This document shows, in pieces, positions 1 through 64,000 of a stretch of DNA of 64,000 nucleotides (within the stretch, counting starts at the first letter, position 1; every line of letters starts with the position of its first letter). The stretch lies in the NCBI GenBank assembly GCA_027449965.1, contig DAIDKP010000005.1, positions 1-64,000 on the forward strand, given 5' to 3'. The notes under the pieces are model-generated. The model saw only the letters and a list, made by a program, of their open reading frames with translations. It searched no databases and was not told the origin of the DNA. Origin of the DNA: Acidobacteriaceae bacterium. Lineage in GTDB: Bacteria; Acidobacteriota; Terriglobia; Terriglobales; Acidobacteriaceae. The position numbers and the translations under genes were made by a program.

Positions 1-87
1 ATGATCCCCGCCGTGAAATGCGGCAGGCTGTGGCGCTTTCGCAAGTCCGCAATCGATCGCTGGATGAACTCCAGGATTGCCAGCTAA
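1..87 (+). CDS. C-terminal end of a helix-turn-helix (excisionase/MerR-type) protein, partial
   Basis: The first 28 codons read in frame 1 to a TAA stop at 85-87; the start lies outside the window. The residues show a basic stretch KCGRLWRFRKSAIDRWM, the typical end of a HTH_17/excisionase DNA-binding domain (wing with W-R-F, then A-I-D-R-W-x). It ends 85 bases upstream of a tyrosine integrase in the same direction, the usual xis-int order of an integrative element. Its likely job is control of excision or of element genes. Only the tail is visible, so the role is inferred from motif and neighbour. Confidence 0.6.
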   Translation: MIPAVKCGRLWRFRKSAIDRWMNSRIAS

Positions 88-172
88 AAGATGCGCAAAA
101 CCGATAGCGGAGCGTACGGGGATGAGCTACGCTTGAAATGAGCCACCCGTTTCCGCTGACAGGAGAATATCC

Positions 173-1330
173 ATGAAGCGGATTCGTTTTCAGCAAGGTT
201 CATTGAGGCTCTACGAGCGCGCAGCCGGCGATCAGGTCTGGGAGTACCGCTGGTATGAAACACAACTGGACGGTACACGCAGACGGCGCAGTTGCATCAT
301 CGGTTCTCGTCACGAGTATCCGACCGATGCATTGGCGCAGAAAGCGGTTGTGGCTCTTAGGGCAAACATCAACGCGGAAACCCCGCGCGCACAAATTGAC
401 GCGATCAGTTTCAGTACGCTGACGCAGCACTATCGCGAAAAGGAACTGTGCGAGGGCGGAAGTAAAACGTTTGCCACGATTCGGACGAACGAAGGCTATC
501 TGGAACGCTGGATTCTTCCAAGATGGGCTTCCTACCGTTTGAAGGACGTGAAAGCGGTCATTGTTGAAGAATGGCTGAAGTCGCTTCCACTGGCGAATGG
601 CAGTAAGGCAAAAATACGCAACCTCATGCACGCTGTCTTCAATCACGCCGTTCGCTGGGAGTGGCACGACAAGAACCCGATTACGCATGTGCGCCAGAGC
701 GCCAAGCGGCAGAGGGTCCCGGTTGTGTTGAACATCGGGCAGCTCAAGTCGCTGCTCGAACATCTCAAGGAGCCGGGCAAGACCGCCGTGCTTCTCGATA
801 TTCTCACGGGACTACGGGTGAGCGAGCTGCTGGCGTTGAAATGGTCGGATGTGGACTTTGAGAATTTGGAGTTGCACGTCACCCGTTCCATTTCTCTCCA
901 GCGCGTCGGTCCGTGCAAGACGGAAGCATCGCAGAAACCCGTCCCGCTCGATCCCGAGCTGGCCGAAGCTCTGCTGATGTGGCGCAGACGGTCGCCCTAT
1001 CCGATGGACGACGATTGGGTCTTTGCCAGTCCGGCCAGCAAGGGAAAGCTTCCGTACTGGTCCTACTCCCTTTTCCGGGTGTATATCCGGCCGGCGCTCA
1101 AGGCGGCAGGAATCACGGGCAAGGTGGGATGGCATACCTTCCGTCATTCGTTTGCGACGATTCTGAAGTCGCACGGGGAGGACGTGAAGACTGTGCAGGA
1201 GCTGCTGCGGCACGCGAACAGCAGCGTGACCATGAACCTCTATGCGCAGGCGGTGACCGACATCAAGCGCAGCGCGCAGAGCAAGGTTGCCAGGCTGGTG
1301 TTTGAGCCGAAAAAGGGGAATTCGGAATGA
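173..1330 (+). CDS. int: Tyrosine recombinase/phage-type integrase
   Basis: A 385-residue site-specific recombinase. Start chosen at ATG 173 behind AGGAGA. The N-terminal part (about 75-175) resembles a SAM-like core-binding domain; the catalytic domain follows from about 185. The full catalytic set is visible: R215 in TGLRVSEL, K255 in the beta-hairpin, H321 and R324 in WHTFRHSF, H347 in LLRHANSS and nucleophile Y357 in NLYAQA. It points at the 3' end of tRNA-Glu only 70 bases away, the normal position for an integrase that recombines into that tRNA. The element would extend leftward out of the window. The gene appears intact. Confidence 0.95.
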   Translation: MKRIRFQQGSLRLYERAAGDQVWEYRWYETQLDGTRRRRSCIIGSRHEYPTDALAQKAVVALRANINAETPRAQIDAISFSTLTQHYREKELCEGGSKTFATIRTNEGYLERWILPRWASYRLKDVKAVIVEEWLKSLPLANGSKAKIRNLMHAVFNHAVRWEWHDKNPITHVRQSAKRQRVPVVLNIGQLKSLLEHLKEPGKTAVLLDILTGLRVSELLALKWSDVDFENLELHVTRSISLQRVGPCKTEASQKPVPLDPELAEALLMWRRRSPYPMDDDWVFASPASKGKLPYWSYSLFRVYIRPALKAAGITGKVGWHTFRHSFATILKSHGEDVKTVQELLRHANSSVTMNLYAQAVTDIKRSAQSKVARLVFEPKKGNSE

Positions 1331-1399
1331 GCGCCGTCTTATTGGACGTTATCGGACGGCAATCGAATTGGAGATTTTCTTGTAAGTCTTTTGTTTTGT

Positions 1400-1440
1400 T
1401 GGCGTCCCCGACGGGATTTGAACCCGTGTTATCGCCGTGA
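1400..1440. other. Predicted att site: tRNA-Glu 3' half at element-chromosome junction
   Basis: The 3' half of tRNA-Glu (T-arm, acceptor strand, encoded CCA) faces the integrase at 173-1330. Tyrosine integrases commonly use tRNA 3' ends as attB, so the crossover core is expected here. No second copy of this segment occurs in the window, so the other attachment site must lie to the left, outside it. The exact core is not determined. Confidence 0.5.
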
Positions 1441-1477
1441 AAGGGCGGTGTCCTGGGCCGGGCTAGACGACGGGGAC
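1400..1477 (-). tRNA. tRNA-Glu (anticodon UUC)
   Basis: The minus strand folds as a full cloverleaf. The 7-bp acceptor is GTCCCCG with CGGGGAC, the anticodon loop is CTTTCAC (anticodon TTC), and the T-arm contains GGGTTCAAATCCC. The CCA end is encoded at 1402-1400. It is followed on the same strand, upstream, by tRNA-Val. Confidence 0.95.
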
Positions 1478-1644
1478 GCGGTGGAAGGAAGGAATGCTCA
1501 CTGAGCACCCTTTCAGGCTAACAACTTGCCGAAGGACTGTCAAAGTGCATGTGCGTTCTGGAGGCAACGAATGAGGACGGTCGAGGAGAAACCGTGCTCT
1601 GGAAGGAAGACAGGCTGGGAAATTGGGCGGAAATCTTCGATATA

Positions 1645-1721
1645 TGGTAGGCACGAGCGGATTCGAACCGCTGACCTCTACCGTGTCAAGGTAGCGCTCT
1701 AACCAACTGAGCTACGCGCCT
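1645..1721 (-). tRNA. tRNA-Val (anticodon GAC)
   Basis: The minus strand folds as a cloverleaf. The acceptor is AGGCGCG with CGTGCCT, the D-arm starts TAGCTCAGTTGG, the anticodon loop is TTGACAC (anticodon GAC), and the T-loop is TTCGAAT. CCA is encoded at 1647-1645. It lies 167 bases upstream of tRNA-Glu on the same strand and could be co-transcribed with it. I saw nothing else in the spacer. Confidence 0.95.
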
Positions 1722-1840
1722 GCTGAAACCTTCTTAACCAGTGTAACGCATTTGGAGCAGCTTTGCGGGCTGAGGAAGAGCAGAGAAGCCACGCAAAGGG
1801 ACGATGAGAACAATATGGCGATCGTGTAACATGCTGGGGT

Positions 1841-2515
1841 ATGGGAACGAGCGGGGAAATGACGGGGATGAGTGTGGCCACGATTCCTGCTGAGCGACGC
1901 ATCAGCCCACTGCGTACTGCGCCGAACCTGCTGACAATGTTCCGAATGGCGCTTACGCCTTTGCTGATTTGGGCGGTACTGGAGAGGCAATATCAGGCGG
2001 CGTTTGTGCTGTTTCTGATGGCGGCTCTGACGGATGGGATGGACGGCCTGCTGGCGCGGTGGCTGGAGCAGCGAACTCGCCTGGGCCAGTACCTGGACCC
2101 GATCTCCGACAAGATTCTGCTGAGCTCCCTTTTTCTGGTATTGACGCGCCTAGGGATTTTGAAGACGGAGATCGCCGCGGTGGTCTTTGGGCGCGACATT
2201 GGCATGCTTTGCGTTGCGGCAATTCTCTACTTCAACACGGGCGTGCGTGATTTTCATCCAACACTTCTGGGCAAGGCGAACAGTCTGAGTCAGGTGCTCG
2301 CGCTGGGCATGGTGCTGCTGAGTCTGATGACGGGTGCGCCAAGATCAGCAAGCTGGATTAGTGCAGGAGAGCGATTTGCCCTGGATGCAACGATGCTGCT
2401 GACCGTACTTTCAGGGTTTCACTATGCACTGGTGGCTTCGCGCCGCATCGGAGCCGTGACGGAGCAAAAAGGCACAAGTCCGACCGAGGGAGCGCGGCGG
2501 GAACACGCAGCGTAA
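1841..2515 (+). CDS. CDP-alcohol phosphatidyltransferase (PgsA-like)
   Basis: A membrane enzyme of 224 residues or slightly fewer that transfers a phosphatidyl group from CDP-diacylglycerol to an alcohol, probably in phosphatidylglycerol or cardiolipin synthesis. The family signature D-G-x2-A-R-x8-G-x3-D-x3-D is present as DGMDGLLAR then GQYLDPISD. Several hydrophobic helices flank it. The start is uncertain: ATG codons at 1841, 1859 and 1868 are in frame and none has a clearly better ribosome site. The N-terminal PNLLTMFR is typical for PgsA and cardiolipin synthases of this fold, so the exact acceptor alcohol cannot be told from sequence. Confidence 0.85.
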   Translation: MGTSGEMTGMSVATIPAERRISPLRTAPNLLTMFRMALTPLLIWAVLERQYQAAFVLFLMAALTDGMDGLLARWLEQRTRLGQYLDPISDKILLSSLFLVLTRLGILKTEIAAVVFGRDIGMLCVAAILYFNTGVRDFHPTLLGKANSLSQVLALGMVLLSLMTGAPRSASWISAGERFALDATMLLTVLSGFHYALVASRRIGAVTEQKGTSPTEGARREHAA

Positions 2516-2562
2516 CGAAGCTACCGCAAAACTTCAGATGACACATGAATAGCCGGGCGGTC

Positions 2563-2736
2563 TCACGGTTCACCCTGTTCTTCGTCTGCGGATTCGTCTG
2601 CCTCTTCTTCTTCGGCTGCGATATCTCGCAGCTCGGTGGCGTCAAAAATCTCGCCACAGTTCACACATTCAACAAACTCAGCGTCTTCCTCACGGGAGAC
2701 GAAGCGGACTTGCAGATGCCTGCACGAAGTATTCAT
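2563..2736 (-). CDS. Small acidic Cys-containing protein, 57 aa, unknown function
   Basis: An open frame runs from ATG at 2736 to TGA at 2563. The product starts MNTSCRHLQVRF, has VECVNCGEIF in the middle and ends in an acidic tail rich in Glu, Asp and Ala. The Cys-x2-Cys pair plus the N-terminal Cys and His could bind zinc as a ribbon. The real-gene case rests on this ordered composition, with metal ligands first and a low-complexity acidic tail after. The overlapping plus-strand frame has no such logic. No clear ribosome site is visible. It converges on the phosphatidyltransferase gene. Confidence 0.6.
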   Translation of the reverse strand: MNTSCRHLQVRFVSREEDAEFVECVNCGEIFDATELRDIAAEEEEADESADEEQGEP

Positions 2737-2853
2737 ACGGAATGGTTACGGTCGCCGCTGAAAATGGACTCGTTGCGCATGATTGTAACGGTCAAACGAG
2801 GCTGCAGGAAACTGGTTTTTACAAAAAAATGAAAAATATCCGGGAATAGTTTT

Positions 2854-2881
2854 TGCTGGGAAGAACAGGAATCGAACCCGC
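2854..2881 (-). pseudogene. tRNA 3'-end remnant (T-arm and acceptor strand)
   Basis: On the minus strand, GCGGG-TTCGATT-CCTGT reads as a tRNA T-arm followed by TCTTCCC-A-GCA, like an acceptor 3' strand with a degenerate CCA. No matching 5' acceptor (GGGAAGA), D-arm or anticodon arm lies upstream on that strand. It looks like the trace of a lost tRNA or of a former integration site. Confidence 0.4.
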
Positions 2882-2896
2882 AAAAGTAGACACGCA

Positions 2897-2925
2897 TTGA
2901 ACTGCGACAAAAATAGTCCTATACT
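2897..2925 (+). promoter_or_regulatory. Promoter of the isc operon
   Basis: A near-consensus sigma-70-type promoter: TTGAAC at 2897-2902, a 17-base spacer, TATACT at 2920-2925. Transcription would begin near 2932, giving a leader of about 87 bases before iscR. IscR itself is the expected repressor by analogy with proteobacteria. I could not identify a certain IscR operator. Confidence 0.75.
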
Positions 2926-3018
2926 GATTGCAGTCGTAACGCAACGCACCCCACGGATTGCAAGCCGAGCGACAGGCAGGATCGGAAGTGGGCTCAAATC
3001 CGGGCGAAGGATACAGGG

Positions 3019-3477
3019 ATGCTGAGGCTGACAAAAAAAGCAGATTATGGGCTGATGGCGCTGAAGTATCTGGCTGAACACCCAGATTCTGTCTCTGTGA
3101 GCGCGAAGGATATTGCCGACACTTATGGGATTCCCCCGCAGTTGCTCGCCAAGGTTTTGCAGCGACTGACGAAGGTGGGTCTGTTGCGTTCCCATGCAGG
3201 CATGAATGGCGGCTATGAACTGTCTCGCGCCGCGCGAACAATCTCAGCCTTTGAGGTAATTCATGCGATTGATGGACCGCTCTTCATAACCTCATGCACA
3301 AAAGGCAGCAAATCCTGTGAACTGGAACCAAGCTGCACGATTAAGGAGCCGCTAGCCCGGGTGAACGAAAGCATCGCCGGAGTGCTGAAGAGCATCAGTA
3401 TTCATGACATGGCTGAGGATGAATCCACGCCCGGACGAGTCGCAGAGCAGCCTTTGGTGATGCTGACGAGTTCTTGA
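3019..3477 (+). CDS. iscR: Rrf2-family regulator, IscR-like
   Basis: A 152-residue winged-helix regulator. The N-terminal LTKKADYGLMALKYLAE and the helix-turn-helix around residues 25-60 (SAKDIADTYGIPPQLLAKVLQ) are typical of Rrf2. Three cysteines in SCTKGSKSC and EPSC match the [2Fe-2S] ligand cluster of IscR. It is the first gene of the isc operon and would sense iron-sulfur status and repress the operon when clusters are plentiful. ATG 3019 is 94 bases after a strong promoter. A nitric-oxide or cysteine-metabolism Rrf2 regulator is the alternative, but position favours IscR. Confidence 0.88.
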   Translation: MLRLTKKADYGLMALKYLAEHPDSVSVSAKDIADTYGIPPQLLAKVLQRLTKVGLLRSHAGMNGGYELSRAARTISAFEVIHAIDGPLFITSCTKGSKSCELEPSCTIKEPLARVNESIAGVLKSISIHDMAEDESTPGRVAEQPLVMLTSS

Positions 3478-3560
3478 CAGTGCTAGGCATGAATAAAGCG
3501 GGAAGAGTTTTAGCCGGGCGCGAGGAAAGCGTGCCGCGAAATAAGTGGAGAGGATAAGCG

Positions 3561-4814
3561 ATGAGTACTGTGACGATGAATCCTGTTGTACCGGAGGGCG
3601 TAAGCCTGCCGATTTACATGGACAACCACGCGACCAGTCCAATGGACCCACGCGTGCTGGAGGCGATGATTCCGTACTTCAGCGGGAAGTTTGGCAATGC
3701 AGCCAGCCGGAATCACTCCTTTGGCTGGGAGGCGGAGCAGGCTGTGGAGCAGGCGCGCGAGCAGATTGCGCGGCTGATTGGCGCCAATGCGAAGGAGATC
3801 ATCTTTACCTCCGGCGCGACGGAGAGCAACAACCTCGCCATCAAGGGCATCGCTGAGATGTATCGCGAGCGCGGCAACCACATCATTACACAGGTAACCG
3901 AGCACAAGGCTGTGTTGGACACCTGCAAGCGGTTGGAGAAATATGGCTATCGAGTCACGTATCTGCCGGTGAAGGCCGACGGGCTTATCGACCTGGATGA
4001 TCTGCGTCGCGCGATCGATGACAAGACGATCCTGGTGACCATAATGAGCGCCAATAATGAGATTGGCGTGGTGCAACCCGTGGCGGAGATTGGCAAGATT
4101 TGCCACGAAAAGGGCGTGATCTTCCACACCGATGCAGTGCAGGCAGTGGGCAAGATTCCCGTCGATGTGCAGGCGATGCAGATTGACGTGCTCTCGCTGA
4201 CGGCCCACAAGATTTACGGGCCGAAGGGCGTTGGCGCATTGTATGTTCGGAGACGAAATCCGCGTGTGCAAATTGCGTCGCAGATCGACGGTGGCGGACA
4301 CGAGCGCGGCATGCGCTCCGGTACGCTCAACGTGCCTGGGATCGTGGGTATGGGCAAGGCCTGCGAGATTGCCATGCAGGAGATGGCGACGGAGGCCGAG
4401 CGACTGCGTGCGATGCGAGATCACCTGCGTGCACGTATGGAAGCGGAGCTGGATTATGTGGAAGTGAATGGCTCCTGGGAGCATCGTTTGCCGGGCAACC
4501 TGAATATGAGCTTCATCTATGTGGAAGGTGAGAGCCTGCTGATGGGCATCAATGATGTGGCGGTTTCGAGCGGTTCGGCCTGTACTTCAGCGACGCTGGA
4601 GCCATCTTATGTATTAAAGGCGCTGGGACTGGGCGATGATGTTGCCCATAGCTCAATCCGCTTTGGACTGGGCCGCTTCAACACCATGGCCGAGTGTGAC
4701 TATGTTGCCGATAAGGTGATTGGCATTGTGAAAAAACTGCGCGAGCTTTCGCCACTCTACGAGATGGTGAAAGAGGGCATCGACCTGTCGAAGATTGAGT
4801 GGGCGGCTCACTAG
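3561..4814 (+). CDS. iscS: Cysteine desulfurase IscS
   Basis: A 417-residue PLP enzyme that takes sulfur from L-cysteine and passes it as persulfide to IscU. The start has [26 protein letters not shown] and the PLP-stacking H115 follow. The Schiff-base lysine is K217 in [11 protein letters not shown]. The persulfide cysteine is C341 in the flexible loop [14 protein letters not shown], a long loop as in group I IscS/NifS rather than SufS. It lies between iscR and iscU with 83- and 90-base spacers, all on one strand. Complete, with no odd features. Confidence 0.95.
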
Positions 4815-4904
4815 GCGCATCACCGGACAAAGGCGAGCGGCATCTGCGAGGTGCCGTATAGCAAATTCAACGAAAGGGATTCAAGACCAAAGGAGGTCAG
4901 CAAC

Positions 4905-5318
4905 ATGGCATACAGCGACAAAGTGGTGGATCACTACAATAATCCTCGCAACGTGGGCACGTTGGACAAGTCCTCGGAAGAGGTGGGCACGGGGCTGGTT
5001 GGCGCGCCGGAGTGTGGCGACGTCATGCGACTCCAGATTCGCGTCAACCCTGAGACGCAGGTGATTGAAGAGGCGAAGTTCAAGACCTTTGGCTGTGGCT
5101 CGGCGATTGCCAGTTCCTCGCTCGCGACCGAGTGGGTGAAGGGCAAGACGATTGCCGAAGCGATGGAGATCAAGAACACGGATATCGTGAAGGAACTGGC
5201 GTTGCCGCCGGTGAAAATTCACTGTTCAGTGCTAGCCGAAGATGCCATTCGCGCAGCGATTGGCGACTGGAAGAAAAAGAATGGCGTGGCCGAAACCGTA
5301 GCCGTAGCAGCGAACTGA
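4905..5318 (+). CDS. iscU: Iron-sulfur scaffold protein IscU
   Basis: A 137-residue scaffold on which [2Fe-2S] clusters are built. Start set at ATG 4905, preceded by an excellent AAAGGAGGT at 4889-4897; an upstream in-frame ATG at 4851 has no such site. The three cluster cysteines are C37 (APECGDVM), C64 (FGCGSAI) and C107 (KIHCSVLA), with the conserved D39. The LPPVK motif just before C107 is the known HscA recognition sequence, consistent with hscA further down the operon. It is about the usual length for IscU. Confidence 0.96.
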   Translation: MAYSDKVVDHYNNPRNVGTLDKSSEEVGTGLVGAPECGDVMRLQIRVNPETQVIEEAKFKTFGCGSAIASSSLATEWVKGKTIAEAMEIKNTDIVKELALPPVKIHCSVLAEDAIRAAIGDWKKKNGVAETVAVAAN

Positions 5319-5388
5319 AACTCGTTCGCGAAGTGCCAGAACGCTCGATGCGTTACGGCGAAAGTGATGCAAGACGGAGTGACGCGTA

Positions 5389-5796
5389 ATGGAACAGATG
5401 GTACAGATCGGCTCACCGTTGTCCTCCGATGCCACACAGTCTCCGGTTGCAACGAAAACTGGGGGGAAAAGCATCGAGGTCACTGCGCGCGCCGTGGAGC
5501 GCATCCGAGCGGCGATGGCGAAAGAAGGCATTTCGCCATCTGAGGGCGGGTTGCGGCTGGGCGTAATGGGTGGCGGATGCTCCGGGCTTTCTTACAACAT
5601 CCGCTTCGACACGCAGCCGCGCGAACGGGATCGTATCTTTGAATTTGACGGTGTGCGTATTTTTGTCGATCCGAAGAGCTTCATTTATCTGCACGGCATG
5701 ACGCTCGATTATGAACAGACGCTGATGCGGCAGGGTTTCAACTTTATCAATCCCAATTCGACGCGCTCCTGCGGCTGCGGCTCGTCGTTTTCCTGA
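5389..5796 (+). CDS. iscA: A-type iron-sulfur carrier IscA
   Basis: A 135-residue A-type carrier that accepts or delivers iron-sulfur clusters. The three ligands of the family are present: C64 in GGGCSGLSYN and C128/C130 in the C-terminal SCGCGSSFS. An N-terminal extension of about 28 residues precedes the usual core (VTARAVERIRAAM). The protein could equally be called ErpA-like, but operon position after iscU supports IscA. A rho-independent terminator follows 60 bases downstream, before hscB. Confidence 0.92.
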   Translation: MEQMVQIGSPLSSDATQSPVATKTGGKSIEVTARAVERIRAAMAKEGISPSEGGLRLGVMGGGCSGLSYNIRFDTQPRERDRIFEFDGVRIFVDPKSFIYLHGMTLDYEQTLMRQGFNFINPNSTRSCGCGSSFS

Positions 5797-5855
5797 GCCT
5801 GGGAGACGTAAGTGTTGCTCAGGGCACCCTGCTATTGAAGTCTGGAATCCGGATC

Positions 5856-5888
5856 GGTGCCACAGCCGAACTGCGGCACCTTTCTTTT
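5856..5888 (+). terminator. Intrinsic terminator/attenuator inside the isc operon
   Basis: GGTGCCACAG (5856-5865), loop CCGAA, CTGCGGCACC (5871-5880): a 10-bp stem with one mismatch, then TTTCTTTT. It lies between iscA and hscB, so it may let only part of the transcripts continue into the chaperone genes. Confidence 0.7.
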
Positions 5889-5907
5889 GCCTGCAAATGA
5901 GGAGACG

Positions 5908-6582
5908 ATGAACCACTGCACAAGTTGCCAAAAAGCGCTGGAAGGATCGTGGCTGGTCTGTGCGGATTGCGGTGCGGTGCAAAGCGATTCGACGATCGAC
6001 TTCTTCCAGGCGCTAGGGCATGAACGGCGATTTGGAATTGATACGGCGGCACTGGAGCGGGAGTTTCATCGCCTGAGTCGCCGCCTGCATCCAGATCGTT
6101 TTGCGCGGGCAAGCGCGGAAGAACAACAAAATTCCCTTGCAGCGACCGCGCTGCTGAATGACGCATGGCGTACGTTGCGCGATCCGGTTTCGCGCCTGGA
6201 GTACTTGCTGAAGCTGGAGGGCCATGCCGTCGGTGAAGAGCATGCCGGAAAAGGAAAATCCGCAGAGCGTCAGCCACCGTCGGATCTGCTGGAAGAGGTC
6301 TTTGAGTTGAATGTGCAACTGGAAGAACTGCGCATGAGCCAAAAGATGGGCGAAGCGGCGGATGGAGCGGTTGTGAAAGATTTAGCCGCTACTGGCGTGC
6401 GATTTGAATCGATGCTACAGGCGGTAGACGATGCACTAGCCGCCGAGAGCGCGAAATGGGACACAGGCGCAGCAGAGGCGCGAACGGAAGCTGCTACGCG
6501 GATGATCCAGTTACTGGATCGTCGGCGGTACCTGCAAAATCTGGTGCGCGATGTACATGAGACGCTGGGAGCAGCGGCATAG
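5908..6582 (+). CDS. hscB: Co-chaperone HscB with N-terminal zinc finger
   Basis: A 224-residue J-protein that presents IscU to HscA. Start at ATG 5908 behind GAGGAG. Residues 1-25 hold two Cys-x2-Cys pairs (C4/C7 and C18/C21), a rubredoxin-like zinc finger of the kind known in human HSC20 but absent from the E. coli protein. The J-domain follows, with the HPD motif at 61-63. The C-terminal helical part (about 115-224) would bind IscU. HscA begins 17 bases after the stop. Confidence 0.92.
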
Positions 6583-6598
6583 GAGTTTCAGGAGAATC

Positions 6599-8617
6599 AT
6601 GGAACACATTGTTGGCATTGATCTGGGAACAACGAACTCACTGGTGGCCTATATGCAAGGCGACGTGCCGGTAGTGATTCCTGGTGTGGATGGCTCGAAT
6701 CTGGTGCCATCGATTGTAGCGCTTGATCGGCTGCCACAAGACGCGGATCAAGCGAGTGGGGCTGCGCGACCGACGGTGACGGTAGGCAACTCGGCACGAC
6801 GTGCGCTGATCGCCTCGCCTGAGCGAGCGATCTACTCGGTCAAGCGGCTGATGGGGCGTGGCATTGAGGATATCGGCGAAGAGTTGAAGTTCTTTCCATT
6901 CCGGATTGCGCCGGATGTACAGCCTGGCGAGGTACTGCGCATTACGCTGGGGGAGATGAACTTCACTCCCAGCGAGATTTCCGCATACGTACTGCGGCAA
7001 TTGAAACGCAACGCGGAGCGGTTTCTGGGCGTGCCCGTCAAGAAAGCCGTCATCACTGTACCGGCTTACTTCAACGATGCGCAGCGACAGGCAACGCGCG
7101 ACGCGGGACGGATGGCTGGCCTGGAGGTTCTTCGACTGGTCAATGAGCCGACTGCGGCAGCACTTGCCTACGGCTTGGATCGCGCAACAGACGGCAGTGA
7201 ACCAACGCGAACAGTGGCTGTCTATGATCTTGGTGGCGGTACCTTTGACATCTCTATTCTGAAGCTGAACGACGGCATCTTTGAAGTGGTGGCAACCAAC
7301 GGTGACACCCATCTGGGCGGCGACGATATCGATAATCTGCTGCTGCTGGTCGCGCTGGATGAAATCCGCATGGAGCACGGAGTGGACCTGAGGCAGCAGC
7401 CGGATGCTATACAGGCGCTGCGCAAATCGGTGATTGAAGCAAAGATTGCGCTCTCATACGATGCGGTGGCCAGGCTGGATATCGAATTGCCCGGCGGACA
7501 GCGCTATCAACGTGAGATTCCGCGCGAAGTCTACGAGCAGTTGATTGCGCCAGTGCTGGAGCGGACTGCGGGTCCGTGTCGTCAGGCGCTGGCCGATGCC
7601 GGTCTTACGCCAGAGCAGATCGACGAAGTGGTGCTGGTCGGCGGATCGACGCGCATTCCCGCAGTCCGGAGGCTGGTGGATGAGATATTTCATTTGACCG
7701 CGCGCGGACGCAAGCCCCATACGGAGTTGAATCCGGACGAAGTTGTGGCGATGGGCGCAGCGGTGCAAGCAAGTATTCTGGCGGGTTCTTCATCTGCCAC
7801 GGATCAACTTTTGCTGCTGGATGTGACGCCGCTTTCGCTTGGAATCGAAGCGCTGGGCGGCGTGGTAGCACGCGTGTTGCAGCGCAACTCGACGATTCCC
7901 GCCTCTGCGACAGAGCACTTTACCACCGGTGTGGATGGGCAGACGAATGTGGCGATTCACGTGCTGCAGGGCGAGCGCGAGCTGGCCAAGGACTGCCGCT
8001 CCCTGGCCCGCTTTGACCTGAAGGGAATTCCACCGATGACTGCGGGTATGCCACGCATTGAAGTGAAGTTCCTGATCGATGCCAATGGGATATTGCAGGT
8101 TTCGGCGCGCGAACAGCGATCCGGGACTGAAGCTCAGATTGAGGTGAAACCAACCTATGGACTGACCGACGAGCAGGTGGAGGCGATGATTCTCGACTCC
8201 TTTGACAATGCTGAATCGGATTTTGCCGAGCGGCAATTGATTGAGGCGCGACTGGAAGCTGAGACCATCCTGAGCGCGGTGAACAAGGCCCCGGAAAATG
8301 GCGTGTGGCTGCTACTGAGCGAGGCCGAGCAGGCAGAGATATTTGCGACACGAGATCATCTGGTGACTGTGCAATCGAGCCGTGATTTGAAAGCGATTCG
8401 CGATGCGACCACCGCACTCGATCAGTCAACACGACGATTTGCTGAGCTGATGATGGATCAGGCTGTTTCATCCGCGATGCGCGGCAAGACAATGCAGGCC
8501 GCCGATCAAACACTGAATGAGAATAGCGTGGAAATCCATGCCCCACATCCGTTTGCTCACGCGGAGATTGATGAAGATGCTGCCATCGCAGGCGGAGAGA
8601 TGAGGAAACGACAATGA
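6599..8617 (+). CDS. hscA: Hsp70-type chaperone HscA
   Basis: A 672-residue Hsp70 specialised for iron-sulfur cluster transfer from IscU. Start at ATG 6599 after CAGGAG; the upstream in-frame ATG at 6551 lies inside hscB. ATPase-domain signatures are clear: [35 protein letters not shown], and [13 protein letters not shown]. The substrate-binding domain begins around residue 390 ([13 protein letters not shown]). HscA rather than DnaK is called because it sits between hscB and ferredoxin. It overlaps fdx by 4 bases (ATGA), so translation is probably coupled. Confidence 0.94.
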
Positions 8618-9039
8618 GTGAAGTGAAGAACGGAACCAATATCCCTGCAGAAAAGCTGGTGCGTGTTACCTTTGAGCCGGAAGGACGCACCGTAGAATTC
8701 GAGTTTGGCACCATGCCCTACGATCATCACGGCAAGCCGATGTCTTTCTTGGACATAGCGGAGAATTTCGACATTTTTCTAGATCATGCGTGCGGAGGCT
8801 CGTGCGCCTGCACCACCTGCCACGTCTGGGTAAAAGATGGCACAGCGGGAATCAGTGAAGCAGACGACGACGAGCTGGATCGTCTGGATATGGCGGCGGA
8901 CCAGCAGTTAAACAGCCGGCTGGGTTGCCAGGCGGTAATTACCCGCCCCGGCAATTATGTTGTAGAGATTCCCCGGTGGAATCGTAACTATGTCTCTGAA
9001 GGCAAGCCACTGACACTGGCTGAAACAAGCGAGGCTTAA
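8614..9039 (+). CDS. fdx: Adrenodoxin-type [2Fe-2S] ferredoxin of the isc operon
   Basis: A 141-residue ferredoxin that supplies electrons for cluster assembly. The ligand pattern C60-x5-C66-x2-C69-x35-C105 fits the adrenodoxin/isc ferredoxin class; an additional C64 lies between the first two ligands. The C-terminal [11 protein letters not shown] is typical. About 20 N-terminal residues are extra compared with the E. coli protein. It starts within the end of hscA and is followed after 4 bases by iscX. Confidence 0.95.
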
Positions 9040-9043
9040 TCCA

Positions 9044-9256
9044 ATGACGCGCGAAATTTACTGGACTGATGCGGAAGAGATTGGAATTCAGTTGCAGGAA
9101 AAGTTTCCTGAGGTTGATCCTCTAACGGTGCGCTTCACCGATTTGCATCGCTATGTAATCGAGCTGCCCGGTTTCGCAGATGATCCAGCGAAGTCCAACG
9201 AGTCACGCCTGGAAGCGATCCAGATGGCTTGGTACGAAGAATATCAGGACGCCTGA
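9044..9256 (+). CDS. iscX: IscX (Fe-S assembly accessory protein)
   Basis: A 70-residue acidic protein that binds IscS and modulates cluster assembly. The family pattern is complete: IYWTDAEEIGIQL, DPLTVRFTDLH, and the closing LEAIQMAWYEEY. It is the last gene of the isc operon, and its stop is 3 bases from the stop of the convergent yraN gene, leaving no room for a separate terminator. Confidence 0.95.
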   Translation: MTREIYWTDAEEIGIQLQEKFPEVDPLTVRFTDLHRYVIELPGFADDPAKSNESRLEAIQMAWYEEYQDA

Positions 9257-9259
9257 AGT

Positions 9260-9832
9260 TCAATAATCGCTGAACCGCGAGGGCCGACGCTGCTCTCGCC
9301 ATCCAAACGCGTTTCGATGCACTTCCATCGAAGTTGCCTCACCTGGAATTATGTATACCGCAATCACGTCAAAGCGTGTGCGGACAGGACGAAGATCACG
9401 CGGTATGGAGTGGAGATAGAGTCGGCCCATCTTCCTCAGCATCTTGCGCTTGCCTTGGTCAACCGCAAGATGCGCCGGGATTATGCCTCGACTGGAGCGG
9501 GTCTTCACCTCAATAAAACAAAGGGTTGTGCCATCCAGCGCGACAAGATCAATATCGCCATGCTCGCGTGCTGATCGCCAGCGACGTGCGATGACCTTCC
9601 AGCCTTCGCGCTGAAGATGCCAGAAGACAAAATCTTCACCCCGTTCGCCGTGGATTAAATGCGCTGGCGGTCTTTTGACTCCGGGAAAACGTTGGATAAA
9701 CCAACGCAAGGATTCTCCGACTGGCTGCAATATCGCAATCCAACTGCGAAGAACCCAGCGATCCAGACGCGAATCCGGCACCGGATGAGTCCATTGCTGA
9801 ATACGTAGCTTGCGCCGCTGAGTGGAATTCAT
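9260..9832 (-). CDS. yraN: YraN/UPF0102 family nuclease-like protein
   Basis: A 190-residue protein. Residues about 60-165 match the YraN family, an endonuclease-like fold: GERGEDFVFWHLQREGW, EHGDIDLVALDG (acidic metal-binding residues), CFIEVKTRSS (E-x-K). This is longer than the usual 120 or so residues because of an N-terminal extension of about 60 residues rich in Trp and Arg. The start at 9832 has GGGGA eleven bases upstream. The biological role of YraN is not settled; it is often seen near rnhB or rsmI, which are not here. It converges on iscX. Confidence 0.85.
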   Translation of the reverse strand: MNSTQRRKLRIQQWTHPVPDSRLDRWVLRSWIAILQPVGESLRWFIQRFPGVKRPPAHLIHGERGEDFVFWHLQREGWKVIARRWRSAREHGDIDLVALDGTTLCFIEVKTRSSRGIIPAHLAVDQGKRKMLRKMGRLYLHSIPRDLRPVRTRFDVIAVYIIPGEATSMEVHRNAFGWREQRRPSRFSDY

Positions 9833-10133
9833 TGGCTATCCCCATACCCGAAGCTCACGCTGGAGTGAATCGGATGGCAGTTAAACCCTTATCCATCCCT
9901 GAAGTGATTCCATATGCGATTTCACATGCAATTTCGACTGCAATTCGTCTCGCCAAAGAAGCTGTGGCAGGAACATGGCATGACGAAATGTGGGTGCAGT
10001 CGATATGGTGGAATCGTTCCATATTCTCTCGTGATTGACAAGTGACTCTATTACGCCCGAACCGAGACATCACTTTCGCCGAAGATGATCGGGAGATTAT
10101 TTCCCTTGTTACAATTCGGGCCTATAATAAAGC
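9833..10133. other. Divergent intergenic region upstream of yraN and rel
   Basis: No convincing gene. It contains a run of imperfect 12-base repeats around 9914-9950 (three units of the type TGCAATTTCGAC) and, at its right end, TATAAT at 10123-10128, only five bases before the rel start codon. A weak 68-codon frame (9832-10038) has no protein-like features. Confidence 0.5.
10123..10128 (+). promoter_or_regulatory. -10 box directly before the rel start codon
   Basis: TATAAT is five bases from ATG 10134, so the RNA start would fall at the start codon. A possible poor -35 (TTCCCT) lies at 10101-10106 with a 16-base spacer. No ribosome site precedes the ATG, which suggests a leaderless mRNA. Confidence 0.5.
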
Positions 10134-12449
10134 ATGGCGATCCAGCAACCGAAACGGGGTTCGTTAGCAGATGCATCGCCTGCCACGCCCTTCATCACAG
10201 ACTCGAGAGCAGCAGATCATGGTCACCACGCGTCGGAAAAGGATCTGATCTCGCAGCGTTTTGAGCATCTGATCGAACGGGTACGCGAGCACCGTCCCAC
10301 CGAAAATCCTGATCCGATCCGCAAGGCTTGGGACTTCTGTGTGCGCTTTCACGAAGGACAGATGCGCGCTTCCGGCGAGCCGTATATCGTCCATCCGCTG
10401 GAAGTGGCTGAGGTGCTGGCGGAGATGAAGCTGGATGCGACAGCCATTGCCGCCGGACTGCTGCATGATGCGGTGGAAGATACGCCTGTCACCTCCGATG
10501 AGATTGCTGCCGAGTTTGGCGAGCAGGTTGCGCACATTGTTGAAGGCGTGACAAAGATTGACAAAATTCAGTTTGCCAATCGCGAGGACCGCCAAGCAGA
10601 GAACGTGCGCAAGATGCTGCTGGCGATGGTCTCAGATGTACGCGTCGTGCTGATCAAACTGGCAGACCGGCTGCACAACATGCGTACACTGGAGCATCTG
10701 AAGCCGGAGCGTCAGGAGGCGATAGCGCGCGAGACGCTGGATATTTACGCACCGCTGGCCCATCGCCTGGGCATGGGAAAAGTGCGCGGTGAGTTGGAGG
10801 ATCTTGCCTTCCGTTATACGGATCCGGTGAGCTATCAGCAGGTGGCTGAAGCGGTCGAAGCGCGGCGCGTGGACGGAGAACAGTTCATGGCTCACGTGGA
10901 AGAAACCATCGTGGAGCAACTGCGCGAACACAACATTGAAGCGCGCGTAGAGTGGCGCATCAAACGGCTGTACTCCATCTGGCAAAAACTGCAGAAGGCT
11001 CAGGTTTCCGTGGACCAAGTCTTCGATCTGCTGGCTATTCGCATCATCACACGCGATAAGACGGGCTGTTATGCCGCGCTTGGGCTGATTCACATGTTGT
11101 GGCGACCTGTGCCGGGACGCGTCAAAGACTTCATTGCGATTCCGCGGGCGAACCTTTACCAATCTCTGCACACGACGGTGATGGGTGAAAACGGCCACCA
11201 GTTCGAAGTACAGATTCGTACCGAGGAGATGCACAGAATCGCGGAAGAAGGCATTGCGGCGCATTGGAAGTACAAGGCCGGAGAGAGCGTGATCTCGGCG
11301 CGCGATGAACAGCGGCTGGCCTGGGTGAGGCAGCTGGTGGACTGGCAGCGGGAGATGACTGACCCGAACGAGTTTCTCTCCAGTCTGAAAATGGACCTCT
11401 ACCCTGATGAGGTTTACACATTCACGCCGCGCGGCAAGGTCGTCATCGTGCCGGCAGAGGGTACTCCGGTAGACTTCGCCTACACGGTGCATACCGAAGT
11501 CGGGCACACCTGCGTTGGAGCCAAGGTGAACGGGCGCATGGTTCCGCTGAGAACAAAGCTGCGGAACGGCGACATTGTAGAGATTGTGACGCAGAACGGC
11601 CACACTCCCAGTCGTGATTGGCTGACCTTTGCAAAAAGTCCACGCGCGCGCAACAAGATCAAACACTGGCTGAACGAGAACCAGCGCCTGCGCGCCATCG
11701 ATGTGGGACGAAAACTTTTAGAGCGTGAGGCGCGGAAGTTCAAAGTACCGATGAACCGGATCGAGGATGGTGATCTGGTGCGGCTGGCCGGTGATTACGG
11801 ACTGGCAACAGCCACCGACCTGCTGGCGGGTATCGGGTTTGGCAAGCAGTCGGCCAGGCAGGTGCTGAATCGGCTTGCGCCAGAGCTGCTGAGTTCGCAC
11901 AGCGAAGAGATGCCGGAAGAGACGTCCGACACGGCCGCTGCTGCGATGTCAGAAGCGGTGAGAAAGCTGCATCTGACTGGCTCTGACTCGCTTCAGGTGG
12001 AGGGCCAGAACGATCTGCTTGTCTATCGCGCGCGCTGTTGCAATCCGATTCGTGGCGAAGAGATTGTCGGCTATGTCACCCGCGGCAAGGGCGTGGCTGT
12101 CCATGCGCGAAGCTGCCCCAATGTGCAAAACCTGCTATACGAGAGCGACCGGCGAATCGATGTGGAGTGGGCGCCGACAGCCTCAGAGATTGCCGGGCGC
12201 GCGCAACGCTATCCGGTGCGGATCACGGTCCACTGCGACGACCGCTCTGGAATGCTCAAGGAGATGACCGCAATCATATCCAGCGACGACACCAATATTC
12301 GCGCAGTCGAAACGCGCGACGGAGCCAATGGAGAAGCGATTGTGGAGTTTGTAGTGGAGGCTGAGGATGTGCGCCACCTGACCCGGATGGTGACGGGACT
12401 GCGTCGCCTGCCAGGCGTGCGCGAGGTGCAGCGCGCACAGAAGGTATAA
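10134..12449 (+). CDS. rel: Bifunctional (p)ppGpp synthetase/hydrolase (Rel/SpoT)
   Basis: A 771-residue stringent-response enzyme. The HD hydrolase domain occupies about residues 60-210, with HPLEVAEVL and the HD pair at 111-112 in GLLHDAVED. The synthetase domain follows (RVKDFIAIPRANLYQSLH); the R-x-K-D motif here is the bifunctional type, whereas synthetase-only RelA has E-x-D-D. A TGS domain (YTFTPRGKVVIVPAEGTPVD), a zinc-finger-like segment (RARCCNP, HARSCPN) and a C-terminal ACT domain complete it. It is transcribed alone, and a strong terminator follows. Start and promoter geometry suggest leaderless translation. Confidence 0.95.
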   Translation: MAIQQPKRGSLADASPATPFITDSRAADHGHHASEKDLISQRFEHLIERVREHRPTENPDPIRKAWDFCVRFHEGQMRASGEPYIVHPLEVAEVLAEMKLDATAIAAGLLHDAVEDTPVTSDEIAAEFGEQVAHIVEGVTKIDKIQFANREDRQAENVRKMLLAMVSDVRVVLIKLADRLHNMRTLEHLKPERQEAIARETLDIYAPLAHRLGMGKVRGELEDLAFRYTDPVSYQQVAEAVEARRVDGEQFMAHVEETIVEQLREHNIEARVEWRIKRLYSIWQKLQKAQVSVDQVFDLLAIRIITRDKTGCYAALGLIHMLWRPVPGRVKDFIAIPRANLYQSLHTTVMGENGHQFEVQIRTEEMHRIAEEGIAAHWKYKAGESVISARDEQRLAWVRQLVDWQREMTDPNEFLSSLKMDLYPDEVYTFTPRGKVVIVPAEGTPVDFAYTVHTEVGHTCVGAKVNGRMVPLRTKLRNGDIVEIVTQNGHTPSRDWLTFAKSPRARNKIKHWLNENQRLRAIDVGRKLLEREARKFKVPMNRIEDGDLVRLAGDYGLATATDLLAGIGFGKQSARQVLNRLAPELLSSHSEEMPEETSDTAAAAMSEAVRKLHLTGSDSLQVEGQNDLLVYRARCCNPIRGEEIVGYVTRGKGVAVHARSCPNVQNLLYESDRRIDVEWAPTASEIAGRAQRYPVRITVHCDDRSGMLKEMTAIISSDDTNIRAVETRDGANGEAIVEFVVEAEDVRHLTRMVTGLRRLPGVREVQRAQKV

Positions 12450-12521
12450 CGGACCTGCTGCCTTTTGCAGTCGCGCGGCGAAGATGCTTACGACAAATAA
12501 CTCGAGATGCAGAGGTGATTC

Positions 12522-12565
12522 TCCTTGCGCCGAAGATTACCTGAATCTTCGGCGCAAGGATTTTG
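12522..12565. terminator. Bidirectional intrinsic terminator between rel and the GH13 gene
   Basis: A perfect 17-bp inverted repeat (12522-12538 with 12544-12560; core CCTTGCGCCGAAGATT), 5-base loop, followed by ATTTT on the plus strand and a short A-rich context on the other side. It separates two convergent genes. Confidence 0.85.
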
Positions 12566-12574
12566 GCGCTTTCG

Positions 12575-14416
12575 CTACTCCTTAATCGTTCCGATGTAAA
12601 CGCCGAAGGCAGGCAGGGCGACAGCAGTGATTGAAGCGGGATCGCTCGCGCCGGGCGTTTTGAGCAAGGTGGCCAGATGTGCGCCCATCACGCCAGCGGA
12701 GGCTGCACTCAGATTGACCGTTTGCGGCTCTGCGGTGAAGTTGGTGGCTACTACCACGTTATTGCCGTCTGGGCCTTTCCGCAGCCAGCTCAGCACTTTG
12801 GCATTTGCGGTGTCGAGCATGATGTTGCTGCCCGAGCGAAGAGCGGGGTTGGTCTTCTTCAGACGGATCAGCGACTCATACCAGGCAAGGATGGAGTTTG
12901 GCTCGGCTTGCTCCATCTTCACGTTGATAGTAGCTTTGTTCGGAGGAATCGGCAGCCACGGCTTCACCGTCGAAAAGCCAGCGTACTTCGAGTCATCCCA
13001 CTGCATCGGAGTGCGCTCGCCGTCGCGGCCTTTCTCCTTGGGCCAGCCGGTGATGCCCACCGGATCGCGCACATCTTCCTTGCGCGTGGGTGGCGTAGTC
13101 TTCATGCCAATCTCACTGCCGTAGTAGAACAGCGAAGCACCGCGCGTAGCAAAAAGAATCGTTGAGATGACGCGGGTGATATCCGTGTCGTGCACGCCGT
13201 CGCCATAGCGGGCATCAATGCGCGGGTTGTCATGGTTCTCAAAGACAATCAGCGGAACGTTGCCGTCCAGACGTGTCTCCGCATCGTTAATCTTGCTGCG
13301 GAAGGCGGCCACATTCAGCTTGTTGATGAAGCCGATCTGCGTATCCATCGGCAGCTCAAACTCAGGCTTTTGTGTTGTGCCATACATCTTAAGCAGATCA
13401 TTGATCGTCGGAACGTATGTTTCACCAATCATGACGCGCTTACCGGGAAAGCTGTTAACCGGCGCCTTGTCCATCACGCTGCGAATATGCGCAATCTCAA
13501 CGTGGTTTTTGGGCAGATTATCGGTCTTCTTGCCATCAACCACCTCATCGCCAAAGGCATTGATCTTTGGCTTGCCGTCTTTGCCCAGCACCACCTTTTC
13601 ATCCGTCATCGAAGGGTCTTCGAATAACGTAGTAATCGCATCGAAGCGGAAGCCGGCAACACCCTTGTTCATCCAGAAGTTCAAAATTTTATCGAAGGCC
13701 TGCTGCACCTCCGGGTTGTTCCAGTTGAAGTCCGGCTGCTGAATGTAGAACTTGTGATAGTAGTATTGACGAGTCTTTGGATCCCATTGCCAAGCTGAGT
13801 GGCCAAAAGCGGATTGCCAGTTATTTGGTGGCTGCCCCTGACTGGTTGCGGTCTCACCCTTGCCATCCTTCCACACATACCAGTCACGCTTTGGATTGTT
13901 ACGCGAACTTCGCGATTCCAGGAACCAGGGATGTTTGTCAGACGAGTGATTCATCACCATGTCGAGCATGATGCGGATGTGGCGTTTGTTTGCTTCGGCA
14001 ATCAGTCGGTCAAAATCGGCCATGGTGCCGTACTGCGGATCGATCGCCTCGTAGTCGGAGATGTCATAGCCAAAATCCACCTGCGGCGAAGGATACATGG
14101 GCGAAATCCAGATGGCGTCGATGCCGAGCTGCTTCAGATAATCCAGGCGTTTGGTAATGCCGTTCAGGTCGCCGATGCCGTCGCCGTTTGTGTCCTGGAA
14201 GCTGCGTGGATAAATCTCGTAGACGACAGCGTTCTTCCACCAGTCCAGCAGGCGCTGCTGGGCGGCAGAGGTGGTTGCGGAGTTGGCATCGGAGCTGGCG
14301 GACATCTGTCCGTAGCTGGCAGGAGCGGCAGAAAACAACATGGACAAAGCAAGGATGGATGAGCAACCCGCTGTGTCCCAGGAGCGCAGCCGCAAGGGAC
14401 TGAATATGCGTTTCAT
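12575..14416 (-). CDS. Secreted GH13 alpha-glucosidase/oligo-1,6-glucosidase-like
   Basis: A 613-residue alpha-amylase-family enzyme. Start at 14416 behind GGAGGAAA; an upstream in-frame ATG at 14488 lacks this. Residues 1-37 are a signal peptide (LALSMLFSAAPASYGQ), so it acts in the periplasm or outside. The barrel begins WWKNAVVYEIYPRSF, with LDMVMNHSS, nucleophile D259 (FRFDAI), acid/base E332 (MIGETY) and D396 (FENHDN). The motif around D396 and the QDTNGDGIGDLNG segment point to the alpha-glucosidase/oligo-1,6-glucosidase/trehalose-synthase subfamilies. Exact specificity is not resolved. The gene stands alone. Confidence 0.9.
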   Translation of the reverse strand: MKRIFSPLRLRSWDTAGCSSILALSMLFSAAPASYGQMSASSDANSATTSAAQQRLLDWWKNAVVYEIYPRSFQDTNGDGIGDLNGITKRLDYLKQLGIDAIWISPMYPSPQVDFGYDISDYEAIDPQYGTMADFDRLIAEANKRHIRIMLDMVMNHSSDKHPWFLESRSSRNNPKRDWYVWKDGKGETATSQGQPPNNWQSAFGHSAWQWDPKTRQYYYHKFYIQQPDFNWNNPEVQQAFDKILNFWMNKGVAGFRFDAITTLFEDPSMTDEKVVLGKDGKPKINAFGDEVVDGKKTDNLPKNHVEIAHIRSVMDKAPVNSFPGKRVMIGETYVPTINDLLKMYGTTQKPEFELPMDTQIGFINKLNVAAFRSKINDAETRLDGNVPLIVFENHDNPRIDARYGDGVHDTDITRVISTILFATRGASLFYYGSEIGMKTTPPTRKEDVRDPVGITGWPKEKGRDGERTPMQWDDSKYAGFSTVKPWLPIPPNKATINVKMEQAEPNSILAWYESLIRLKKTNPALRSGSNIMLDTANAKVLSWLRKGPDGNNVVVATNFTAEPQTVNLSAASAGVMGAHLATLLKTPGASDPASITAVALPAFGVYIGTIKE

Positions 14417-14554
14417 CGTTCTGATTTCCTCCAGAGATATCGGCGCACTGTCCGATGCCGCTTTCGCAACATGAGGAGTGGACAACACGCTGACCAGCCA
14501 ACGTTAATGCATTTGCAGTACATTTGTATATGGCTTTGCGCGCGGCCCTTCCCT

Positions 14555-16597
14555 TCAATGTCTGGCATGCGGTTGATTTGTATATGCGGGATTCGATTTA
14601 CCCAGTCGACTGAAGTCAATCGAGATATGCGGTTCGGCGCGCGTTCCAGACAGTCGAATCGGAATATCCGTGCCCGCTCCATTCTGGGCAAAGATGCGGT
14701 TGATCGGGCTGAGCAATAGCCCCTTCCATCCGCCGACCATCCTGGAGAGCGATGCTTGCATCCGTGCGTCGCCGTCGAAATCCAGAGCGCCACCTTCCGG
14801 GGTATATGTCCCGTGAACGTAAATCTGCGCGCCGGGAACCTGATAAACAAGATCAGGCAGTGCCAGTACGCCGTCTAAGAGAGAAAAATGGCCCGACATC
14901 GCGGAGCTGACCGGAGCAACCTGACCGTAGTGCTCAGCCTCCGGGTCGCCCTGGCCCCGCAGGCTGAGCTGAGCAAGATGGTGCTCGATGCTGTTGCTTG
15001 TGAAATGAACCTCTGTAGCATTGAACTGGCCGTCGAGCGCCAGCCGCTCGCGAAATGCATCCGTTCCCGGTGGCAGATGAAGCGAATTAGTCAGCGTGAT
15101 ATGCCCGGTCACCAGCGGCGAAGAGTTTGCCGTCACCACTTGCAGCAAATCAGCAATCCGCCCCTGATCGACGCGCAAATGCAACAGCAGGTCGTGACCG
15201 ATGGCGAAATTTGGCTGCACTCCCTGAGCATCTGTGCGCCGATACTCCACCCTCAGAATCCGGCCGCTGGCCCACATGCGCGTCTTGCCCAGAGTGGCCG
15301 CCACATAATCCAGAACGGTATCGCCATTCGTGCCGTCGACCGTGGCCGAGAAGCGCGTCCGAAGTGGCAAACCTACCGATGCGGGGGGAATTGCGCCGTG
15401 GCGCGTGAGTCGGAAATCCGGTGTACTTGTCTCTCCGTTGATGTGTGCCTTCCGCAGCATGCCACTGAAACTGCCCGTCGAGCTGAGTGTGCCCGCAATG
15501 CCACGAAAAGTAGCCAGATCAGCCTCTTGAAAGCTGTAACTGCCACGGACCGGAAGCGCACCCGGATCAAATTGACTTCCGGATATGGTCCACGGTCCAA
15601 GCTCGCCATTCGCAACAATCTGCCCAACCGGTCGAGGATTGGTCATCTCCAGGTGAAACCGGATCGGCGCATCGCGAAGGCTGGGGTTCAGCACCAGGCT
15701 GGCAATTTGAAACTGAAGCGGCTCGCGCGCAGACTGCATAGGCTCAGACGACTGCACTGGCTGAAACAGCGGCGCGTGCTGTGATCGCTCCAATCCAACG
15801 CCAGTCTGGTTTGTCACAGGTTTGCCTGAAGGCAATTTTCGCTGCGTAGTTACATCTGGCGAAGTTATTCCCGGCAGCAAAGGGTGTGCAGCGGAGGGTT
15901 TTGCAGCAGATTGACTCGCCAAGTCAGCCATCGCTTCCCGGCTTGCTGACAACGCAATCCCTGAAGCAGTACCGGTGGCCGGCATTCGCTCCATCTCCAG
16001 AAAAATATTGCTGCAGTTGATCTGGTCTACCTCAACGCTTGCAACATGCATCAAGCTGCTTTGGCCTGACAAATGAGTTGCATCAAGCCGCGGTCGAAAA
16101 CCGCGGGGCGGAATCAGGAGACGGACGCCCTCCACCTGAACATGACTTAAACGCAGCGCGCGTCGACGCAGAAAGCTCACCGAAGCCGTGAAGTGAAGAT
16201 GCTGGACAGTGATCCACGGCTGTTTGAACCGGGGCTGCGCAGACCCGACCGGCGTCGATTCTGCTGCGCCTTGCGCGCTTTTCTGCTGCTCTTCCGGCTC
16301 AGGCAACCAGATGCGCAGACCATCCAGATCCGCAACCACCGTGCCGCTAAACAGCGATGGGGGATGGAGCCTGAAGTGAACGGCGTCGATCTCCACGCGC
16401 GACTGGAAATGCTCTTGCAGTGCGGCCAGAATGCTCGATCGAACCAGTGGCTCTGCGTGGCGGGTTATCCATAATCCCGCTGCTAGAAAAGTGACCACCG
16501 CGGCCACCAGCACCCCGAACGTCAGGCGTAACCATCGCACGCGCCACAGCCGAACCACTTTAGCCTCAAACGGCAACTGCGGCTCCCTGCGCCGCAA
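14555..16597 (-). CDS. AsmA-like membrane-anchored periplasmic protein
   Basis: A 680-residue protein with one N-terminal membrane helix (about residues 21-46, [20 protein letters not shown]) and a long periplasmic part of repeated beta-rich segments, typical of AsmA/DUF748-type lipid-transport proteins. The lines following the helix ([20 protein letters not shown]) fit the AsmA N-terminus. It overlaps the end of the PfpI-family gene by 32 bases if it starts at 16597. A GTG at 16558 with GAGG upstream would start just after that gene's stop and is a real alternative. The two genes are probably one operon. Substrate unknown. Confidence 0.7.
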
Positions 16598-17168
16598 GAT
16601 GAGCCAGCAAGACCTGTTGGAACTTTGCCAGCCATGTCGGATGCGCCGGCCAGGCGGGAGCAGTTACAAGCTTGCCATCTGCGATCGCATCGGTAACGGC
16701 GATCGAAGCAAAACGTCCTCCAGCCAGCACGACCTCTGGCGAGCAAGCCGGATACGCGCTCACTTCTCGCCCCTGGATGACCTGTGCCGCAGCCAGAATC
16801 TGCGCGCCATGGCAGATTGCGGCAATTGGCTTGTCACAGCTGGCGAAGTGGCGAACCATGGCAAGCACCTGCTCGTTCAGCCGCAGATACTCCGGAGCGC
16901 GACCACCGGGAATCACCAGTCCGTCGTACTGAGCCGGATCGACTGAGGAAAAATCGGCGTTCAATGCGAAGTTATGCCCGGGTTTTTCGGTATAAGTCTG
17001 GTCGCCTTCAAAGTCGTGGATTGCGGTGCGCACACGCTCTCCGGCAGTTTTGCCCGGACAGACAGCGTGAACCGTGTGGCCCACCATCTGAAGCGCCTGG
17101 AACGGAACCATCACTTCGTAGTCTTCTACGAAATCGCCAACAAGCATGAGCAACTTGGCAGTGGTCAT
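16566..17168 (-). CDS. DJ-1/PfpI family protein
   Basis: A 200-residue intracellular protein of the DJ-1/PfpI (class I glutamine amidotransferase-like) fold. Start at 17168 behind AGGAGGG. E15 in GDFVEDYE and the nucleophile elbow C119-H120 in [11 protein letters not shown] are the conserved reactive residues. Members act as glyoxalases/deglycases, proteases or stress chaperones; the sequence alone does not decide. A long in-frame upstream extension to 17504 overlaps the opposite-strand gene and is rejected. It is followed by the AsmA-like gene. Confidence 0.88.
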
Positions 17169-17259
17169 GAGGAAACCCTCCTGCCCGCATAATACAGCGT
17201 TTGCAACCAGGAACGACAACGCTGACAACCACAACAAAAACGGTATAGGCTGAGAGTGC

Positions 17260-18486
17260 ATGAAGGCACTGAGACGGATGATGACAAGACAACTGATGCT
17301 TGGAATCCTGGTGACAGGATTCTTCGGCCTGGCAGCGAATGACGCGATGTTTGCCCAAGTCATGGTCACACCGGCTAAGCCATCCGCAGCATCCATCGTT
17401 TCGGCGCCTCCCAAGACTACTTCTTTCGGCTCTTCTGCATCAGGACCCTTACTTCCGCGTGATTTTGCTGGCTGGCGGCTCCAAGCGGCAGCAACACCCA
17501 TCACCGGTGCGCAACAGGCTGACTCATCCTATGCCGCGGCACTGGCCGAATACGGCTTCACCGACGGCGCGACAGCCAACTATATTCGCGGCAACGAAAC
17601 GATGACCGTCCGCGCGTTGCGCTTTAGCGATGCCACGGGCGCGTATGGTGCGTATACCTTCTATCGTCACTCAGGCTGGCCGAAGGAAGAGATTGGTTCG
17701 GGTGCAGCTTCTGATCACCAGCGGATCCTTTTCTGGCAAGGTGAAACATTTGTTGATGTTAGCGTCTCGCGCGTCTCTGCAATGACAGCAGCAGACCTGC
17801 GCGAACTGGCTGGGGATCTGCCCCACCCGGAAACAGACAAATCGCTGGCACCGCCAGTCGTTGCCGACCTGCCCAATGTTCCGGGAGACGGTCCGCTTGA
17901 CCCGCAAACCACACATTATGCGCTGGGTCCTATTGGTTATGCTGGCTCTGGCGGGGTTCTCCCACCGACTTTGGTGGGCTTTGACCGAGGCGCAGAGGCG
18001 GTCACGGCAAACTACGCCCTGCGCTCAGGACCTGCCACCCTCACCCTGATCAACTATCCCACACCCCAGATGGCAGCAGCCCTCGAAAGCCAGATTGCCG
18101 CCTATGTGAAAGGCGGCAATACCACGCTACATCCCTGGACAGCGGCGATGGCCAACTCCACGCCAGGCTCAGTTCAGGTCAAACGCAGCGGCCCACTTGT
18201 TGCTGTCGTCTGTGGCGATGCAGTTCCCGACGACATGCGCCTGCTGCTGGGATTAGTCCATTTCGATGCCAATATCTCGAGGTTACCTGGTGGCGATGGC
18301 CCCACAGAAGTGCAGAAGACAGCCAAGCTGCTGCTCGGCATCATGCTGCTGGTGGCGGTCATGTTTACTGCCGCGTTGCTACTGGCGCTGCTGCTCGGCG
18401 GCGGTCGAGCGCTGGTCCGGCTGGCTATGGGAAAACCTGCTTCTTCGGTTTATGACGAGGAATTCACACGTCTGGATCTGAAATAA
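17260..18486 (+). CDS. Exported protein with C-terminal membrane helix, unknown function (DUF6599-like)
   Basis: A 408-residue protein starting with a signal sequence (residues 1-32, [17 protein letters not shown]) and ending in a strong membrane helix (about 354-378, [23 protein letters not shown]) followed by a short basic tail. The exported middle has two related halves with Y-I-R-G-x-E and [11 protein letters not shown] segments. From memory this resembles a family of acidobacterial proteins called DUF6599; I cannot verify that. It is divergent from the PfpI gene, with a 91-base shared promoter region. No function assigned. Confidence 0.75.
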
Positions 18487-18641
18487 ATTTGGGGACGTGA
18501 AAAACCGGAAAAACCAGCAGAAAAGCCCCGATAAGCCAATGAAATTCGGGCTGAAATCATCCGATTTTATGTCTGGGCGTGCAGCGATAAATTTGCCATA
18601 TACTTAAGATAATAAATGACTTGAGCAATTTTTGCGCGTGC

Positions 18642-18670
18642 TTGACAGGCTCAGGACACCGTCCTAAGCT
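18642..18670 (+). promoter_or_regulatory. Promoter of a candidate small RNA
   Basis: Consensus TTGACA at 18642-18647, a 17-base spacer, TAAGCT at 18665-18670. No protein gene follows within reach on this strand, but a terminator hairpin does, at 18723-18762. Confidence 0.6.
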
Positions 18671-18676
18671 GAAGCC

Positions 18677-18765
18677 ATGTTGCTTCGTCGGCCTTGCCTC
18701 TGTCGAAGCGGCTTCTTTTGCGGGAAGAGTTGCCGCGGTGAGCGGCAACTCTTCCGGTTTTTCTC
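18677..18765 (+). ncRNA. Candidate small RNA of about 90 nt
   Basis: It is framed by a good promoter (TTGACA-17-TAAGCT) and a strong terminator, with no convincing protein frame. A first hairpin pairs GCTTCG (18682-18687) with CGAAGC (18704-18709); the second hairpin is the terminator. It lies in a 350-base gap between the DUF6599-like gene and the HNH pseudogene. I do not recognise a known RNA family. Confidence 0.45.
18723..18762 (+). terminator. Strong intrinsic terminator
   Basis: A perfect 14-bp stem GGAAGAGTTGCCGC (18723-18736) with GCGGCAACTCTTCC (18742-18755), loop GGTGA, followed by a T-rich run GGTTTTTCTCTTTT. Confidence 0.85.
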
Positions 18766-18838
18766 TTTTACTTTTCATACCGAGCGAACAAGATTTCTCT
18801 GCGAAGGTGAGATCGATGGGAAAACTCTCGCAGTGAGC

Positions 18839-19264
18839 CTACCCGTTTGCACCTGAAGTTGGATCGGTATCTGAAGCAGCAACCAACTCCACAGCCTGAC
18901 GAAACTCCACGGCCTGCTTCGGAAACTTGCGCATAAGCTACCGCAATGCCTCCACTTGATCGGCTGCCGTCGCTCGGCGGAGTTGCGTGAGCAGTTTGTT
19001 CCGGTCTGGTCGCGTCAGCGTCAGATTGCTTGCGCCTTCGTTACAAACCGAGCAGATTGCGCGCAGGTTTCCCGGATCATCCGTTCTGCCCATGCTTTTA
19101 TCCACGATGTGGCCGATATGAAGTCTCATCTTTCGCGTCACGCCATAAGGGTGCGATTCGCCAGCGACAGCCCCGTACATCCGGCATGTAAAGCCGTTGC
19201 GGTCTAACACAAAGGCCCGGGTCTCTTGGGATATGGATTGGGCGAGCGCAATTCGTTTTGTCAA
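18839..19264 (-). pseudogene. HNH endonuclease, decayed (in-frame TAG and lost zinc Cys)
   Basis: Starting at TTG 19264 (GAGGT just upstream), 108 codons encode an HNH nuclease-like domain: HIGHIVDKSMGRTDDPGNL followed by AICSVCNEG. A TAG at 18940-18938 stops it, but the same frame continues through L-M-R-K-F-P-K-Q-A-V-E-F to TAG at 18839. That continuation looks like the usual C-terminal end of such proteins. The first zinc-knuckle pair, expected Cys-x2-Cys, is C-R-M-Y. Both facts suggest a gene in decay, possibly a leftover of a restriction system. Alternatively the short form is functional. Confidence 0.6.
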
Positions 19265-19277
19265 AACAGACCTCTAA

Positions 19278-19300
19278 ATTATCTTATATTGCGAGATAAT
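19278..19300. promoter_or_regulatory. Perfect palindrome, probable operator
   Basis: ATTATCT (19278-19284) and AGATAAT (19294-19300), a 9-base centre. It lies between the HNH gene start (minus strand) and the TPP riboswitch (plus strand), so it could regulate either. The binding protein is unknown. Confidence 0.4.
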
Positions 19301-19333
19301 GTATTGTTTTGAGAGCGTAAACTCGATTCAGAC

Positions 19334-19414
19334 GAAACAGGGGTGCTCCGCTACGGCGGGGCTGAGAAAAAACCCTTCGCACCCGAACCGGACAATACCG
19401 GCGTGGGAAGTTTC
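19334..19414 (+). promoter_or_regulatory. TPP (thiamine pyrophosphate) riboswitch
   Basis: The conserved THI-box is complete: AGGGGTGCT, then GGGGCTGAGA, ACCCTTCGCACCCGA and ACCGGACAATACCGGCGTGGG. P1 is GAAAC (19334-19338) with GTTTC (19410-19414). It lies 100 bases before the start of a TonB-dependent receptor, so that receptor should be repressed by thiamine pyrophosphate. Confidence 0.97.
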
Positions 19415-19486
19415 CAGCAGAACGGTATCTCAGGCGCGAGCCTGGCTCGTTCCAAGGCACAACCCGAAGTGCAAGGCTCCTCTTGT

Positions 19487-19511
19487 TTCCTCAAGTTCGA
19501 TTGGTGAGGAA
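19487..19511 (+). promoter_or_regulatory. Shine-Dalgarno sequestering hairpin of the TPP riboswitch
   Basis: TTCCTCA (19487-19493) pairs perfectly with TGAGGAA (19505-19511), which contains the ribosome site of the receptor start at 19515. A second copy of GTTTC at 19485-19489 overlaps the left strand and could pair with the P1 5' strand instead, giving a ligand-dependent switch at translation. Confidence 0.6.
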
Positions 19512-19514
19512 GCG

Positions 19515-21920
19515 ATGATAGGCCCAGAAGTAATTCAAAGAATATTCCGCAGAAATAGACGATTCTTAACGGACGTAATCCTTCCCTGCCTGGCGCTGGC
19601 GTTGGGGTTGCTTCCTGGTGCAAGCGTGATGTTGGCGCAGACATCGACTCCAGCCGCAGGCGTTGCGCAGCCGAAGAATCGGCCAAAGAAGCAGGCGCGG
19701 AAGCCGACAACGCGGCAAGTAAAAGAGGTGCCGTTGGCAAAAACATCCATTACTCCCGTGACGACGACCGTACTGGTGCAGGCACAGGCAGGGGACACCT
19801 ATCTGCCCGAGCAGGTGCGGGTGGGAACACTTGATGGCAGCCCGTTGCTGACCACTCCGGTTTCTGCCACTGTTGTCACGCACGAGTTGATGAAGGACGA
19901 GTTCAATCGCGTACTCTCTGACGTAGTCAAGAACGATGCTTCGATTGGTGAAGACTACGCGCCTGTCGGTTACTACGGCGACTTTGAGATTCGCGGGTTC
20001 ACCATTGATCTTGCGACCGGGTTGGAGATCAACGGGCTAACCATCGCTGGTGAGCAGGATGTGCCGTTGCAAAATAAGCAACGTGTCGAATTTCTGAAGG
20101 GAATTGCCGGTGTGGAAAGCGGTGTGACAACGGCCGGAGGACTCATCAACTATGTGACGCAGACGCCTCACTCGACGCAAACTCTGGACCTGGGGACAGA
20201 CCAGCGTGGCAGCGAGTATGGAGATCTGGAACTGGGCTGGCTACTGGGTCGAAGGAAACAGTTTGGAACGCTTTTTCACTTCATCGGCGAAGGGATTCAC
20301 ACCTATGTGAACGATGCGAATGGAGTCTTAGGCGGAACGACATTTGACGGCGACTGGAAGCTGACGGACCTCACCACCCTTTCCGGGGATTTTGAATACC
20401 AGCATCTCGTGCAGCACTCGGTGGCGGGATACCAGTTACTGGGTGGGGCAGTGGTGCCTTATCGCGTCTATCCATCGACGATGCTCGGTCAGCAGCCGTG
20501 GTCCAAGCCGAACACCTTTGACACGTTTAACACGAGCGTACGGCTGGAAACACAGAACGCAAAGCAGGGATGGCGCAGGGACTGGCGCGGCTTTGCGACG
20601 ATCAGCTTCAGCCAGTCGCTGATTGACGACAACGTGATTTACCCCTACGGCTGCTACTATGAGGCGGTCTGCAACCAGGGGCCAAGCGGTCCGCCGCCGT
20701 ATTTCTTTGCACCGGATGGCACCTATGACATCTATGACTATCGCGACCCGGGCGAATTGCGACGCGATGGGGTTGCCGAAGCTGTAGCGCTGGGAGTGGT
20801 CAAGACAGACAAGGTGACGCATCACCTGGCCGTTGGCGGCGAGATGTTTGTCCGCAGCGTCAATCTGCCTGGACCGCCACCGCCTGGTGCGCCCTCGACA
20901 GTGCAGAATGGTGCAGTGTATGCCTATGTCGGCAGCGAGAATATCTTTCAGAACAACATTGTGTATCCGGACTCGACAGCAGACCTGAGCGCGGGACCTG
21001 TGGTGCTCTGGGAGGACGACCATCAGAGTTCGTTACTGCTGGAAGACAGGATGGAACTGCCGCAGCATATTCAGGTGATTGCCGGGGGACGGTATACGTC
21101 TCTGCGTGATCACAACTATGGGCAGCCGACAGCGACAGGAACCGGCGAGTTCATCACGGACAAGCTACTGTGGCTGCCGCAGTACGCGCTCACGTGGAAT
21201 CCAAAGCCGGACCTGACGCTCTACGGCAACTACAGCGTCATGCTTTCTCTGGGACCGCAAGGGCCGTTTTGGGCAGGCGGGTTTTATCTCCCGCCGTTTT
21301 TTACCCGACAGGCCGAGGGTGGCGTCAAGTATCAGTGGAAAGGAAGATTGCTGATGACCGCCGACCTATTCCATATGCGTGCGCCGTTCTTCTATCCGCA
21401 AGTGACCGATGCGGCAGGCGACCTGAGCTTCATCTCTGCCGGACATGAGACGCACAATGGAGTGGAAGCGGGCGCGCAGGGCGTGGTCAACAACTGGATG
21501 AGAATGTCAGCGACGGCGGCATGGATCTCGGCGATCTCCAATGGCTCGGAGACGCCGTCGTTCAACGGGAAACAGGTCATCAACCAGCCACATCTGCGCA
21601 CGGATGTTTTTCTGGATATGCTGGTGCCGGAAAAGTGGGCGATGCACTTGCAGGGCCTGCACCTGATGCCCGGCTGGAGCCTGACAACGCGCAAGTTTGC
21701 GACGCGCGATGATCGGGTCAGTGTGGGTGGATACAACATCTTCAACCTCGGTGCGCGCTACACTCCGGGCGGCGACAACGGCAGGGTGACAATTCGAATG
21801 TATGCCGACAACGTGCTGGACAAACGCTATTGGAAGGACACAGGTGCCAGCTACGGAGACACCTTTGTGCATCTTGGTGCTCCGACCACCGTTCGGCTCG
21901 ACGTTGTCTATCGGTTCTGA
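19515..21920 (+). CDS. TonB-dependent receptor under TPP control, likely thiamine-compound importer
   Basis: An 801-residue outer-membrane receptor. ATG 19515 with GAGGA is chosen; the upstream open frame to 19299 runs through the riboswitch and is not coding. A signal sequence (LPCLALALGLLPGASVMLA) is followed by a Pro/Lys-rich linker. The plug starts near SATVVTHELM, with EIRGFTIDLATGLEINGL and VEFLKGIAGVESGVTTAGG, and a 22-strand-type barrel ends in an aromatic residue (VVYRF). The TPP riboswitch upstream indicates that the cargo is thiamine, its phosphates or a precursor. An S10 peptidase gene follows. Confidence 0.93.
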   Translation: MIGPEVIQRIFRRNRRFLTDVILPCLALALGLLPGASVMLAQTSTPAAGVAQPKNRPKKQARKPTTRQVKEVPLAKTSITPVTTTVLVQAQAGDTYLPEQVRVGTLDGSPLLTTPVSATVVTHELMKDEFNRVLSDVVKNDASIGEDYAPVGYYGDFEIRGFTIDLATGLEINGLTIAGEQDVPLQNKQRVEFLKGIAGVESGVTTAGGLINYVTQTPHSTQTLDLGTDQRGSEYGDLELGWLLGRRKQFGTLFHFIGEGIHTYVNDANGVLGGTTFDGDWKLTDLTTLSGDFEYQHLVQHSVAGYQLLGGAVVPYRVYPSTMLGQQPWSKPNTFDTFNTSVRLETQNAKQGWRRDWRGFATISFSQSLIDDNVIYPYGCYYEAVCNQGPSGPPPYFFAPDGTYDIYDYRDPGELRRDGVAEAVALGVVKTDKVTHHLAVGGEMFVRSVNLPGPPPPGAPSTVQNGAVYAYVGSENIFQNNIVYPDSTADLSAGPVVLWEDDHQSSLLLEDRMELPQHIQVIAGGRYTSLRDHNYGQPTATGTGEFITDKLLWLPQYALTWNPKPDLTLYGNYSVMLSLGPQGPFWAGGFYLPPFFTRQAEGGVKYQWKGRLLMTADLFHMRAPFFYPQVTDAAGDLSFISAGHETHNGVEAGAQGVVNNWMRMSATAAWISAISNGSETPSFNGKQVINQPHLRTDVFLDMLVPEKWAMHLQGLHLMPGWSLTTRKFATRDDRVSVGGYNIFNLGARYTPGGDNGRVTIRMYADNVLDKRYWKDTGASYGDTFVHLGAPTTVRLDVVYRF

Positions 21921-21942
21921 CTCGCCGATACCCGCTCGAGGT

Positions 21943-21964
21943 GGCTTTTCCTGAAGGAAAAGCC
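21943..21964 (+). terminator. Stem-loop after the TonB receptor gene, no T-tail
   Basis: GGCTTTTCC (21943-21951), loop TGAA, GGAAAAGCC (21956-21964): a perfect 9-bp stem 22 bases after the stop codon. It lacks a U-run, so it may be a processing or stability element rather than a terminator. Confidence 0.45.
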
Positions 21965-22046
21965 CGTCAACGGTTGTCTGCAAAGACAAACAGCGGAAAT
22001 GCTTTAGACTCGATGTTGACTGCAACTGCGGCATCGAGGAGATGAG

Positions 22047-23657
22047 ATGAAATTGAGCGGAAAAATGATTTGCGGACTGGCTCTTGCGGGAGTCAGTCTG
22101 TTCATTTCGGGGGCACAGGCTCAAACGTCAAAACAGGATGAAACGGCAAAGCCGACCACGATGACCGCCGACTCCACCAGTGAAGGAACGGTGACTGTCG
22201 GCGGCCAGACTATCAGTTACACGGCGGTTGCAGGAACAATCACTGTCGGTGGCACAGAAGCACTGGACGCACAACTGGGGCTCGACGGCAAGCTGCTTCC
22301 GGAGTATGCAGCGACGGCTCCCAAAGACGGAAAGGATGCGGCACCGACGGCGCGTATGTTTTATGTCGCCTATTTCAAAAAAGGCGCATCCGCAGAGAAG
22401 CGTCCCGTCGCATTTCTCTACAACGGCGGACCGGGCAGCTCCACCATGTGGCTGCACATGGGTTGCTTCGGACCGAGGCGCGTGCAGGTGGTCGATACGA
22501 AGCATCCGGAGGGCGCGCCGTACACCGTAAGCAACAACGACTTCAGCCTGCTTGATGCAAGCGATCTGGTCTTCATTGACGCACCGGGAACTGGATTCAG
22601 CCGTATTTTTGGAAAAGATGCGGGCAAGGCGTTTTATGGGATCGATCCCGATGCGCAGGCATTCGCGCGATTCATCCGTCGTTTCCTGACAAAGTACAAC
22701 CGTTGGAATTCGCCGAAGTATCTTATGGGCGAAAGCTATGGCACGCCGCGGAGCGCCGTGCTCAGCGCAGACCTGCACGGCATCGATCTCAACGGTATCA
22801 TTCTGCTTTCGACCATTTTGAGCTTCGATAACAGCGTCGATGAGCCAAGCTTGAATCCCGGAGTGGATCAGGCGTATGCGCTGGCGATGCCCACCTACGC
22901 AGCCACTGCGTGGTTTCATCACAAGCTGCCCAATCCGCCGGCAACGCTCGATGCGCTGCTGCCTTCCGTCGAGCAGTGGGCGCTGGGCGACTATATGCAC
23001 GCAATGCTGGAGGGTGCTGCGCTGCCAGACGCCGAGCGAAAGAAGATCGCCGAGCAGATGCATGACTACACCGGACTCCCGGTGGATTATCTGCTGAAGA
23101 GCAATCTGCGCGTCGAGGGCGGCGCCTTTTCCAAGATGTTGCTGGACTCTTCAGACACCACCACGGGGCGGCTGGACACGCGCTACACAGGGCCGGATTA
23201 CGATCCGCTCAGCAAGCAGGCGCAGTATGATCCACAAAGCAATGCGGTCTCCTCGGCATATACCGCAGCCATCAACACCTATCTGCGCGGGACACTGAAG
23301 TATGGAACAGATCAGACCTACAAGCCCAGCGCATATCGTGATCCAGATTTTCGCTGGCAGTATCGCAATGGCGAGGATGGTCAGAACGTGATGCCCAGCC
23401 TGGCCCACACGATGAAGGCAAATCCTGGAATGCACGTTCTGGTGGCAGGCGGATACTACGATCTGGCCACGCCTTTTTTTGAAGGGAAATTCGAGATGCT
23501 ACATCTACCGATTCCGGCCGATCTGCAGAACAATATCGAATACCACTACTATCCGGCAGGACACATGATCTACGTGAACGATACGGTGCTGAGCCGGTTC
23601 CACAACGATGTCGCCGCATTTATTCATAAGACCGAGGACGGCAGCGCAACCAGGTAG
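22047..23657 (+). CDS. Secreted S10 serine carboxypeptidase family protein
   Basis: A 536-residue alpha/beta-hydrolase of peptidase family S10. Start at 22047 behind GAGGAG, with a signal peptide ending near ISGAQAQ. The oxyanion strand YNGGPGSST, the nucleophile S230 in MGESYGTPR, an Asp near 472 (GGYYDLATP) and a His near 506 (YPAGHM) make up the catalytic machinery. S10 enzymes remove C-terminal residues at acidic pH, fitting an acidophilic soil bacterium. It follows the TPP-controlled receptor in the same direction, but a stem-loop and a 126-base gap separate them, so shared regulation is not certain. Confidence 0.9.
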   Translation: MKLSGKMICGLALAGVSLFISGAQAQTSKQDETAKPTTMTADSTSEGTVTVGGQTISYTAVAGTITVGGTEALDAQLGLDGKLLPEYAATAPKDGKDAAPTARMFYVAYFKKGASAEKRPVAFLYNGGPGSSTMWLHMGCFGPRRVQVVDTKHPEGAPYTVSNNDFSLLDASDLVFIDAPGTGFSRIFGKDAGKAFYGIDPDAQAFARFIRRFLTKYNRWNSPKYLMGESYGTPRSAVLSADLHGIDLNGIILLSTILSFDNSVDEPSLNPGVDQAYALAMPTYAATAWFHHKLPNPPATLDALLPSVEQWALGDYMHAMLEGAALPDAERKKIAEQMHDYTGLPVDYLLKSNLRVEGGAFSKMLLDSSDTTTGRLDTRYTGPDYDPLSKQAQYDPQSNAVSSAYTAAINTYLRGTLKYGTDQTYKPSAYRDPDFRWQYRNGEDGQNVMPSLAHTMKANPGMHVLVAGGYYDLATPFFEGKFEMLHLPIPADLQNNIEYHYYPAGHMIYVNDTVLSRFHNDVAAFIHKTEDGSATR

Positions 23658-23685
23658 AACGGTTTTTGTTGGCAACTGAAGTAGA

Positions 23686-24681
23686 TCATCGGTGGCTGGT
23701 CAAAAGAGTTGCTTCTCCTGTTTTGACGTCGATAGTCCACGGCTGGGGGGATGGCAGATGCATTCTGCCATTTGTCACTTCCAGGGGCATCCACAAATAT
23801 CGTGAATCCCAGAGTTCGCTTGGCCGCCATTGATCGGCCATGAAGATTACAGTCGTAGCTTTCAGTCCTACGACTTTAAGAAGCATGGTGGATTGTGAAT
23901 CGTAGTTGTTGGCTGCCGGAGGCGCGAGCGGGCGAAAGTCTGTCCAGGGGCCAGCAAGAGATGCAGCGGTCGCGGAGACATTCGGGTTGGGTTGCCAGCC
24001 GGTCATGTGCGATCCAACCACATAATAGAGTCCGCGGTAGTGAACCAGCGCGCCACCTTCGAGCGGAGCTGGGATGAAGCAGGTTTTCTCCACGTTCAGA
24101 AAATCCCTGGTGAGGCGCGCGACGAAAAATCCGCGCGTTGGACGCGACTCAAAAATGAGATAAGAAGAGCCGTCGTCGTCAACAAACTGACCAATGTCAC
24201 GACTCTCCTCGCCCAGCGGTCGATAGCTCTTTACATATCTGTATGGTCCCTCGATCCGATTGCTGACGGCAACCATCACTCGCGCAAATTTGTAATGTGC
24301 GTCATCCAGGTGTGCGTATAGGACAAATTTTCCTGTACTCGAATTGACAAAAACTTTTGGCCGCTCCAGAACCCAATTGGGACCAAGATGTTCCGGGTCG
24401 GAGAGCACAAGGGCGTAGCCGCAGTAGCTCCAGTGCAACAGATCGCGCGAGGAGTAGCAGGAGACATAACGTTTTTCCGGATCATTCGTTGACGTACGGT
24501 CTTCGCCGAACCAGTAGTAGACGCCTTTCCAAAATGTGATCCCCCCTCCATGTGCCTGGATGAGCCGACCATGAGTGTCTCTCCAGGATTCACCTGGACG
24601 GATGACTCCTTGTTCAGCGCGCAGAATGAAGGGCACAAGAAGCAACATGAGCAAGTTGAGCGAAAGCACCTTTGACCTCAT
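23686..24681 (-). CDS. Secreted GH43-family glycoside hydrolase (galactanase-like)
   Basis: A 331-residue protein with a signal peptide (residues 1-22) and a five-bladed propeller. The N-terminal IQAHGGGITFWKGVYYWFGE is like the exo-beta-1,3-galactanase branch of GH43 (subfamily 24), in which the usual N-terminal Asp base is absent. YVSCYSSRDLLHWSYCG and ERPKVFVNSSTGKFVLYAHL follow, the latter with the conserved Glu. Start at 24681, preceded by AAAGGA. A role in cleaving galactan side chains of arabinogalactan or pectin is inferred from the family. Confidence 0.85.
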   Translation of the reverse strand: MRSKVLSLNLLMLLLVPFILRAEQGVIRPGESWRDTHGRLIQAHGGGITFWKGVYYWFGEDRTSTNDPEKRYVSCYSSRDLLHWSYCGYALVLSDPEHLGPNWVLERPKVFVNSSTGKFVLYAHLDDAHYKFARVMVAVSNRIEGPYRYVKSYRPLGEESRDIGQFVDDDGSSYLIFESRPTRGFFVARLTRDFLNVEKTCFIPAPLEGGALVHYRGLYYVVGSHMTGWQPNPNVSATAASLAGPWTDFRPLAPPAANNYDSQSTMLLKVVGLKATTVIFMADQWRPSELWDSRYLWMPLEVTNGRMHLPSPQPWTIDVKTGEATLLTSHR

Positions 24682-24774
24682 CGTGCATTTCCTTTCAGCG
24701 CAGTGATTTCACCCGGAGAAGTTCGTACCTATTTCATTCAACTGCGAGGGATTAACAAGGTCGCGAGGGACAAA

Positions 24775-25746
24775 TCAACGTCCGGTGTGGACGACATGGA
24801 TCAACGGCTCGCCTCGCAGCAGGCGACGAATCTGCTCCGCGGCCAAGCCGACAGCGCGCGGCGAAGAACGTGGCGTGATACCAGCAACGTGCGGAGTCAG
24901 CAATAGATTGGGACAGCGCCAAAGAGGATGCTCCATTGGCAGCGGCTCCGGATCGGTGACGTCGATAGCGGCGCGGATGCGGCCAGAGTTTAACGCAGCT
25001 ACCAGAGCATCCGTGTGCACGATCGGCCCGCGCGCAGCGTTGACAACGAGCGCGCCCTGCGGGAGCAGTGCGAGTTGCGTCGCACCAATAAGCCGATGGG
25101 AAGCCGGAGTGTGCGGCAGAATCAGAATCAGAATCTCCGCCTGTGGCAGCAGCGAATCCAGTTCGCTGACTGCATGGACTACAACAGGCTCAGTGCGCGC
25201 TGTCCGCGCTACACGCGTTATCTCGGCGCCAAAGGGCACAATCAGCTTTTCGATGCTTTTGCCGATGGATCCGTAGCCAACCAGCAGGAGGCGCTTGCCG
25301 TGAAGTTCCTCCTGCTGAACCGGAGGAAACGTTGGAGCCGGATTAGCATGAATTTGCGCATAAATTTCAGGTATCTTCGCGCGTCCGCTCCAGTCGGCTG
25401 CGCGCTGCAGGTCGTGATACCACGGAAAATACTTAAGCATGGAGAGAATGGCGGTCACAGTCCACTCCGCTGTGGGAATGTTGTGCGCGTCTTGGGCGTT
25501 ACAGATGGTCACGCCGGTCGGTGCAAGCGCAATCAACCAGTCCGTTCCGGCCATCAGGCTCAAGATGATCCGAACGCCACGCAGATGCGGCCAGATGCGC
25601 TGGCCGATTGCAGGTGCAGGCGGAGGAATCCATAAGTCGATCTCGTATGTCTGATCTGGGTGTGAAGGAATGGGAACAAGCTCGACGTCTGCGGGGAGCA
25701 GTGCGAGTAAATCTGGAGTAAACGAAGCAGGGTATCCCACACGCAT
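24775..25746 (-). CDS. D-isomer-specific 2-hydroxyacid dehydrogenase
   Basis: A 323-residue NAD(P)-dependent dehydrogenase. The Rossmann motif is GYGSIGKSIEKL. Catalytic residues lie in NAARGPIVH (Arg), TDPEPLPMEHPLW (Glu) and LLTPHVAG (His). The substrate may be glyoxylate/hydroxypyruvate, lactate or another 2-oxo acid; the sequence does not settle it. It has GGAG upstream of ATG 25746. It is followed on the same strand by the GH43 gene after 93 bases. Confidence 0.9.
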   Translation of the reverse strand: MRVGYPASFTPDLLALLPADVELVPIPSHPDQTYEIDLWIPPPAPAIGQRIWPHLRGVRIILSLMAGTDWLIALAPTGVTICNAQDAHNIPTAEWTVTAILSMLKYFPWYHDLQRAADWSGRAKIPEIYAQIHANPAPTFPPVQQEELHGKRLLLVGYGSIGKSIEKLIVPFGAEITRVARTARTEPVVVHAVSELDSLLPQAEILILILPHTPASHRLIGATQLALLPQGALVVNAARGPIVHTDALVAALNSGRIRAAIDVTDPEPLPMEHPLWRCPNLLLTPHVAGITPRSSPRAVGLAAEQIRRLLRGEPLIHVVHTGR

Positions 25747-25835
25747 CTGAACAATCTCCGGAAAAGGCCTTGTCGCTCATCATCAATTCTTGAAAGAGTA
25801 GATTCACGAACTGAGTGATAAGCGGTTGGATAGGG

Positions 25836-27668
25836 TTACTGCGGGGTGGATGTCGCATTGGGCGGAGCCGGTTGATTTGCTGCGCTCGACGGAACGTTGC
25901 CCGCGGTGGGTGGAACCTCGTCTCCAGCGTCCGCGTCGCAATGATGACCATTCACCGCATACGCCGCTTTGAGGCCACGCTCAGCGGCAAGCCGAGTGTC
26001 CAGTTGGCCATCGCGCGCGGCCAGAGCAGCCTTGTATTGTGCAATGGCTTCATCGCGCTTGCAACTGAGATCCAGCATCCGTCCGAGATAAATGTGAGAC
26101 CACGAAGTTATGCGTGGCTCTTTGGAGCTTTGTGCTGCTTTCTGAAAGTTCTCAATAGCCTGCTCTGGCTGCCCGCTCATAACCGCAACCCGAGCAAGGA
26201 TAAAGTTCGCTCTGCCAATTCCCTGCCCCGGGATCGACGAAGGATTGGCCAGTGCCGTCTGCGCCAGGCTCGCCGCTGTTCGGGTGTCTCCAGCTTCCAG
26301 ATGAGCCTCTGCAATATCCAGCCCCTGAAGTTGTCGCGGCTTGCTTCGGCTCAGCACATCCGCGTCCACTGTCTTGTCAAAATCGATCTGGCGAATGACA
26401 TGCGATTCATGCTCAACATCCATGCTGTAGACCATCTCTCCAATCACATCCGATAAGCTCGCCGGATCTTTTTCAAACTGCACCATCTGAGCATAAAAGT
26501 ATTGCGTGAATACCCAGCCCTGCTGCATATCGTGTTGCACACGAGCTTGACGCACACGCTCCATCTTCTCTGCCACTGCATTTTTTGCGCTTTCGATTTT
26601 CTCAAAGTCTTCGCGCGTGGCATCCGGAGGAACCACATAGGGCTGGATGCCAGTATCCATCGTGCGCGCTTCAATCGCTTTGATCAGACACTCGATCGTC
26701 AGTGAGGCGACGTCACTTCGATACTGATAGTCGATCGGGGCATCCTGCACCAGCTTTAGCAGCGGCAGGAAGCGATCCATCGAGTCGCGACGCTGCAGCA
26801 GCAGCGGCTCGATCAGATAATGCAGATACGTGTGCCGCACCTCATTCATGGGAATTACGCCGTGCTTCGGCGAGACCACGTCTACATAATCCGTGCCATA
26901 GATGCGCGCATTGATGGTGTCAGGAGAGAGCTGCGGCTCGACGACAACAAGAAAACGACGCCCTTCGTAGCCAGGCACAGGCATCTTCAGGTAGTAGCTT
27001 GTGCTCAGAATCATCTTTGTCAGGCTGTCATGAAGGCTGGCGGCTACCGCATCGTATTCGCGATGATGTGTGAGCCAGATGCCATGCAGATCAACGGCTG
27101 CGGCGTAATCTCGCAACACGGGAAGCATTTCTACCACCTGCGTCGCATCGGGTGGCATGTCGGAGAGTTCCACGGAAGTTTCCAGATCTGGTGGAGGAGT
27201 CAGATAAAGCGCGAGCGAAATATATTGCGTTACATCCCGGATGGTGCCTGTCATGTTGTGCTGCTGAATAAAGAGGCAGACTCTATCTCGCTTTTCACGT
27301 GCGGACTCGCTTGCAGTCAGAACTTTTTCAATCTCTTGGCGAAGCTCCAGTCGAATCGGCTCGCTGTCGACTAATCCATCGTTATAACCGCAGGAATTCA
27401 GTGCGGAAGCCATGGTAAAAACCGTCTCCGATGTAGTCAGCGAGATGGACGGACCATCTGGATCGACAAGCGAAGGAGACTTTTCATGTTTATACATCGG
27501 AGCGCCCGGAGATGACCTTGAAGCGCTGGACATACTGGAAGATGGGACAGAGTTTGATGAGCTGGAACTCGACTGCCCCAGCAGACCAGAACTGGAGGCT
27601 GCGACACATGCCGCCGACAAGAGAACGATACGCAAAGCGAAAGCGGATTGGAAGTGTTTCGACATCAT
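25836..27668 (-). CDS. Exported TPR-repeat protein, unknown function
   Basis: A 610-residue protein with a signal peptide (FALRIVLLSAACVAASSSGLL), then a Ser-rich linker of about 40 residues. A large helical domain of unknown type occupies the middle (about 80-440). C-terminal TPR-like repeats (about 450-560: GLDIAEAHLEAGDTRTAASL, SGQPEQAIENFQKAAQ, CKRDEAIAQYKAALAA) precede a Pro/Ala-rich tail. It probably serves as a scaffold in the cell envelope. Two ATGs in a row at 27668 and 27665 are possible starts. It is upstream of the dehydrogenase on the same strand. Confidence 0.75.
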   Translation of the reverse strand: MMSKHFQSAFALRIVLLSAACVAASSSGLLGQSSSSSSNSVPSSSMSSASRSSPGAPMYKHEKSPSLVDPDGPSISLTTSETVFTMASALNSCGYNDGLVDSEPIRLELRQEIEKVLTASESAREKRDRVCLFIQQHNMTGTIRDVTQYISLALYLTPPPDLETSVELSDMPPDATQVVEMLPVLRDYAAAVDLHGIWLTHHREYDAVAASLHDSLTKMILSTSYYLKMPVPGYEGRRFLVVVEPQLSPDTINARIYGTDYVDVVSPKHGVIPMNEVRHTYLHYLIEPLLLQRRDSMDRFLPLLKLVQDAPIDYQYRSDVASLTIECLIKAIEARTMDTGIQPYVVPPDATREDFEKIESAKNAVAEKMERVRQARVQHDMQQGWVFTQYFYAQMVQFEKDPASLSDVIGEMVYSMDVEHESHVIRQIDFDKTVDADVLSRSKPRQLQGLDIAEAHLEAGDTRTAASLAQTALANPSSIPGQGIGRANFILARVAVMSGQPEQAIENFQKAAQSSKEPRITSWSHIYLGRMLDLSCKRDEAIAQYKAALAARDGQLDTRLAAERGLKAAYAVNGHHCDADAGDEVPPTAGNVPSSAANQPAPPNATSTPQ

Positions 27669-27724
27669 CCAGAGTCTAGTTCATTGGACTCACAAGAGAA
27701 AACCTGCCTCAGGCAGCCAGCATT

Positions 27725-29005
27725 TCAAGCGGGCGCAAAAGGCATCTCGATGGAGCTGCTTTGCGGAGTAAACAGCCGGGCGCCATCGTCCGTAACATGC
27801 ATATCGTCTTCCAGACGTACGCCAAACTCTCCACGCAAATAAATTCCCGGTTCGTCCGAAAAAGTCATGTTCGCGTGAAGCGGCAACGGATTGCCCTGCA
27901 CCAGATACGGCCACTCGTGCATGTCCAGGCCAATCCCATGACCTACCCGATGCGTGAAATGCGCGTATCCAGGTCCAAAGCCGGCATCTGTGATCACCTT
28001 GCGAGCGGCGGTATCCACGGCACCGCACGGCACGCCCGGACGTGCTGCGGCAAGCGCAGCGCTCTGCGCACGATGCACCACATCAAAGACCTGCTTCATG
28101 CGATCCGTAGCCTTGCCAACGACGAAGGTCCGACTGATATCGGACTGGTATCCCTGCACGATGCAGCCATCATCCAAAAGCACCACGCTACCCTCGCGAA
28201 TCGTCTGCGGATCAGGCGATCCATGCGGCAAAGCCGAGTATGCATCCACCTGACAACTGGCTTCGCCCGGAAAGCCGGAACGCTCATAGCCGCCAGCGAT
28301 CCAGGAAGTAACCTGCCGATTGGTGACTCCCGCGGTAATGGATTCCCAGGCAGCTCGATAGACGGAAAGGGTGACGTCGTTGGCCAGTTGCATCAAAGCA
28401 AGCTCTGCAGCAGACTTGACCGCTCGGCACCCAGCAGTCACCGGCGTCGCACTCTCGAGCGTAAAAGCTGACACAGCGGTTCGAATGCCATCTGCAAAGA
28501 CAAACGGAACGCGTTCTTCGACTCCCAGTTTGCCGCTTCGGAGGCCAATGTCATTCAGCCCCTTCGCTACAAGCGCATAGGGATTTTCGTTTTCCTGCCA
28601 GGTGTAAACGCGCGAGAATTTTCCGCCGGGCGCATTCTGCATCAAATCTCGTGCCCGTTCCTCTTCAAAAGCTGGCGCAACGTAAAACGGTGCACCATTG
28701 CGCGGCAGCACGCAGACAAAAAGTCGCTCCGAGTTCCACCAGTGAATGCCAGTGAAGTAGACCAGCGACGACCCGCCGGCAAGCACGATAGCATCCAGAC
28801 CCGATCCTTGCATCTTCTGCTGCGCTCGTTCGTATCGCCTTTCGCGTTCCGTGAGTGAAATGGGCTGAGCTTCGGATCTGCGATTCGGCAACTTCATAAG
28901 CGCCGGGGGCAACGAAGACGATTGCGCATCCGCGATCAGTGAGTGGGTGGCCAGTGCAGGAAGAAGCAGACCGGGGGCACAGACAAACTGACGTCGATTT
29001 ATCAC
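27725..29005 (-). CDS. Tat-exported M24 metallopeptidase (Xaa-Pro aminopeptidase-like)
   Basis: A 426-residue peptidase. A GTG start at 29005 preceded by GAGGTGA is preferred over the ATG at 29044, because it places a twin-arginine signal (INRRQFVCAPGLLLPAL) at the N-terminus. The pita-bread metal ligands are all present: Asp in VVLLDDGC, Asp in SDISRTF, His in GHGIGLDMHE, Glu in SDEPGIY and Glu in RLEDDMH. It would remove N-terminal residues before proline from peptides in the periplasm. Folding in the cytoplasm with metal loaded explains Tat export. Confidence 0.9.
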   Translation of the reverse strand: MINRRQFVCAPGLLLPALATHSLIADAQSSSLPPALMKLPNRRSEAQPISLTERERRYERAQQKMQGSGLDAIVLAGGSSLVYFTGIHWWNSERLFVCVLPRNGAPFYVAPAFEEERARDLMQNAPGGKFSRVYTWQENENPYALVAKGLNDIGLRSGKLGVEERVPFVFADGIRTAVSAFTLESATPVTAGCRAVKSAAELALMQLANDVTLSVYRAAWESITAGVTNRQVTSWIAGGYERSGFPGEASCQVDAYSALPHGSPDPQTIREGSVVLLDDGCIVQGYQSDISRTFVVGKATDRMKQVFDVVHRAQSAALAAARPGVPCGAVDTAARKVITDAGFGPGYAHFTHRVGHGIGLDMHEWPYLVQGNPLPLHANMTFSDEPGIYLRGEFGVRLEDDMHVTDDGARLFTPQSSSIEMPFAPA

Positions 29006-29086
29006 ACTCACCTCAAAGCATTCTTCTGGCACAACTGGAATCAAGAAAAGAGAAGATCAGGCAAGCGGCAAACTGAGAATGGTTGT

Positions 29087-29791
29087 TTAACCATGCACGG
29101 AAACATCGGCGAAGGAGAGTACAGCCAGCCCACGCACCGGCCTGCCGTAGACGCGTGCAGGCTCAAAGATGCTGAAGAGAAGTTTATCTTCGATCGCCGA
29201 ACGCGTCCTGGAGTCGCTGGGCCCGGAGACAATTCGGTAATCATAGACAAGACCATCCGGATTGACATACGCTTCAACCACGATTGGAGCCGTCACATTG
29301 CCGATCGATCCATCTCCTTCAACAGCGGGTAGCTCATAAAGCAGACGGGGTGAAGTCGCAGCTCCCAGTGGCTCATCCAACGCAGCGGCTTTTTCCGGGC
29401 GCGCGAAAAGCCCTACCGTCAGCGCGACCGAACCAAGCAATAAGACTGCACTGGCTAATCCCATAGATAGTTGCAGAAGAAATGGGCCGATACTATTCGC
29501 CCAGAGTATCCTCCAGGCTGGAATAAGACCACTTTTACTGGCCCGACGCTCCTGATCCAGAGCAATGCGAATGCGAAGCGGCAGGTCGCGCGGTGCCTTC
29601 CCGGTAGCTTGTGACGTGTTGAGAACGGAGAGTGCGCGCAACAGCGACTCTTGTTCGTGAAATTCCGTAGCACAGTCCTTGCATTCGTCCAAATGCCGGT
29701 GAATCCTCTGCATCTCTTTGCCAGAGAGACGACCATCCAGGCATTCGCAAAAGCGAGAACGAATATTGCCGCATAGATGATTCAAAGTCAT
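29087..29791 (-). CDS. Zinc-finger anti-sigma factor fused to a TonB C-terminal-like domain
   Basis: A 234-residue membrane protein. Residues 1-60 hold a zinc anti-sigma (ZAS) domain with H33-x3-C37-x2-C40 and an upstream C15/C17. A membrane helix spans about 103-130. The periplasmic part from about 168 to 230 (VVEAYVNPDGLVYDYRIVSG, then FEPARVYGRPVRG) follows the pattern of TonB C-terminal domains: a strand, D-G-x-V, v-x-S-G, then F-x-P-A-x-x-x-G-x-P-V. It overlaps the sigma factor gene by four bases (ATGA) and should hold that sigma inactive. The TonB-like tail is unusual and suggests envelope sensing. Confidence 0.82.
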   Translation of the reverse strand: MTLNHLCGNIRSRFCECLDGRLSGKEMQRIHRHLDECKDCATEFHEQESLLRALSVLNTSQATGKAPRDLPLRIRIALDQERRASKSGLIPAWRILWANSIGPFLLQLSMGLASAVLLLGSVALTVGLFARPEKAAALDEPLGAATSPRLLYELPAVEGDGSIGNVTAPIVVEAYVNPDGLVYDYRIVSGPSDSRTRSAIEDKLLFSIFEPARVYGRPVRGLAVLSFADVSVHG

Positions 29792-30480
29792 GATGCCTCC
29801 TGGCGGTGCATGACTCCGGGGGGAGCGGTGAAACAGGCTTGAGTTGTCTTCGCACGCTTCAGAATCTGGCGCAGGCTGCTCCGCCCGCGCGCCAGACGGG
29901 ATTTCACGGTGCCGACGTGAATGCCCAGCATCTGCGCAACTTCCTCATAGGAAAACCCTTCCACATCACGCAAAATGACAGTCATCCGAAATGGCTCGGG
30001 AAGCTTTTGCAAAGCATCTTGAAGCCTCTGGTGGGCTTCCCGCTGGAAGAGCATCTCATCGGGCTTGTCAGCAGGGTCTTCAAGCATATCCATCAGACGC
30101 AGTCTTTCATCCCCATCATCGCTGCCGGTCTCTGTTTCCAGCGTGATCTCCTGCCGCTTGTGACGCGCCCACCAGCGACGCTGATTTAATCCCTCATGCA
30201 GCGCAATACGATATATCCAAGTGCAAAGCGAAGACTCCTGATGAAAACCGCCAATTCCGCGAAAAACCTTCACAAAAACTTCCTGCGTCAAGTCAGCGGC
30301 ATCTGCCGGATCACGAACCGTACGCACCAGCAAGCTGTAAATAGGCTGGTGATACCGCGTGATGAGCCAGGCAAACGCATCCTCTGAGCCGGCCTGTAGC
30401 TCCTGAATAAGCGCCGCTTCCGGCGCATTCCCCGCGATCACACTGGTCAAATTCCCCAAATCCCACTCCCCCGAGGACAA
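29788..30480 (-). CDS. ECF RNA polymerase sigma factor
   Basis: A sigma-70 family ECF factor of up to 230 residues. Region 2 is clear (LITRYHQPIYSLL, DAADLTQEVFVKVFRG, CTWIYRIALHE) and region 4 too (LPEPFRMTVILRDVEG, EEVAQMLGIHVGTVKSRL). The first codon is uncertain: TTG at 30480, or GTG at 30441, which has GGGGA upstream and gives a more typical length. It is co-transcribed with its anti-sigma factor. Targets are unknown. Divergent from msrB, which could be a target of the regulon, but no evidence in the sequence shows this. Confidence 0.92.
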   Translation of the reverse strand: MSSGEWDLGNLTSVIAGNAPEAALIQELQAGSEDAFAWLITRYHQPIYSLLVRTVRDPADAADLTQEVFVKVFRGIGGFHQESSLCTWIYRIALHEGLNQRRWWARHKRQEITLETETGSDDGDERLRLMDMLEDPADKPDEMLFQREAHQRLQDALQKLPEPFRMTVILRDVEGFSYEEVAQMLGIHVGTVKSRLARGRSSLRQILKRAKTTQACFTAPPGVMHRQEAS

Positions 30481-30633
30481 AATCCATTGCCAACACCTTA
30501 ACTCAGACGACTATCTTCTGGCATCAAAAATCGCCAAGGGATGGCGGATTTGCAGCAGATTTCGGAATTCACTGTACGCTACACTGGAAGCGAACCCGCG
30601 GCGTTAGATCCCTCCGCCTTCAGAGGAAATGAT

Positions 30634-31056
30634 ATGACCAAGCCAGTTTCAGAACGCTTGACCGTTCCACCAATGAAACGAAGCGAAGCGGAGTGGCGCG
30701 CGATGCTCACGCCAGAGCAATACCATGTGCTACGGGAAAAAGGTACTGAGCGTCCCTACACCGGAGCGTTGACGCAGAATCACGACACCGGCAACTATCA
30801 CTGCGCAGGCTGCGGCGCCTTGCTTTTCACCAGCGATACCAAGTTCGATTCCGGCTGCGGATGGCCCAGCTTTTACCTGCCCGCAGACAGTACTGGCATC
30901 GCCGAAGATGAAGATTTGAGCTATGGCATGCGCCGCATCGAGGTTACCTGTGCGCAATGTGGCGGACACCTGGGCCACGTCTTCCCCGACGGACCCAAAC
31001 CAACAGGGCTTCGCTACTGCATCAACTCTGCCTCACTCACCTTCGAACGTCGCTGA
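30634..31056 (+). CDS. msrB: Peptide-methionine (R)-S-oxide reductase MsrB
   Basis: A 140-residue cytoplasmic repair enzyme that reduces methionine-R-sulfoxide in proteins. Start at ATG 30634 with AGAGGAA. Two zinc pairs C57-x2-C60 and C106-x2-C109, a second redox Cys C75 (SGCGWPSF) and the catalytic C129 in RYCINSASL are all present. Other signatures are [16 protein letters not shown] and HLGHVFPDG. It stands alone, divergent from the sigma-factor operon. Confidence 0.95.
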
Positions 31057-31077
31057 GTCTTCAAGGCCAGTTTTCGC

Positions 31078-31105
31078 TTGAAAACCCGGATACTGCGCGT
31101 ATGCT
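31078..31105 (+). promoter_or_regulatory. Promoter with start point at the beta-lactamase-like ATG
   Basis: TTGAAA at 31078-31083, a 16-base spacer, TATGCT at 31100-31105. The RNA start is expected about seven bases on, at 31112, exactly the A of ATG, and no ribosome site is visible. The mRNA is probably leaderless. Confidence 0.6.
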
Positions 31106-31111
31106 GTGGCT

Positions 31112-32143
31112 ATGTTTTTCAAACGAGTATTGCACACTGTTCTCGCGACAGCCATCCTGATGCTTCCCCTGAGCCTGCGCGCGATCGGCACTGGACCGAG
31201 GGTGACGGAGAAAGATCACGCACTGGAGACTCAACTCGCAGCGATTGCAGCCGCCCACCATGGGCGGCTGACGGTGTTTGCTGAGAATCTGAAAACCGGC
31301 AAGACGGCCGCCTTGAATGCCGATGAGCCAGTGCAGACAGCCTCGGTGATCAAGCTGACCATCCTGCTCCATGCTGCAGAGGAGCTACGCGCCGGACAGG
31401 CTTCGCTGGAGGATAAACTGGTGCTGACCCCGGAGAATCAGGCACCAGGCTCCGGTGTGCTTGATGACCTGGATACGCCCCTGACGCTGACCTTGCGGGA
31501 CGTGCTGACACTGATGGTGGTCTTGAGCGATAACACGGCAACCAATATGGCGATTGATCGCTTTGGGCTGAAGTCAATCAACGCAACCATCCTTGCCGCG
31601 GGTTTGCACAATACGTGGCTTTACAAGAAAGTCTTCCGCCCGGCTACTGAGCCGATGCCTGCAGATCAACCACAATTTGGCCTGGGTAAAACAACGGCGC
31701 GCGAGATGGCGTCTGTGATGGCGCGCCTGGTGGAGTGCAGACTCGACCTGAACGACGGACCGCCCCTACCGAAAGATGGCCCAATCTGCGGCGCAATATT
31801 GACGATGCTGCGAGAACAACAGGATCGCGACGGATTGCCACGCTATCTGGAGACGTTGGACACCAGCGAGCAAGGCTCGGCTATCGGGAACAAGACCGGC
31901 GCTTTGGACGCCGTGCGCAACGACGTTGCGGTGATTGCATCGAAATCGGGACCAATTGTGATTGCCGCTTTTACGCAATCCAATACCGACCAGCGCTGGA
32001 CGGGCGACAATGAGGCCGAAAAGACATTGGGACGAGTGGGCAAAGCAGTCGTGGAGGCATGGTCGCCACAAGGGCTAGATCCTTCCGTGATGAATTGGAA
32101 AAATCCGCTGGCACAATCCGCCATGGCATCACCTGCTCCATAA
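31112..32143 (+). CDS. Class A beta-lactamase-like serine hydrolase, exported
   Basis: A 343-residue protein with a signal peptide (residues 1-24, LATAILMLPLSLRA). It has the active-site S-x-x-K (S78-V-I-K81 in TASVIKLTIL), the SDN motif (VVLSDNTATN), an omega-loop with a Glu (PATEPMPAD) and K-T-G (IGNKTGALDA). It could hydrolyse beta-lactams or be a related peptidoglycan amidohydrolase; sequence alone cannot decide. An in-frame GTG at 31106 is the alternative start, but the promoter position favours ATG 31112. It converges on the Oar-like receptor gene. Confidence 0.88.
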   Translation: MFFKRVLHTVLATAILMLPLSLRAIGTGPRVTEKDHALETQLAAIAAAHHGRLTVFAENLKTGKTAALNADEPVQTASVIKLTILLHAAEELRAGQASLEDKLVLTPENQAPGSGVLDDLDTPLTLTLRDVLTLMVVLSDNTATNMAIDRFGLKSINATILAAGLHNTWLYKKVFRPATEPMPADQPQFGLGKTTAREMASVMARLVECRLDLNDGPPLPKDGPICGAILTMLREQQDRDGLPRYLETLDTSEQGSAIGNKTGALDAVRNDVAVIASKSGPIVIAAFTQSNTDQRWTGDNEAEKTLGRVGKAVVEAWSPQGLDPSVMNWKNPLAQSAMASPAP

Positions 32144-32187
32144 AACGTCTCTGCCGGTATGAATTGAATTGACTCTGTTACCAAACT

Positions 32188-35100
32188 TCAGTAAATCAGC
32201 TTCATAGACAATTGAATCTGGCGTGAGGTGCCGGCAGTCTTGCTGATCTCGCCAAATCCAGCTCCGACGATTGTGTTTGCGGGCAGCCCCATATCCACAA
32301 TGTTGAAGAGATTGAAAAACTCTCCGCGAAACTGCATATCCACCAGTTCCGAGCCGCTTTTTCGGTGCCCGTAGGGCGTGTCCTTGATGAGCGCAAAGTC
32401 GTAGTCGTAATAGGCAGGACCGCGAAAAGTGTTGCGACCCAGTGTGCCGAAACGCCCCTGGTTTGGCCCTGTACCTCCGGGTATATGAATGGGAATCGAA
32501 AAGTACGATGCGTTGTCTGCTCCCAGACCAAAATAGTCTTCGCGCTTCTTTCGTGCAGTGGAGAGCTGGGGCTTACCCACCTGATCCGGGCGATCAACCC
32601 CATTCGAACCATAGCCTGTTTGTTGAATTCCGGAGAGCACTGTAAACGGCGACCCACTGGCGATGCTGGAGATACTTAACAACTCCCAGCCCGAAGTCAC
32701 ACCGGTGCGCAACGAATGCAACAGTCCTATCTGATTCAGATGAAGATCCTGTGCCACGCTGAGGGTAAAGCTGTGCGTCACGTCGAACGTGGATGGACCC
32801 TTCTCTGCGTGTGTATTGGTAGGGTTCTGTGGAAATGCCGGGGCTACTGCACCGGTTCCGCCAGAGATAAATCCGCCAGAGACTGAACTGGTATCGTCAA
32901 TCGACTTTGACCACGAGTAGCCCGCCTGTACGCCTGGCCCGCCATGTGCAAATGTACCTTGCAGTGAGGTTTGCAATGCGTGATAGGTGGAGTGCGAAGT
33001 ATTGGTAATCACCTGCTCCAGTCCAAAGCCACCAATGATGTTTCCACTGCTGTCAAAGGTCGTGTACGGCGCTTCAGCAGGACCCGCGCCAAGATATGCA
33101 TTTGGAAATGCCTCACGCGGCAGATGGACTCCTGCCGTACCCACATAAGCAGCATCGGCAACCAGATTTCCAATCTTATGCTCGAATCCGAGAGTCCACG
33201 TATACAGCCACGCATTGCCAAACCTGGGATCGATGGAGCTTAGCGCCAGAGGCGAAACAGCCTTGGAAGGCGTGAGTGCGGCAAGATCCTGCTCGTAGCG
33301 ATTCAGATCCATCACTGTATTCGCGGGCACGGCTTTGGTGTTTCCACTTGCAAAGATATTGGCTCCTTGTGGCGTATAGACATTCGGGAGTTCGTTCGGC
33401 GTGATCTGGTAGCCGTAAGGAATCGGCGCGCCCGAAGCAGAAGTCAGATGAGGATAGACAACGAAGGGTGTTGAGCCAGTGAGGAAGTTGTCTTGCCAGA
33501 TGTTTGGTGGAATGATGGTGATGCCGCCACCGGCGTGGACCTGAAATCCTCTGGGCGCTGCCCAGCTAAGCTGCACACGGGGCATGAACCCATTTTTCTG
33601 GAAGCGATAGCCAGGCTGAGGGTTGATGAGATATTCCTGCTGGATGCCCCCTCCGGGCGTAGGCGTGAAGCTAAGACCTGAGGTGCGGTGGGCCCGCTCG
33701 GAGATGGGTGTATACAACTCCCAGCGCAGTCCGTAGTCGAGCGTGAGTACCGGGTTCATTCGCCACGTGTCCTGCGCATACAGTGCCCAGGCATTCCGAT
33801 TGATGGCAGCCGGACCGATATGCGCGCCGTTGGAAAAATATGGCGGCGCAACGGCAACGGTGTACTGGAATGGACTGCCGACGAGAAAGCTGCTGAGCGT
33901 ATCTGGCAGGGGGTTGCCTGGCTGCACATCATGCTGACCGCTTGCCGAGCGAATGTACACGGGCGAATACGCTGTGCCTCCTCCGAAGTCATACTCACCG
34001 TTGGGACTGATGCCAAAGTATGTGGTGTCGCGGTTCAGCCTCGCTTCGCCACCAAACTGCATCAGATGACTGCCGCGCGTCCAGGTGAAGGATTGTTGGC
34101 CCTGAAAAAGATTTCCAAATGCGCTCATGACAGAGCCGCCAGCCGAGTCGAATGGCTCAAAGAGGCCGTCGTTGAATTTCACCGCCGGGTCAGTGTGGTC
34201 GGGCGTCGGAAAACCGGGTGTTGTTCGCGTAGCACTGAGCGAGGTGCTGAAGATAAAGTGAGGTGTTACCTCATGGCGCAGATTGATGAGTCCATTGGAC
34301 TGGTGATCCACATATTGAATCCCAAAAGCTGGATCGATCGTTGTCTGATCTGGATTCGTCGTCGGACCGGTCAGATGATCCCACACATAGCGACCCATCA
34401 GTTGCGTTTTATCCGAAAGCTGCTCATCGATACGTAGAGAAAATTGGTTGGCGTTGGTAATCACCTTGGAGGAAGTTGCAAAGGTTTCTGCTCCGTATGC
34501 GCCGCTTGGAAGATTTGGAAGTGGATATCGCGCAAGAATTGCCGCAATTGCAGGATTCACCGGCACGTAGAGCGTGTCCGTCTGGCCAGGCGCAACCGTG
34601 ATCGTGTCCATGCCAGTCCGCTGCAATGCAGTGGGCACAGGCAGCACTTGCGTCGTTCCAAGAACCTGACGGAAGCCCTGATACTGGCCAAAATAAAATG
34701 TCTTTCCGTGACCATCGTAAAGATGGGGAACCACGACAGGTCCACCATTGGTGAAGCCAAATTCGTTGCGTCGAAATGGTGGCAGTCGTCCCGGATTGAT
34801 GGGCGAGGAGTAGTCAAAGTAGTTGCGCGCGTCAAAAGCCGAGTTTCGCACAAACTCAAAGATCGAGCCATGAAATCCTGCGCTGCCCGACCGGGTGATG
34901 ATGTTTGTAAAGCCAGAGGCTCCGCGACCAATCTGCGCGGGCATCCAGCCGGAACTCGACTGAATGCTGTCAATTGCGTCCACGTCAAAGTTGGTGAACG
35001 TCGCGCCACCCATCTCAGGATCGCTGATGTCCGCGCCGTCCATGGCGAACGTGGCTTCTACTCCACGCTGACCATCGATGGCAAACTGTTGCGTGAAGTT

Positions 35101-35685
35101 GGTCGCCCCGTTCGTATCCGTCATAGTGCCCGCAGCCAACAAGAGCAACTGGCTGAAGTCGCGCTTGTTCAGCGGCAGACTGCTCACATCCTTCCCGGAA
35201 AGATCCTCGCCGCTGGTCGCCTCCACGCGCTGGCTTCCCGTCACTTCCAGATCACCTTGCGTGGTGATCGTAATGATAAGGTTGCCGGCTAATCCACTAC
35301 TCAGTATCCAGGGCAGTACAACACGTTGACTGCCAGCATAGCCTCTTCTTCCCCGCTCGACCGTCAGTCGATAACTTCCCGGCGTGATCTCTTGAAAGCG
35401 AAATTCCCCATCCGAGCCTGACAGCGCGCGCGTGCGTTTGCCCGATACCGATTCCAGCTGAATCTGGGCGCCAACGACAGGCGCGCCGTTGGCATCTCGA
35501 AGTTGTCCTATGCAGATAATGGAACCAGGTGTTGTTGCTGCCTGACGTGCAGCGGCAATGTGTCCGGTGAAAACACCGAGAAAAAGAATCGCGAAGACTA
35601 GCATGAAACTCTTGAGATGGGAACGCCGAGAACTGAACGATTCTGAACAATCGTTTGCTTTATCGTACTCATAAACTTCTCTCAT
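32188..35685 (-). CDS. Oar-like TonB-dependent receptor with carboxypeptidase-regulatory domain
   Basis: A very large outer-membrane protein, about 1165 residues from ATG 35685. The frame remains open to 35895, but a good promoter at 35738-35766 places the RNA start below that. A signal helix (MLVFAILFLGVFTGHIAAA) is followed by a CarboxypepD_reg-like domain (QLRDANGAPVVGAQIQLESV, FRFQEITPGSYRLTVERG), then a plug (VSSLPLNKRDFSQLLLLAAG, GADISDPEMGG) and a long barrel. The last residues are QLSMKLIY. This architecture is typical of acidobacterial Oar-like receptors for oligosaccharides or peptides. Substrate unknown; neighbours suggest polysaccharide. Confidence 0.9.
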   Translation of the reverse strand: MREVYEYDKANDCSESFSSRRSHLKSFMLVFAILFLGVFTGHIAAARQAATTPGSIICIGQLRDANGAPVVGAQIQLESVSGKRTRALSGSDGEFRFQEITPGSYRLTVERGRRGYAGSQRVVLPWILSSGLAGNLIITITTQGDLEVTGSQRVEATSGEDLSGKDVSSLPLNKRDFSQLLLLAAGTMTDTNGATNFTQQFAIDGQRGVEATFAMDGADISDPEMGGATFTNFDVDAIDSIQSSSGWMPAQIGRGASGFTNIITRSGSAGFHGSIFEFVRNSAFDARNYFDYSSPINPGRLPPFRRNEFGFTNGGPVVVPHLYDGHGKTFYFGQYQGFRQVLGTTQVLPVPTALQRTGMDTITVAPGQTDTLYVPVNPAIAAILARYPLPNLPSGAYGAETFATSSKVITNANQFSLRIDEQLSDKTQLMGRYVWDHLTGPTTNPDQTTIDPAFGIQYVDHQSNGLINLRHEVTPHFIFSTSLSATRTTPGFPTPDHTDPAVKFNDGLFEPFDSAGGSVMSAFGNLFQGQQSFTWTRGSHLMQFGGEARLNRDTTYFGISPNGEYDFGGGTAYSPVYIRSASGQHDVQPGNPLPDTLSSFLVGSPFQYTVAVAPPYFSNGAHIGPAAINRNAWALYAQDTWRMNPVLTLDYGLRWELYTPISERAHRTSGLSFTPTPGGGIQQEYLINPQPGYRFQKNGFMPRVQLSWAAPRGFQVHAGGGITIIPPNIWQDNFLTGSTPFVVYPHLTSASGAPIPYGYQITPNELPNVYTPQGANIFASGNTKAVPANTVMDLNRYEQDLAALTPSKAVSPLALSSIDPRFGNAWLYTWTLGFEHKIGNLVADAAYVGTAGVHLPREAFPNAYLGAGPAEAPYTTFDSSGNIIGGFGLEQVITNTSHSTYHALQTSLQGTFAHGGPGVQAGYSWSKSIDDTSSVSGGFISGGTGAVAPAFPQNPTNTHAEKGPSTFDVTHSFTLSVAQDLHLNQIGLLHSLRTGVTSGWELLSISSIASGSPFTVLSGIQQTGYGSNGVDRPDQVGKPQLSTARKKREDYFGLGADNASYFSIPIHIPGGTGPNQGRFGTLGRNTFRGPAYYDYDFALIKDTPYGHRKSGSELVDMQFRGEFFNLFNIVDMGLPANTIVGAGFGEISKTAGTSRQIQLSMKLIY

Positions 35686-35737
35686 CGTGTTTATCGCCAG
35701 AAACGCTCTTTCTTGGGTTGCCTGCTGGAACCTGCTT

Positions 35738-35766
35738 AATATACTCACGAACCATGCGCCGGTCAA
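35738..35766 (-). promoter_or_regulatory. Promoter of the Oar-like receptor gene
   Basis: On the minus strand, TTGACC (35766-35761), a 17-base spacer, TATATT (35743-35738). Transcription would start near 35731, 46 bases before the chosen ATG. The remaining 250 bases back to the next gene's stop at 36013 contain no other feature that I can support. Confidence 0.75.
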
Positions 35767-36012
35767 ATGCAATCTATGACGGAGCAAAATACGACTGCGG
35801 AACCCTAACTCGCTAAGTATCTGCTCCATCCATTCCACAGCTTCAACACATGACCGGCTGAAATATTTCAGCGCGTACAACAGAAATCGTTGCACGCGCT
35901 GGAGGATTTGTTCCGCAAATCAACTGCGGCGGAAGCCAACTTCATGAATTTCTGAGACCCGAAAACGTACTGGATGAAACCAATTCACGAACTCAGTTTT
36001 GAGAATCTCCAC

Positions 36013-39000
36013 CTAGAAAATAATGCGTCCGGCAAGTTGCAATTGTCGAGACGAGCCGACGTCGCCTACAGGGAAGCGTGTATTGACGATCTGGCCGAAG
36101 TTACCGGCCGTGATGGTGCCTTTGCCGATGGACATGGTGGACAGAGGCTGGCCGAAGTTAGGGTGATTCATGACGTTGAAGGCGTCAGCACGAATCTCGA
36201 AGACAGCGTTGCGATAGATAGTTGTGTCCTTCTGCAGGGAGAAGTCTACGTCCTCAAAGCCTGGTCCGCTGATAGAGTTGCGGGCCATGTCGCCGAAGTG
36301 CTGACCGTTGCTGGAGAAGATGCAGCCTGCGGTCGGCGTGTAGCAAAGTGACTGAGGCAGGTATTGGATAGCTCCGCTGGCAAGATGCTGATAGGTGGTT
36401 TGCACCTGCGCAAGCTGGTCCGGGCGCACAGTGCCGAAGGTTCCGTTGAGGGACGATGTGGTCTCAACAGAGAGTGGATTGCCCGTTTGCAACTGCGCGA
36501 TGACGGCGGTCTGCCAACCTTTGGTAAGGCGGTTGTGGCCAAAAGGCAGAGCGTAGACGCTGCTGAAGACCCAGCGATTGCGGACATCGAAGTCGGAGAG
36601 TCCGTAATTGTTGGCGGGGTTGTAGCTGTTCTGGAGGATGACGCCCTGCGAGCTGAGCGAGTTCAAGTCCATCGATTTGGACCAGGTGTACGAGGTGTTG
36701 AAATCGAGTCCGTTGGCAAAGCGTCGGGTGAGAGTGGCCCAGAGAGCGTTGTAGTGGGAGCTACCGATGCTGTCGTACTCGGTGATGTTACCCAAGCCCT
36801 TGGAGGGATCATAGGGACTTTGCGCTGAGAGCGCGGCGAAGGGACGTGCGCCGTTAATAGGCTGATTCTGGTTGAGCGCCAGACGAAGGTGAACGCCGTG
36901 AGAGCCGACGTAGGCGATCTGGGAGACGAGTCCCCAGGGCAGCTGCTGCTGAAGATTAAGGTTATAGGACTCGACATAGGCGTCGCTGAAGTTACGGGCG
37001 ACATTGGTGGGAGAGAGGGTGGGCAGCCCGCTGGCCGCAGAATAGGCGTTGGCGAAGGTGACGTAAGGGGTGGTCGCATTGGAGACGTAGAGTACAGGGG
37101 TGGCGAAGGGCGGATTGCTCGCGAGGCCACTGACGAGGTTGGCGACAGGTTCATCGTCCTGCATCGTGAAGCCTCCTCGGAGCACAGTCTGGCCAGCACC
37201 GGTCACATCCCAGATAAAGCCTGCGCGCGGGTTCCAGGTGTAGTTCTGGTTGTAGACACTGCTGAAGCCGGGCGTGCCGACGCGCTGGAGCTGAAGGGTG
37301 GAGGCATTGAAGCCGACGAAGCGGTTAGCTCCTTCCGTGGGCGTTCCATCCCAGTCAAAGCGCAGGCCGAACTGAAGCGAGAGCCGTGAGTTAACTCGAT
37401 AGACATCCTGAGCGTACGCACCCAGAGAGTTGACAAAGATGCGACTAACGACATCCTGTGGAGTGACAACGAACTCAATGGCCTGATCGGCGAGGAAGCT
37501 GTTGACCGTGCTGAAGACGAAGGTGCTGGTATCGCGGTTGAAATTATCGTTGATGAAACGACGGAACTCGCCGCCGAAATCGAAGGTGTTTTTACCTTTG
37601 AGCCAGCTTACGTTGTCGGAGAGGACGACGGTGGTGTCGAAACGACCCTGAGGCTCACCAGCAGGACCGCCGAAGTTGAGGCCGATGCTGCTGACAGCGA
37701 CTTGAGGCAGACCAATGCTGGACGAGACGCCGTTATCGATGCCATAGCTGACAGGGTTGGCGACGAAGTTGGGCGCAAAGCTGATGGCAATACGGTTGAA
37801 TCCGAGGCGCGCTTCGTTGACGACGCTGGAGTTGAACTCGTGCGTTTCAACGAGGGTGCCGATCTGGCGATGCGCGGTGCGGTGGTCGCCAAAGTTAGGG
37901 ATGGTTTCGCCCGGAAGCGTCGGCTCGTTACGCTTGTCCTGCTGCCATGCGTAGTAGGCGTGGAGCTGATCGGTTGATGTGAGGTTGTGGAGCAGGTCGC
38001 CAGTATATTGTTCGACGGTGACTGGCGAGCTGGCAGAACCGAGAAAGCGCGTACCGGTAGGGTCATTGGCCTGGGGGATCAGAGCAAGGAGCTTGGTGAC
38101 AATGGGATCGGTGACGCTAGCGCGCTCAGCGTTAGTCGGTACTCCGCTGTTGATGGTGAGTCCCTGGCTCTGGAGCAGGCCTTCATAGCTTACGAAGAAG
38201 AACGTGCGGTTCATGCCGTTATAAAAATGAGGGATGACAACCGGTCCTCCAAGATCAGCGCCTGGATTGTTGCGCTTGAAGGTGGACATGGGCACCGGAT
38301 GCGGGTTGAAGTAATTGCGCGCATCCACATCGTTGTTACGGATATAGTCGAATGCCTCGCCGTGGAGTGCATTGGTGCCGGAGCGCGTGGCGACATTGAC
38401 GACGGCACCGGAGTTGCGGCCATACTCCGCGCTGAGGCTGGAGTTATCGACCTTGAACTCACTGACGGTGGCGATCGACGGCTGGAAGGTGATCTGGTTC
38501 TGAGACATGTCGTTGAGGTTGATGCCGTTGATCATGAAGTTGACGGTATCTTCGCGATTGCCGGCCGTATCAAACGAGGCTGCGCCCAACCCCTGAAGCG
38601 GAGCGGTGAGGAAGCCGCTTTGCGGAGCGGTGACGGAGCCGGGGATAAGCAGACCCATGTCGAGAAAGTGACGCCCATTGAGGGGAATCTGCTGAACGGT
38701 GCGCTCGCCGATAACCTGGCCTACGGTCATGTCGGAGACGTTCATCTGCTGCGCGGCGGCGGTGACCTGAACGGTCTCCGACGATGCGGCAACGCCCAAC
38801 TTGACATCAATGCGCTCGGTGGAGTCCACAGCGAGCACGATCCCGTCGAGGGTGGTGGGCGTCATGCCGGAAGCGCTGACCACCAGGCGATAGGTGCCAG
38901 GCTGCAGAGCAGGCAAAGAGTAGGTGCCTACACTGTCCGAGATGGCGGTGCGGCTGGCTCCGGTGGCGGTTGCCGTAGCTACCACCTGAGCGCCAGCGAC

Positions 39001-39132
39001 TGCGGCTCCAGTGGCGTCGGTGACTGTGCCCTGCAAGGTGCCCGTAGACTGAGCTGAGGCGTGCAAGCTGAACGCCAAAGTCATCAGGATGGCAGCCAGA
39101 GCCATTCCCGCTCGCTTGATTGAATTGTGCAT
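36013..39132 (-). CDS. Oar-like TonB-dependent receptor with carboxypeptidase-regulatory domain
   Basis: About 1039 residues. Of two close ATGs, the second (39132) stands six bases after GGAGG and is preferred over 39138. After the signal peptide (ALAAILMTLAFSLHASA) comes a CarboxypepD_reg domain (LQGTVTDATGAAVAGAQVVA, GTYSLPALQPGTYRLVVSA), a plug (QIPLNGRHFLDMGLLIPGS) and a large barrel ending in RQLQLAGRIIF. It has the same architecture as the receptor just downstream, but the sequences differ enough that they are not a recent duplication. It is divergent from a GH5 gene, which suggests a shared sugar-degradation role. Confidence 0.92.
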   Translation of the reverse strand: MHNSIKRAGMALAAILMTLAFSLHASAQSTGTLQGTVTDATGAAVAGAQVVATATATGASRTAISDSVGTYSLPALQPGTYRLVVSASGMTPTTLDGIVLAVDSTERIDVKLGVAASSETVQVTAAAQQMNVSDMTVGQVIGERTVQQIPLNGRHFLDMGLLIPGSVTAPQSGFLTAPLQGLGAASFDTAGNREDTVNFMINGINLNDMSQNQITFQPSIATVSEFKVDNSSLSAEYGRNSGAVVNVATRSGTNALHGEAFDYIRNNDVDARNYFNPHPVPMSTFKRNNPGADLGGPVVIPHFYNGMNRTFFFVSYEGLLQSQGLTINSGVPTNAERASVTDPIVTKLLALIPQANDPTGTRFLGSASSPVTVEQYTGDLLHNLTSTDQLHAYYAWQQDKRNEPTLPGETIPNFGDHRTAHRQIGTLVETHEFNSSVVNEARLGFNRIAISFAPNFVANPVSYGIDNGVSSSIGLPQVAVSSIGLNFGGPAGEPQGRFDTTVVLSDNVSWLKGKNTFDFGGEFRRFINDNFNRDTSTFVFSTVNSFLADQAIEFVVTPQDVVSRIFVNSLGAYAQDVYRVNSRLSLQFGLRFDWDGTPTEGANRFVGFNASTLQLQRVGTPGFSSVYNQNYTWNPRAGFIWDVTGAGQTVLRGGFTMQDDEPVANLVSGLASNPPFATPVLYVSNATTPYVTFANAYSAASGLPTLSPTNVARNFSDAYVESYNLNLQQQLPWGLVSQIAYVGSHGVHLRLALNQNQPINGARPFAALSAQSPYDPSKGLGNITEYDSIGSSHYNALWATLTRRFANGLDFNTSYTWSKSMDLNSLSSQGVILQNSYNPANNYGLSDFDVRNRWVFSSVYALPFGHNRLTKGWQTAVIAQLQTGNPLSVETTSSLNGTFGTVRPDQLAQVQTTYQHLASGAIQYLPQSLCYTPTAGCIFSSNGQHFGDMARNSISGPGFEDVDFSLQKDTTIYRNAVFEIRADAFNVMNHPNFGQPLSTMSIGKGTITAGNFGQIVNTRFPVGDVGSSRQLQLAGRIIF

Positions 39133-39538
39133 TTTCATCCTCCGGAAGCAGCAGGAAGCGCTGCGATTGAAGCCTTTTTTGTGTTGAATGGTGGTTTGGA
39201 AAAGACTGTCGTTGCGTGAGCCAGTAGGTGCGAGGTTAAATGCCGTCTGATCCGACGTCTAGCGGCCGATTAAGGATGCGATCTCAATAGCTGCACTGAA
39301 GACACGATGCGAAAGTATGGGAAGATGCCCTTCGTAACTTTCAAATGACACTTATGTCACATTCTGGAACTGTCGTTAAGTAACTGTAACGTAACGTTTA
39401 TGCTGCTGCAACAGAAAAATAGATGTACTTCGCAACTTGTTTGCGTGTGATCGCGATGGAGCATGAAGGAAAGCCAGAAGTCGCCGAGGCAGGATGGACT
39501 GCGGTACATTAATAGGTCGCGAAGATAAGGAGCAATGG
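39133..39538. promoter_or_regulatory. Divergent control region between the Oar-like receptor and GH5 genes
   Basis: No gene. It contains a palindrome TGACA-CTTA-TGTCA at 39346-39359 and, beside it, three copies of GTAAC at 39380, 39386 and 39391. Either could be an operator serving one or both genes. I did not find a certain promoter. Confidence 0.4.
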
Positions 39539-40765
39539 ATGAAGATACGATGGCTGGCTGGGCTGATGACGGTGCTGATCGCAACAGTGCTGATGGTAAC
39601 CGTGGCGCAGGCGAAGACGACCGGATATGTCCATGCTGAAGGACGGAATCTGGTGGACCCGGCAGGGCACAGGCTGCTGTTGCGCGGGACGAATCTGGGC
39701 AACTGGCTGATCCAGGAAGGCTATATGTTTCACCTGGATGGCGGGCCGCAGTCGGCGCGGGAGATTGAGGCGCTGACGACGGAGCTGATGGGGCCGGTTG
39801 CCTCGGAGCAGTTCTGGAAGCAGTACCGGAAGAATTACGTGACGAAGGCGGATATTGACTTCATCGCGCACGAGGGATTCAACACGATCCGGATTCCGTT
39901 TCACTATCGGTTTTTCACGCCGGGCAACGAGGAGGGATTTGCGCTGCTCGATCCGGTGATTGCCTGGGCGAAGGCGGATCATCTCTACGTGGTGCTGGAT
40001 ATGCATGCCGCACCGTGCGGGCAGAATGGAGCGAATATCGACGACAGCTACGGGTATCCGTGGTTGTACGATCTGCCGGAATGCCAGCAACAGACAGACG
40101 CGATGTGGCGGTTGATTGCGGCGCATTACAAGGACAACGCGACGGTGCTGGGCTATGACCTGCTGAATGAGCCAATCCCGCATTATCCGCGCCTGCAGAA
40201 GTACAACGCGAAGCTGGAGCCGGTCTATCGCGGGATTGTGGCGGCGGTCAGGACGGTGGACCAGCATCATGTGGTGATTCTGGGCGGGGCGCAGTGGGAT
40301 ACGAATTTCACGGTCTTCAGCAAGCCCTTCGACGCGAACGTGATGTACACGTTTCACAAGTACTGGATGCCGCCCGTGCAGGCGCAGATCCAGGCGTATG
40401 TCGACTTCAGCGCGAAATATGATGTGCCGATCTGGATGAGCGAGTCGGGCGAGAACAAGGACGAGTGGGTGGAGCAGTTCCGCGAGCTGCTGGATAAAAA
40501 CCAGATCAGCTGGACCTTCTGGCCGTACAAGAAAATGGATGCAGCTTCGGCGCTGGTGAGCTTTGACCGGCCCGCGCACTGGGACGAGATTGTGGCCTTT
40601 GCCGGGCACAAGTTCACGATGGGCGACAGCGAAAAGGCGGTGGCGGCGCGACCGGCGCAGGCGGATATTGACGCGGCGTTCGCGGACCTGCTGGTGAAGG
40701 TCCAGTTTGCCAACGCGCATCCGAATGCGGGGTATCTGAAGGCGCTGGGCGCGACGGCACCGTAA
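39539..40765 (+). CDS. Secreted GH5-family glycoside hydrolase (cellulase/glucanase)
   Basis: A 408-residue enzyme. Start at ATG 39539 with AAGGAG six bases upstream. The signal peptide covers residues 1-25 (TVLIATVLMVTVAQA). GH5 features: GTNLGNWLIQEGY, FNTIRIPFHYRF, HAAPCGQNG, acid/base E211 in LLNEP, and nucleophile E302 in WMSESGEN. The pattern fits the exo-beta-glucanase/endoglucanase branches; the substrate is probably a beta-glucan or related polymer. Divergent from an Oar-like receptor and followed by pncB. Confidence 0.92.
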   Translation: MKIRWLAGLMTVLIATVLMVTVAQAKTTGYVHAEGRNLVDPAGHRLLLRGTNLGNWLIQEGYMFHLDGGPQSAREIEALTTELMGPVASEQFWKQYRKNYVTKADIDFIAHEGFNTIRIPFHYRFFTPGNEEGFALLDPVIAWAKADHLYVVLDMHAAPCGQNGANIDDSYGYPWLYDLPECQQQTDAMWRLIAAHYKDNATVLGYDLLNEPIPHYPRLQKYNAKLEPVYRGIVAAVRTVDQHHVVILGGAQWDTNFTVFSKPFDANVMYTFHKYWMPPVQAQIQAYVDFSAKYDVPIWMSESGENKDEWVEQFRELLDKNQISWTFWPYKKMDAASALVSFDRPAHWDEIVAFAGHKFTMGDSEKAVAARPAQADIDAAFADLLVKVQFANAHPNAGYLKALGATAP

Positions 40766-40792
40766 ATGTCCTTGCCGCGACTGCGGCGCAAT

Positions 40793-40822
40793 GTCTGCGC
40801 AGCGAGGCATCGTTGCGCAGAC
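40793..40822 (+). other. Stem-loop before pncB
   Basis: GTCTGCGCA (40793-40801) and TGCGCAGAC (40814-40822), a perfect 9-bp stem with a 12-base loop. No T-tail. It lies between GH5 and pncB, 31 bases before the pncB start, and could be a terminator-like or regulatory hairpin. Confidence 0.5.
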
Positions 40823-40852
40823 TCGTTAGACTGAAGGCATGAAGGTGCCGGA

Positions 40853-42250
40853 ATGATTGTGAATCTTGCCGAGCGCGCGCACAACCACAACTGGCGCGTG
40901 GACCCGATTGTGCGTTCGCTGCTGGACACGGATTTTTACAAGCTGCTGATGCTGCAATTCATCTGGAAGCATTTTCCGGATGTGGAGGCGCGGTTCACGA
41001 TCACCAATCGCACGAGTGGGGTGAATCTGGCCGAGCGAATTGCGGAGAGCGACCTGCGGATGCAGCTTGAGTATGTGCGCGGACTGCGGTTTCGCCGCTC
41101 GGAGCTGATCTGGCTGGCGGGCAATACCTTCTATGGAACGCGCGGAATCTTCGAGCCGAATTTTCTGGAGTGGCTGGACGGGAAATTCCGGCTGCCGGAG
41201 TATTCCGTGCGCTATGAGGACGGGCTGCTGCATCTGGATTTTCGCGGGCCGTGGATGCAGGTGACGCTGTGGGAGGTGTATGCGCTGGCGATCTTGAGCG
41301 AGCTGAAGACGCGCGCGGCGCTGGCGGAGCTGAGCGAGTTTGAGCTGGACATTCTGTATGCGCGGGCGAAGGCGCGGCTGTGGGGCAAGATTGAGCGGCT
41401 GCGTGGCGTGCCGGGCCTGCGCGTAGCGGATTTTGGCACGCGGCGCAGGCACAGCTTTCTGTGGCAGGAGTATGTGGTGAAGGCGATGCGGGATTCGCTG
41501 GGCGCGTCGTTTACGGGCACCTCGAATACGTATCTGGCGTACAAGCACGATCTGGAGGCGATCGGGACGAACGCGCACGAGCTGCCGATGGCGATGGCGG
41601 CGATGGCAGAGACCGACGAGCAGCTTCGCGCCTCGCAGTATCACCTGCTCGACCTGTGGCAGAACACGTATCAGCGCGAGCTGCGGGTGATGTTGCCAGA
41701 TACGTTTGGGACGACGCAGTTTCTGCGCGATGCGCCGGAGTGGGTGGCAGACTGGACGGGGCAGCGCGTGGATAGCAAGGATCCCTTCAGGGCGGGCGAG
41801 GAATATATTGCGTGGCTGGTGGGGCGCGGACGCGATCCGCGCAGGAAGCTGATGATTGCTTCCGATGGGCTGGATGTGGATGCGATTCTGGGGCTGCATG
41901 CGCAGTTTTCCGGCGTGATTCAGGCGGGGTTTGCGGCGCGGGATTTCGAGCGGGCGGAGGATTTTCTGGATGGGCAGAAATGGAAGCCGGAGCGGAGGAT
42001 TCGATTCAGCGCGGGGTGGGGGACGCTGCTGACGAATGACTTTCGCGACTGCGATCCGCGCGGCGCAACGGGCGCGGAGTCGGCGTTTGATCCGATCAGC
42101 CTGGTGTGCAAGCTGGCCGAGGCGAATGGCAGGCCGACGGTGAAGCTGTCGGACAACTACGCCAAGGCCGCAGGCGCGCCGGAGGATATTGCGCGGTATC
42201 GCAGAGTCTTTGGCAGCGACGGGATGGCGAATCTGCCGACGGTGGTGTGA
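40853..42250 (+). CDS. pncB: Nicotinate phosphoribosyltransferase
   Basis: A 465-residue enzyme of NAD salvage that joins nicotinate to PRPP. DTDFYKLLMLQF at the start, FGTRRRHSFLWQEY, the SNTYLAYKH segment, and the phosphohistidine region GTNAHELPMA are all family signatures, together with SDGLDVDAI. Start at ATG 40853 with AAGGTG five bases upstream. A tiny frame ATG-AAG-GTG-CCG-GAA-TGA (40839-40856) overlaps the start by ATGA. Transcribed alone; GC-rich codon use like its neighbours. Confidence 0.93.
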   Translation: MIVNLAERAHNHNWRVDPIVRSLLDTDFYKLLMLQFIWKHFPDVEARFTITNRTSGVNLAERIAESDLRMQLEYVRGLRFRRSELIWLAGNTFYGTRGIFEPNFLEWLDGKFRLPEYSVRYEDGLLHLDFRGPWMQVTLWEVYALAILSELKTRAALAELSEFELDILYARAKARLWGKIERLRGVPGLRVADFGTRRRHSFLWQEYVVKAMRDSLGASFTGTSNTYLAYKHDLEAIGTNAHELPMAMAAMAETDEQLRASQYHLLDLWQNTYQRELRVMLPDTFGTTQFLRDAPEWVADWTGQRVDSKDPFRAGEEYIAWLVGRGRDPRRKLMIASDGLDVDAILGLHAQFSGVIQAGFAARDFERAEDFLDGQKWKPERRIRFSAGWGTLLTNDFRDCDPRGATGAESAFDPISLVCKLAEANGRPTVKLSDNYAKAAGAPEDIARYRRVFGSDGMANLPTVV

Positions 42251-42317
42251 GCGCGAGCGTCCGGAATCGCGTGCGCGTGACCGCAGACTCGGCGCGTCGC
42301 AGCAAACGCAACACGTG

Positions 42318-44228
42318 TCACCACTGGACGCCGGGGTAGAGGCTTGGCTCACGAAGAACACGGTACTGCGCGGCGCTTGGCGTGGTGGCGTTCCAAAGTA
42401 TCTGGCTTGCGGTAGGGTTCAGTTCCTGGATGGTTGCTCCGCCGACCTTGGCGCAGAAATCGACCTGCATGTCGCCGTTCGACAGGAGCTGCGCGTCGCC
42501 GCCGAAGTAGCTGTAAAAGGTCGGGCCGGGGTTGTAATGCGTCCGCAGCGTGGCGGTCATGTTGGATTCGTTCAGCTCCAGAACAGACAGCGTGGAGTAG
42601 CACTGCGGACTGGGCGGGTTGTTGGGCGTGCAGAAGACCGAGCCGGTGGGGAACTGGCGATCAATGCCATTGTCCATGAGGCCGATCTCGAAGTCGCCGG
42701 TGGTGTTGGGCGTGAAGTAGTTCATGCCGTGCTGGCCGTAGAACCAGTCGGTGGGATCGACGCCGTTTTCGAGCTTGAAGTCGCCGCCTTCGCCGAGATG
42801 CCAGAGGATGTCGCCGGAGCCGGTGCCGTCGAGGAAGTCGATTTTGATGATCCAGTTCTGGTGGCGGATGGAGAGCAGCAGATTGTGGTCGTCGGCCGAG
42901 TAGAGCATGGCGTTCGAGTGGGTCCAGTCGGGAAAGTTCATCGGGCGGCGGTTGATGTCGAGATGGTCGAAGGTGTTCCAGACCCAGTCAGGATTGAGGT
43001 TCTGATCGACGTCAACGATGGCGTCGCCGATGACGTTGACCGGGCCGGAGTAACCACTGAGCGAGGGGAAGGTTTTGATCTCCGAGGCAAGCAGCACCCA
43101 GTGTCCGTTGGGCAGGGCGAGCACGTCGTGGTGGAAGCTGCCGAGCTGGTAGAGATTGCCGCTGGCGTCGCGAAGATTGGAGGCGGCCAGCTTCTGGTTG
43201 AGCTGGGCCATGGTGATGTTCTTCACGATGTTGCCGGCGAGGTCAACCTCACGCACCTCGTCGAGGGTTCCGTTGGGGATGTTGGCGGTGACGGAGGATA
43301 GATAGGAGACGATGGTGAGGAAATCGCCGTTGGGCAGGGGATGGATGCCCTGCAGAAGATCGAGGCCGGAGCCGCCGGTGAAGCTGTAGGTCCAGATGAC
43401 GTTGCCGTTGATATCGGTGGCGAAGGCGTCGGTCTGGTTGTAGGGCAGGATGGTGTTCCAGAGCTGGATGCCGGGCGCAGGCGTGCCGCTGATGGGCTGG
43501 AGCTGTATGGAGGCCATCGGCGACGGGAGCGAGCCGGTCGTGCAGACGTGATCGATGTCGGTGAAGGTGGCGCCGTTGTTGAGCTGGACCTGAGCCTGCA
43601 TGTGGTAGGTGGTGTTGGCGAGCATGCCGGCGACGTAGACCATGGCTGTGCCGCCGTTGGCGCTGGTGGTAGGCACGGCCCAGGTGGATTTGCCGTAACT
43701 GGTCGTGGGTCCGAAGTTGACGGTGATGGAGCCGGGCGCGGGCAGATAGAGGCCGTATTGCGCGACCTGGGGATTGCCGGTGACGTTAGGGCAGTTCACG
43801 GCTGCGGGCTGGATGAGCGCGACGGCGGAGGTGGCGTAGTTCTGCGCGCCGGACCCGGCAAGCGCCGCAGTTACAGTAACGTTGCCGCTGATGGTAAGCG
43901 AGGCAGGCGCGGTGTAAAGTCCACTGGAACTGACGGTGCCATCGGTGGCATTGCCCCCCTGAATGCCATTGACATACCAGAGGAAGCTACCCGGGGTGGT
44001 GGTGGCAGCTTTGAACTGGAAGCTCTGGCCGGGAGCGACGGCGATGTACTGCGGGGTCATGCTGACGGATCCTTTTTGTCCCGCATTGGGCGGCGTGCTA
44101 CTGGGCGGATTGGTCGGCAGAATCGCTTGGGTAGCGGAGTTGCCACAGCCAACAAGCACAAGCAAAATGAGTGCGCTAGCAGTGATAGCAGCAGATCTCT
44201 GGAACGTTTGGCGAGAGGTTGAAGTCAT
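42318..44228 (-). CDS. Arylsulfotransferase (ASST) family lipoprotein
   Basis: A 636-residue exported lipoprotein: signal sequence with lipobox LVLVGCGN (Cys near residue 28). An Ig-like domain (about 55-130, VSMTPQYIAVAPGQSFQFKA) precedes the ASST propeller. The propeller contains several conserved histidines: FHHDVLALPNGH, DWTHSNAML, SIRHQNWIIK and GQHGMNYF. PAPS-independent ASST enzymes move sulfate between phenolic compounds in the periplasm. One of these His residues should be the sulfo-transfer nucleophile. The related desulfurylation role and substrate cannot be told. The gene converges on pncB. Confidence 0.85.
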   Translation of the reverse strand: MTSTSRQTFQRSAAITASALILLVLVGCGNSATQAILPTNPPSSTPPNAGQKGSVSMTPQYIAVAPGQSFQFKAATTTPGSFLWYVNGIQGGNATDGTVSSSGLYTAPASLTISGNVTVTAALAGSGAQNYATSAVALIQPAAVNCPNVTGNPQVAQYGLYLPAPGSITVNFGPTTSYGKSTWAVPTTSANGGTAMVYVAGMLANTTYHMQAQVQLNNGATFTDIDHVCTTGSLPSPMASIQLQPISGTPAPGIQLWNTILPYNQTDAFATDINGNVIWTYSFTGGSGLDLLQGIHPLPNGDFLTIVSYLSSVTANIPNGTLDEVREVDLAGNIVKNITMAQLNQKLAASNLRDASGNLYQLGSFHHDVLALPNGHWVLLASEIKTFPSLSGYSGPVNVIGDAIVDVDQNLNPDWVWNTFDHLDINRRPMNFPDWTHSNAMLYSADDHNLLLSIRHQNWIIKIDFLDGTGSGDILWHLGEGGDFKLENGVDPTDWFYGQHGMNYFTPNTTGDFEIGLMDNGIDRQFPTGSVFCTPNNPPSPQCYSTLSVLELNESNMTATLRTHYNPGPTFYSYFGGDAQLLSNGDMQVDFCAKVGGATIQELNPTASQILWNATTPSAAQYRVLREPSLYPGVQW

Positions 44229-44399
44229 TCTGGTTCACCCACAACAATGGTCAGATGCAAAGATAAGACTCTCACGGCGTCTCTGCAGTTATCCGGAGAG
44301 AGTCGTCGGCACATCGAAAGGCGAGCGCGTGTTCAGGATATAGACAAGCGCTGCTCCATTCTTTGAATGCAAGAACCCGATTAGTTGCCGGAAGTTGCG

Positions 44400-45686
44400 T
44401 CAGCGCATGAAGAGATCGAGGGGGATGGAGTCAGCGATGGCCTTGTAACCGGCGGGCGAGGGATGGAGATGGTCGCCGGAATCGAAGGTGGGGATCATGC
44501 GGTCGGGATGAGCCGGATCGCGGACGGCTCGGTCAAAGTCCAGGACGGCATCGAAGTGGCCAGGGGTGCGAATCCAGGCATTGAGAGCTGTGCGGTCGGC
44601 TTCGCTGGCAGCATCAGGGTGATAGTAGTCCGAACCGACATAGGGTGTCAGCGTAGCGCCGTAGACGATGAGTCCGGCGGCATGAGCGCGCAGAATGAGC
44701 TGCTGGTAGGCGGCGATGAGACGCTCGACGAGGTCTGCGTGCTGCTCAGCCGTTGCGCCGGGCATCCTGCTGAGCGCGCCGAGGTCGTTGATGGCCTCCA
44801 GAACGAGCAGATATTTTGTGCCGGGGCGAGCGAGAACATCCCGGTCGAAACGAGCAAGCGCGTTCGGGCCAAGACCGTCGGTGAGGAGATGATTACCTCC
44901 GATGCCGACGTTGACGACGCCCAGAGAACGCGTGACGGGGTTGGCCTGAAGCCGAGCGGCAAGATCATCGGGCCAGCGGTCGTTGCCGTTGGTGGTAGCG
45001 GCGTGGCCGTCGGTGATGGAGTCTCCGAAGGCGATGATGGATGCTGGCGCAATGGATGCTGTCTGTGCGGACGCGGCGACATCGACGCCAGCCAGGAAGT
45101 ACCAGTGCTCGACGGTGTGCGCGTGAGGCATCTCCGGTGCGGAGGTGGGGACAAGATGCGCAATGTAGGTGGTGGCGCGAGAGCCGGGATGACCCGTCTG
45201 CTGGATGGGAGCGTCGGGAATGGAAATGGTGATAGCGAGCGTGGAAAGCGGCGTGGCGGCCATATCGACTGGGTCGGAGATGTATTCGGCGCCGGCCGGG
45301 ATCATGACGGAATCCTGGCCGGCGAAGAGTACAGCATGGTCGGTAGCGGGGTAAATGGCAGACGTTGCGGACGAGATGGCGCGCGCGACATGAACAGAGT
45401 CGATGCGCAAGGGTGCGACTCCGAAGGCATTGGAGACGCGGATGCGCACGGACGACCCACCGACGGAGAGATGGACAAGCTGGCGGATGACGGCGTGGTC
45501 GAGGTCATCCGGAGTGAGCGCGTTCTGCGGCTCGGGAATCTGTTGCGCCGCTCCCCAGGAAGCGACCCAGCGAGCGGAAGTGGCCGAAGGCGCGGCAGCC
45601 CGCGCAAAGAAGCCAACGAAGAGCAAGGCGGAAAAGAAAGAAAAAAACATGTACGGGCGAAACTTGTTCCAGGTCGAATTCGTCAT
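44400..45686 (-). CDS. Secreted SGNH/GDSL esterase
   Basis: A 428-residue exported hydrolase; start at 45686 (MTNSTWNKF) chosen because a signal peptide follows at once (FFSFFSALLFVGFFARAAA). An N-terminal beta-domain of about 150 residues (RWVASWGAAQQIPEPQNALT) precedes the SGNH domain, which holds block I FGDSITDGH (nucleophile Ser), block II NVGIGGNHLL, block III LEAINDLG and block V SGDHLHPS (Asp, His). Such enzymes deacetylate polysaccharides or hydrolyse other esters. It is divergent from the CE15-like gene with only 71 bases between. Confidence 0.88.
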   Translation of the reverse strand: MTNSTWNKFRPYMFFSFFSALLFVGFFARAAAPSATSARWVASWGAAQQIPEPQNALTPDDLDHAVIRQLVHLSVGGSSVRIRVSNAFGVAPLRIDSVHVARAISSATSAIYPATDHAVLFAGQDSVMIPAGAEYISDPVDMAATPLSTLAITISIPDAPIQQTGHPGSRATTYIAHLVPTSAPEMPHAHTVEHWYFLAGVDVAASAQTASIAPASIIAFGDSITDGHAATTNGNDRWPDDLAARLQANPVTRSLGVVNVGIGGNHLLTDGLGPNALARFDRDVLARPGTKYLLVLEAINDLGALSRMPGATAEQHADLVERLIAAYQQLILRAHAAGLIVYGATLTPYVGSDYYHPDAASEADRTALNAWIRTPGHFDAVLDFDRAVRDPAHPDRMIPTFDSGDHLHPSPAGYKAIADSIPLDLFMR

Positions 45687-45757
45687 GATGTACCATTTGG
45701 GCGCGAAGTAATTCGGTTTTCTCGAACTCGGACACGATAACAGAAGCGAGGTGCGGC

Positions 45758-47317
45758 ATGACAAGGACCGTCAGGATAGGTAAGTTGGTTGGCTGGATGT
45801 GTGTGTGCGCGGCGGGAACGTTCCTGGCAGCCGGAGTGACACAGGCGCAGAGGACGAGCGGGCAGGCAGGCAGCGCCCCGATGACGGCAGAGCAGGACCA
45901 CGCGAACATGATGCAGCAGTTGGGCATTGAGGCGCTGCGACCGGGTCCGAGCGGCGACGAGAATGCGCCGAACCATGCCAACTACGATGAGTCGAAGGCG
46001 AATCCGTATCCGAAGATTCCCGATCCGCTGACGCTGGACGATGGCCAGAAGGTGACGACGGCGGCGCAGTGGTGGCATGAGCGCAGACCGCAACTGGTGC
46101 AAGAGTTCTCCGAGTATGTGTATGGCAAAGTGCCGGCGCGCGTGCCATCTGTGCACTGGATGGTGACGTCAGTAGACCATGAGCGAATCGGGTTTCGCCC
46201 GGTGATTGCCAAGGATCTGATCGGCGAGGTGGACAATTCGGATGACCCTGCGATCACGGTGAAGATACACATGACGCTGGTAACGCCTGCGGATGCGAAG
46301 GGTCCGGTGCCGGTGCTGATGATGTTTGGCCCGGCGGGATTTCCCAGCCCGCATGAGCCTTCACCAGAGGAGTTTGCGCGGATGAATGCAGCGTGGAAAA
46401 AAATGATGGCGGCGCAGGATGGAACGCTCGCGCAGGTTTTTGCCGATCATCCGGCTTGGGAGCCGTTCCGCCCTACTCCGTTCCGGTTTCCGCAGTTGAA
46501 TGCTGACGGGGGAATGCCAAATACCTGGCAGTTGATCGCCGACGGTTGGGGATTTGTGTTGATTGACCCGGCAAGCGTCCAGGCCGACAACGGAGCCGGA
46601 TTGACGCAGGGCATCATCGGGCTGGTGAATCATGGCCAGCCGCGAAAGCCGGAGGACTGGGGTGCGCTGCGCGCCTGGGCGTGGGGAGCTGGCCGAGGTC
46701 TGGATTATCTGGCGACGGACCCGGCGGTCGATGCGAAACATGTCGGCATCGAGGGAGTGTCGCGCTATGGCAAGGCGGCGCTCGTGACGATGGCCTTTGA
46801 CCAGCGGTTTGCGATGGTGCTGGTTGGCTCGTCGGGCAAGGGCGGTGCGACGCTGCTGCGGCGCAACTTTGGCGAAGCGGTGGAGAGCCTGACGGGCGGC
46901 GAATACTACTGGATGGCCGGCAACTTCATGAAGTATGGCGCGTCGAAGGCGAAGTTTGGAAGCATGAATCCGGGGGATATTCCGGTGGACTCGAATGAGC
47001 TGATTGCGTTGTGCGCGCCCAGACTTACCTTTATCAGCTATGGCAGTCCGGCCAAAGGCGACGCGAAGTGGCTGGATCACGAGGGCAGCTTCATGGCGAC
47101 GATGGATGCCAATCGGGTGTTTACGCTGCTGGGCGCAAAGGGGTTGACCATGGACGGCAAACCTTACAGCGGGCCGATGCCGCCAATCAACGACGGGATT
47201 CTGGATGGGCAACTGGCATGGCGACAACACGATGGCGGACACACCGACGCGCCCAATATGAAGTACTTCATCGCGTGGGCCGACAAATGGATCAGTCACG
47301 CACCGCCTCAACCGTGA
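45758..47317 (+). CDS. Secreted CE15 glucuronoyl esterase-like protein
   Basis: A 519-residue exported alpha/beta-hydrolase. The signal peptide covers residues 1-30 (MCVCAAGTFLAAGVTQA). The nucleophile motif GIEGVSRYGKAALV (S335) with R-x-G-K is the CE15 signature, and the catalytic His is about H495 in HDGGHTDAPN. CE15 enzymes cut ester bonds between lignin and glucuronoxylan, or glucuronate methyl esters. It is divergent from an SGNH esterase and followed by rpe. Confidence is high for the family and moderate for the exact substrate. Confidence 0.9.
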   Translation: MTRTVRIGKLVGWMCVCAAGTFLAAGVTQAQRTSGQAGSAPMTAEQDHANMMQQLGIEALRPGPSGDENAPNHANYDESKANPYPKIPDPLTLDDGQKVTTAAQWWHERRPQLVQEFSEYVYGKVPARVPSVHWMVTSVDHERIGFRPVIAKDLIGEVDNSDDPAITVKIHMTLVTPADAKGPVPVLMMFGPAGFPSPHEPSPEEFARMNAAWKKMMAAQDGTLAQVFADHPAWEPFRPTPFRFPQLNADGGMPNTWQLIADGWGFVLIDPASVQADNGAGLTQGIIGLVNHGQPRKPEDWGALRAWAWGAGRGLDYLATDPAVDAKHVGIEGVSRYGKAALVTMAFDQRFAMVLVGSSGKGGATLLRRNFGEAVESLTGGEYYWMAGNFMKYGASKAKFGSMNPGDIPVDSNELIALCAPRLTFISYGSPAKGDAKWLDHEGSFMATMDANRVFTLLGAKGLTMDGKPYSGPMPPINDGILDGQLAWRQHDGGHTDAPNMKYFIAWADKWISHAPPQP

Positions 47318-47378
47318 GCAGGCGGCGAGTGACTGGCTGGTACACTGGATGCACTCGAAAGGGGTGTGCCAGGCGACC

Positions 47379-48056
47379 ATGGTGGAATTGCTACCGTCGA
47401 TTTTGTCTTCCGATTTCGCGAACCTGGAGCGCGAGGTGCAGGCCGCCGAGCGTGGCGGCGGCACAGTGATCCACGTGGATGTGATGGATGGCCACTTTGT
47501 GCCTAACATTACTCTTGGTCCGCCGGTGGTGAAAAGCCTGCGCAAAGCGACGCGTTTGCCGCTCGACTGCCACCTGATGATTGAGAATCCCAATGATTTT
47601 ATTCCGGCATTCGCCGAAGCGGGTGCCAATTGGGTGAGCGTTCATTATGAGGCATGCCCGCATTTGCATCGCACGCTGGAGATGATTGCAGGACACGGGA
47701 TGAAGCCCGGCGTGGTGGTGAATCCGGCAACGAGGATCGATGTGGTCGAAGAGATCCTGCCCATGCTGCATCACGTGCTGGTGATGACGGTCAATCCAGG
47801 ATTTGGCGGACAGCAGTTTTTGCGGTTCACGCTGGATAAAGTTCGGTGGCTGGCAAAAATCCGCGCAGAGCGCAAGCTGACGTTTAGAATTGAAGTAGAC
47901 GGTGGAATCGCTCACGATACGGTAGCAGAAGCGGTCCAAGCAGGTGCGGAGTTGTTGGTGGCAGGCAATGCCGTCTTCGGCGATGGCCATGCTGAACAAA
48001 ATGCCGCATCTCTGTTACGCGCGGCGCGGTTGGCGGCAAAATCCGATCAGGATTGA
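47379..48056 (+). CDS. rpe: Ribulose-phosphate 3-epimerase
   Basis: A 225-residue TIM barrel of the pentose phosphate pathway, interconverting ribulose-5-P and xylulose-5-P. Signatures: LLPSILSSDFANLE, HVDVMDGHFVPNIT (metal His and Asp), DCHLMIENP, VMTVNPGFGGQ, and RIEVDGGI. The start is taken at ATG 47379 (MVELLPSIL); an in-frame ATG at 47349 is also possible, and neither has a strong ribosome site. It lies downstream of the CE15 gene and upstream of the BamD-like gene, all on the plus strand. Confidence 0.94.
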   Translation: MVELLPSILSSDFANLEREVQAAERGGGTVIHVDVMDGHFVPNITLGPPVVKSLRKATRLPLDCHLMIENPNDFIPAFAEAGANWVSVHYEACPHLHRTLEMIAGHGMKPGVVVNPATRIDVVEEILPMLHHVLVMTVNPGFGGQQFLRFTLDKVRWLAKIRAERKLTFRIEVDGGIAHDTVAEAVQAGAELLVAGNAVFGDGHAEQNAASLLRAARLAAKSDQD

Positions 48057-48158
48057 AACGTGGATGTAAGCTGCTCCGGTGTCTGGGACGCGGATTGACC
48101 GGAGTTGAGAATTGAATGGATGCGCAGGCACCCGATGCGCACAAGAGGTTGAGGTGTT

Positions 48159-49754
48159 ATGAGTTTTCAGCGGATGGTTGAGATGAACAAAGTGCGTGGT
48201 GCGAAGGTGGTAGCCGCTGGCGTGCTGGCGATGATGGCGCTGCTGGCGCCTACCCATGCATCGGCAAAGGACAAGAAAAAGAAGCAGGTAGACCTGAGCG
48301 CCAATCCGCTAGCCGACGTGAACAGCAAGCAGCCGGACAAGGAGCTGTATGACAAGGCGATGCTGGCGATCAAAAAGGGTCGCTTTGACCAGGCTCGACT
48401 AGACCTGCAAACGCTGCTGAACACGTATCCTGACTCCGAATACCAGATGCGCGCCAAGCTGGCGGTGGGCGATAGCTGGTTCAAAGAAGGCGGCACAGCG
48501 GCGCTAACCCAGGCGGAAGGGGAATATAAGGACTTCATCACGTTTTTCCCGCAGACACCAGAAGCCGCTGAAGCGCAGATGAAGGTGGGCGACATCTACT
48601 ACATGCAGATGGAGAAACCGGATCGCGACTTCACCAATGCGCAGAATGCTGAGCGCGAATATCGTGCGATGATCAGCCAGTTTCCGGATTCTCCGCTGGT
48701 GCCGCGTGCCAAGCAAAAGCTTCGTGAGGTCCAGGAAGTACTGGCAGAGCGCGAGTTTCTGATTGGCCAGTACTACGAAAGCCGGGCAAACTGGGCAGGC
48801 GCTCTGGCCCGCCTGCAGACGGTTGCCGACACCTATCCGCTCTACAGCAAAAGCGATCAATTGTGGATTCTGATCGGGGACTCGTATGCCGGTGAGGCGC
48901 AACAGGTGCGTGCGTCTGCCGCACTGCCCGCCGCTGTCAGGGAACGGCTCACCCAGGTCTATCTGGACAAAGCAGCGGCAGCCTACGATCACGTCATCAC
49001 ACGCTACCCCATGATGCAGCACGTTGAGGATGCGCGCGACCGGTTGATTGCTATGAATCGCCCGATTCCTGAGCCGACACAAGCTGAAATTGCTGCCGAC
49101 GATGCAGAAGAGCGCAGCCGTCAGCCCATGCGATTCACCGATAAGACTCTGGGAATCCTGAAACATGGCCCGACGGTTGTGGAAGCAGCTCATGTCGGTG
49201 ATCCGACGCTCGATTCTCCGGAACGAGTGATTGCACCCGATGTCACTCGCGAGAATCAGCAGATCTTTGTCCAGGCGTTCAAAGCGGAGCAGCCAGGAGC
49301 AGCGGGCACAACCCAGACAGCAAAGGTGGCAGCTCCGGCCAATGCAGCAGCTCAGGGAGCCGATCAATCCGCAACAGCTCCGCTGGAGTTTGAAAAGGTG
49401 CCGACAACGGGTGACAGCGGAACAGGAATCGGAGCTTCGATTGTGAGTGCACCCAATGGAGCAGCTTCAGAGAACCAGGGAGCTACTGCTCCACCTCGCT
49501 CAGCCCCAGCTGACCCCAACGCAGTGGTCAAAGCAGTGGGATCTACAACCACATCTCTTCCGGCCGCTGAGGCACCGGCCACGGCTCCGAGCCAGGTCAA
49601 TGACATCAAGCCAGGTGAGGTTCCGGCTCAGCCTGTAGTTGCAACAACAGGCAAAGGCAAGAAGAAAGTGAAAGCACCCAAGGCCGATCTGAGCAACGTA
49701 TCCAGCAGCAAGAAGAAAAAGAAGAAGGGCTTGTCCAAACTCAACCCCTTCTGA
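48159..49754 (+). CDS. BamD-like TPR protein with long low-complexity tail
   Basis: A 531-residue exported protein. A signal peptide (about 15-37) lacks a lipobox Cys, unlike E. coli BamD. Residues about 55-290 are TPR repeats (ELYDKAMLAIKKGRFDQARL, YPDSEYQMRAKLAVGDSWF, NAEREYRAMISQFPDSPLVP) close to BamD of the outer-membrane assembly machine. From about 310 on the sequence is Ala/Pro/Thr/Gln-rich, and it ends in a Lys-rich segment. Start at ATG 48159, preceded by GAGGTG. A plain tetratricopeptide protein of another pathway is the alternative. A terminator follows. Confidence 0.78.
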   Translation: MSFQRMVEMNKVRGAKVVAAGVLAMMALLAPTHASAKDKKKKQVDLSANPLADVNSKQPDKELYDKAMLAIKKGRFDQARLDLQTLLNTYPDSEYQMRAKLAVGDSWFKEGGTAALTQAEGEYKDFITFFPQTPEAAEAQMKVGDIYYMQMEKPDRDFTNAQNAEREYRAMISQFPDSPLVPRAKQKLREVQEVLAEREFLIGQYYESRANWAGALARLQTVADTYPLYSKSDQLWILIGDSYAGEAQQVRASAALPAAVRERLTQVYLDKAAAAYDHVITRYPMMQHVEDARDRLIAMNRPIPEPTQAEIAADDAEERSRQPMRFTDKTLGILKHGPTVVEAAHVGDPTLDSPERVIAPDVTRENQQIFVQAFKAEQPGAAGTTQTAKVAAPANAAAQGADQSATAPLEFEKVPTTGDSGTGIGASIVSAPNGAASENQGATAPPRSAPADPNAVVKAVGSTTTSLPAAEAPATAPSQVNDIKPGEVPAQPVVATTGKGKKKVKAPKADLSNVSSSKKKKKKGLSKLNPF

Positions 49755-49789
49755 GCAAGATCCGCTCCGCACAATCACCATGAACAACC

Positions 49790-49815
49790 AAGGGCGGCCA
49801 ACATTGGCCGCCCTT
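49790..49815. terminator. Bidirectional terminator between the BamD-like gene and ppc
   Basis: A perfect 11-bp inverted repeat, AAGGGCGGCCA (49790-49800), loop ACAT, TGGCCGCCCTT (49805-49815), between two convergent genes. Confidence 0.8.
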
Positions 49816-49846
49816 GAATATTTGCGCAGCAACTTCCTTCACGTAA

Positions 49847-52702
49847 TCAGCCAGTGTTGCGCAGGCCAGAGGCGATACCGCTAATGGTGGCGGCGATGGC
49901 ACGGTTGATCTCCGGTGTGTCTTCACCGGCGCGCTTGCGTCGCAGCATATCTACCTGAATAAGGTGCATCGGATCTACGTAGGGATTCCGCAGGCGGATG
50001 GAGCGAGCGAGCACTGGGTTGGATTCGAGCAGATCGGATTGTCCGGTGACCGCGAGAACCCCAGCAACAGCGCTGCGATACTCCTGCTCAAAGAGTGTGA
50101 AGATGCGGCTACGCAGGCTCTCGTCTGCGACCAGTGTGGAGTAAAGCCGGGCCGTGGCAAGATCCACTTTACCCAAGGCCATCTCGACGTTACGGATAAG
50201 GTCGATAAAAAGCGGAAATTCGGTTGCCATAGCGCGCAGCGTGGCGACAGAACCTCCTCGCGCGAGAAATTCCTGAATGGCATGACCGACACCAAACCAT
50301 GCAGGAATGAGCAGACGGGATTGTGTCCAGCCAAATACCCAGGGGATAGCTCGAAGGGTGTCGAGACTGAGCTGCCCCTTGCGCTTTGAGGGCCGCGAGC
50401 CAATCTTGGCATGTTCGAGTTCGCCCATCGGCGTGGACTGAGAAAAATACTCGAGCACGCCAGCATCGCGAAGAATGTGCTTGCGATAAAAGCTATAAGC
50501 AAGCGAAGACATCTGCTCAAAGGCATCTTCCCAGTCAGGCAGCAGGCGCCCGGTGAAGTGCCCTTCCGGATCGCGCGCATTGGGCCGAGCCAGAGCATCC
50601 AGCGAAGCGGCCACCATCAGCTCCAGATTGCGCTCGGCGAGAATTTCATCGGCATACTTGAAATTGAGCACTTCGCCCTGTTCGGTGAGCCGGAGCGAAC
50701 CATCGAATGCATCCAGAGGTTGAGCAAAGATGGCGCGATGAGTCGGTCCGCCGCCACGACCCACAGTACCTCCGCGACCATGAAAGAGCTGCAGCTTCAA
50801 TCCCGCGCCATGCGCCACTTGATGCAGTTCACGATGCGCCTTGAATATCTCCCAGGTGCTGGTGAGCATACCTCCGTCCTTGTTGGAGTCGGAGTAGCCA
50901 AGCATAATCTCCTGCGTATTGCCCCAGGATGACAGCAATGCGCGATAGTCAGGACGCGACCAGAGATCGGCGCAGATGGAAGGCGCGTTGCGAAGGTCTT
51001 CAATCGACTCAAAAAGCGGGACGGGCATGAGTCCGGGATCAGCGGCGCGCCCGTTGGCGGCAGCTTCCGGATGAACACCACAGAGGCGCGCAAGGCGAAG
51101 AACGGTCAGAACATCCTCCACGCTGGCAGCGCCGCTGATGACGTAGTGGCGCACTGTCTCGGGAGTGAGGCCGGACTTGATCTCGGCGATAACGCGGAAG
51201 GTATCGAGCACATTGGCCGTCTCTGCCGAAAGCGGGCCGGAAAGAGCGGGTGCGAGCGAATCGTCGATCGACTCCCGCAGCGCCTGGGCGTGCAGCCGTG
51301 CGTGCTGGCGGATGTCGAGCGTGTGCAGATGCAATCCGAAGGTTCGCACCGCAAGCAGAATGGGATCGAGCAGGTTTTGCGCAATCCGCAGGCCGCGATG
51401 TTCAGCCAGGGAATCCCGAACAAGCCGAAGATCATCCGCAAACTCGCTGGCATCTTTATAAGGTGGAAGAATTTGCGCAAGTGATTCCTGGTTTTCAATC
51501 GCCGAAGACGGGGCGATGGTGGCCGAAGAGATGCCGCGACGACGACGACTGAAGACCAGGGCAGCCTGAAGCCGAGCACGCACACAGAGCAGGAACCGCC
51601 GATAGATTTCATGCTCGAATTGCGGGTTGTCAACAATATTGCCAACCTGCTGAATGCGGGAGTGATACTCAGCCATGCGCTCACGTAAAGCCAGGCTCAC
51701 CGGCACCTGCTGCGCTGAACTGGTCAGCAGATCGATGAGTTGCTGCAGGAGTTCTTCGTAGTGACGCAGCAGATGTGCGCGAGCAAGCGTGACCGCATCC
51801 CGAGTAACGTCGGGAGTGACGAAGGGATTGCCATCGCGATCACCGCCAATCCAGGAGCCAAAACTGAGGACCGAAGGCAGTTGGAATGTCTCCAGGGACT
51901 GTTGATAGACAGAGTGAAAGGCTTCAGCGATCTCCCGATAAAGGCTGGGAAGGGAGGCAAAGATGGAGACATCGTAGTAATCGAGACCCATCTTGATTTC
52001 GTCATAGACGGTGGGGCGGCGACTGCGAATCTCGTCTGTCTGCCAAAGGGACGTGATCTCGGCACGAAGCTGTTGCTCCAGCAAATCCAGCGTCTGCTGC
52101 GAAAGCGGAATTTGGTCAAGAGCGTGAAGCAGCTCGCCGATGCGTCGACGCTTGAACATCACTGAGCGCCGGGCAACCTCCGTGGGATGCGCGGTAAAGA
52201 CTGGAACGACGTGGATACACTGCATCCAGGCAAGCGCTTCCTGAGCCGAGATACCCACGCGACACATCGCGCGAAGAGTTCCGCTGAGCGAGCCGCGCTG
52301 CTTATCGGATTCGCCACGTAACTGAACGGCGAGGCGACGGCGTTTCCGATGGTTGGTTTCGGCCAGGTTTATCAGCTCAAAATAGAAACCAAAAGCACGA
52401 GTCAGCAGCAGCGCACGTTCCACTGGCAACTGATGGACGCGCTGCATCGCCTGATCCGTGTGCACAGCTTCAGCAGCTTTTGCGCCGCGATCCGTGGCTT
52501 CGCGGCGACGAATGGTGGATTGGCGCAGTGACTCAACCTGCTCAAAGAAGTCTTCGCCAACCTGTTCGCGGAGAACATCACCCAGCAGAATGCCCAGCGA
52601 CCGCACATCACGGCGCAGAGGAGCTTCCTTGAGTTCTGCTTCAGTTGCTTCCAGTTCGGCGAGGCGCTGTGACCAGCTTTCGGGGGTCCATAAACTCGGC
52701 AT
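49847..52702 (-). CDS. ppc: Phosphoenolpyruvate carboxylase
   Basis: A 951-residue anaplerotic enzyme making oxaloacetate from PEP and bicarbonate. Catalytic and signature segments: FTAHPTEVARRSVM, GGDRDGNPFVTPDV, LGYSDSNKDGG, FHGRGGTVGRGGGPTH, and the conserved C-terminal SGIASGLRNTG. ATG 52702 (MPSLWTPESW) is preferred; the frame extends to 52909 but only over the next gene. Upstream is CATAAT/TAATTT a few bases from the ATG and no ribosome site, so the transcript may be leaderless. Confidence 0.95.
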   Translation of the reverse strand: MPSLWTPESWSQRLAELEATEAELKEAPLRRDVRSLGILLGDVLREQVGEDFFEQVESLRQSTIRRREATDRGAKAAEAVHTDQAMQRVHQLPVERALLLTRAFGFYFELINLAETNHRKRRRLAVQLRGESDKQRGSLSGTLRAMCRVGISAQEALAWMQCIHVVPVFTAHPTEVARRSVMFKRRRIGELLHALDQIPLSQQTLDLLEQQLRAEITSLWQTDEIRSRRPTVYDEIKMGLDYYDVSIFASLPSLYREIAEAFHSVYQQSLETFQLPSVLSFGSWIGGDRDGNPFVTPDVTRDAVTLARAHLLRHYEELLQQLIDLLTSSAQQVPVSLALRERMAEYHSRIQQVGNIVDNPQFEHEIYRRFLLCVRARLQAALVFSRRRRGISSATIAPSSAIENQESLAQILPPYKDASEFADDLRLVRDSLAEHRGLRIAQNLLDPILLAVRTFGLHLHTLDIRQHARLHAQALRESIDDSLAPALSGPLSAETANVLDTFRVIAEIKSGLTPETVRHYVISGAASVEDVLTVLRLARLCGVHPEAAANGRAADPGLMPVPLFESIEDLRNAPSICADLWSRPDYRALLSSWGNTQEIMLGYSDSNKDGGMLTSTWEIFKAHRELHQVAHGAGLKLQLFHGRGGTVGRGGGPTHRAIFAQPLDAFDGSLRLTEQGEVLNFKYADEILAERNLELMVAASLDALARPNARDPEGHFTGRLLPDWEDAFEQMSSLAYSFYRKHILRDAGVLEYFSQSTPMGELEHAKIGSRPSKRKGQLSLDTLRAIPWVFGWTQSRLLIPAWFGVGHAIQEFLARGGSVATLRAMATEFPLFIDLIRNVEMALGKVDLATARLYSTLVADESLRSRIFTLFEQEYRSAVAGVLAVTGQSDLLESNPVLARSIRLRNPYVDPMHLIQVDMLRRKRAGEDTPEINRAIAATISGIASGLRNTG

Positions 52703-52764
52703 CGTAATTAAATTATGCCTGAGGATGGGCCTATGGTTCGATTCACTGGCCACAGCTTGGTACG

Positions 52765-55700
52765 CTAGCGCCGGGTTTCTGCAATCAGGCGAACGGGGCC
52801 CAGCAGCCCGGAGGGTAGCAGGGAGGAATTCGCACGATACGGTTTGACATCGGTGAAGGTATATTGCGTTGCGCCCGGTTGCAGGTCGCCGATCATTCGA
52901 TTCACCCATGCATTCGTGACCGCAATGCGGAGAGTGTTTTGACCGGAATGCAGCGCGCGAGTTATATCCATGCGATACGGCATGTGCCAGGCGACACCCA
53001 TCGCAACACCATTCACACTGATCGAGGCTAGATTTTTCACCTCGCCCAGATCGAGCAGAATCCTTGAACCAGCACGAAGCGCTGAAGCAGGGATCTGCAC
53101 GATATGGGTGTATGTTCCAGTGCCAGAAAAAAACTTTACGCCTGTTTCGGAGCTATCCGCCCAGGAGATGAGGGATGGAAGCGTAATGCTGTCGGGTGCT
53201 CCCCAGTGGGGTGGAAAGTTGACAGCCCACGGGCCGCTGAGAGTTTCCAAAATCGTGTCTCTGGGCTCTGGAATAGTGAAATGCGTCACTTGGGTGGGAG
53301 TACGGAAGACCACAAAGATCGTTCCCCAGGGTTCCAGTTGCAGCGGGACGAACGTCTTGCCCCCGGCAACCGTGAAGGAAGCTTTCTGGATGGATCCCGT
53401 GTCAGCGCGCCACAACTCCGGCTGGCGACCCGCAATGCGGAAGCTAGCCGTGACATCGGCGGGAAGATCACTGCGATTATCCACAAAATAGATATCCGCT
53501 CCGCTCAGCTTTCGGTGGACAAACTCCAAATGCGTCTTCGCTTGCTCACGGCTGTAATCAAAATCCGGAGCAAGGTGGATCGCCTGGAAAGCCTCCGCTG
53601 GCGTTGATCCTGCATAGACTTTCCCCATGCCTACAGCGTGAACCCCTGTCCCATCGCCGAAAAGCTCCTCACTCAGGCGGCGAAATTCTGCGTGATCATC
53701 GGCAAGGCTGGGGTCGTCCAGGGGTTTTGGCCCTGCAACAGTTGCGCCCTGCTCAACCAGCTTGTGAATAGCGAGCAGCACGGGCAGCGACATGTGTCGG
53801 CTGTACGGATCAAGACCAAGTACGCTGTATGTAACTCCGCCCGGTGTTGTGATTTTGCCGTCACGAACGCCCAGCACGTGGATGAGCGCATCGGCATTGA
53901 CGTAATCGAAGCCATATCCCGCCGGTACATTTGGCGATGAATGCGCAAAGATCGCCGTCAGATTTGAGTCTTCGCCATAAAAATAGATCAGGTCCGCATC
54001 AAAGCGACCCTTCTGAAGCATATAACTGGTCCGCGCAAGATACGTGACCCAGGCACCCGCTTGGTTGGCCCAGGTTTCGTTGCGATTGAACCACTGACCA
54101 AACGGTCCTAGCGTCAGTCCGGGCTTTTTGTCGACCAATGGCTGGTGGGCGGACTCATGAATGACGATCCGGTTGATGCCGTTGAGAAACTCCTGATCTG
54201 CTGTGGGTTTCAGAACCGCCGGATACCAGGCAAACGGTGCCGCGGCTGCCGTCATAGACTCGGCAGCTGCAAGGTTCTGCCCATAGATATGCGCGACTGA
54301 AGCGGATTCGCGATCATCCGCGTTGTAGCCATACTGCACGTGGTTCACGCCCGGGGTCTGCGTCCACATCGCACCCATCGGCACTTCATTGAACTTCTTC
54401 ACCTCCATACCATCTGCGACAAACGCGCGACCCGATTCGTGAGATTCTCCGTAATGCCCCATGCCCCATTGATGGAGGGTTTTTTCCAACTGCCCATAGT
54501 GCTCGTCGGCGATCAGATCTGCGATGGTCTTGCGGAAGTCCCAAAGGAATTGATCGCTCGCCGCTGCGCTTTGAACGATGTGTCCGGTGAGGACGGGCAT
54601 CCAGGGAGTGGGATCGTAGCCACGACGCGCTCGAAACTTCTGGATCATGTCATCGGTCCAGTTTTGCGAGCCTGCTTCCCAGCTATCATTGATGACGTAT
54701 CGGATGCCTTTCTTACCCATCCAATCCGCGCCAACCGTGTTCTTGTAGCTGTCCAGATACTTCTCCATGTAGTCCCGGACAAAGGCGTGGTTGAGCTTAT
54801 CAACTTCAAGTCCTGTGGCCTCTGCGGTCGCAGGATGATTGGTAATCCCCAGTAGCGAATAGCCAAAGCGAACGACAACCCATTTGCCAGCCGGCGGCGT
54901 CCAGTTCAGTGTGCCGTCCGGTTGCATCTTCGAGGTGATGTCGATGACGTCCGACTTGTCGATTGCCTGATCTTCGTCCTGACCGGGCGTCGCGTACTCA
55001 TAGAGATCAGGCACCGCAACAAACGCTGCTTTCTCCACAAAGTGATTCACCCGCGCTCCCGGATGAAGCACCAGTTCGGCGATCTTGTATTCCGTAGGTG
55101 CTTCTGGCAAAGCGATGCCAAAAGACTTTGGATCGATTCCTGAAGCCCATGCCGGAGGTGGCGGCGGTGGAACCCGCAAAAAGCTGACGCGGAAGTAGCG
55201 CGCCGTCGTTGCTGGAAATGTGACAACCGTCTCAGGTGCGCCGTCGCTGTCAAGCTTGGCAACTTCACGAAAGTCTTGACCGTCGTCGCTGGCTTCCAGT
55301 GTCTTATGCGGCGCAGAAATCCCGCTGATCATTGCCGCAATTCGACTTGGATCCTCCGGCACAATCGTAACGGAGCGCAGCGTGACCGGATGATCAAAGG
55401 CATATTGGATCCAGGCACTCTGGCCCGCAGCAGGAATCGCAATTCCCGTGGTGTGAACCAGATCGCCATCCGTCAGCATCGCAAGATCAGGCGAGCCGCC
55501 ACTGGTGGTAACCATGGGATGCAGCGCATTGAGATCGACATCGCCGCTTGGCTGACGATAAGCAATGACAACCGAATCCGCATAGTAGGTGGGTGGGGTT
55601 TTGGCACCTTGCGGACTGCCGAGTGCATCGTGAATCGCCTCATTCTGAAAGGCTCCAGTTACCGAGGGCGGCGCTGGAAGTTTACCAACAAAAGGTTTGC

Positions 55701-56163
55701 CACCTTCAATCTCCGTCTCGCTCCATACATATTTCTTCATCCCGTGTGCTGCCGACACCCACGGGCCGCCGGACTCGCTCCAGCCGGGCGAGCCGGCAAT
55801 CGCTTCTTCCATCCCAAACTTGTCTGCAATCCTGGTTGCATCGACAAATGCATCCTTCCACGGTGGAGTCATGTAGATGAGCCGCTGCTTCACGACCTGC
55901 GGTGTGTTCAGCGCGGCATCGAAGGTCTGGAATCCGCCAAGACCGATACTGTGCATCCAGTCAAGATCAAGCTGAATGCCCTGCTGTGTGATATTGCCAT
56001 TCATCCAGTGCCACCACACAAGGGGTCGCGCGCTTTGCGGTGGGTGAGTGAATCCGGCAGCCAAATCAGAGTTGATAGCAGGACCCTGACCCAGGCAAAG
56101 AAGCGCAGCGCTGGAAGCAAGCGCTGCAGCCAACACGGCATGGAACAGAGATATAGGTTTCAT
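52765..56163 (-). CDS. Secreted GH106-type glycoside hydrolase (alpha-L-rhamnosidase-like)
   Basis: A 1132-residue exported enzyme. Start at 56163 gives a signal peptide (LFHAVLAAALASSAALLCLG). The N-terminal RPLVWWHWMNGNITQQGIQL is the GH106 hallmark. Next come a carbohydrate-binding-like beta insert, the long catalytic part (GADWMGKKGIRYVINDSWEA, NEVPMGAMWTQ) and C-terminal beta-sandwich domains with RILLDLGEVKNLASISVNG. Alpha-L-rhamnosidases of this family act on pectic rhamnogalacturonan or glycosides. It is divergent from another gene of the same family. Its end lies 62 bases from the ppc start. Confidence 0.88.
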   Translation of the reverse strand: MKPISLFHAVLAAALASSAALLCLGQGPAINSDLAAGFTHPPQSARPLVWWHWMNGNITQQGIQLDLDWMHSIGLGGFQTFDAALNTPQVVKQRLIYMTPPWKDAFVDATRIADKFGMEEAIAGSPGWSESGGPWVSAAHGMKKYVWSETEIEGGKPFVGKLPAPPSVTGAFQNEAIHDALGSPQGAKTPPTYYADSVVIAYRQPSGDVDLNALHPMVTTSGGSPDLAMLTDGDLVHTTGIAIPAAGQSAWIQYAFDHPVTLRSVTIVPEDPSRIAAMISGISAPHKTLEASDDGQDFREVAKLDSDGAPETVVTFPATTARYFRVSFLRVPPPPPPAWASGIDPKSFGIALPEAPTEYKIAELVLHPGARVNHFVEKAAFVAVPDLYEYATPGQDEDQAIDKSDVIDITSKMQPDGTLNWTPPAGKWVVVRFGYSLLGITNHPATAEATGLEVDKLNHAFVRDYMEKYLDSYKNTVGADWMGKKGIRYVINDSWEAGSQNWTDDMIQKFRARRGYDPTPWMPVLTGHIVQSAAASDQFLWDFRKTIADLIADEHYGQLEKTLHQWGMGHYGESHESGRAFVADGMEVKKFNEVPMGAMWTQTPGVNHVQYGYNADDRESASVAHIYGQNLAAAESMTAAAAPFAWYPAVLKPTADQEFLNGINRIVIHESAHQPLVDKKPGLTLGPFGQWFNRNETWANQAGAWVTYLARTSYMLQKGRFDADLIYFYGEDSNLTAIFAHSSPNVPAGYGFDYVNADALIHVLGVRDGKITTPGGVTYSVLGLDPYSRHMSLPVLLAIHKLVEQGATVAGPKPLDDPSLADDHAEFRRLSEELFGDGTGVHAVGMGKVYAGSTPAEAFQAIHLAPDFDYSREQAKTHLEFVHRKLSGADIYFVDNRSDLPADVTASFRIAGRQPELWRADTGSIQKASFTVAGGKTFVPLQLEPWGTIFVVFRTPTQVTHFTIPEPRDTILETLSGPWAVNFPPHWGAPDSITLPSLISWADSSETGVKFFSGTGTYTHIVQIPASALRAGSRILLDLGEVKNLASISVNGVAMGVAWHMPYRMDITRALHSGQNTLRIAVTNAWVNRMIGDLQPGATQYTFTDVKPYRANSSLLPSGLLGPVRLIAETRR

Positions 56164-56375
56164 AGAATTTCTCACAGGACTGAAATACTGAAACGCCTCT
56201 CTCGTTGGAATGGCCCACAAACGCGCGGAGAATCCAGTCATTTCGAGAGATGGTTTCCAGTGCGCCAGCAACACTATCACGAAAAGCGATAAATCCTAAA
56301 GAAGAAACAGTTCGCAATTGAATTTACGAGGGTTACATGCCGCCGATAGAATGGAACGGATTCGCGGAGGAGAGC

Positions 56376-59324
56376 ATGGGAGCATCGAATGCAAAATGCA
56401 CGATCGGTCAGCAGAAATCCGGTCTCAGTTGCAGCAGATCGCCGAAACCCACACGGCTGCGAAAACCAAAGTGCAAGGCAGGAAAAACTGCTGGCATAAT
56501 TTTGCTCTGCTTGTGCAGCCTGTTGACAGCACGCGGATGGTCACATCCTCCTGACTCTGAATCCCCTGCAACTTCGCAGAGCATTCAGTCTTTACGTAAA
56601 AGCTTTCTGAATCCTCCCGCATCAAGCCGGATCATGATGCGCTGGTGGTGGTTTGGCCCGTCCGTCACGGACGAAGAGATCAAGCGCGAACTGAAGCAGA
56701 TGAAAGCAGCAGGCATCGGTGGGGTGGAGTTAGCTAGCCTCTATGCGCAGGCACTCGATGACTCGACAACAGGCTTTCAGAACTTTTCCTACGGCTCGCG
56801 GCAGCATATAGAGGCGCTTCGCTTTGCTGTGAAAACGGCTCGCGCCTTGGGTCTGCGCGTGGACCTCACCCTGGGCAGTGGATGGCCGTATGGTGGCCCA
56901 GAGATTCCAATCAATCTGGCCTCAGGCAAGCTCCGCGTCGAGCACATTCCAGTTCCGGACGGAGCAACCACGGTGATGGCACCTGCCGTGGAAGCGGCTG
57001 AGCAGCGTATTGAGGCGTTTCTGATACCAGCTTCTGCATCTTCAAACGAAAAAGCTGAAGCGCAACCCATCGCACCTCCCACCCGGGAGACCTACCATTT
57101 CCCTGCAGCCAACGTGGATCGCGAATTGATTGCGTTTATCGCCAGCCGGACGGGTATGACCGTGAAGCGGCCCTCCGTCGGCGCCGAAGGATTTGTGCTC
57201 GACCACTATGATAGCGTCGCGCCGAAGCGACACCTGGATACCGTGGGCGAACAGCTGATCTCCGCCTTCGATGGACATCCGCCCGATGCAGTCTTCAGCG
57301 ACAGCCTGGAGGTGTATGCCTCGGACTGGACGCCTAAACTGCTGGCTGAATTTCAAACGCGCCGCGGCTACGATCTCAGACCCTATCTATTGGCGCTGGT
57401 CACAGATATAGGCCCGCAAACAGCGGCGATTCGCCATGACTGGGGCGAAACTCTGACTGAACTGGCAGACTCCAACTACCTCACGCCACTGGCAACCTGG
57501 GCACATGCACATGGCACAAAACTGCGCGCGCAGGTCTATGGGTATCCACCTGTGAATCTGGCAAGTAACGCTCGCGTCGATCTGCCTGAAGGCGAAGGCA
57601 AAGCCACATTCCGGATGTGGCGAGAATTCTCCGATACCCGCTGGGCTGCTTCCGCAGGGCATCTCTTTCACCGCAATGTCATCTCCTCAGAGACGTGGAC
57701 ATGGCTCGATTCTCCTGCTTTTCGCGCAACTCCACTGGACATGAAGGCCGAGGCTGATCTGCATTTTGTGCAGGGCATCAATCAACTGGTCGGTCATGGA
57801 TGGCCTTACTCTCCGCCGCAGGCAGGTGAGCCGGGATGGCGCATGTATGCCGCAGCAGCTCTCAACGCGCACAACCCGTGGTTTGCGGCCATGCCGGAAC
57901 TGAATTCGTATTTGCAAAGAGTGAGTTGGGCATTGCGACAGGGATCTCCGGTAAACGATGTTGCGCTCCTGCTTCCCGACGACGACGTCTGGGCAAGTTT
58001 TCACGCTACGGTCAAGCCTGGCTCCGCGCCAGCTTCAGCTTTGGAATTCAATGACTCAGGCTCGAATGTCACCATCGATGAGCAGATGGGCAAGCGACTC
58101 GGTCCGGAATTGATCGGTCAGATACTGGACGCAGGATTCAACCCCGACTTTGTCGATGCCGAGGCACTGGACGAGGTAGGGATCCACTACCGCGCGCTGG
58201 TTTTGCCTGATATCCATCGTATTCCTGTCGAGACTTATCAGAAAATTCTGGAGTTTGCACAACACGGCGGAGTGGTGATTGCCACACGGAGAATGCCCGC
58301 AACAGCTCCGGGACTGGAGAATGCGGCGGAGCAAAGCGCACGCATTCAGTCGATTTCTCGTGAACTGTTTGACGGCGCAACTCCAACCGCAATCTTCCTG
58401 CCCGATCAAGCACAACTTGGTCCTGCTCTGGCAAAGCGAATCAGACCCGATGTTGAAATGACCGATGCGGATAGGCAAACGATCCAGGAACTCGGATGGA
58501 TGCATCGCCGGTTGCAACAGGGCAATCTCTATTTTGTGACGAACACTTCCAATCATGCGCTGAACTGCTCCCTGCGTTTTCGTGATCGCAGCCAGAGCGT
58601 AGAGCTTTGGAATCCATTTGACGGCTCAGTCAGGTCGATCCTGGCCATCGATCCGATACCCCTGCATCTGGCAGCCTACGATTCGCTGCTTGTCTTCTTC
58701 CCAAACTACGCCACAACGGCAAATGTACCGCTCGTTCAATGGAGTGAAGTAAGCAGAATCGATCTCTCCCACGACTGGCACGTTCACTTTGAAGGTACGA
58801 CGATTCAGCGTGAATATACCAATCTGCGCTCGTGGACCGACGACGCAACCACCCGATTCTTCTCTGGCCGCGCTGTCTATTCGCGTGAGGTGCAAATCCA
58901 GACGACCAGCAAGGATCATCCTGAGCAATTCATCCTGCACTTCGGCCAGGGAAACGCTTTGCCGCTGCCTTCTCCACCCGGGGATCACAATATGAAAGCT
59001 TATCTTGATCCGCCCGTACGCGAGGTAGCCGAAGTCTTTGTGAATGGCCATCGAGCTGGCATAATCTGGCGTCCACCCTGGCGTCTGGATGTGACACATT
59101 GGGTCGTAAGCGGAGTCAATTCTCTGCGGATTGTGGTAGCGAATACCGCCATCAACAAGATGTCCGGCGAACCGCAACCGGATTTGCGCCTTCTGCGTGC
59201 GCGTTACGGAACACTCTTCACCCCGCAGGATATGGGTCATCTGGAGCCGATCCCCTCCGGGCTGATGGGACCACTAACTCTGGTTCGGTTACAACAGAAG
59301 AGTCTTTTGGCTGCCGGGCACTGA
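56376..59324 (+). CDS. Secreted GH106-like glycoside hydrolase
   Basis: A 982-residue protein. ATG 56376 with GGAGGAG directly before it is preferred over ATG 56337. An atypical N-terminus: about 40 basic residues, then a hydrophobic stretch (GIILLCLCSLLTARGWS). SRIMMRWWWFGPSVTDEE begins the GH106-type domain, with GSGWPYGGPEIPINLASG. FSDSLEVYASDWTPKLLAEF and LVLPDIHRIP follow, and the C-terminal beta domains contain VREVAEVFVNGHRAGIIW. Related to, but clearly diverged from, the gene on the other side of the 212-base promoter region. Rhamnosidase activity is inferred. Confidence 0.85.
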   Translation: MGASNAKCTIGQQKSGLSCSRSPKPTRLRKPKCKAGKTAGIILLCLCSLLTARGWSHPPDSESPATSQSIQSLRKSFLNPPASSRIMMRWWWFGPSVTDEEIKRELKQMKAAGIGGVELASLYAQALDDSTTGFQNFSYGSRQHIEALRFAVKTARALGLRVDLTLGSGWPYGGPEIPINLASGKLRVEHIPVPDGATTVMAPAVEAAEQRIEAFLIPASASSNEKAEAQPIAPPTRETYHFPAANVDRELIAFIASRTGMTVKRPSVGAEGFVLDHYDSVAPKRHLDTVGEQLISAFDGHPPDAVFSDSLEVYASDWTPKLLAEFQTRRGYDLRPYLLALVTDIGPQTAAIRHDWGETLTELADSNYLTPLATWAHAHGTKLRAQVYGYPPVNLASNARVDLPEGEGKATFRMWREFSDTRWAASAGHLFHRNVISSETWTWLDSPAFRATPLDMKAEADLHFVQGINQLVGHGWPYSPPQAGEPGWRMYAAAALNAHNPWFAAMPELNSYLQRVSWALRQGSPVNDVALLLPDDDVWASFHATVKPGSAPASALEFNDSGSNVTIDEQMGKRLGPELIGQILDAGFNPDFVDAEALDEVGIHYRALVLPDIHRIPVETYQKILEFAQHGGVVIATRRMPATAPGLENAAEQSARIQSISRELFDGATPTAIFLPDQAQLGPALAKRIRPDVEMTDADRQTIQELGWMHRRLQQGNLYFVTNTSNHALNCSLRFRDRSQSVELWNPFDGSVRSILAIDPIPLHLAAYDSLLVFFPNYATTANVPLVQWSEVSRIDLSHDWHVHFEGTTIQREYTNLRSWTDDATTRFFSGRAVYSREVQIQTTSKDHPEQFILHFGQGNALPLPSPPGDHNMKAYLDPPVREVAEVFVNGHRAGIIWRPPWRLDVTHWVVSGVNSLRIVVANTAINKMSGEPQPDLRLLRARYGTLFTPQDMGHLEPIPSGLMGPLTLVRLQQKSLLAAGH

Positions 59325-59408
59325 CAGAGCGGGTCAAATGTCCTGAGATTTGCCAAGGAAAATCCATCGATGCGACACGCCCAGATAAAAGTATTTATTC
59401 CTCTGGCC

Positions 59409-60398
59409 TGCCCCCAATTTCCGCACACAGATAATACTTAGCCAGCCGCAGTCGTAGCGGTGGGAAAGTGAAAAACGGTTTCATCGTTTTTCAAGCAGGC
59501 TTGGCCTGCGTCTTTTCCACGGCCAGCTTTTGCGGCGAACTCCGACGGCGTCCTGTAGTTCAGGCTGCTGTGTGGCCTCCTTTGGTTGTAGTCGTTGCGC
59601 CAGCTGGCAATGATCCGTCTTGCTTCGAACAGGTTCTGGAACCAGCTGACGCGAAGACAATCCTCTCGCAGTTTGCTGTTGAAGCTCTCCACGTAGGCGT
59701 TCTGCGTGGGCTTGCCCGGCTGGATGTGAACGAGATCGATGTTTTCGCTTCTTGCGGCGCAGCGCCAGGCCGGCTTCGCGATAGATCCGGTGCACCCGCT
59801 TGTGGTTCACCTGCTCGCCTTCACGACCGAGCAGCATGTGTAGACGACGATAGCCGAAGCGCGGCTTCTCGCGAGCCAACGCGATCAGACGCTCACGCAA
59901 GCTGTTGTCGTTCTGCCGCGGTCTATAGCGATAGCTCGAAACCGGAACCAGCAACAGGCGGCAGGCTCGGCGTTCGGTGAAGGCGAACTTCTCCCGGATG
60001 TGCTCGACAGATGCCTTCATCGCTGCGAGCCGGGGTCCCCGCGGACAGGTCTTCGTCCGTGGGGTGGAAGCTCCATCCGTTTTTTCTATCACCGACTGCA
60101 GCGCTTCCTTGTCCAGACTCAGATCCGCAACCAGCTTGCGTAATCGGGCATTTTCATCCCGCAGCCGCCTGGCTTCCTGAGCCTCGCTCACATCCATGCC
60201 ACCGTACTTCGACTTCCAGGCATAGACCGTGTGCGTGCTTACGCCCACTTCCCGGGCCACGTCCTCAGCCTTGCGGCCAGCCTCCAGCTGCTTGACCGCT
60301 GCAATCATCTACCCTTCTGTGTGCTTGCTCCTCGACATCGCTCCGCACCTTCCTGAATACGAAAATCGTACTCGCTTCTGTGCGGAAAACGGGGTTCA
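59409..60398 (-). mobile_element. Defective IS3-family insertion sequence with intact ends
   Basis: Terminal inverted repeats: TGCCCCCAATTTCCGCACA at 59409-59427 and, on the opposite strand, TGAACCCCGTTTTCCGCACA ending at 60398. They match at 14 of the last 16 positions. Both ends have TG/CA tips and are flanked by GGCC (59405-59408 and 60399-60402), a 4-bp target duplication as expected for IS3. The element is 990 bp, about 250-300 bp short of a full IS3 because of a deletion in orfB. Confidence 0.9.
59438..60338 (-). pseudogene. IS3-family transposase orfA-orfB, inactivated
   Basis: OrfA begins at ATG 60338 (MSRSKHTEG) but codon 10 is TAG (60311-60309); the frame then continues MIAAVKQLEAGRKAEDVARE with the helix-turn-helix and leucine-zipper region. 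The usual A6C slippery heptamer is at 60085-60079. OrfB follows (MKASVEHIREKFAF, RFGYRRLHMLLG) until LALRRKKR near 59750. There about 300 bases, including both catalytic Asp residues, are missing, and the frame shifts to the C-terminal part (HIQPGKPTQNAYVESFNSKL, containing the catalytic Glu). Non-functional. Confidence 0.9.
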
Positions 60399-60449
60399 GG
60401 CCACCACAAAACGCGCTATTGTGACCAAACACGCGCCAGGACGTTTTCC

Positions 60450-60484
60450 AAACAAAGAAAAAGCCCGCTGATTTAGCAGGCTTT
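60450..60484 (-). terminator. Intrinsic terminator of tRNA-Glu(CUC)
   Basis: On the minus strand, AAAGCCTGCT (60484-60475), loop AAATC, AGCGGGCTTT (60469-60460) and a T-rich tail TTCTTTGTTT. Confidence 0.88.
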
Positions 60485-60497
60485 AGCGTCAGATAGC

Positions 60498-60572
60498 TGG
60501 TAGCGCTAACGGGAATCGAACCCGTGTTTTAAGATTGAGAATCTCACGTCCTAACCCCTAGACGATAGCGCC
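60498..60572 (-). tRNA. tRNA-Glu (anticodon CUC)
   Basis: Minus-strand cloverleaf: acceptor GGCGCTA with TAGCGCT (G1 pairs with U72), D-arm TCTAGGGGTTAGGA, anticodon loop TTCTCAA (anticodon CTC), T-loop TTCGATT, and CCA encoded at 60500-60498. A terminator follows. It is the second tRNA-Glu in the window, with a different anticodon. Confidence 0.93.
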
Positions 60573-60698
60573 ATTACCTAAACTACTGTAACAAAAAACT
60601 GTGGGCCATGAATAGGGCTGGAGCGCCATGGCGGGGTGTGGATGAGGAAGATGCTGGCGAACGACAGCAGCAGATTTCCTGAGGGGTGAGAACAGTAT

Positions 60699-60886
60699 TA
60701 GGGTCTGTACACACTACCCGGACGGTGGCGCCGGGAGCTATTTCTTCCTGTGGAGAAGTGAGGAGCGGGGAATACCGGGTGTATTCAAGCGACGCGGGAC
60801 GAAGAGAGGGAAAAATCGGCCCCGGCCCTTCGGGTTGCGGAGTAGCTCGCAACGCCATCCGCTCCGGGTTGCGTCAACAGACCCTA
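60699..60886. repeat. 188-bp palindromic element flanked by TA (MITE-like or structured RNA)
   Basis: Outer arms TAGGGTCTGT (60699-60708) and ACAGACCCTA (60877-60886) pair perfectly over 10 bp. After a 7/7 internal loop, ACCCGGA (60716-60722) pairs with TCCGGGT (60863-60869). TGGCG/CGCCA and GAGCTA (60735-60740)/TAGCTC (60843-60848) continue inward as one long rod. The rest of the 480-base gap before ispH shows nothing else. It could be a MITE (TA target duplication) or a 6S-type RNA; the sequence alone does not decide. Confidence 0.6.
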
Positions 60887-61052
60887 GCAAGGCGGTAACG
60901 CAAAAGGAAAGACAACGATAAGTGCTTCCGCACATGCAACGGTCATAGATGCGGAGTGAGCGGCGGTGGCGAGCCGGGGGTGAAAGGCAAAAGTCTGGCT
61001 ACGGGCTGGAATGGGAAGGATTGAAGTTGATTCGTTGCTATACTGGGATGGT

Positions 61053-62078
61053 ATGCAGAGTGCAATGGAATCTATTTCCAATCCGGGTTCGGTGCCGACT
61101 GTGGCCGGGCAGAAGCGCGTGTTGTTGTTGAAGCCGAGGGGGTTTTGCGCGGGCGTGGTGCGCGCGATCGACATTGTGAAGATTGCACTGGAGACCTTTG
61201 GCGCACCGATCTATGTGCGGCGGGAGATTGTGCATAACCGTTTTGTGGTAAACGAGCTGGCCGAGAAGGGCGCGATCTTTGTGCATGAGATCGAGGAGGT
61301 GCCGGAGGGTCAGCGGGTGATTTACAGCGCGCACGGGGTTTCGCCGGCGGTGCGCGAGGCGAGTCTGGCGCGAAAGCTGAAGGTGATCGACGCGACGTGT
61401 CCTCTGGTGACGAAGGTGCATGTGGAGGCGGTGAAGTTCGCCAAGCAGGGCTATTCGTTGGTGCTGGTGGGGCATCGCGATCATGACGAGATTGAAGGAA
61501 CACTGGGCGAAGCCCCGGAGGCTACGCAGGTGGTGTCGAACGTGGCCGAGGTGGAGGCGCTGATGGTGCCGGACCCGGAGCGCGTGGCGTATCTGACGCA
61601 GACGACGTTGTCGCTGGATGAAGCTCGCGATATTATCCAGGCGCTGAAGTTGAAGTATCCGAAGATTGTGGGGCCGCACACGCAGGATATCTGCTACGCG
61701 ACGGAGAACCGGCAGGTGGCGGTGCGCAATGTGGCGCCGGGCGCGGAGCTGGTGCTGGTGGTGGGATCGACGAACAGCTCGAACTCGAACCGTCTTGTGG
61801 AGGTCTCAAATAATCTGGGGACGAAGGCGTATCTGATTGACAACTCGAAGGCGATTGACCCGAAGTGGCTGGAGAATGTGCAGTCGGTGGCCGTGACAGC
61901 AGGCGCGTCAGCACCGGAGGTTCTGGTGGAGGACGTGATCAATTATTTGCAGCAAAACGGATATTCGAGCGTCGAAGAAGTAGAAGTCATGCCGGAAAAC
62001 GTGCGTTTTGGGCTGCCGCCAGAGATTGTGCAGGCGATTGGCGGGGCAGACGGCGGCGCACCGGTTCCCGTGCAGTAG
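61053..62078 (+). CDS. ispH: 4-hydroxy-3-methylbut-2-enyl diphosphate reductase
   Basis: A 341-residue [4Fe-4S] enzyme, the last step of the MEP isoprenoid pathway. The three cluster cysteines are C32 (PRGFCAGVVRAI), C116 (DATCPLVTKVH) and C214 (TQDICYATENR). Other signatures include HGVSPAV, GHRDHDEIEGT and GSTNSSNSNRL. Start set at ATG 61053, eight bases after TATACT and without a ribosome site. It lies 120 bases upstream of squalene-hopene cyclase on the same strand, an arrangement linking isoprenoid supply to hopanoid synthesis. Confidence 0.95.
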   Translation: MQSAMESISNPGSVPTVAGQKRVLLLKPRGFCAGVVRAIDIVKIALETFGAPIYVRREIVHNRFVVNELAEKGAIFVHEIEEVPEGQRVIYSAHGVSPAVREASLARKLKVIDATCPLVTKVHVEAVKFAKQGYSLVLVGHRDHDEIEGTLGEAPEATQVVSNVAEVEALMVPDPERVAYLTQTTLSLDEARDIIQALKLKYPKIVGPHTQDICYATENRQVAVRNVAPGAELVLVVGSTNSSNSNRLVEVSNNLGTKAYLIDNSKAIDPKWLENVQSVAVTAGASAPEVLVEDVINYLQQNGYSSVEEVEVMPENVRFGLPPEIVQAIGGADGGAPVPVQ

Positions 62079-62198
62079 TCTGCGGAAGCGCGGAATGAGC
62101 CGCGTTGTGGTGGAACGGTTCCCGACGGGCGCTCAGATGAGATGGCGAGCGGGAGCTTTCTGCTCTTTTGCGGTGAAGTGAGGCATGCGGCAACGGAT

Positions 62199-64000
62199 AT
62201 GGATCGTGCAGAGAAAAGACAACTGGATGGGGTGATAACGCCGCGTTTTGGACGGCTGGACGCAGACCTGTCGCAGGTGGAGACGGCGATTGAACGCAGC
62301 GCCGAGCGACTGTTGCGCGATCAGCATCCGGATGGATTTTGGTGCGGAGAGCTGGAAGCGGATTCGATGCTGGAGGCCGACTATATCTTCATGCATGTGC
62401 TGCTGGAGAGCGGCGACCCGGGGCGGATGAAGCGCGCGCTGGTGGAGATGCTGCGCTATCGGAATGAGGATGGAAGCTGGAGCATTTATCCGGGTGGGCC
62501 GGGGAATATCTCGCTGGCGGTGAAGTGCTATTTCGCATGCAAGCTGATGGGAATGAGCGCCGAAGACCCGATTCTGGTGAAGGCGCGGGCGTGGATTCTG
62601 GCGCATGGCGGAGTGGTCGCGTGCAACACGTTCACGAAGATTTATCTGTGCGCGCTGGGGCAGTATGACTACGACGCGGTGCCGGCCATTCCCCCGGAGA
62701 TTGTGCTGGCGCCGAACTGGTTTTACTTCAATATCTATGAGATTTCGTCGTGGTCGCGGGCGATTCTGGTGCCGCTGTCGATCATTTATGCCAAGAAGCC
62801 GTTCAAGAAGATTGCGCCAGAGCAGGGGATTGACGAGCTGTTTGTGGGGGGGCGCGAAAATGCGAATCTGCGGCTTCGGTATGACCGGAAGAAGTGGCTG
62901 AGCTGGCGGAATTTTTTCCTGCTGACGGATCGGATCTTTCATCGGGTGGAGGCGGTGTATATTCGCCCGCTGAGGAAGTTGGCGCTGAAGAAAGCCGAAG
63001 CGTGGATGCTGGAGCGGCTGGAGATGTCCGACGGGCTGGGCGCGATCTATCCGGCGATGATGAATGCGATTATTGCGCTGCGGTGCCTGGGGTATTCCGA
63101 TGATGATCCGCAGGTGATTCGGGCGCGGGATGAGTTTGAGAAGCTGGGGATTGAGTCTCCGGCGGGCGAACATCATCCGGAGGCGACGTTCCGGATGCAG
63201 CCGTGCATGTCCCCGGTGTGGGATACGGCGTATGCGATGTTTGCGCTGGGACAGGCGGGAGTGTCGCGGACGGACGAGCGGATGGTGAAGGCTGCGGACT
63301 GGATGCTGAGCAAGGAGGTCCGGCATCTGGGCGACTGGGCGGTGAAGGTGCCGAAGACGCAGCCGGGCGGGTGGTACTTCGAGTTCAATAATGAGTTTTA
63401 TCCGGATACGGATGATACGGCGCAGGTGCTGCTGGCGCTGAGCTGCGTGGAAAATCCGCGGGAGCGATATCAGCATGAGGTGGCGCAGAGGGCGATTGAC
63501 TGGCTGTTTGCGATGCAGTGTGGGAATGGTGGCTGGGCGAGCTTTGACAAGGACAATACGAAGATGATCTTCCAGTACATTCCGTTTGCGGATCACAACG
63601 CGATGCTGGACCCGCCGACGGTGGATATTACGGGGCGGATGCTGGAGATGCTGTCGACGTATGGGTATACGCGCGCGGACAAGCGGGTGGAGCGTGCGGT
63701 GCAGTTTATATTGCGCGAGCAGGAGCCGGATGGAAGCTGGTTCGGACGCTGGGGCGTGAACTACATCTACGGGACATTTCTGGCGCTGCGCGGTCTGGAG
63801 GCGGTGGGGATGGATCACAACGAGCCGCAGGTGCAGCAGGCGGCGGAGTGGGTGAGGATGATCCAGAACGCCGATGGCGGATGGGGCGAGAGCTGCCTGA
63901 GCTATGACGATCCGGTGCAGCGCGGGGTGGGGCCGAGCACGCCGTCGCAGACGGCGTGGGCGCTGCTGGCGCTGCTGGCGGCAGGCGATACGCGGAGCGA
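62199..64000 (+). CDS. shc: Squalene-hopene cyclase, partial (3' end outside window)
   Basis: The frame from ATG 62199 (MDRAEKRQL) is open to the window end, 600 codons, near the usual 650-680 total. It turns squalene into hopene at the membrane. The catalytic D-x-D-D is at residues 403-406 (YPDTDDTAQ). QW repeats are visible (QHPDGFWCGEL, EDGSWSIYPGG, QEPDGSWFGRW, NADGGWGESC). The opposite strand also has a long open frame, but it has no protein features. It follows ispH. Confidence 0.93.
   Translation, partial: MDRAEKRQLDGVITPRFGRLDADLSQVETAIERSAERLLRDQHPDGFWCGELEADSMLEADYIFMHVLLESGDPGRMKRALVEMLRYRNEDGSWSIYPGGPGNISLAVKCYFACKLMGMSAEDPILVKARAWILAHGGVVACNTFTKIYLCALGQYDYDAVPAIPPEIVLAPNWFYFNIYEISSWSRAILVPLSIIYAKKPFKKIAPEQGIDELFVGGRENANLRLRYDRKKWLSWRNFFLLTDRIFHRVEAVYIRPLRKLALKKAEAWMLERLEMSDGLGAIYPAMMNAIIALRCLGYSDDDPQVIRARDEFEKLGIESPAGEHHPEATFRMQPCMSPVWDTAYAMFALGQAGVSRTDERMVKAADWMLSKEVRHLGDWAVKVPKTQPGGWYFEFNNEFYPDTDDTAQVLLALSCVENPRERYQHEVAQRAIDWLFAMQCGNGGWASFDKDNTKMIFQYIPFADHNAMLDPPTVDITGRMLEMLSTYGYTRADKRVERAVQFILREQEPDGSWFGRWGVNYIYGTFLALRGLEAVGMDHNEPQVQQAAEWVRMIQNADGGWGESCLSYDDPVQRGVGPSTPSQTAWALLALLAAGDTRS

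Follow-up and report, generated by a model that had tools for sequence, protein, structure and literature searches.

An RpoE-like ECF sigma factor and a zinc anti-sigma factor with a TonB_C-related periplasmic domain as a candidate regulator of tonB-exbB-exbD in Acidobacteria

An RpoE-like ECF sigma factor gene and an overlapping anti-sigma factor gene were found in the window (the whole stretch of 64,000 nucleotides analysed here), and the pair is, in our judgement, fairly probably a regulator of the Ton motor. In this reading, signal-triggered loss of the anti-sigma factor would allow the sigma factor to transcribe tonB-exbB-exbD, and the periplasmic sensor would be derived from TonB_C. Our computations show the homology of this domain, its conservation, the pairing of the two genes and a promoter box common to the sigma gene and the tonB operon; this common box makes the module a probable regulator of the Ton motor. 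That this particular sigma factor reads the tonB box is what we infer from the sequences. The annotated features are listed in Table 1.

Table 1. Features of the sigma/anti-sigma locus and its surroundings in the window
Feature	Positions	Strand	Basis
Anti-sigma factor gene, 234 aa	29087..29791	-	ORF; orthologs in 187/200 genomes of the family
RpoE-like ECF sigma factor gene, 230 aa, TTG start as listed	29788..30480	-	Sigma70_r2, r4_2
Overlap of sigma stop and anti-sigma start, ATGA, 4 bases	29788..29791	-	Sequence
Zinc anti-sigma domain, residues 7-40 (C7, H33-x3-C37-x2-C40)	29672..29773	-	zf-HC2 E 6.7e-6
Transmembrane helix, residues about 100-132	29396..29494	-	Hydropathy
Short periplasmic linker, residues 133-167	29291..29395	-	Alignment
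TonB_C-related domain, residues 168-234, conserved V-x-G-COOH end	29090..29290	-	Profile comparisons
Gap between sigma gene and divergent msrB	30481..30540	.	Sigma box of most relatives absent here
M24 metallopeptidase gene, possibly co-transcribed	27725..29044	-	Pfam; gene-context table
Secreted TPR protein of unknown function	25836..27668	-	3' of pair in 15/41 contexts

The pairing with an overlapping ECF sigma factor gene, proposed in a preliminary description of this DNA, was found as described, with coordinates and frame correct. The sigma factor carries regions 2 and 4 (Pfam), and NCBIfam RpoE_Sigma70 matches it with an E-value of 2e-38, which is under the equivalog cut-off. Its best PDB matches include entries that we take to come from Pseudomonas aeruginosa (sigma-H) and Escherichia coli (sigma-E). 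By sequence, it is an RpoE-like ECF sigma factor. A sigma gene was also found beside the anti-sigma homologs examined in the context comparison. The M24 metallopeptidase gene adjoins the locus in the genus only. The secreted TPR protein, which has a large conserved N-terminal part without a Pfam match, occupies the position of rseB in E. coli.

The zinc domain and the membrane helix (placed earlier at residues 103-130) of the anti-sigma factor were both recovered. The H33-x3-C37-x2-C40 motif is present and the zf-HC2 match lies above the Pfam cut-off, while a single transmembrane helix is given by hydropathy. Together with C7, this motif is nearly invariant in 52 orthologs. With an Hx3Cx2C/zf-HC2 domain and a paired ECF sigma gene, the protein belongs by sequence with the class I zinc anti-sigma (ZAS) factors and is predicted to inhibit its sigma factor. 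No Pfam match to a FecR domain was found in the window protein at E<=10, and RseA_N matches occur in only six of the 52 family members (best E 0.016), too few for an RseA_N assignment. Two relatives (G031 and G095) have anti-sigma orthologs whose N-terminus, as called, is without the zinc ligands, the TonB_C-like domain and the upstream sigma gene being kept. The periplasmic part comprises about 100 residues, and its linker is poorly conserved in the ortholog alignment except for D139, P141 and P148. The last residue is glycine in 49 of 52 and in 15 of 18 anti-sigma proteins of two sets, and valine or isoleucine occupies the third position from the end in nearly all of them; the C-terminus (29090-29098) is conserved to its final residue, as if a free end mattered.

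The periplasmic domain had been likened to TonB by pattern, and all of the named motifs are present as stated (D179-G180-x-V182, S189-G190, F209-x-P211-A212 and G216-x-P218-V219), with G180, P211, A212 and P218 invariant in the 52 orthologs. On its own, the window domain matches Pfam TonB_C weakly (13.1 bits, E 0.14) and does not reach the gathering cut-off of 24.6; a family of C-terminal domains was therefore built. Thirty of its 48 members match TonB_C singly (best E 1.4e-4). Profile-profile comparison (hhalign) of the 48 anti-sigma domains with 24 acidobacterial TonB_C domains gave a probability of 94.9, an E-value of 4.3e-8 and a score of 43.7. None of 200 column shuffles scored above 25.6, and the reversed profile and the anti-sigma N-terminus reached 15.7 and 8.3. 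A PDB search with the domain profile returned eleven chains at E<10, all eleven of them TonB (best E 0.052). The relation to PF03544 is clear at the level of the family, with the window protein alone under the cut-off, and common descent of the domain family and TonB_C is established as far as profile comparison reaches. A TonB fold is likely for the domain. AlphaFold models from five sequences have a strand-strand-helix order like that of TonB, though at a low mean pLDDT of 50-52, and a Foldseek search with the C-terminal model (pLDDT about 50) gave no significant match. The window genome also encodes (C14:43342-43497) a small stand-alone TonB_C-like protein of 141 aa, which is apparently secreted and falls just short of the Pfam cut-off.

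Several features of TonB are missing from the anti-sigma domains. Of the 24 TonB_C domains, 23 have the YP motif, compared with 3 of the 48 anti-sigma domains. The tryptophan before F/Y-x-P, found in all 24 TonB_C domains, is replaced by serine or threonine in 39 of the 48. The linker from the membrane helix to the domain has about 36 residues, compared with about 118 in the TonB of the same genome, where it includes a run of prolines; the anti-sigma factor has no proline-rich linker. Its membrane helix lies at residues 100-132, not at the N-terminus ahead of a long proline-rich linker as in a functional TonB. Because YP and the tryptophan are lost and the linker is so much shorter, the anti-sigma factor is not a TonB and probably cannot reach receptors in the outer membrane, for which its linker is probably too short. 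These losses bear directly on the earlier proposal that the domain contacts a receptor at its TonB box or plug and so couples receptor occupancy directly with transcription. Such binding would be in keeping with the TonB_C homology and with the many Oar-like receptors, two of whose genes lie near the locus in the window (Pfam), but the missing YP and tryptophan, the short linker and the absence of a sigma-type box upstream of these two window genes all argue against it, and we consider it very improbable. As sigma targets, the two receptor genes of the window were rejected. What survives of the proposed link to the TonB system is its predicted output, a sigma-type promoter before tonB-exbB-exbD; a direct path from receptor state to transcription is not supported.

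Matches to the anti-sigma factor in the taxonomic family are mostly full-length. The search for the same architecture in other Acidobacteriota, advised in the preliminary description, was carried out with a profile from the 52 orthologs on 151 genomes sampled from the class. Some match was found in all 151 genomes and a convincing ortholog in about 137 of them, the remaining matches being weak, partial and to other anti-sigma factors. Judged by these profiles, the sigma/anti-sigma pair is conserved throughout the class. Outside the class, single-sequence matches mostly cover the zinc and transmembrane part or fall in the TonB_C domain of some other protein; one of these proteins is secreted, and another resembles an M56 peptidase with a TonB_C end.

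The sequence GGAAC-N15-17-GTGTCTA, or a close variant, was found upstream of the sigma gene in 31 of 39 contexts. A matrix trained on the sigma promoters alone was then applied to two sets of tonB genes from the family. It detected the box before 28 of 30 and before 20 of 20 of them, in all in 48 of 50 genomes, the window genome included, and mostly 60-70 bases upstream of the tonB start codon; among clean random segments the frequency at 15 bits is 0.23%. No box was found by the matrix before TonB_C genes of other types, and in other families of the class it occurs at at least 15 bits in 8 of 30 tonB-type loci. The tonB gene of the window genome (C23:170591-171313) is preceded by GGAAC-N16-GTGTCTG, with one mismatch, 64 bases upstream of its start, in an operon that lies after secD-secF and runs from tonB on to exbB and two exbD-like frames. 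A scan of the same genome for GGAAC-N15-17-GTGTC gave 10 sites, compared with 21 for the reversed control, and the tonB site alone is convincing. The sigma-type box on the tonB-exbB-exbD operon, a predicted promoter, is new here and goes beyond the earlier observation.

Eight genomes were also scanned for the exact box pattern, with the reversed pattern as control. The pattern occurs at 26 sites (17 in the control). Nine of them precede tonB genes and six precede the sigma gene; few further targets appeared in these genomes, none of them another sigma gene. In one relative (G177), two apparently secreted TPR-like proteins are encoded behind exact copies of the sigma box and might be further members of the regulon.

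The scan also bears on whether a different ECF sigma factor of similar preference reads the tonB box, in which case the present sigma factor would mainly regulate itself and the TonB likeness would be a coincidental reuse of the domain. One clade has GGAGC..GGTGTCTAA on tonB compared with GGAAC..GGGGTCTAT on the sigma gene, and because the two boxes differ a second reader of the tonB box is possible there. The tonB box is retained in four assemblies without a detectable sigma factor, and the sigma gene of the window species and its nearest relatives has no box upstream. In a fifth assembly (G010), however, the apparent loss has a simple cause, as the sigma gene is cut at a contig end, which also accounts for the missing anti-sigma factor. 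The sigma and tonB boxes moreover agree in several genera, that of the window included, and no other sigma gene stands behind the box in the eight genomes. A different reader of the tonB box is therefore regarded as improbable, though less so than receptor binding.

The divergent msrB might hint at a redox role, but among the relatives examined it adjoins the sigma gene only in the window and in those closest to it. In this species and close relatives, a short region common with the divergent msrB replaces the sigma box (Table 1), and other conserved blocks of this region, GATTTTTGATGCCA and AAGGTGTTGGCA, were observed in the nearest relatives. Autoregulation of the sigma gene may have been rewired in this group.

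The gene context suggests an envelope-stress role as the main rival to control of the Ton motor. The pair would then be the acidobacterial counterpart of sigma-E/RseA, the TonB_C-derived domain would merely offer a periplasmic fold to a site-1 protease or a stress sensor, and tonB-exbBD would be one envelope target among several. The sigma factor is RpoE-like, and in several relatives rnc and lepB come after the sigma, anti-sigma and TPR genes, an arrangement resembling the E. coli order rpoE-rseABC-lepA-lepB-rnc; the conserved V-x-G C-terminus could, in addition, serve as a recognition end for a protease. On the other hand, the scarcity of RseA_N matches and of exact-box targets beyond the sigma gene and tonB speaks against this role, and Pfam identified nothing like RseB or RseC among the neighbouring genes in the window. 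We hold an envelope-stress role to be rather unlikely, although better placed than a different reader of the tonB box.

If the pair controls the Ton motor, as we prefer to read it, the anti-sigma factor would bind the ECF sigma factor through its zinc domain and keep it at the inner membrane. Once the periplasmic domain received its signal, the anti-sigma factor would be inactivated. Stepwise proteolysis is the most likely route, and it is established for the RseA family. The freed sigma factor would then transcribe tonB-exbB-exbD, as well as its own gene in most relatives. The domain descended from TonB_C probably senses TonB, either its supply or its working state, or else something that TonB handles near the inner membrane. 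With a sensor derived from TonB and tonB as the predicted target, sensing of TonB supply or demand near the inner membrane is the simplest interpretation, and the cell may thus use a look-alike of TonB to regulate TonB. Counting against this reading are the missing box on the sigma gene of the window species and its closest relatives, the clade with differing boxes, the four assemblies that keep a tonB box without a detectable sigma factor and, for the sensing step, the loss of the signature residues of TonB. A more specific version, which we put forward only tentatively, is a homotypic feedback across much of the class in which the TonB-derived domain measures how much TonB is free and thereby sets the transcription of tonB-exbB-exbD. 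It would do so either by forming a pair with the C-terminal domain of TonB or through competition for the partners of the latter at the inner membrane.

The nearest precedent found is PUMA3 (VreA-VreI-VreR) of P. aeruginosa, an ECF pathway that regulates exbB2-exbD2 among other genes and has a periplasmic partner whose C-terminal domain is of the TolA/TonB type (PMC2729926). Both systems combine an ECF sigma pathway, a TonB-type periplasmic domain and an exbB/exbD target, but in PUMA3 the TonB-like domain belongs to VreA, a distinct and largely soluble protein of the periplasm that has an STN domain, and not to the anti-sigma factor VreR, whereas here the sigma factor is RpoE-like and the predicted target is the main tonB operon. 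The class I zinc anti-sigma factors (RsiW, RsrA and the ChrR group) similarly have a cytoplasmic Hx3Cx2C domain, are membrane-bound and have a cognate ECF sigma gene upstream, although PMC7406223 does not mention TonB_C-type sensor domains in these factors. FecI-FecR and HasI-HasS also tie an ECF sigma factor and its anti-sigma factor to Ton-dependent transport, and the gene of a TonB paralog, hasB, belongs to the has operon, which HasI regulates (PMC9249621); their signal comes from the N-terminal signalling domain of a receptor, whereas the present pair contains no receptor gene and its sensor is itself TonB-derived.

The E. coli RpoE-RseA system is similar in sigma type, in its anti-sigma factor with a single transmembrane helix and, for some relatives, in the order of rnc and lepB. 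It differs from the present pair in RseA_N, in the TonB_C-related nature of the periplasmic domain here and in the predicted main target, tonB-exbBD. With TonB_C (PF03544) itself, the anti-sigma domain has a common profile and the same order of conserved residues, but it scores below the curated cut-off and is without YP, the invariant tryptophan and a proline-rich linker. In the literature searched, which was incomplete, we found no paper on an acidobacterial anti-sigma factor with a TonB C-terminal domain. Neither did it contain a fusion of a zinc anti-sigma domain to a TonB-type domain, its conservation throughout a class or a link to the main tonB operon, and novelty is unproven on this basis.

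If control of the Ton motor by this pair is true, soil Acidobacteria with their many Oar-like and probably Ton-dependent receptors would have a dedicated ECF switch for the Ton motor, and a sensor made from TonB would be a new kind of anti-sigma sensor domain. With a concrete sigma factor, promoter box and operon, the matching of TonB supply to receptor demand would become testable.
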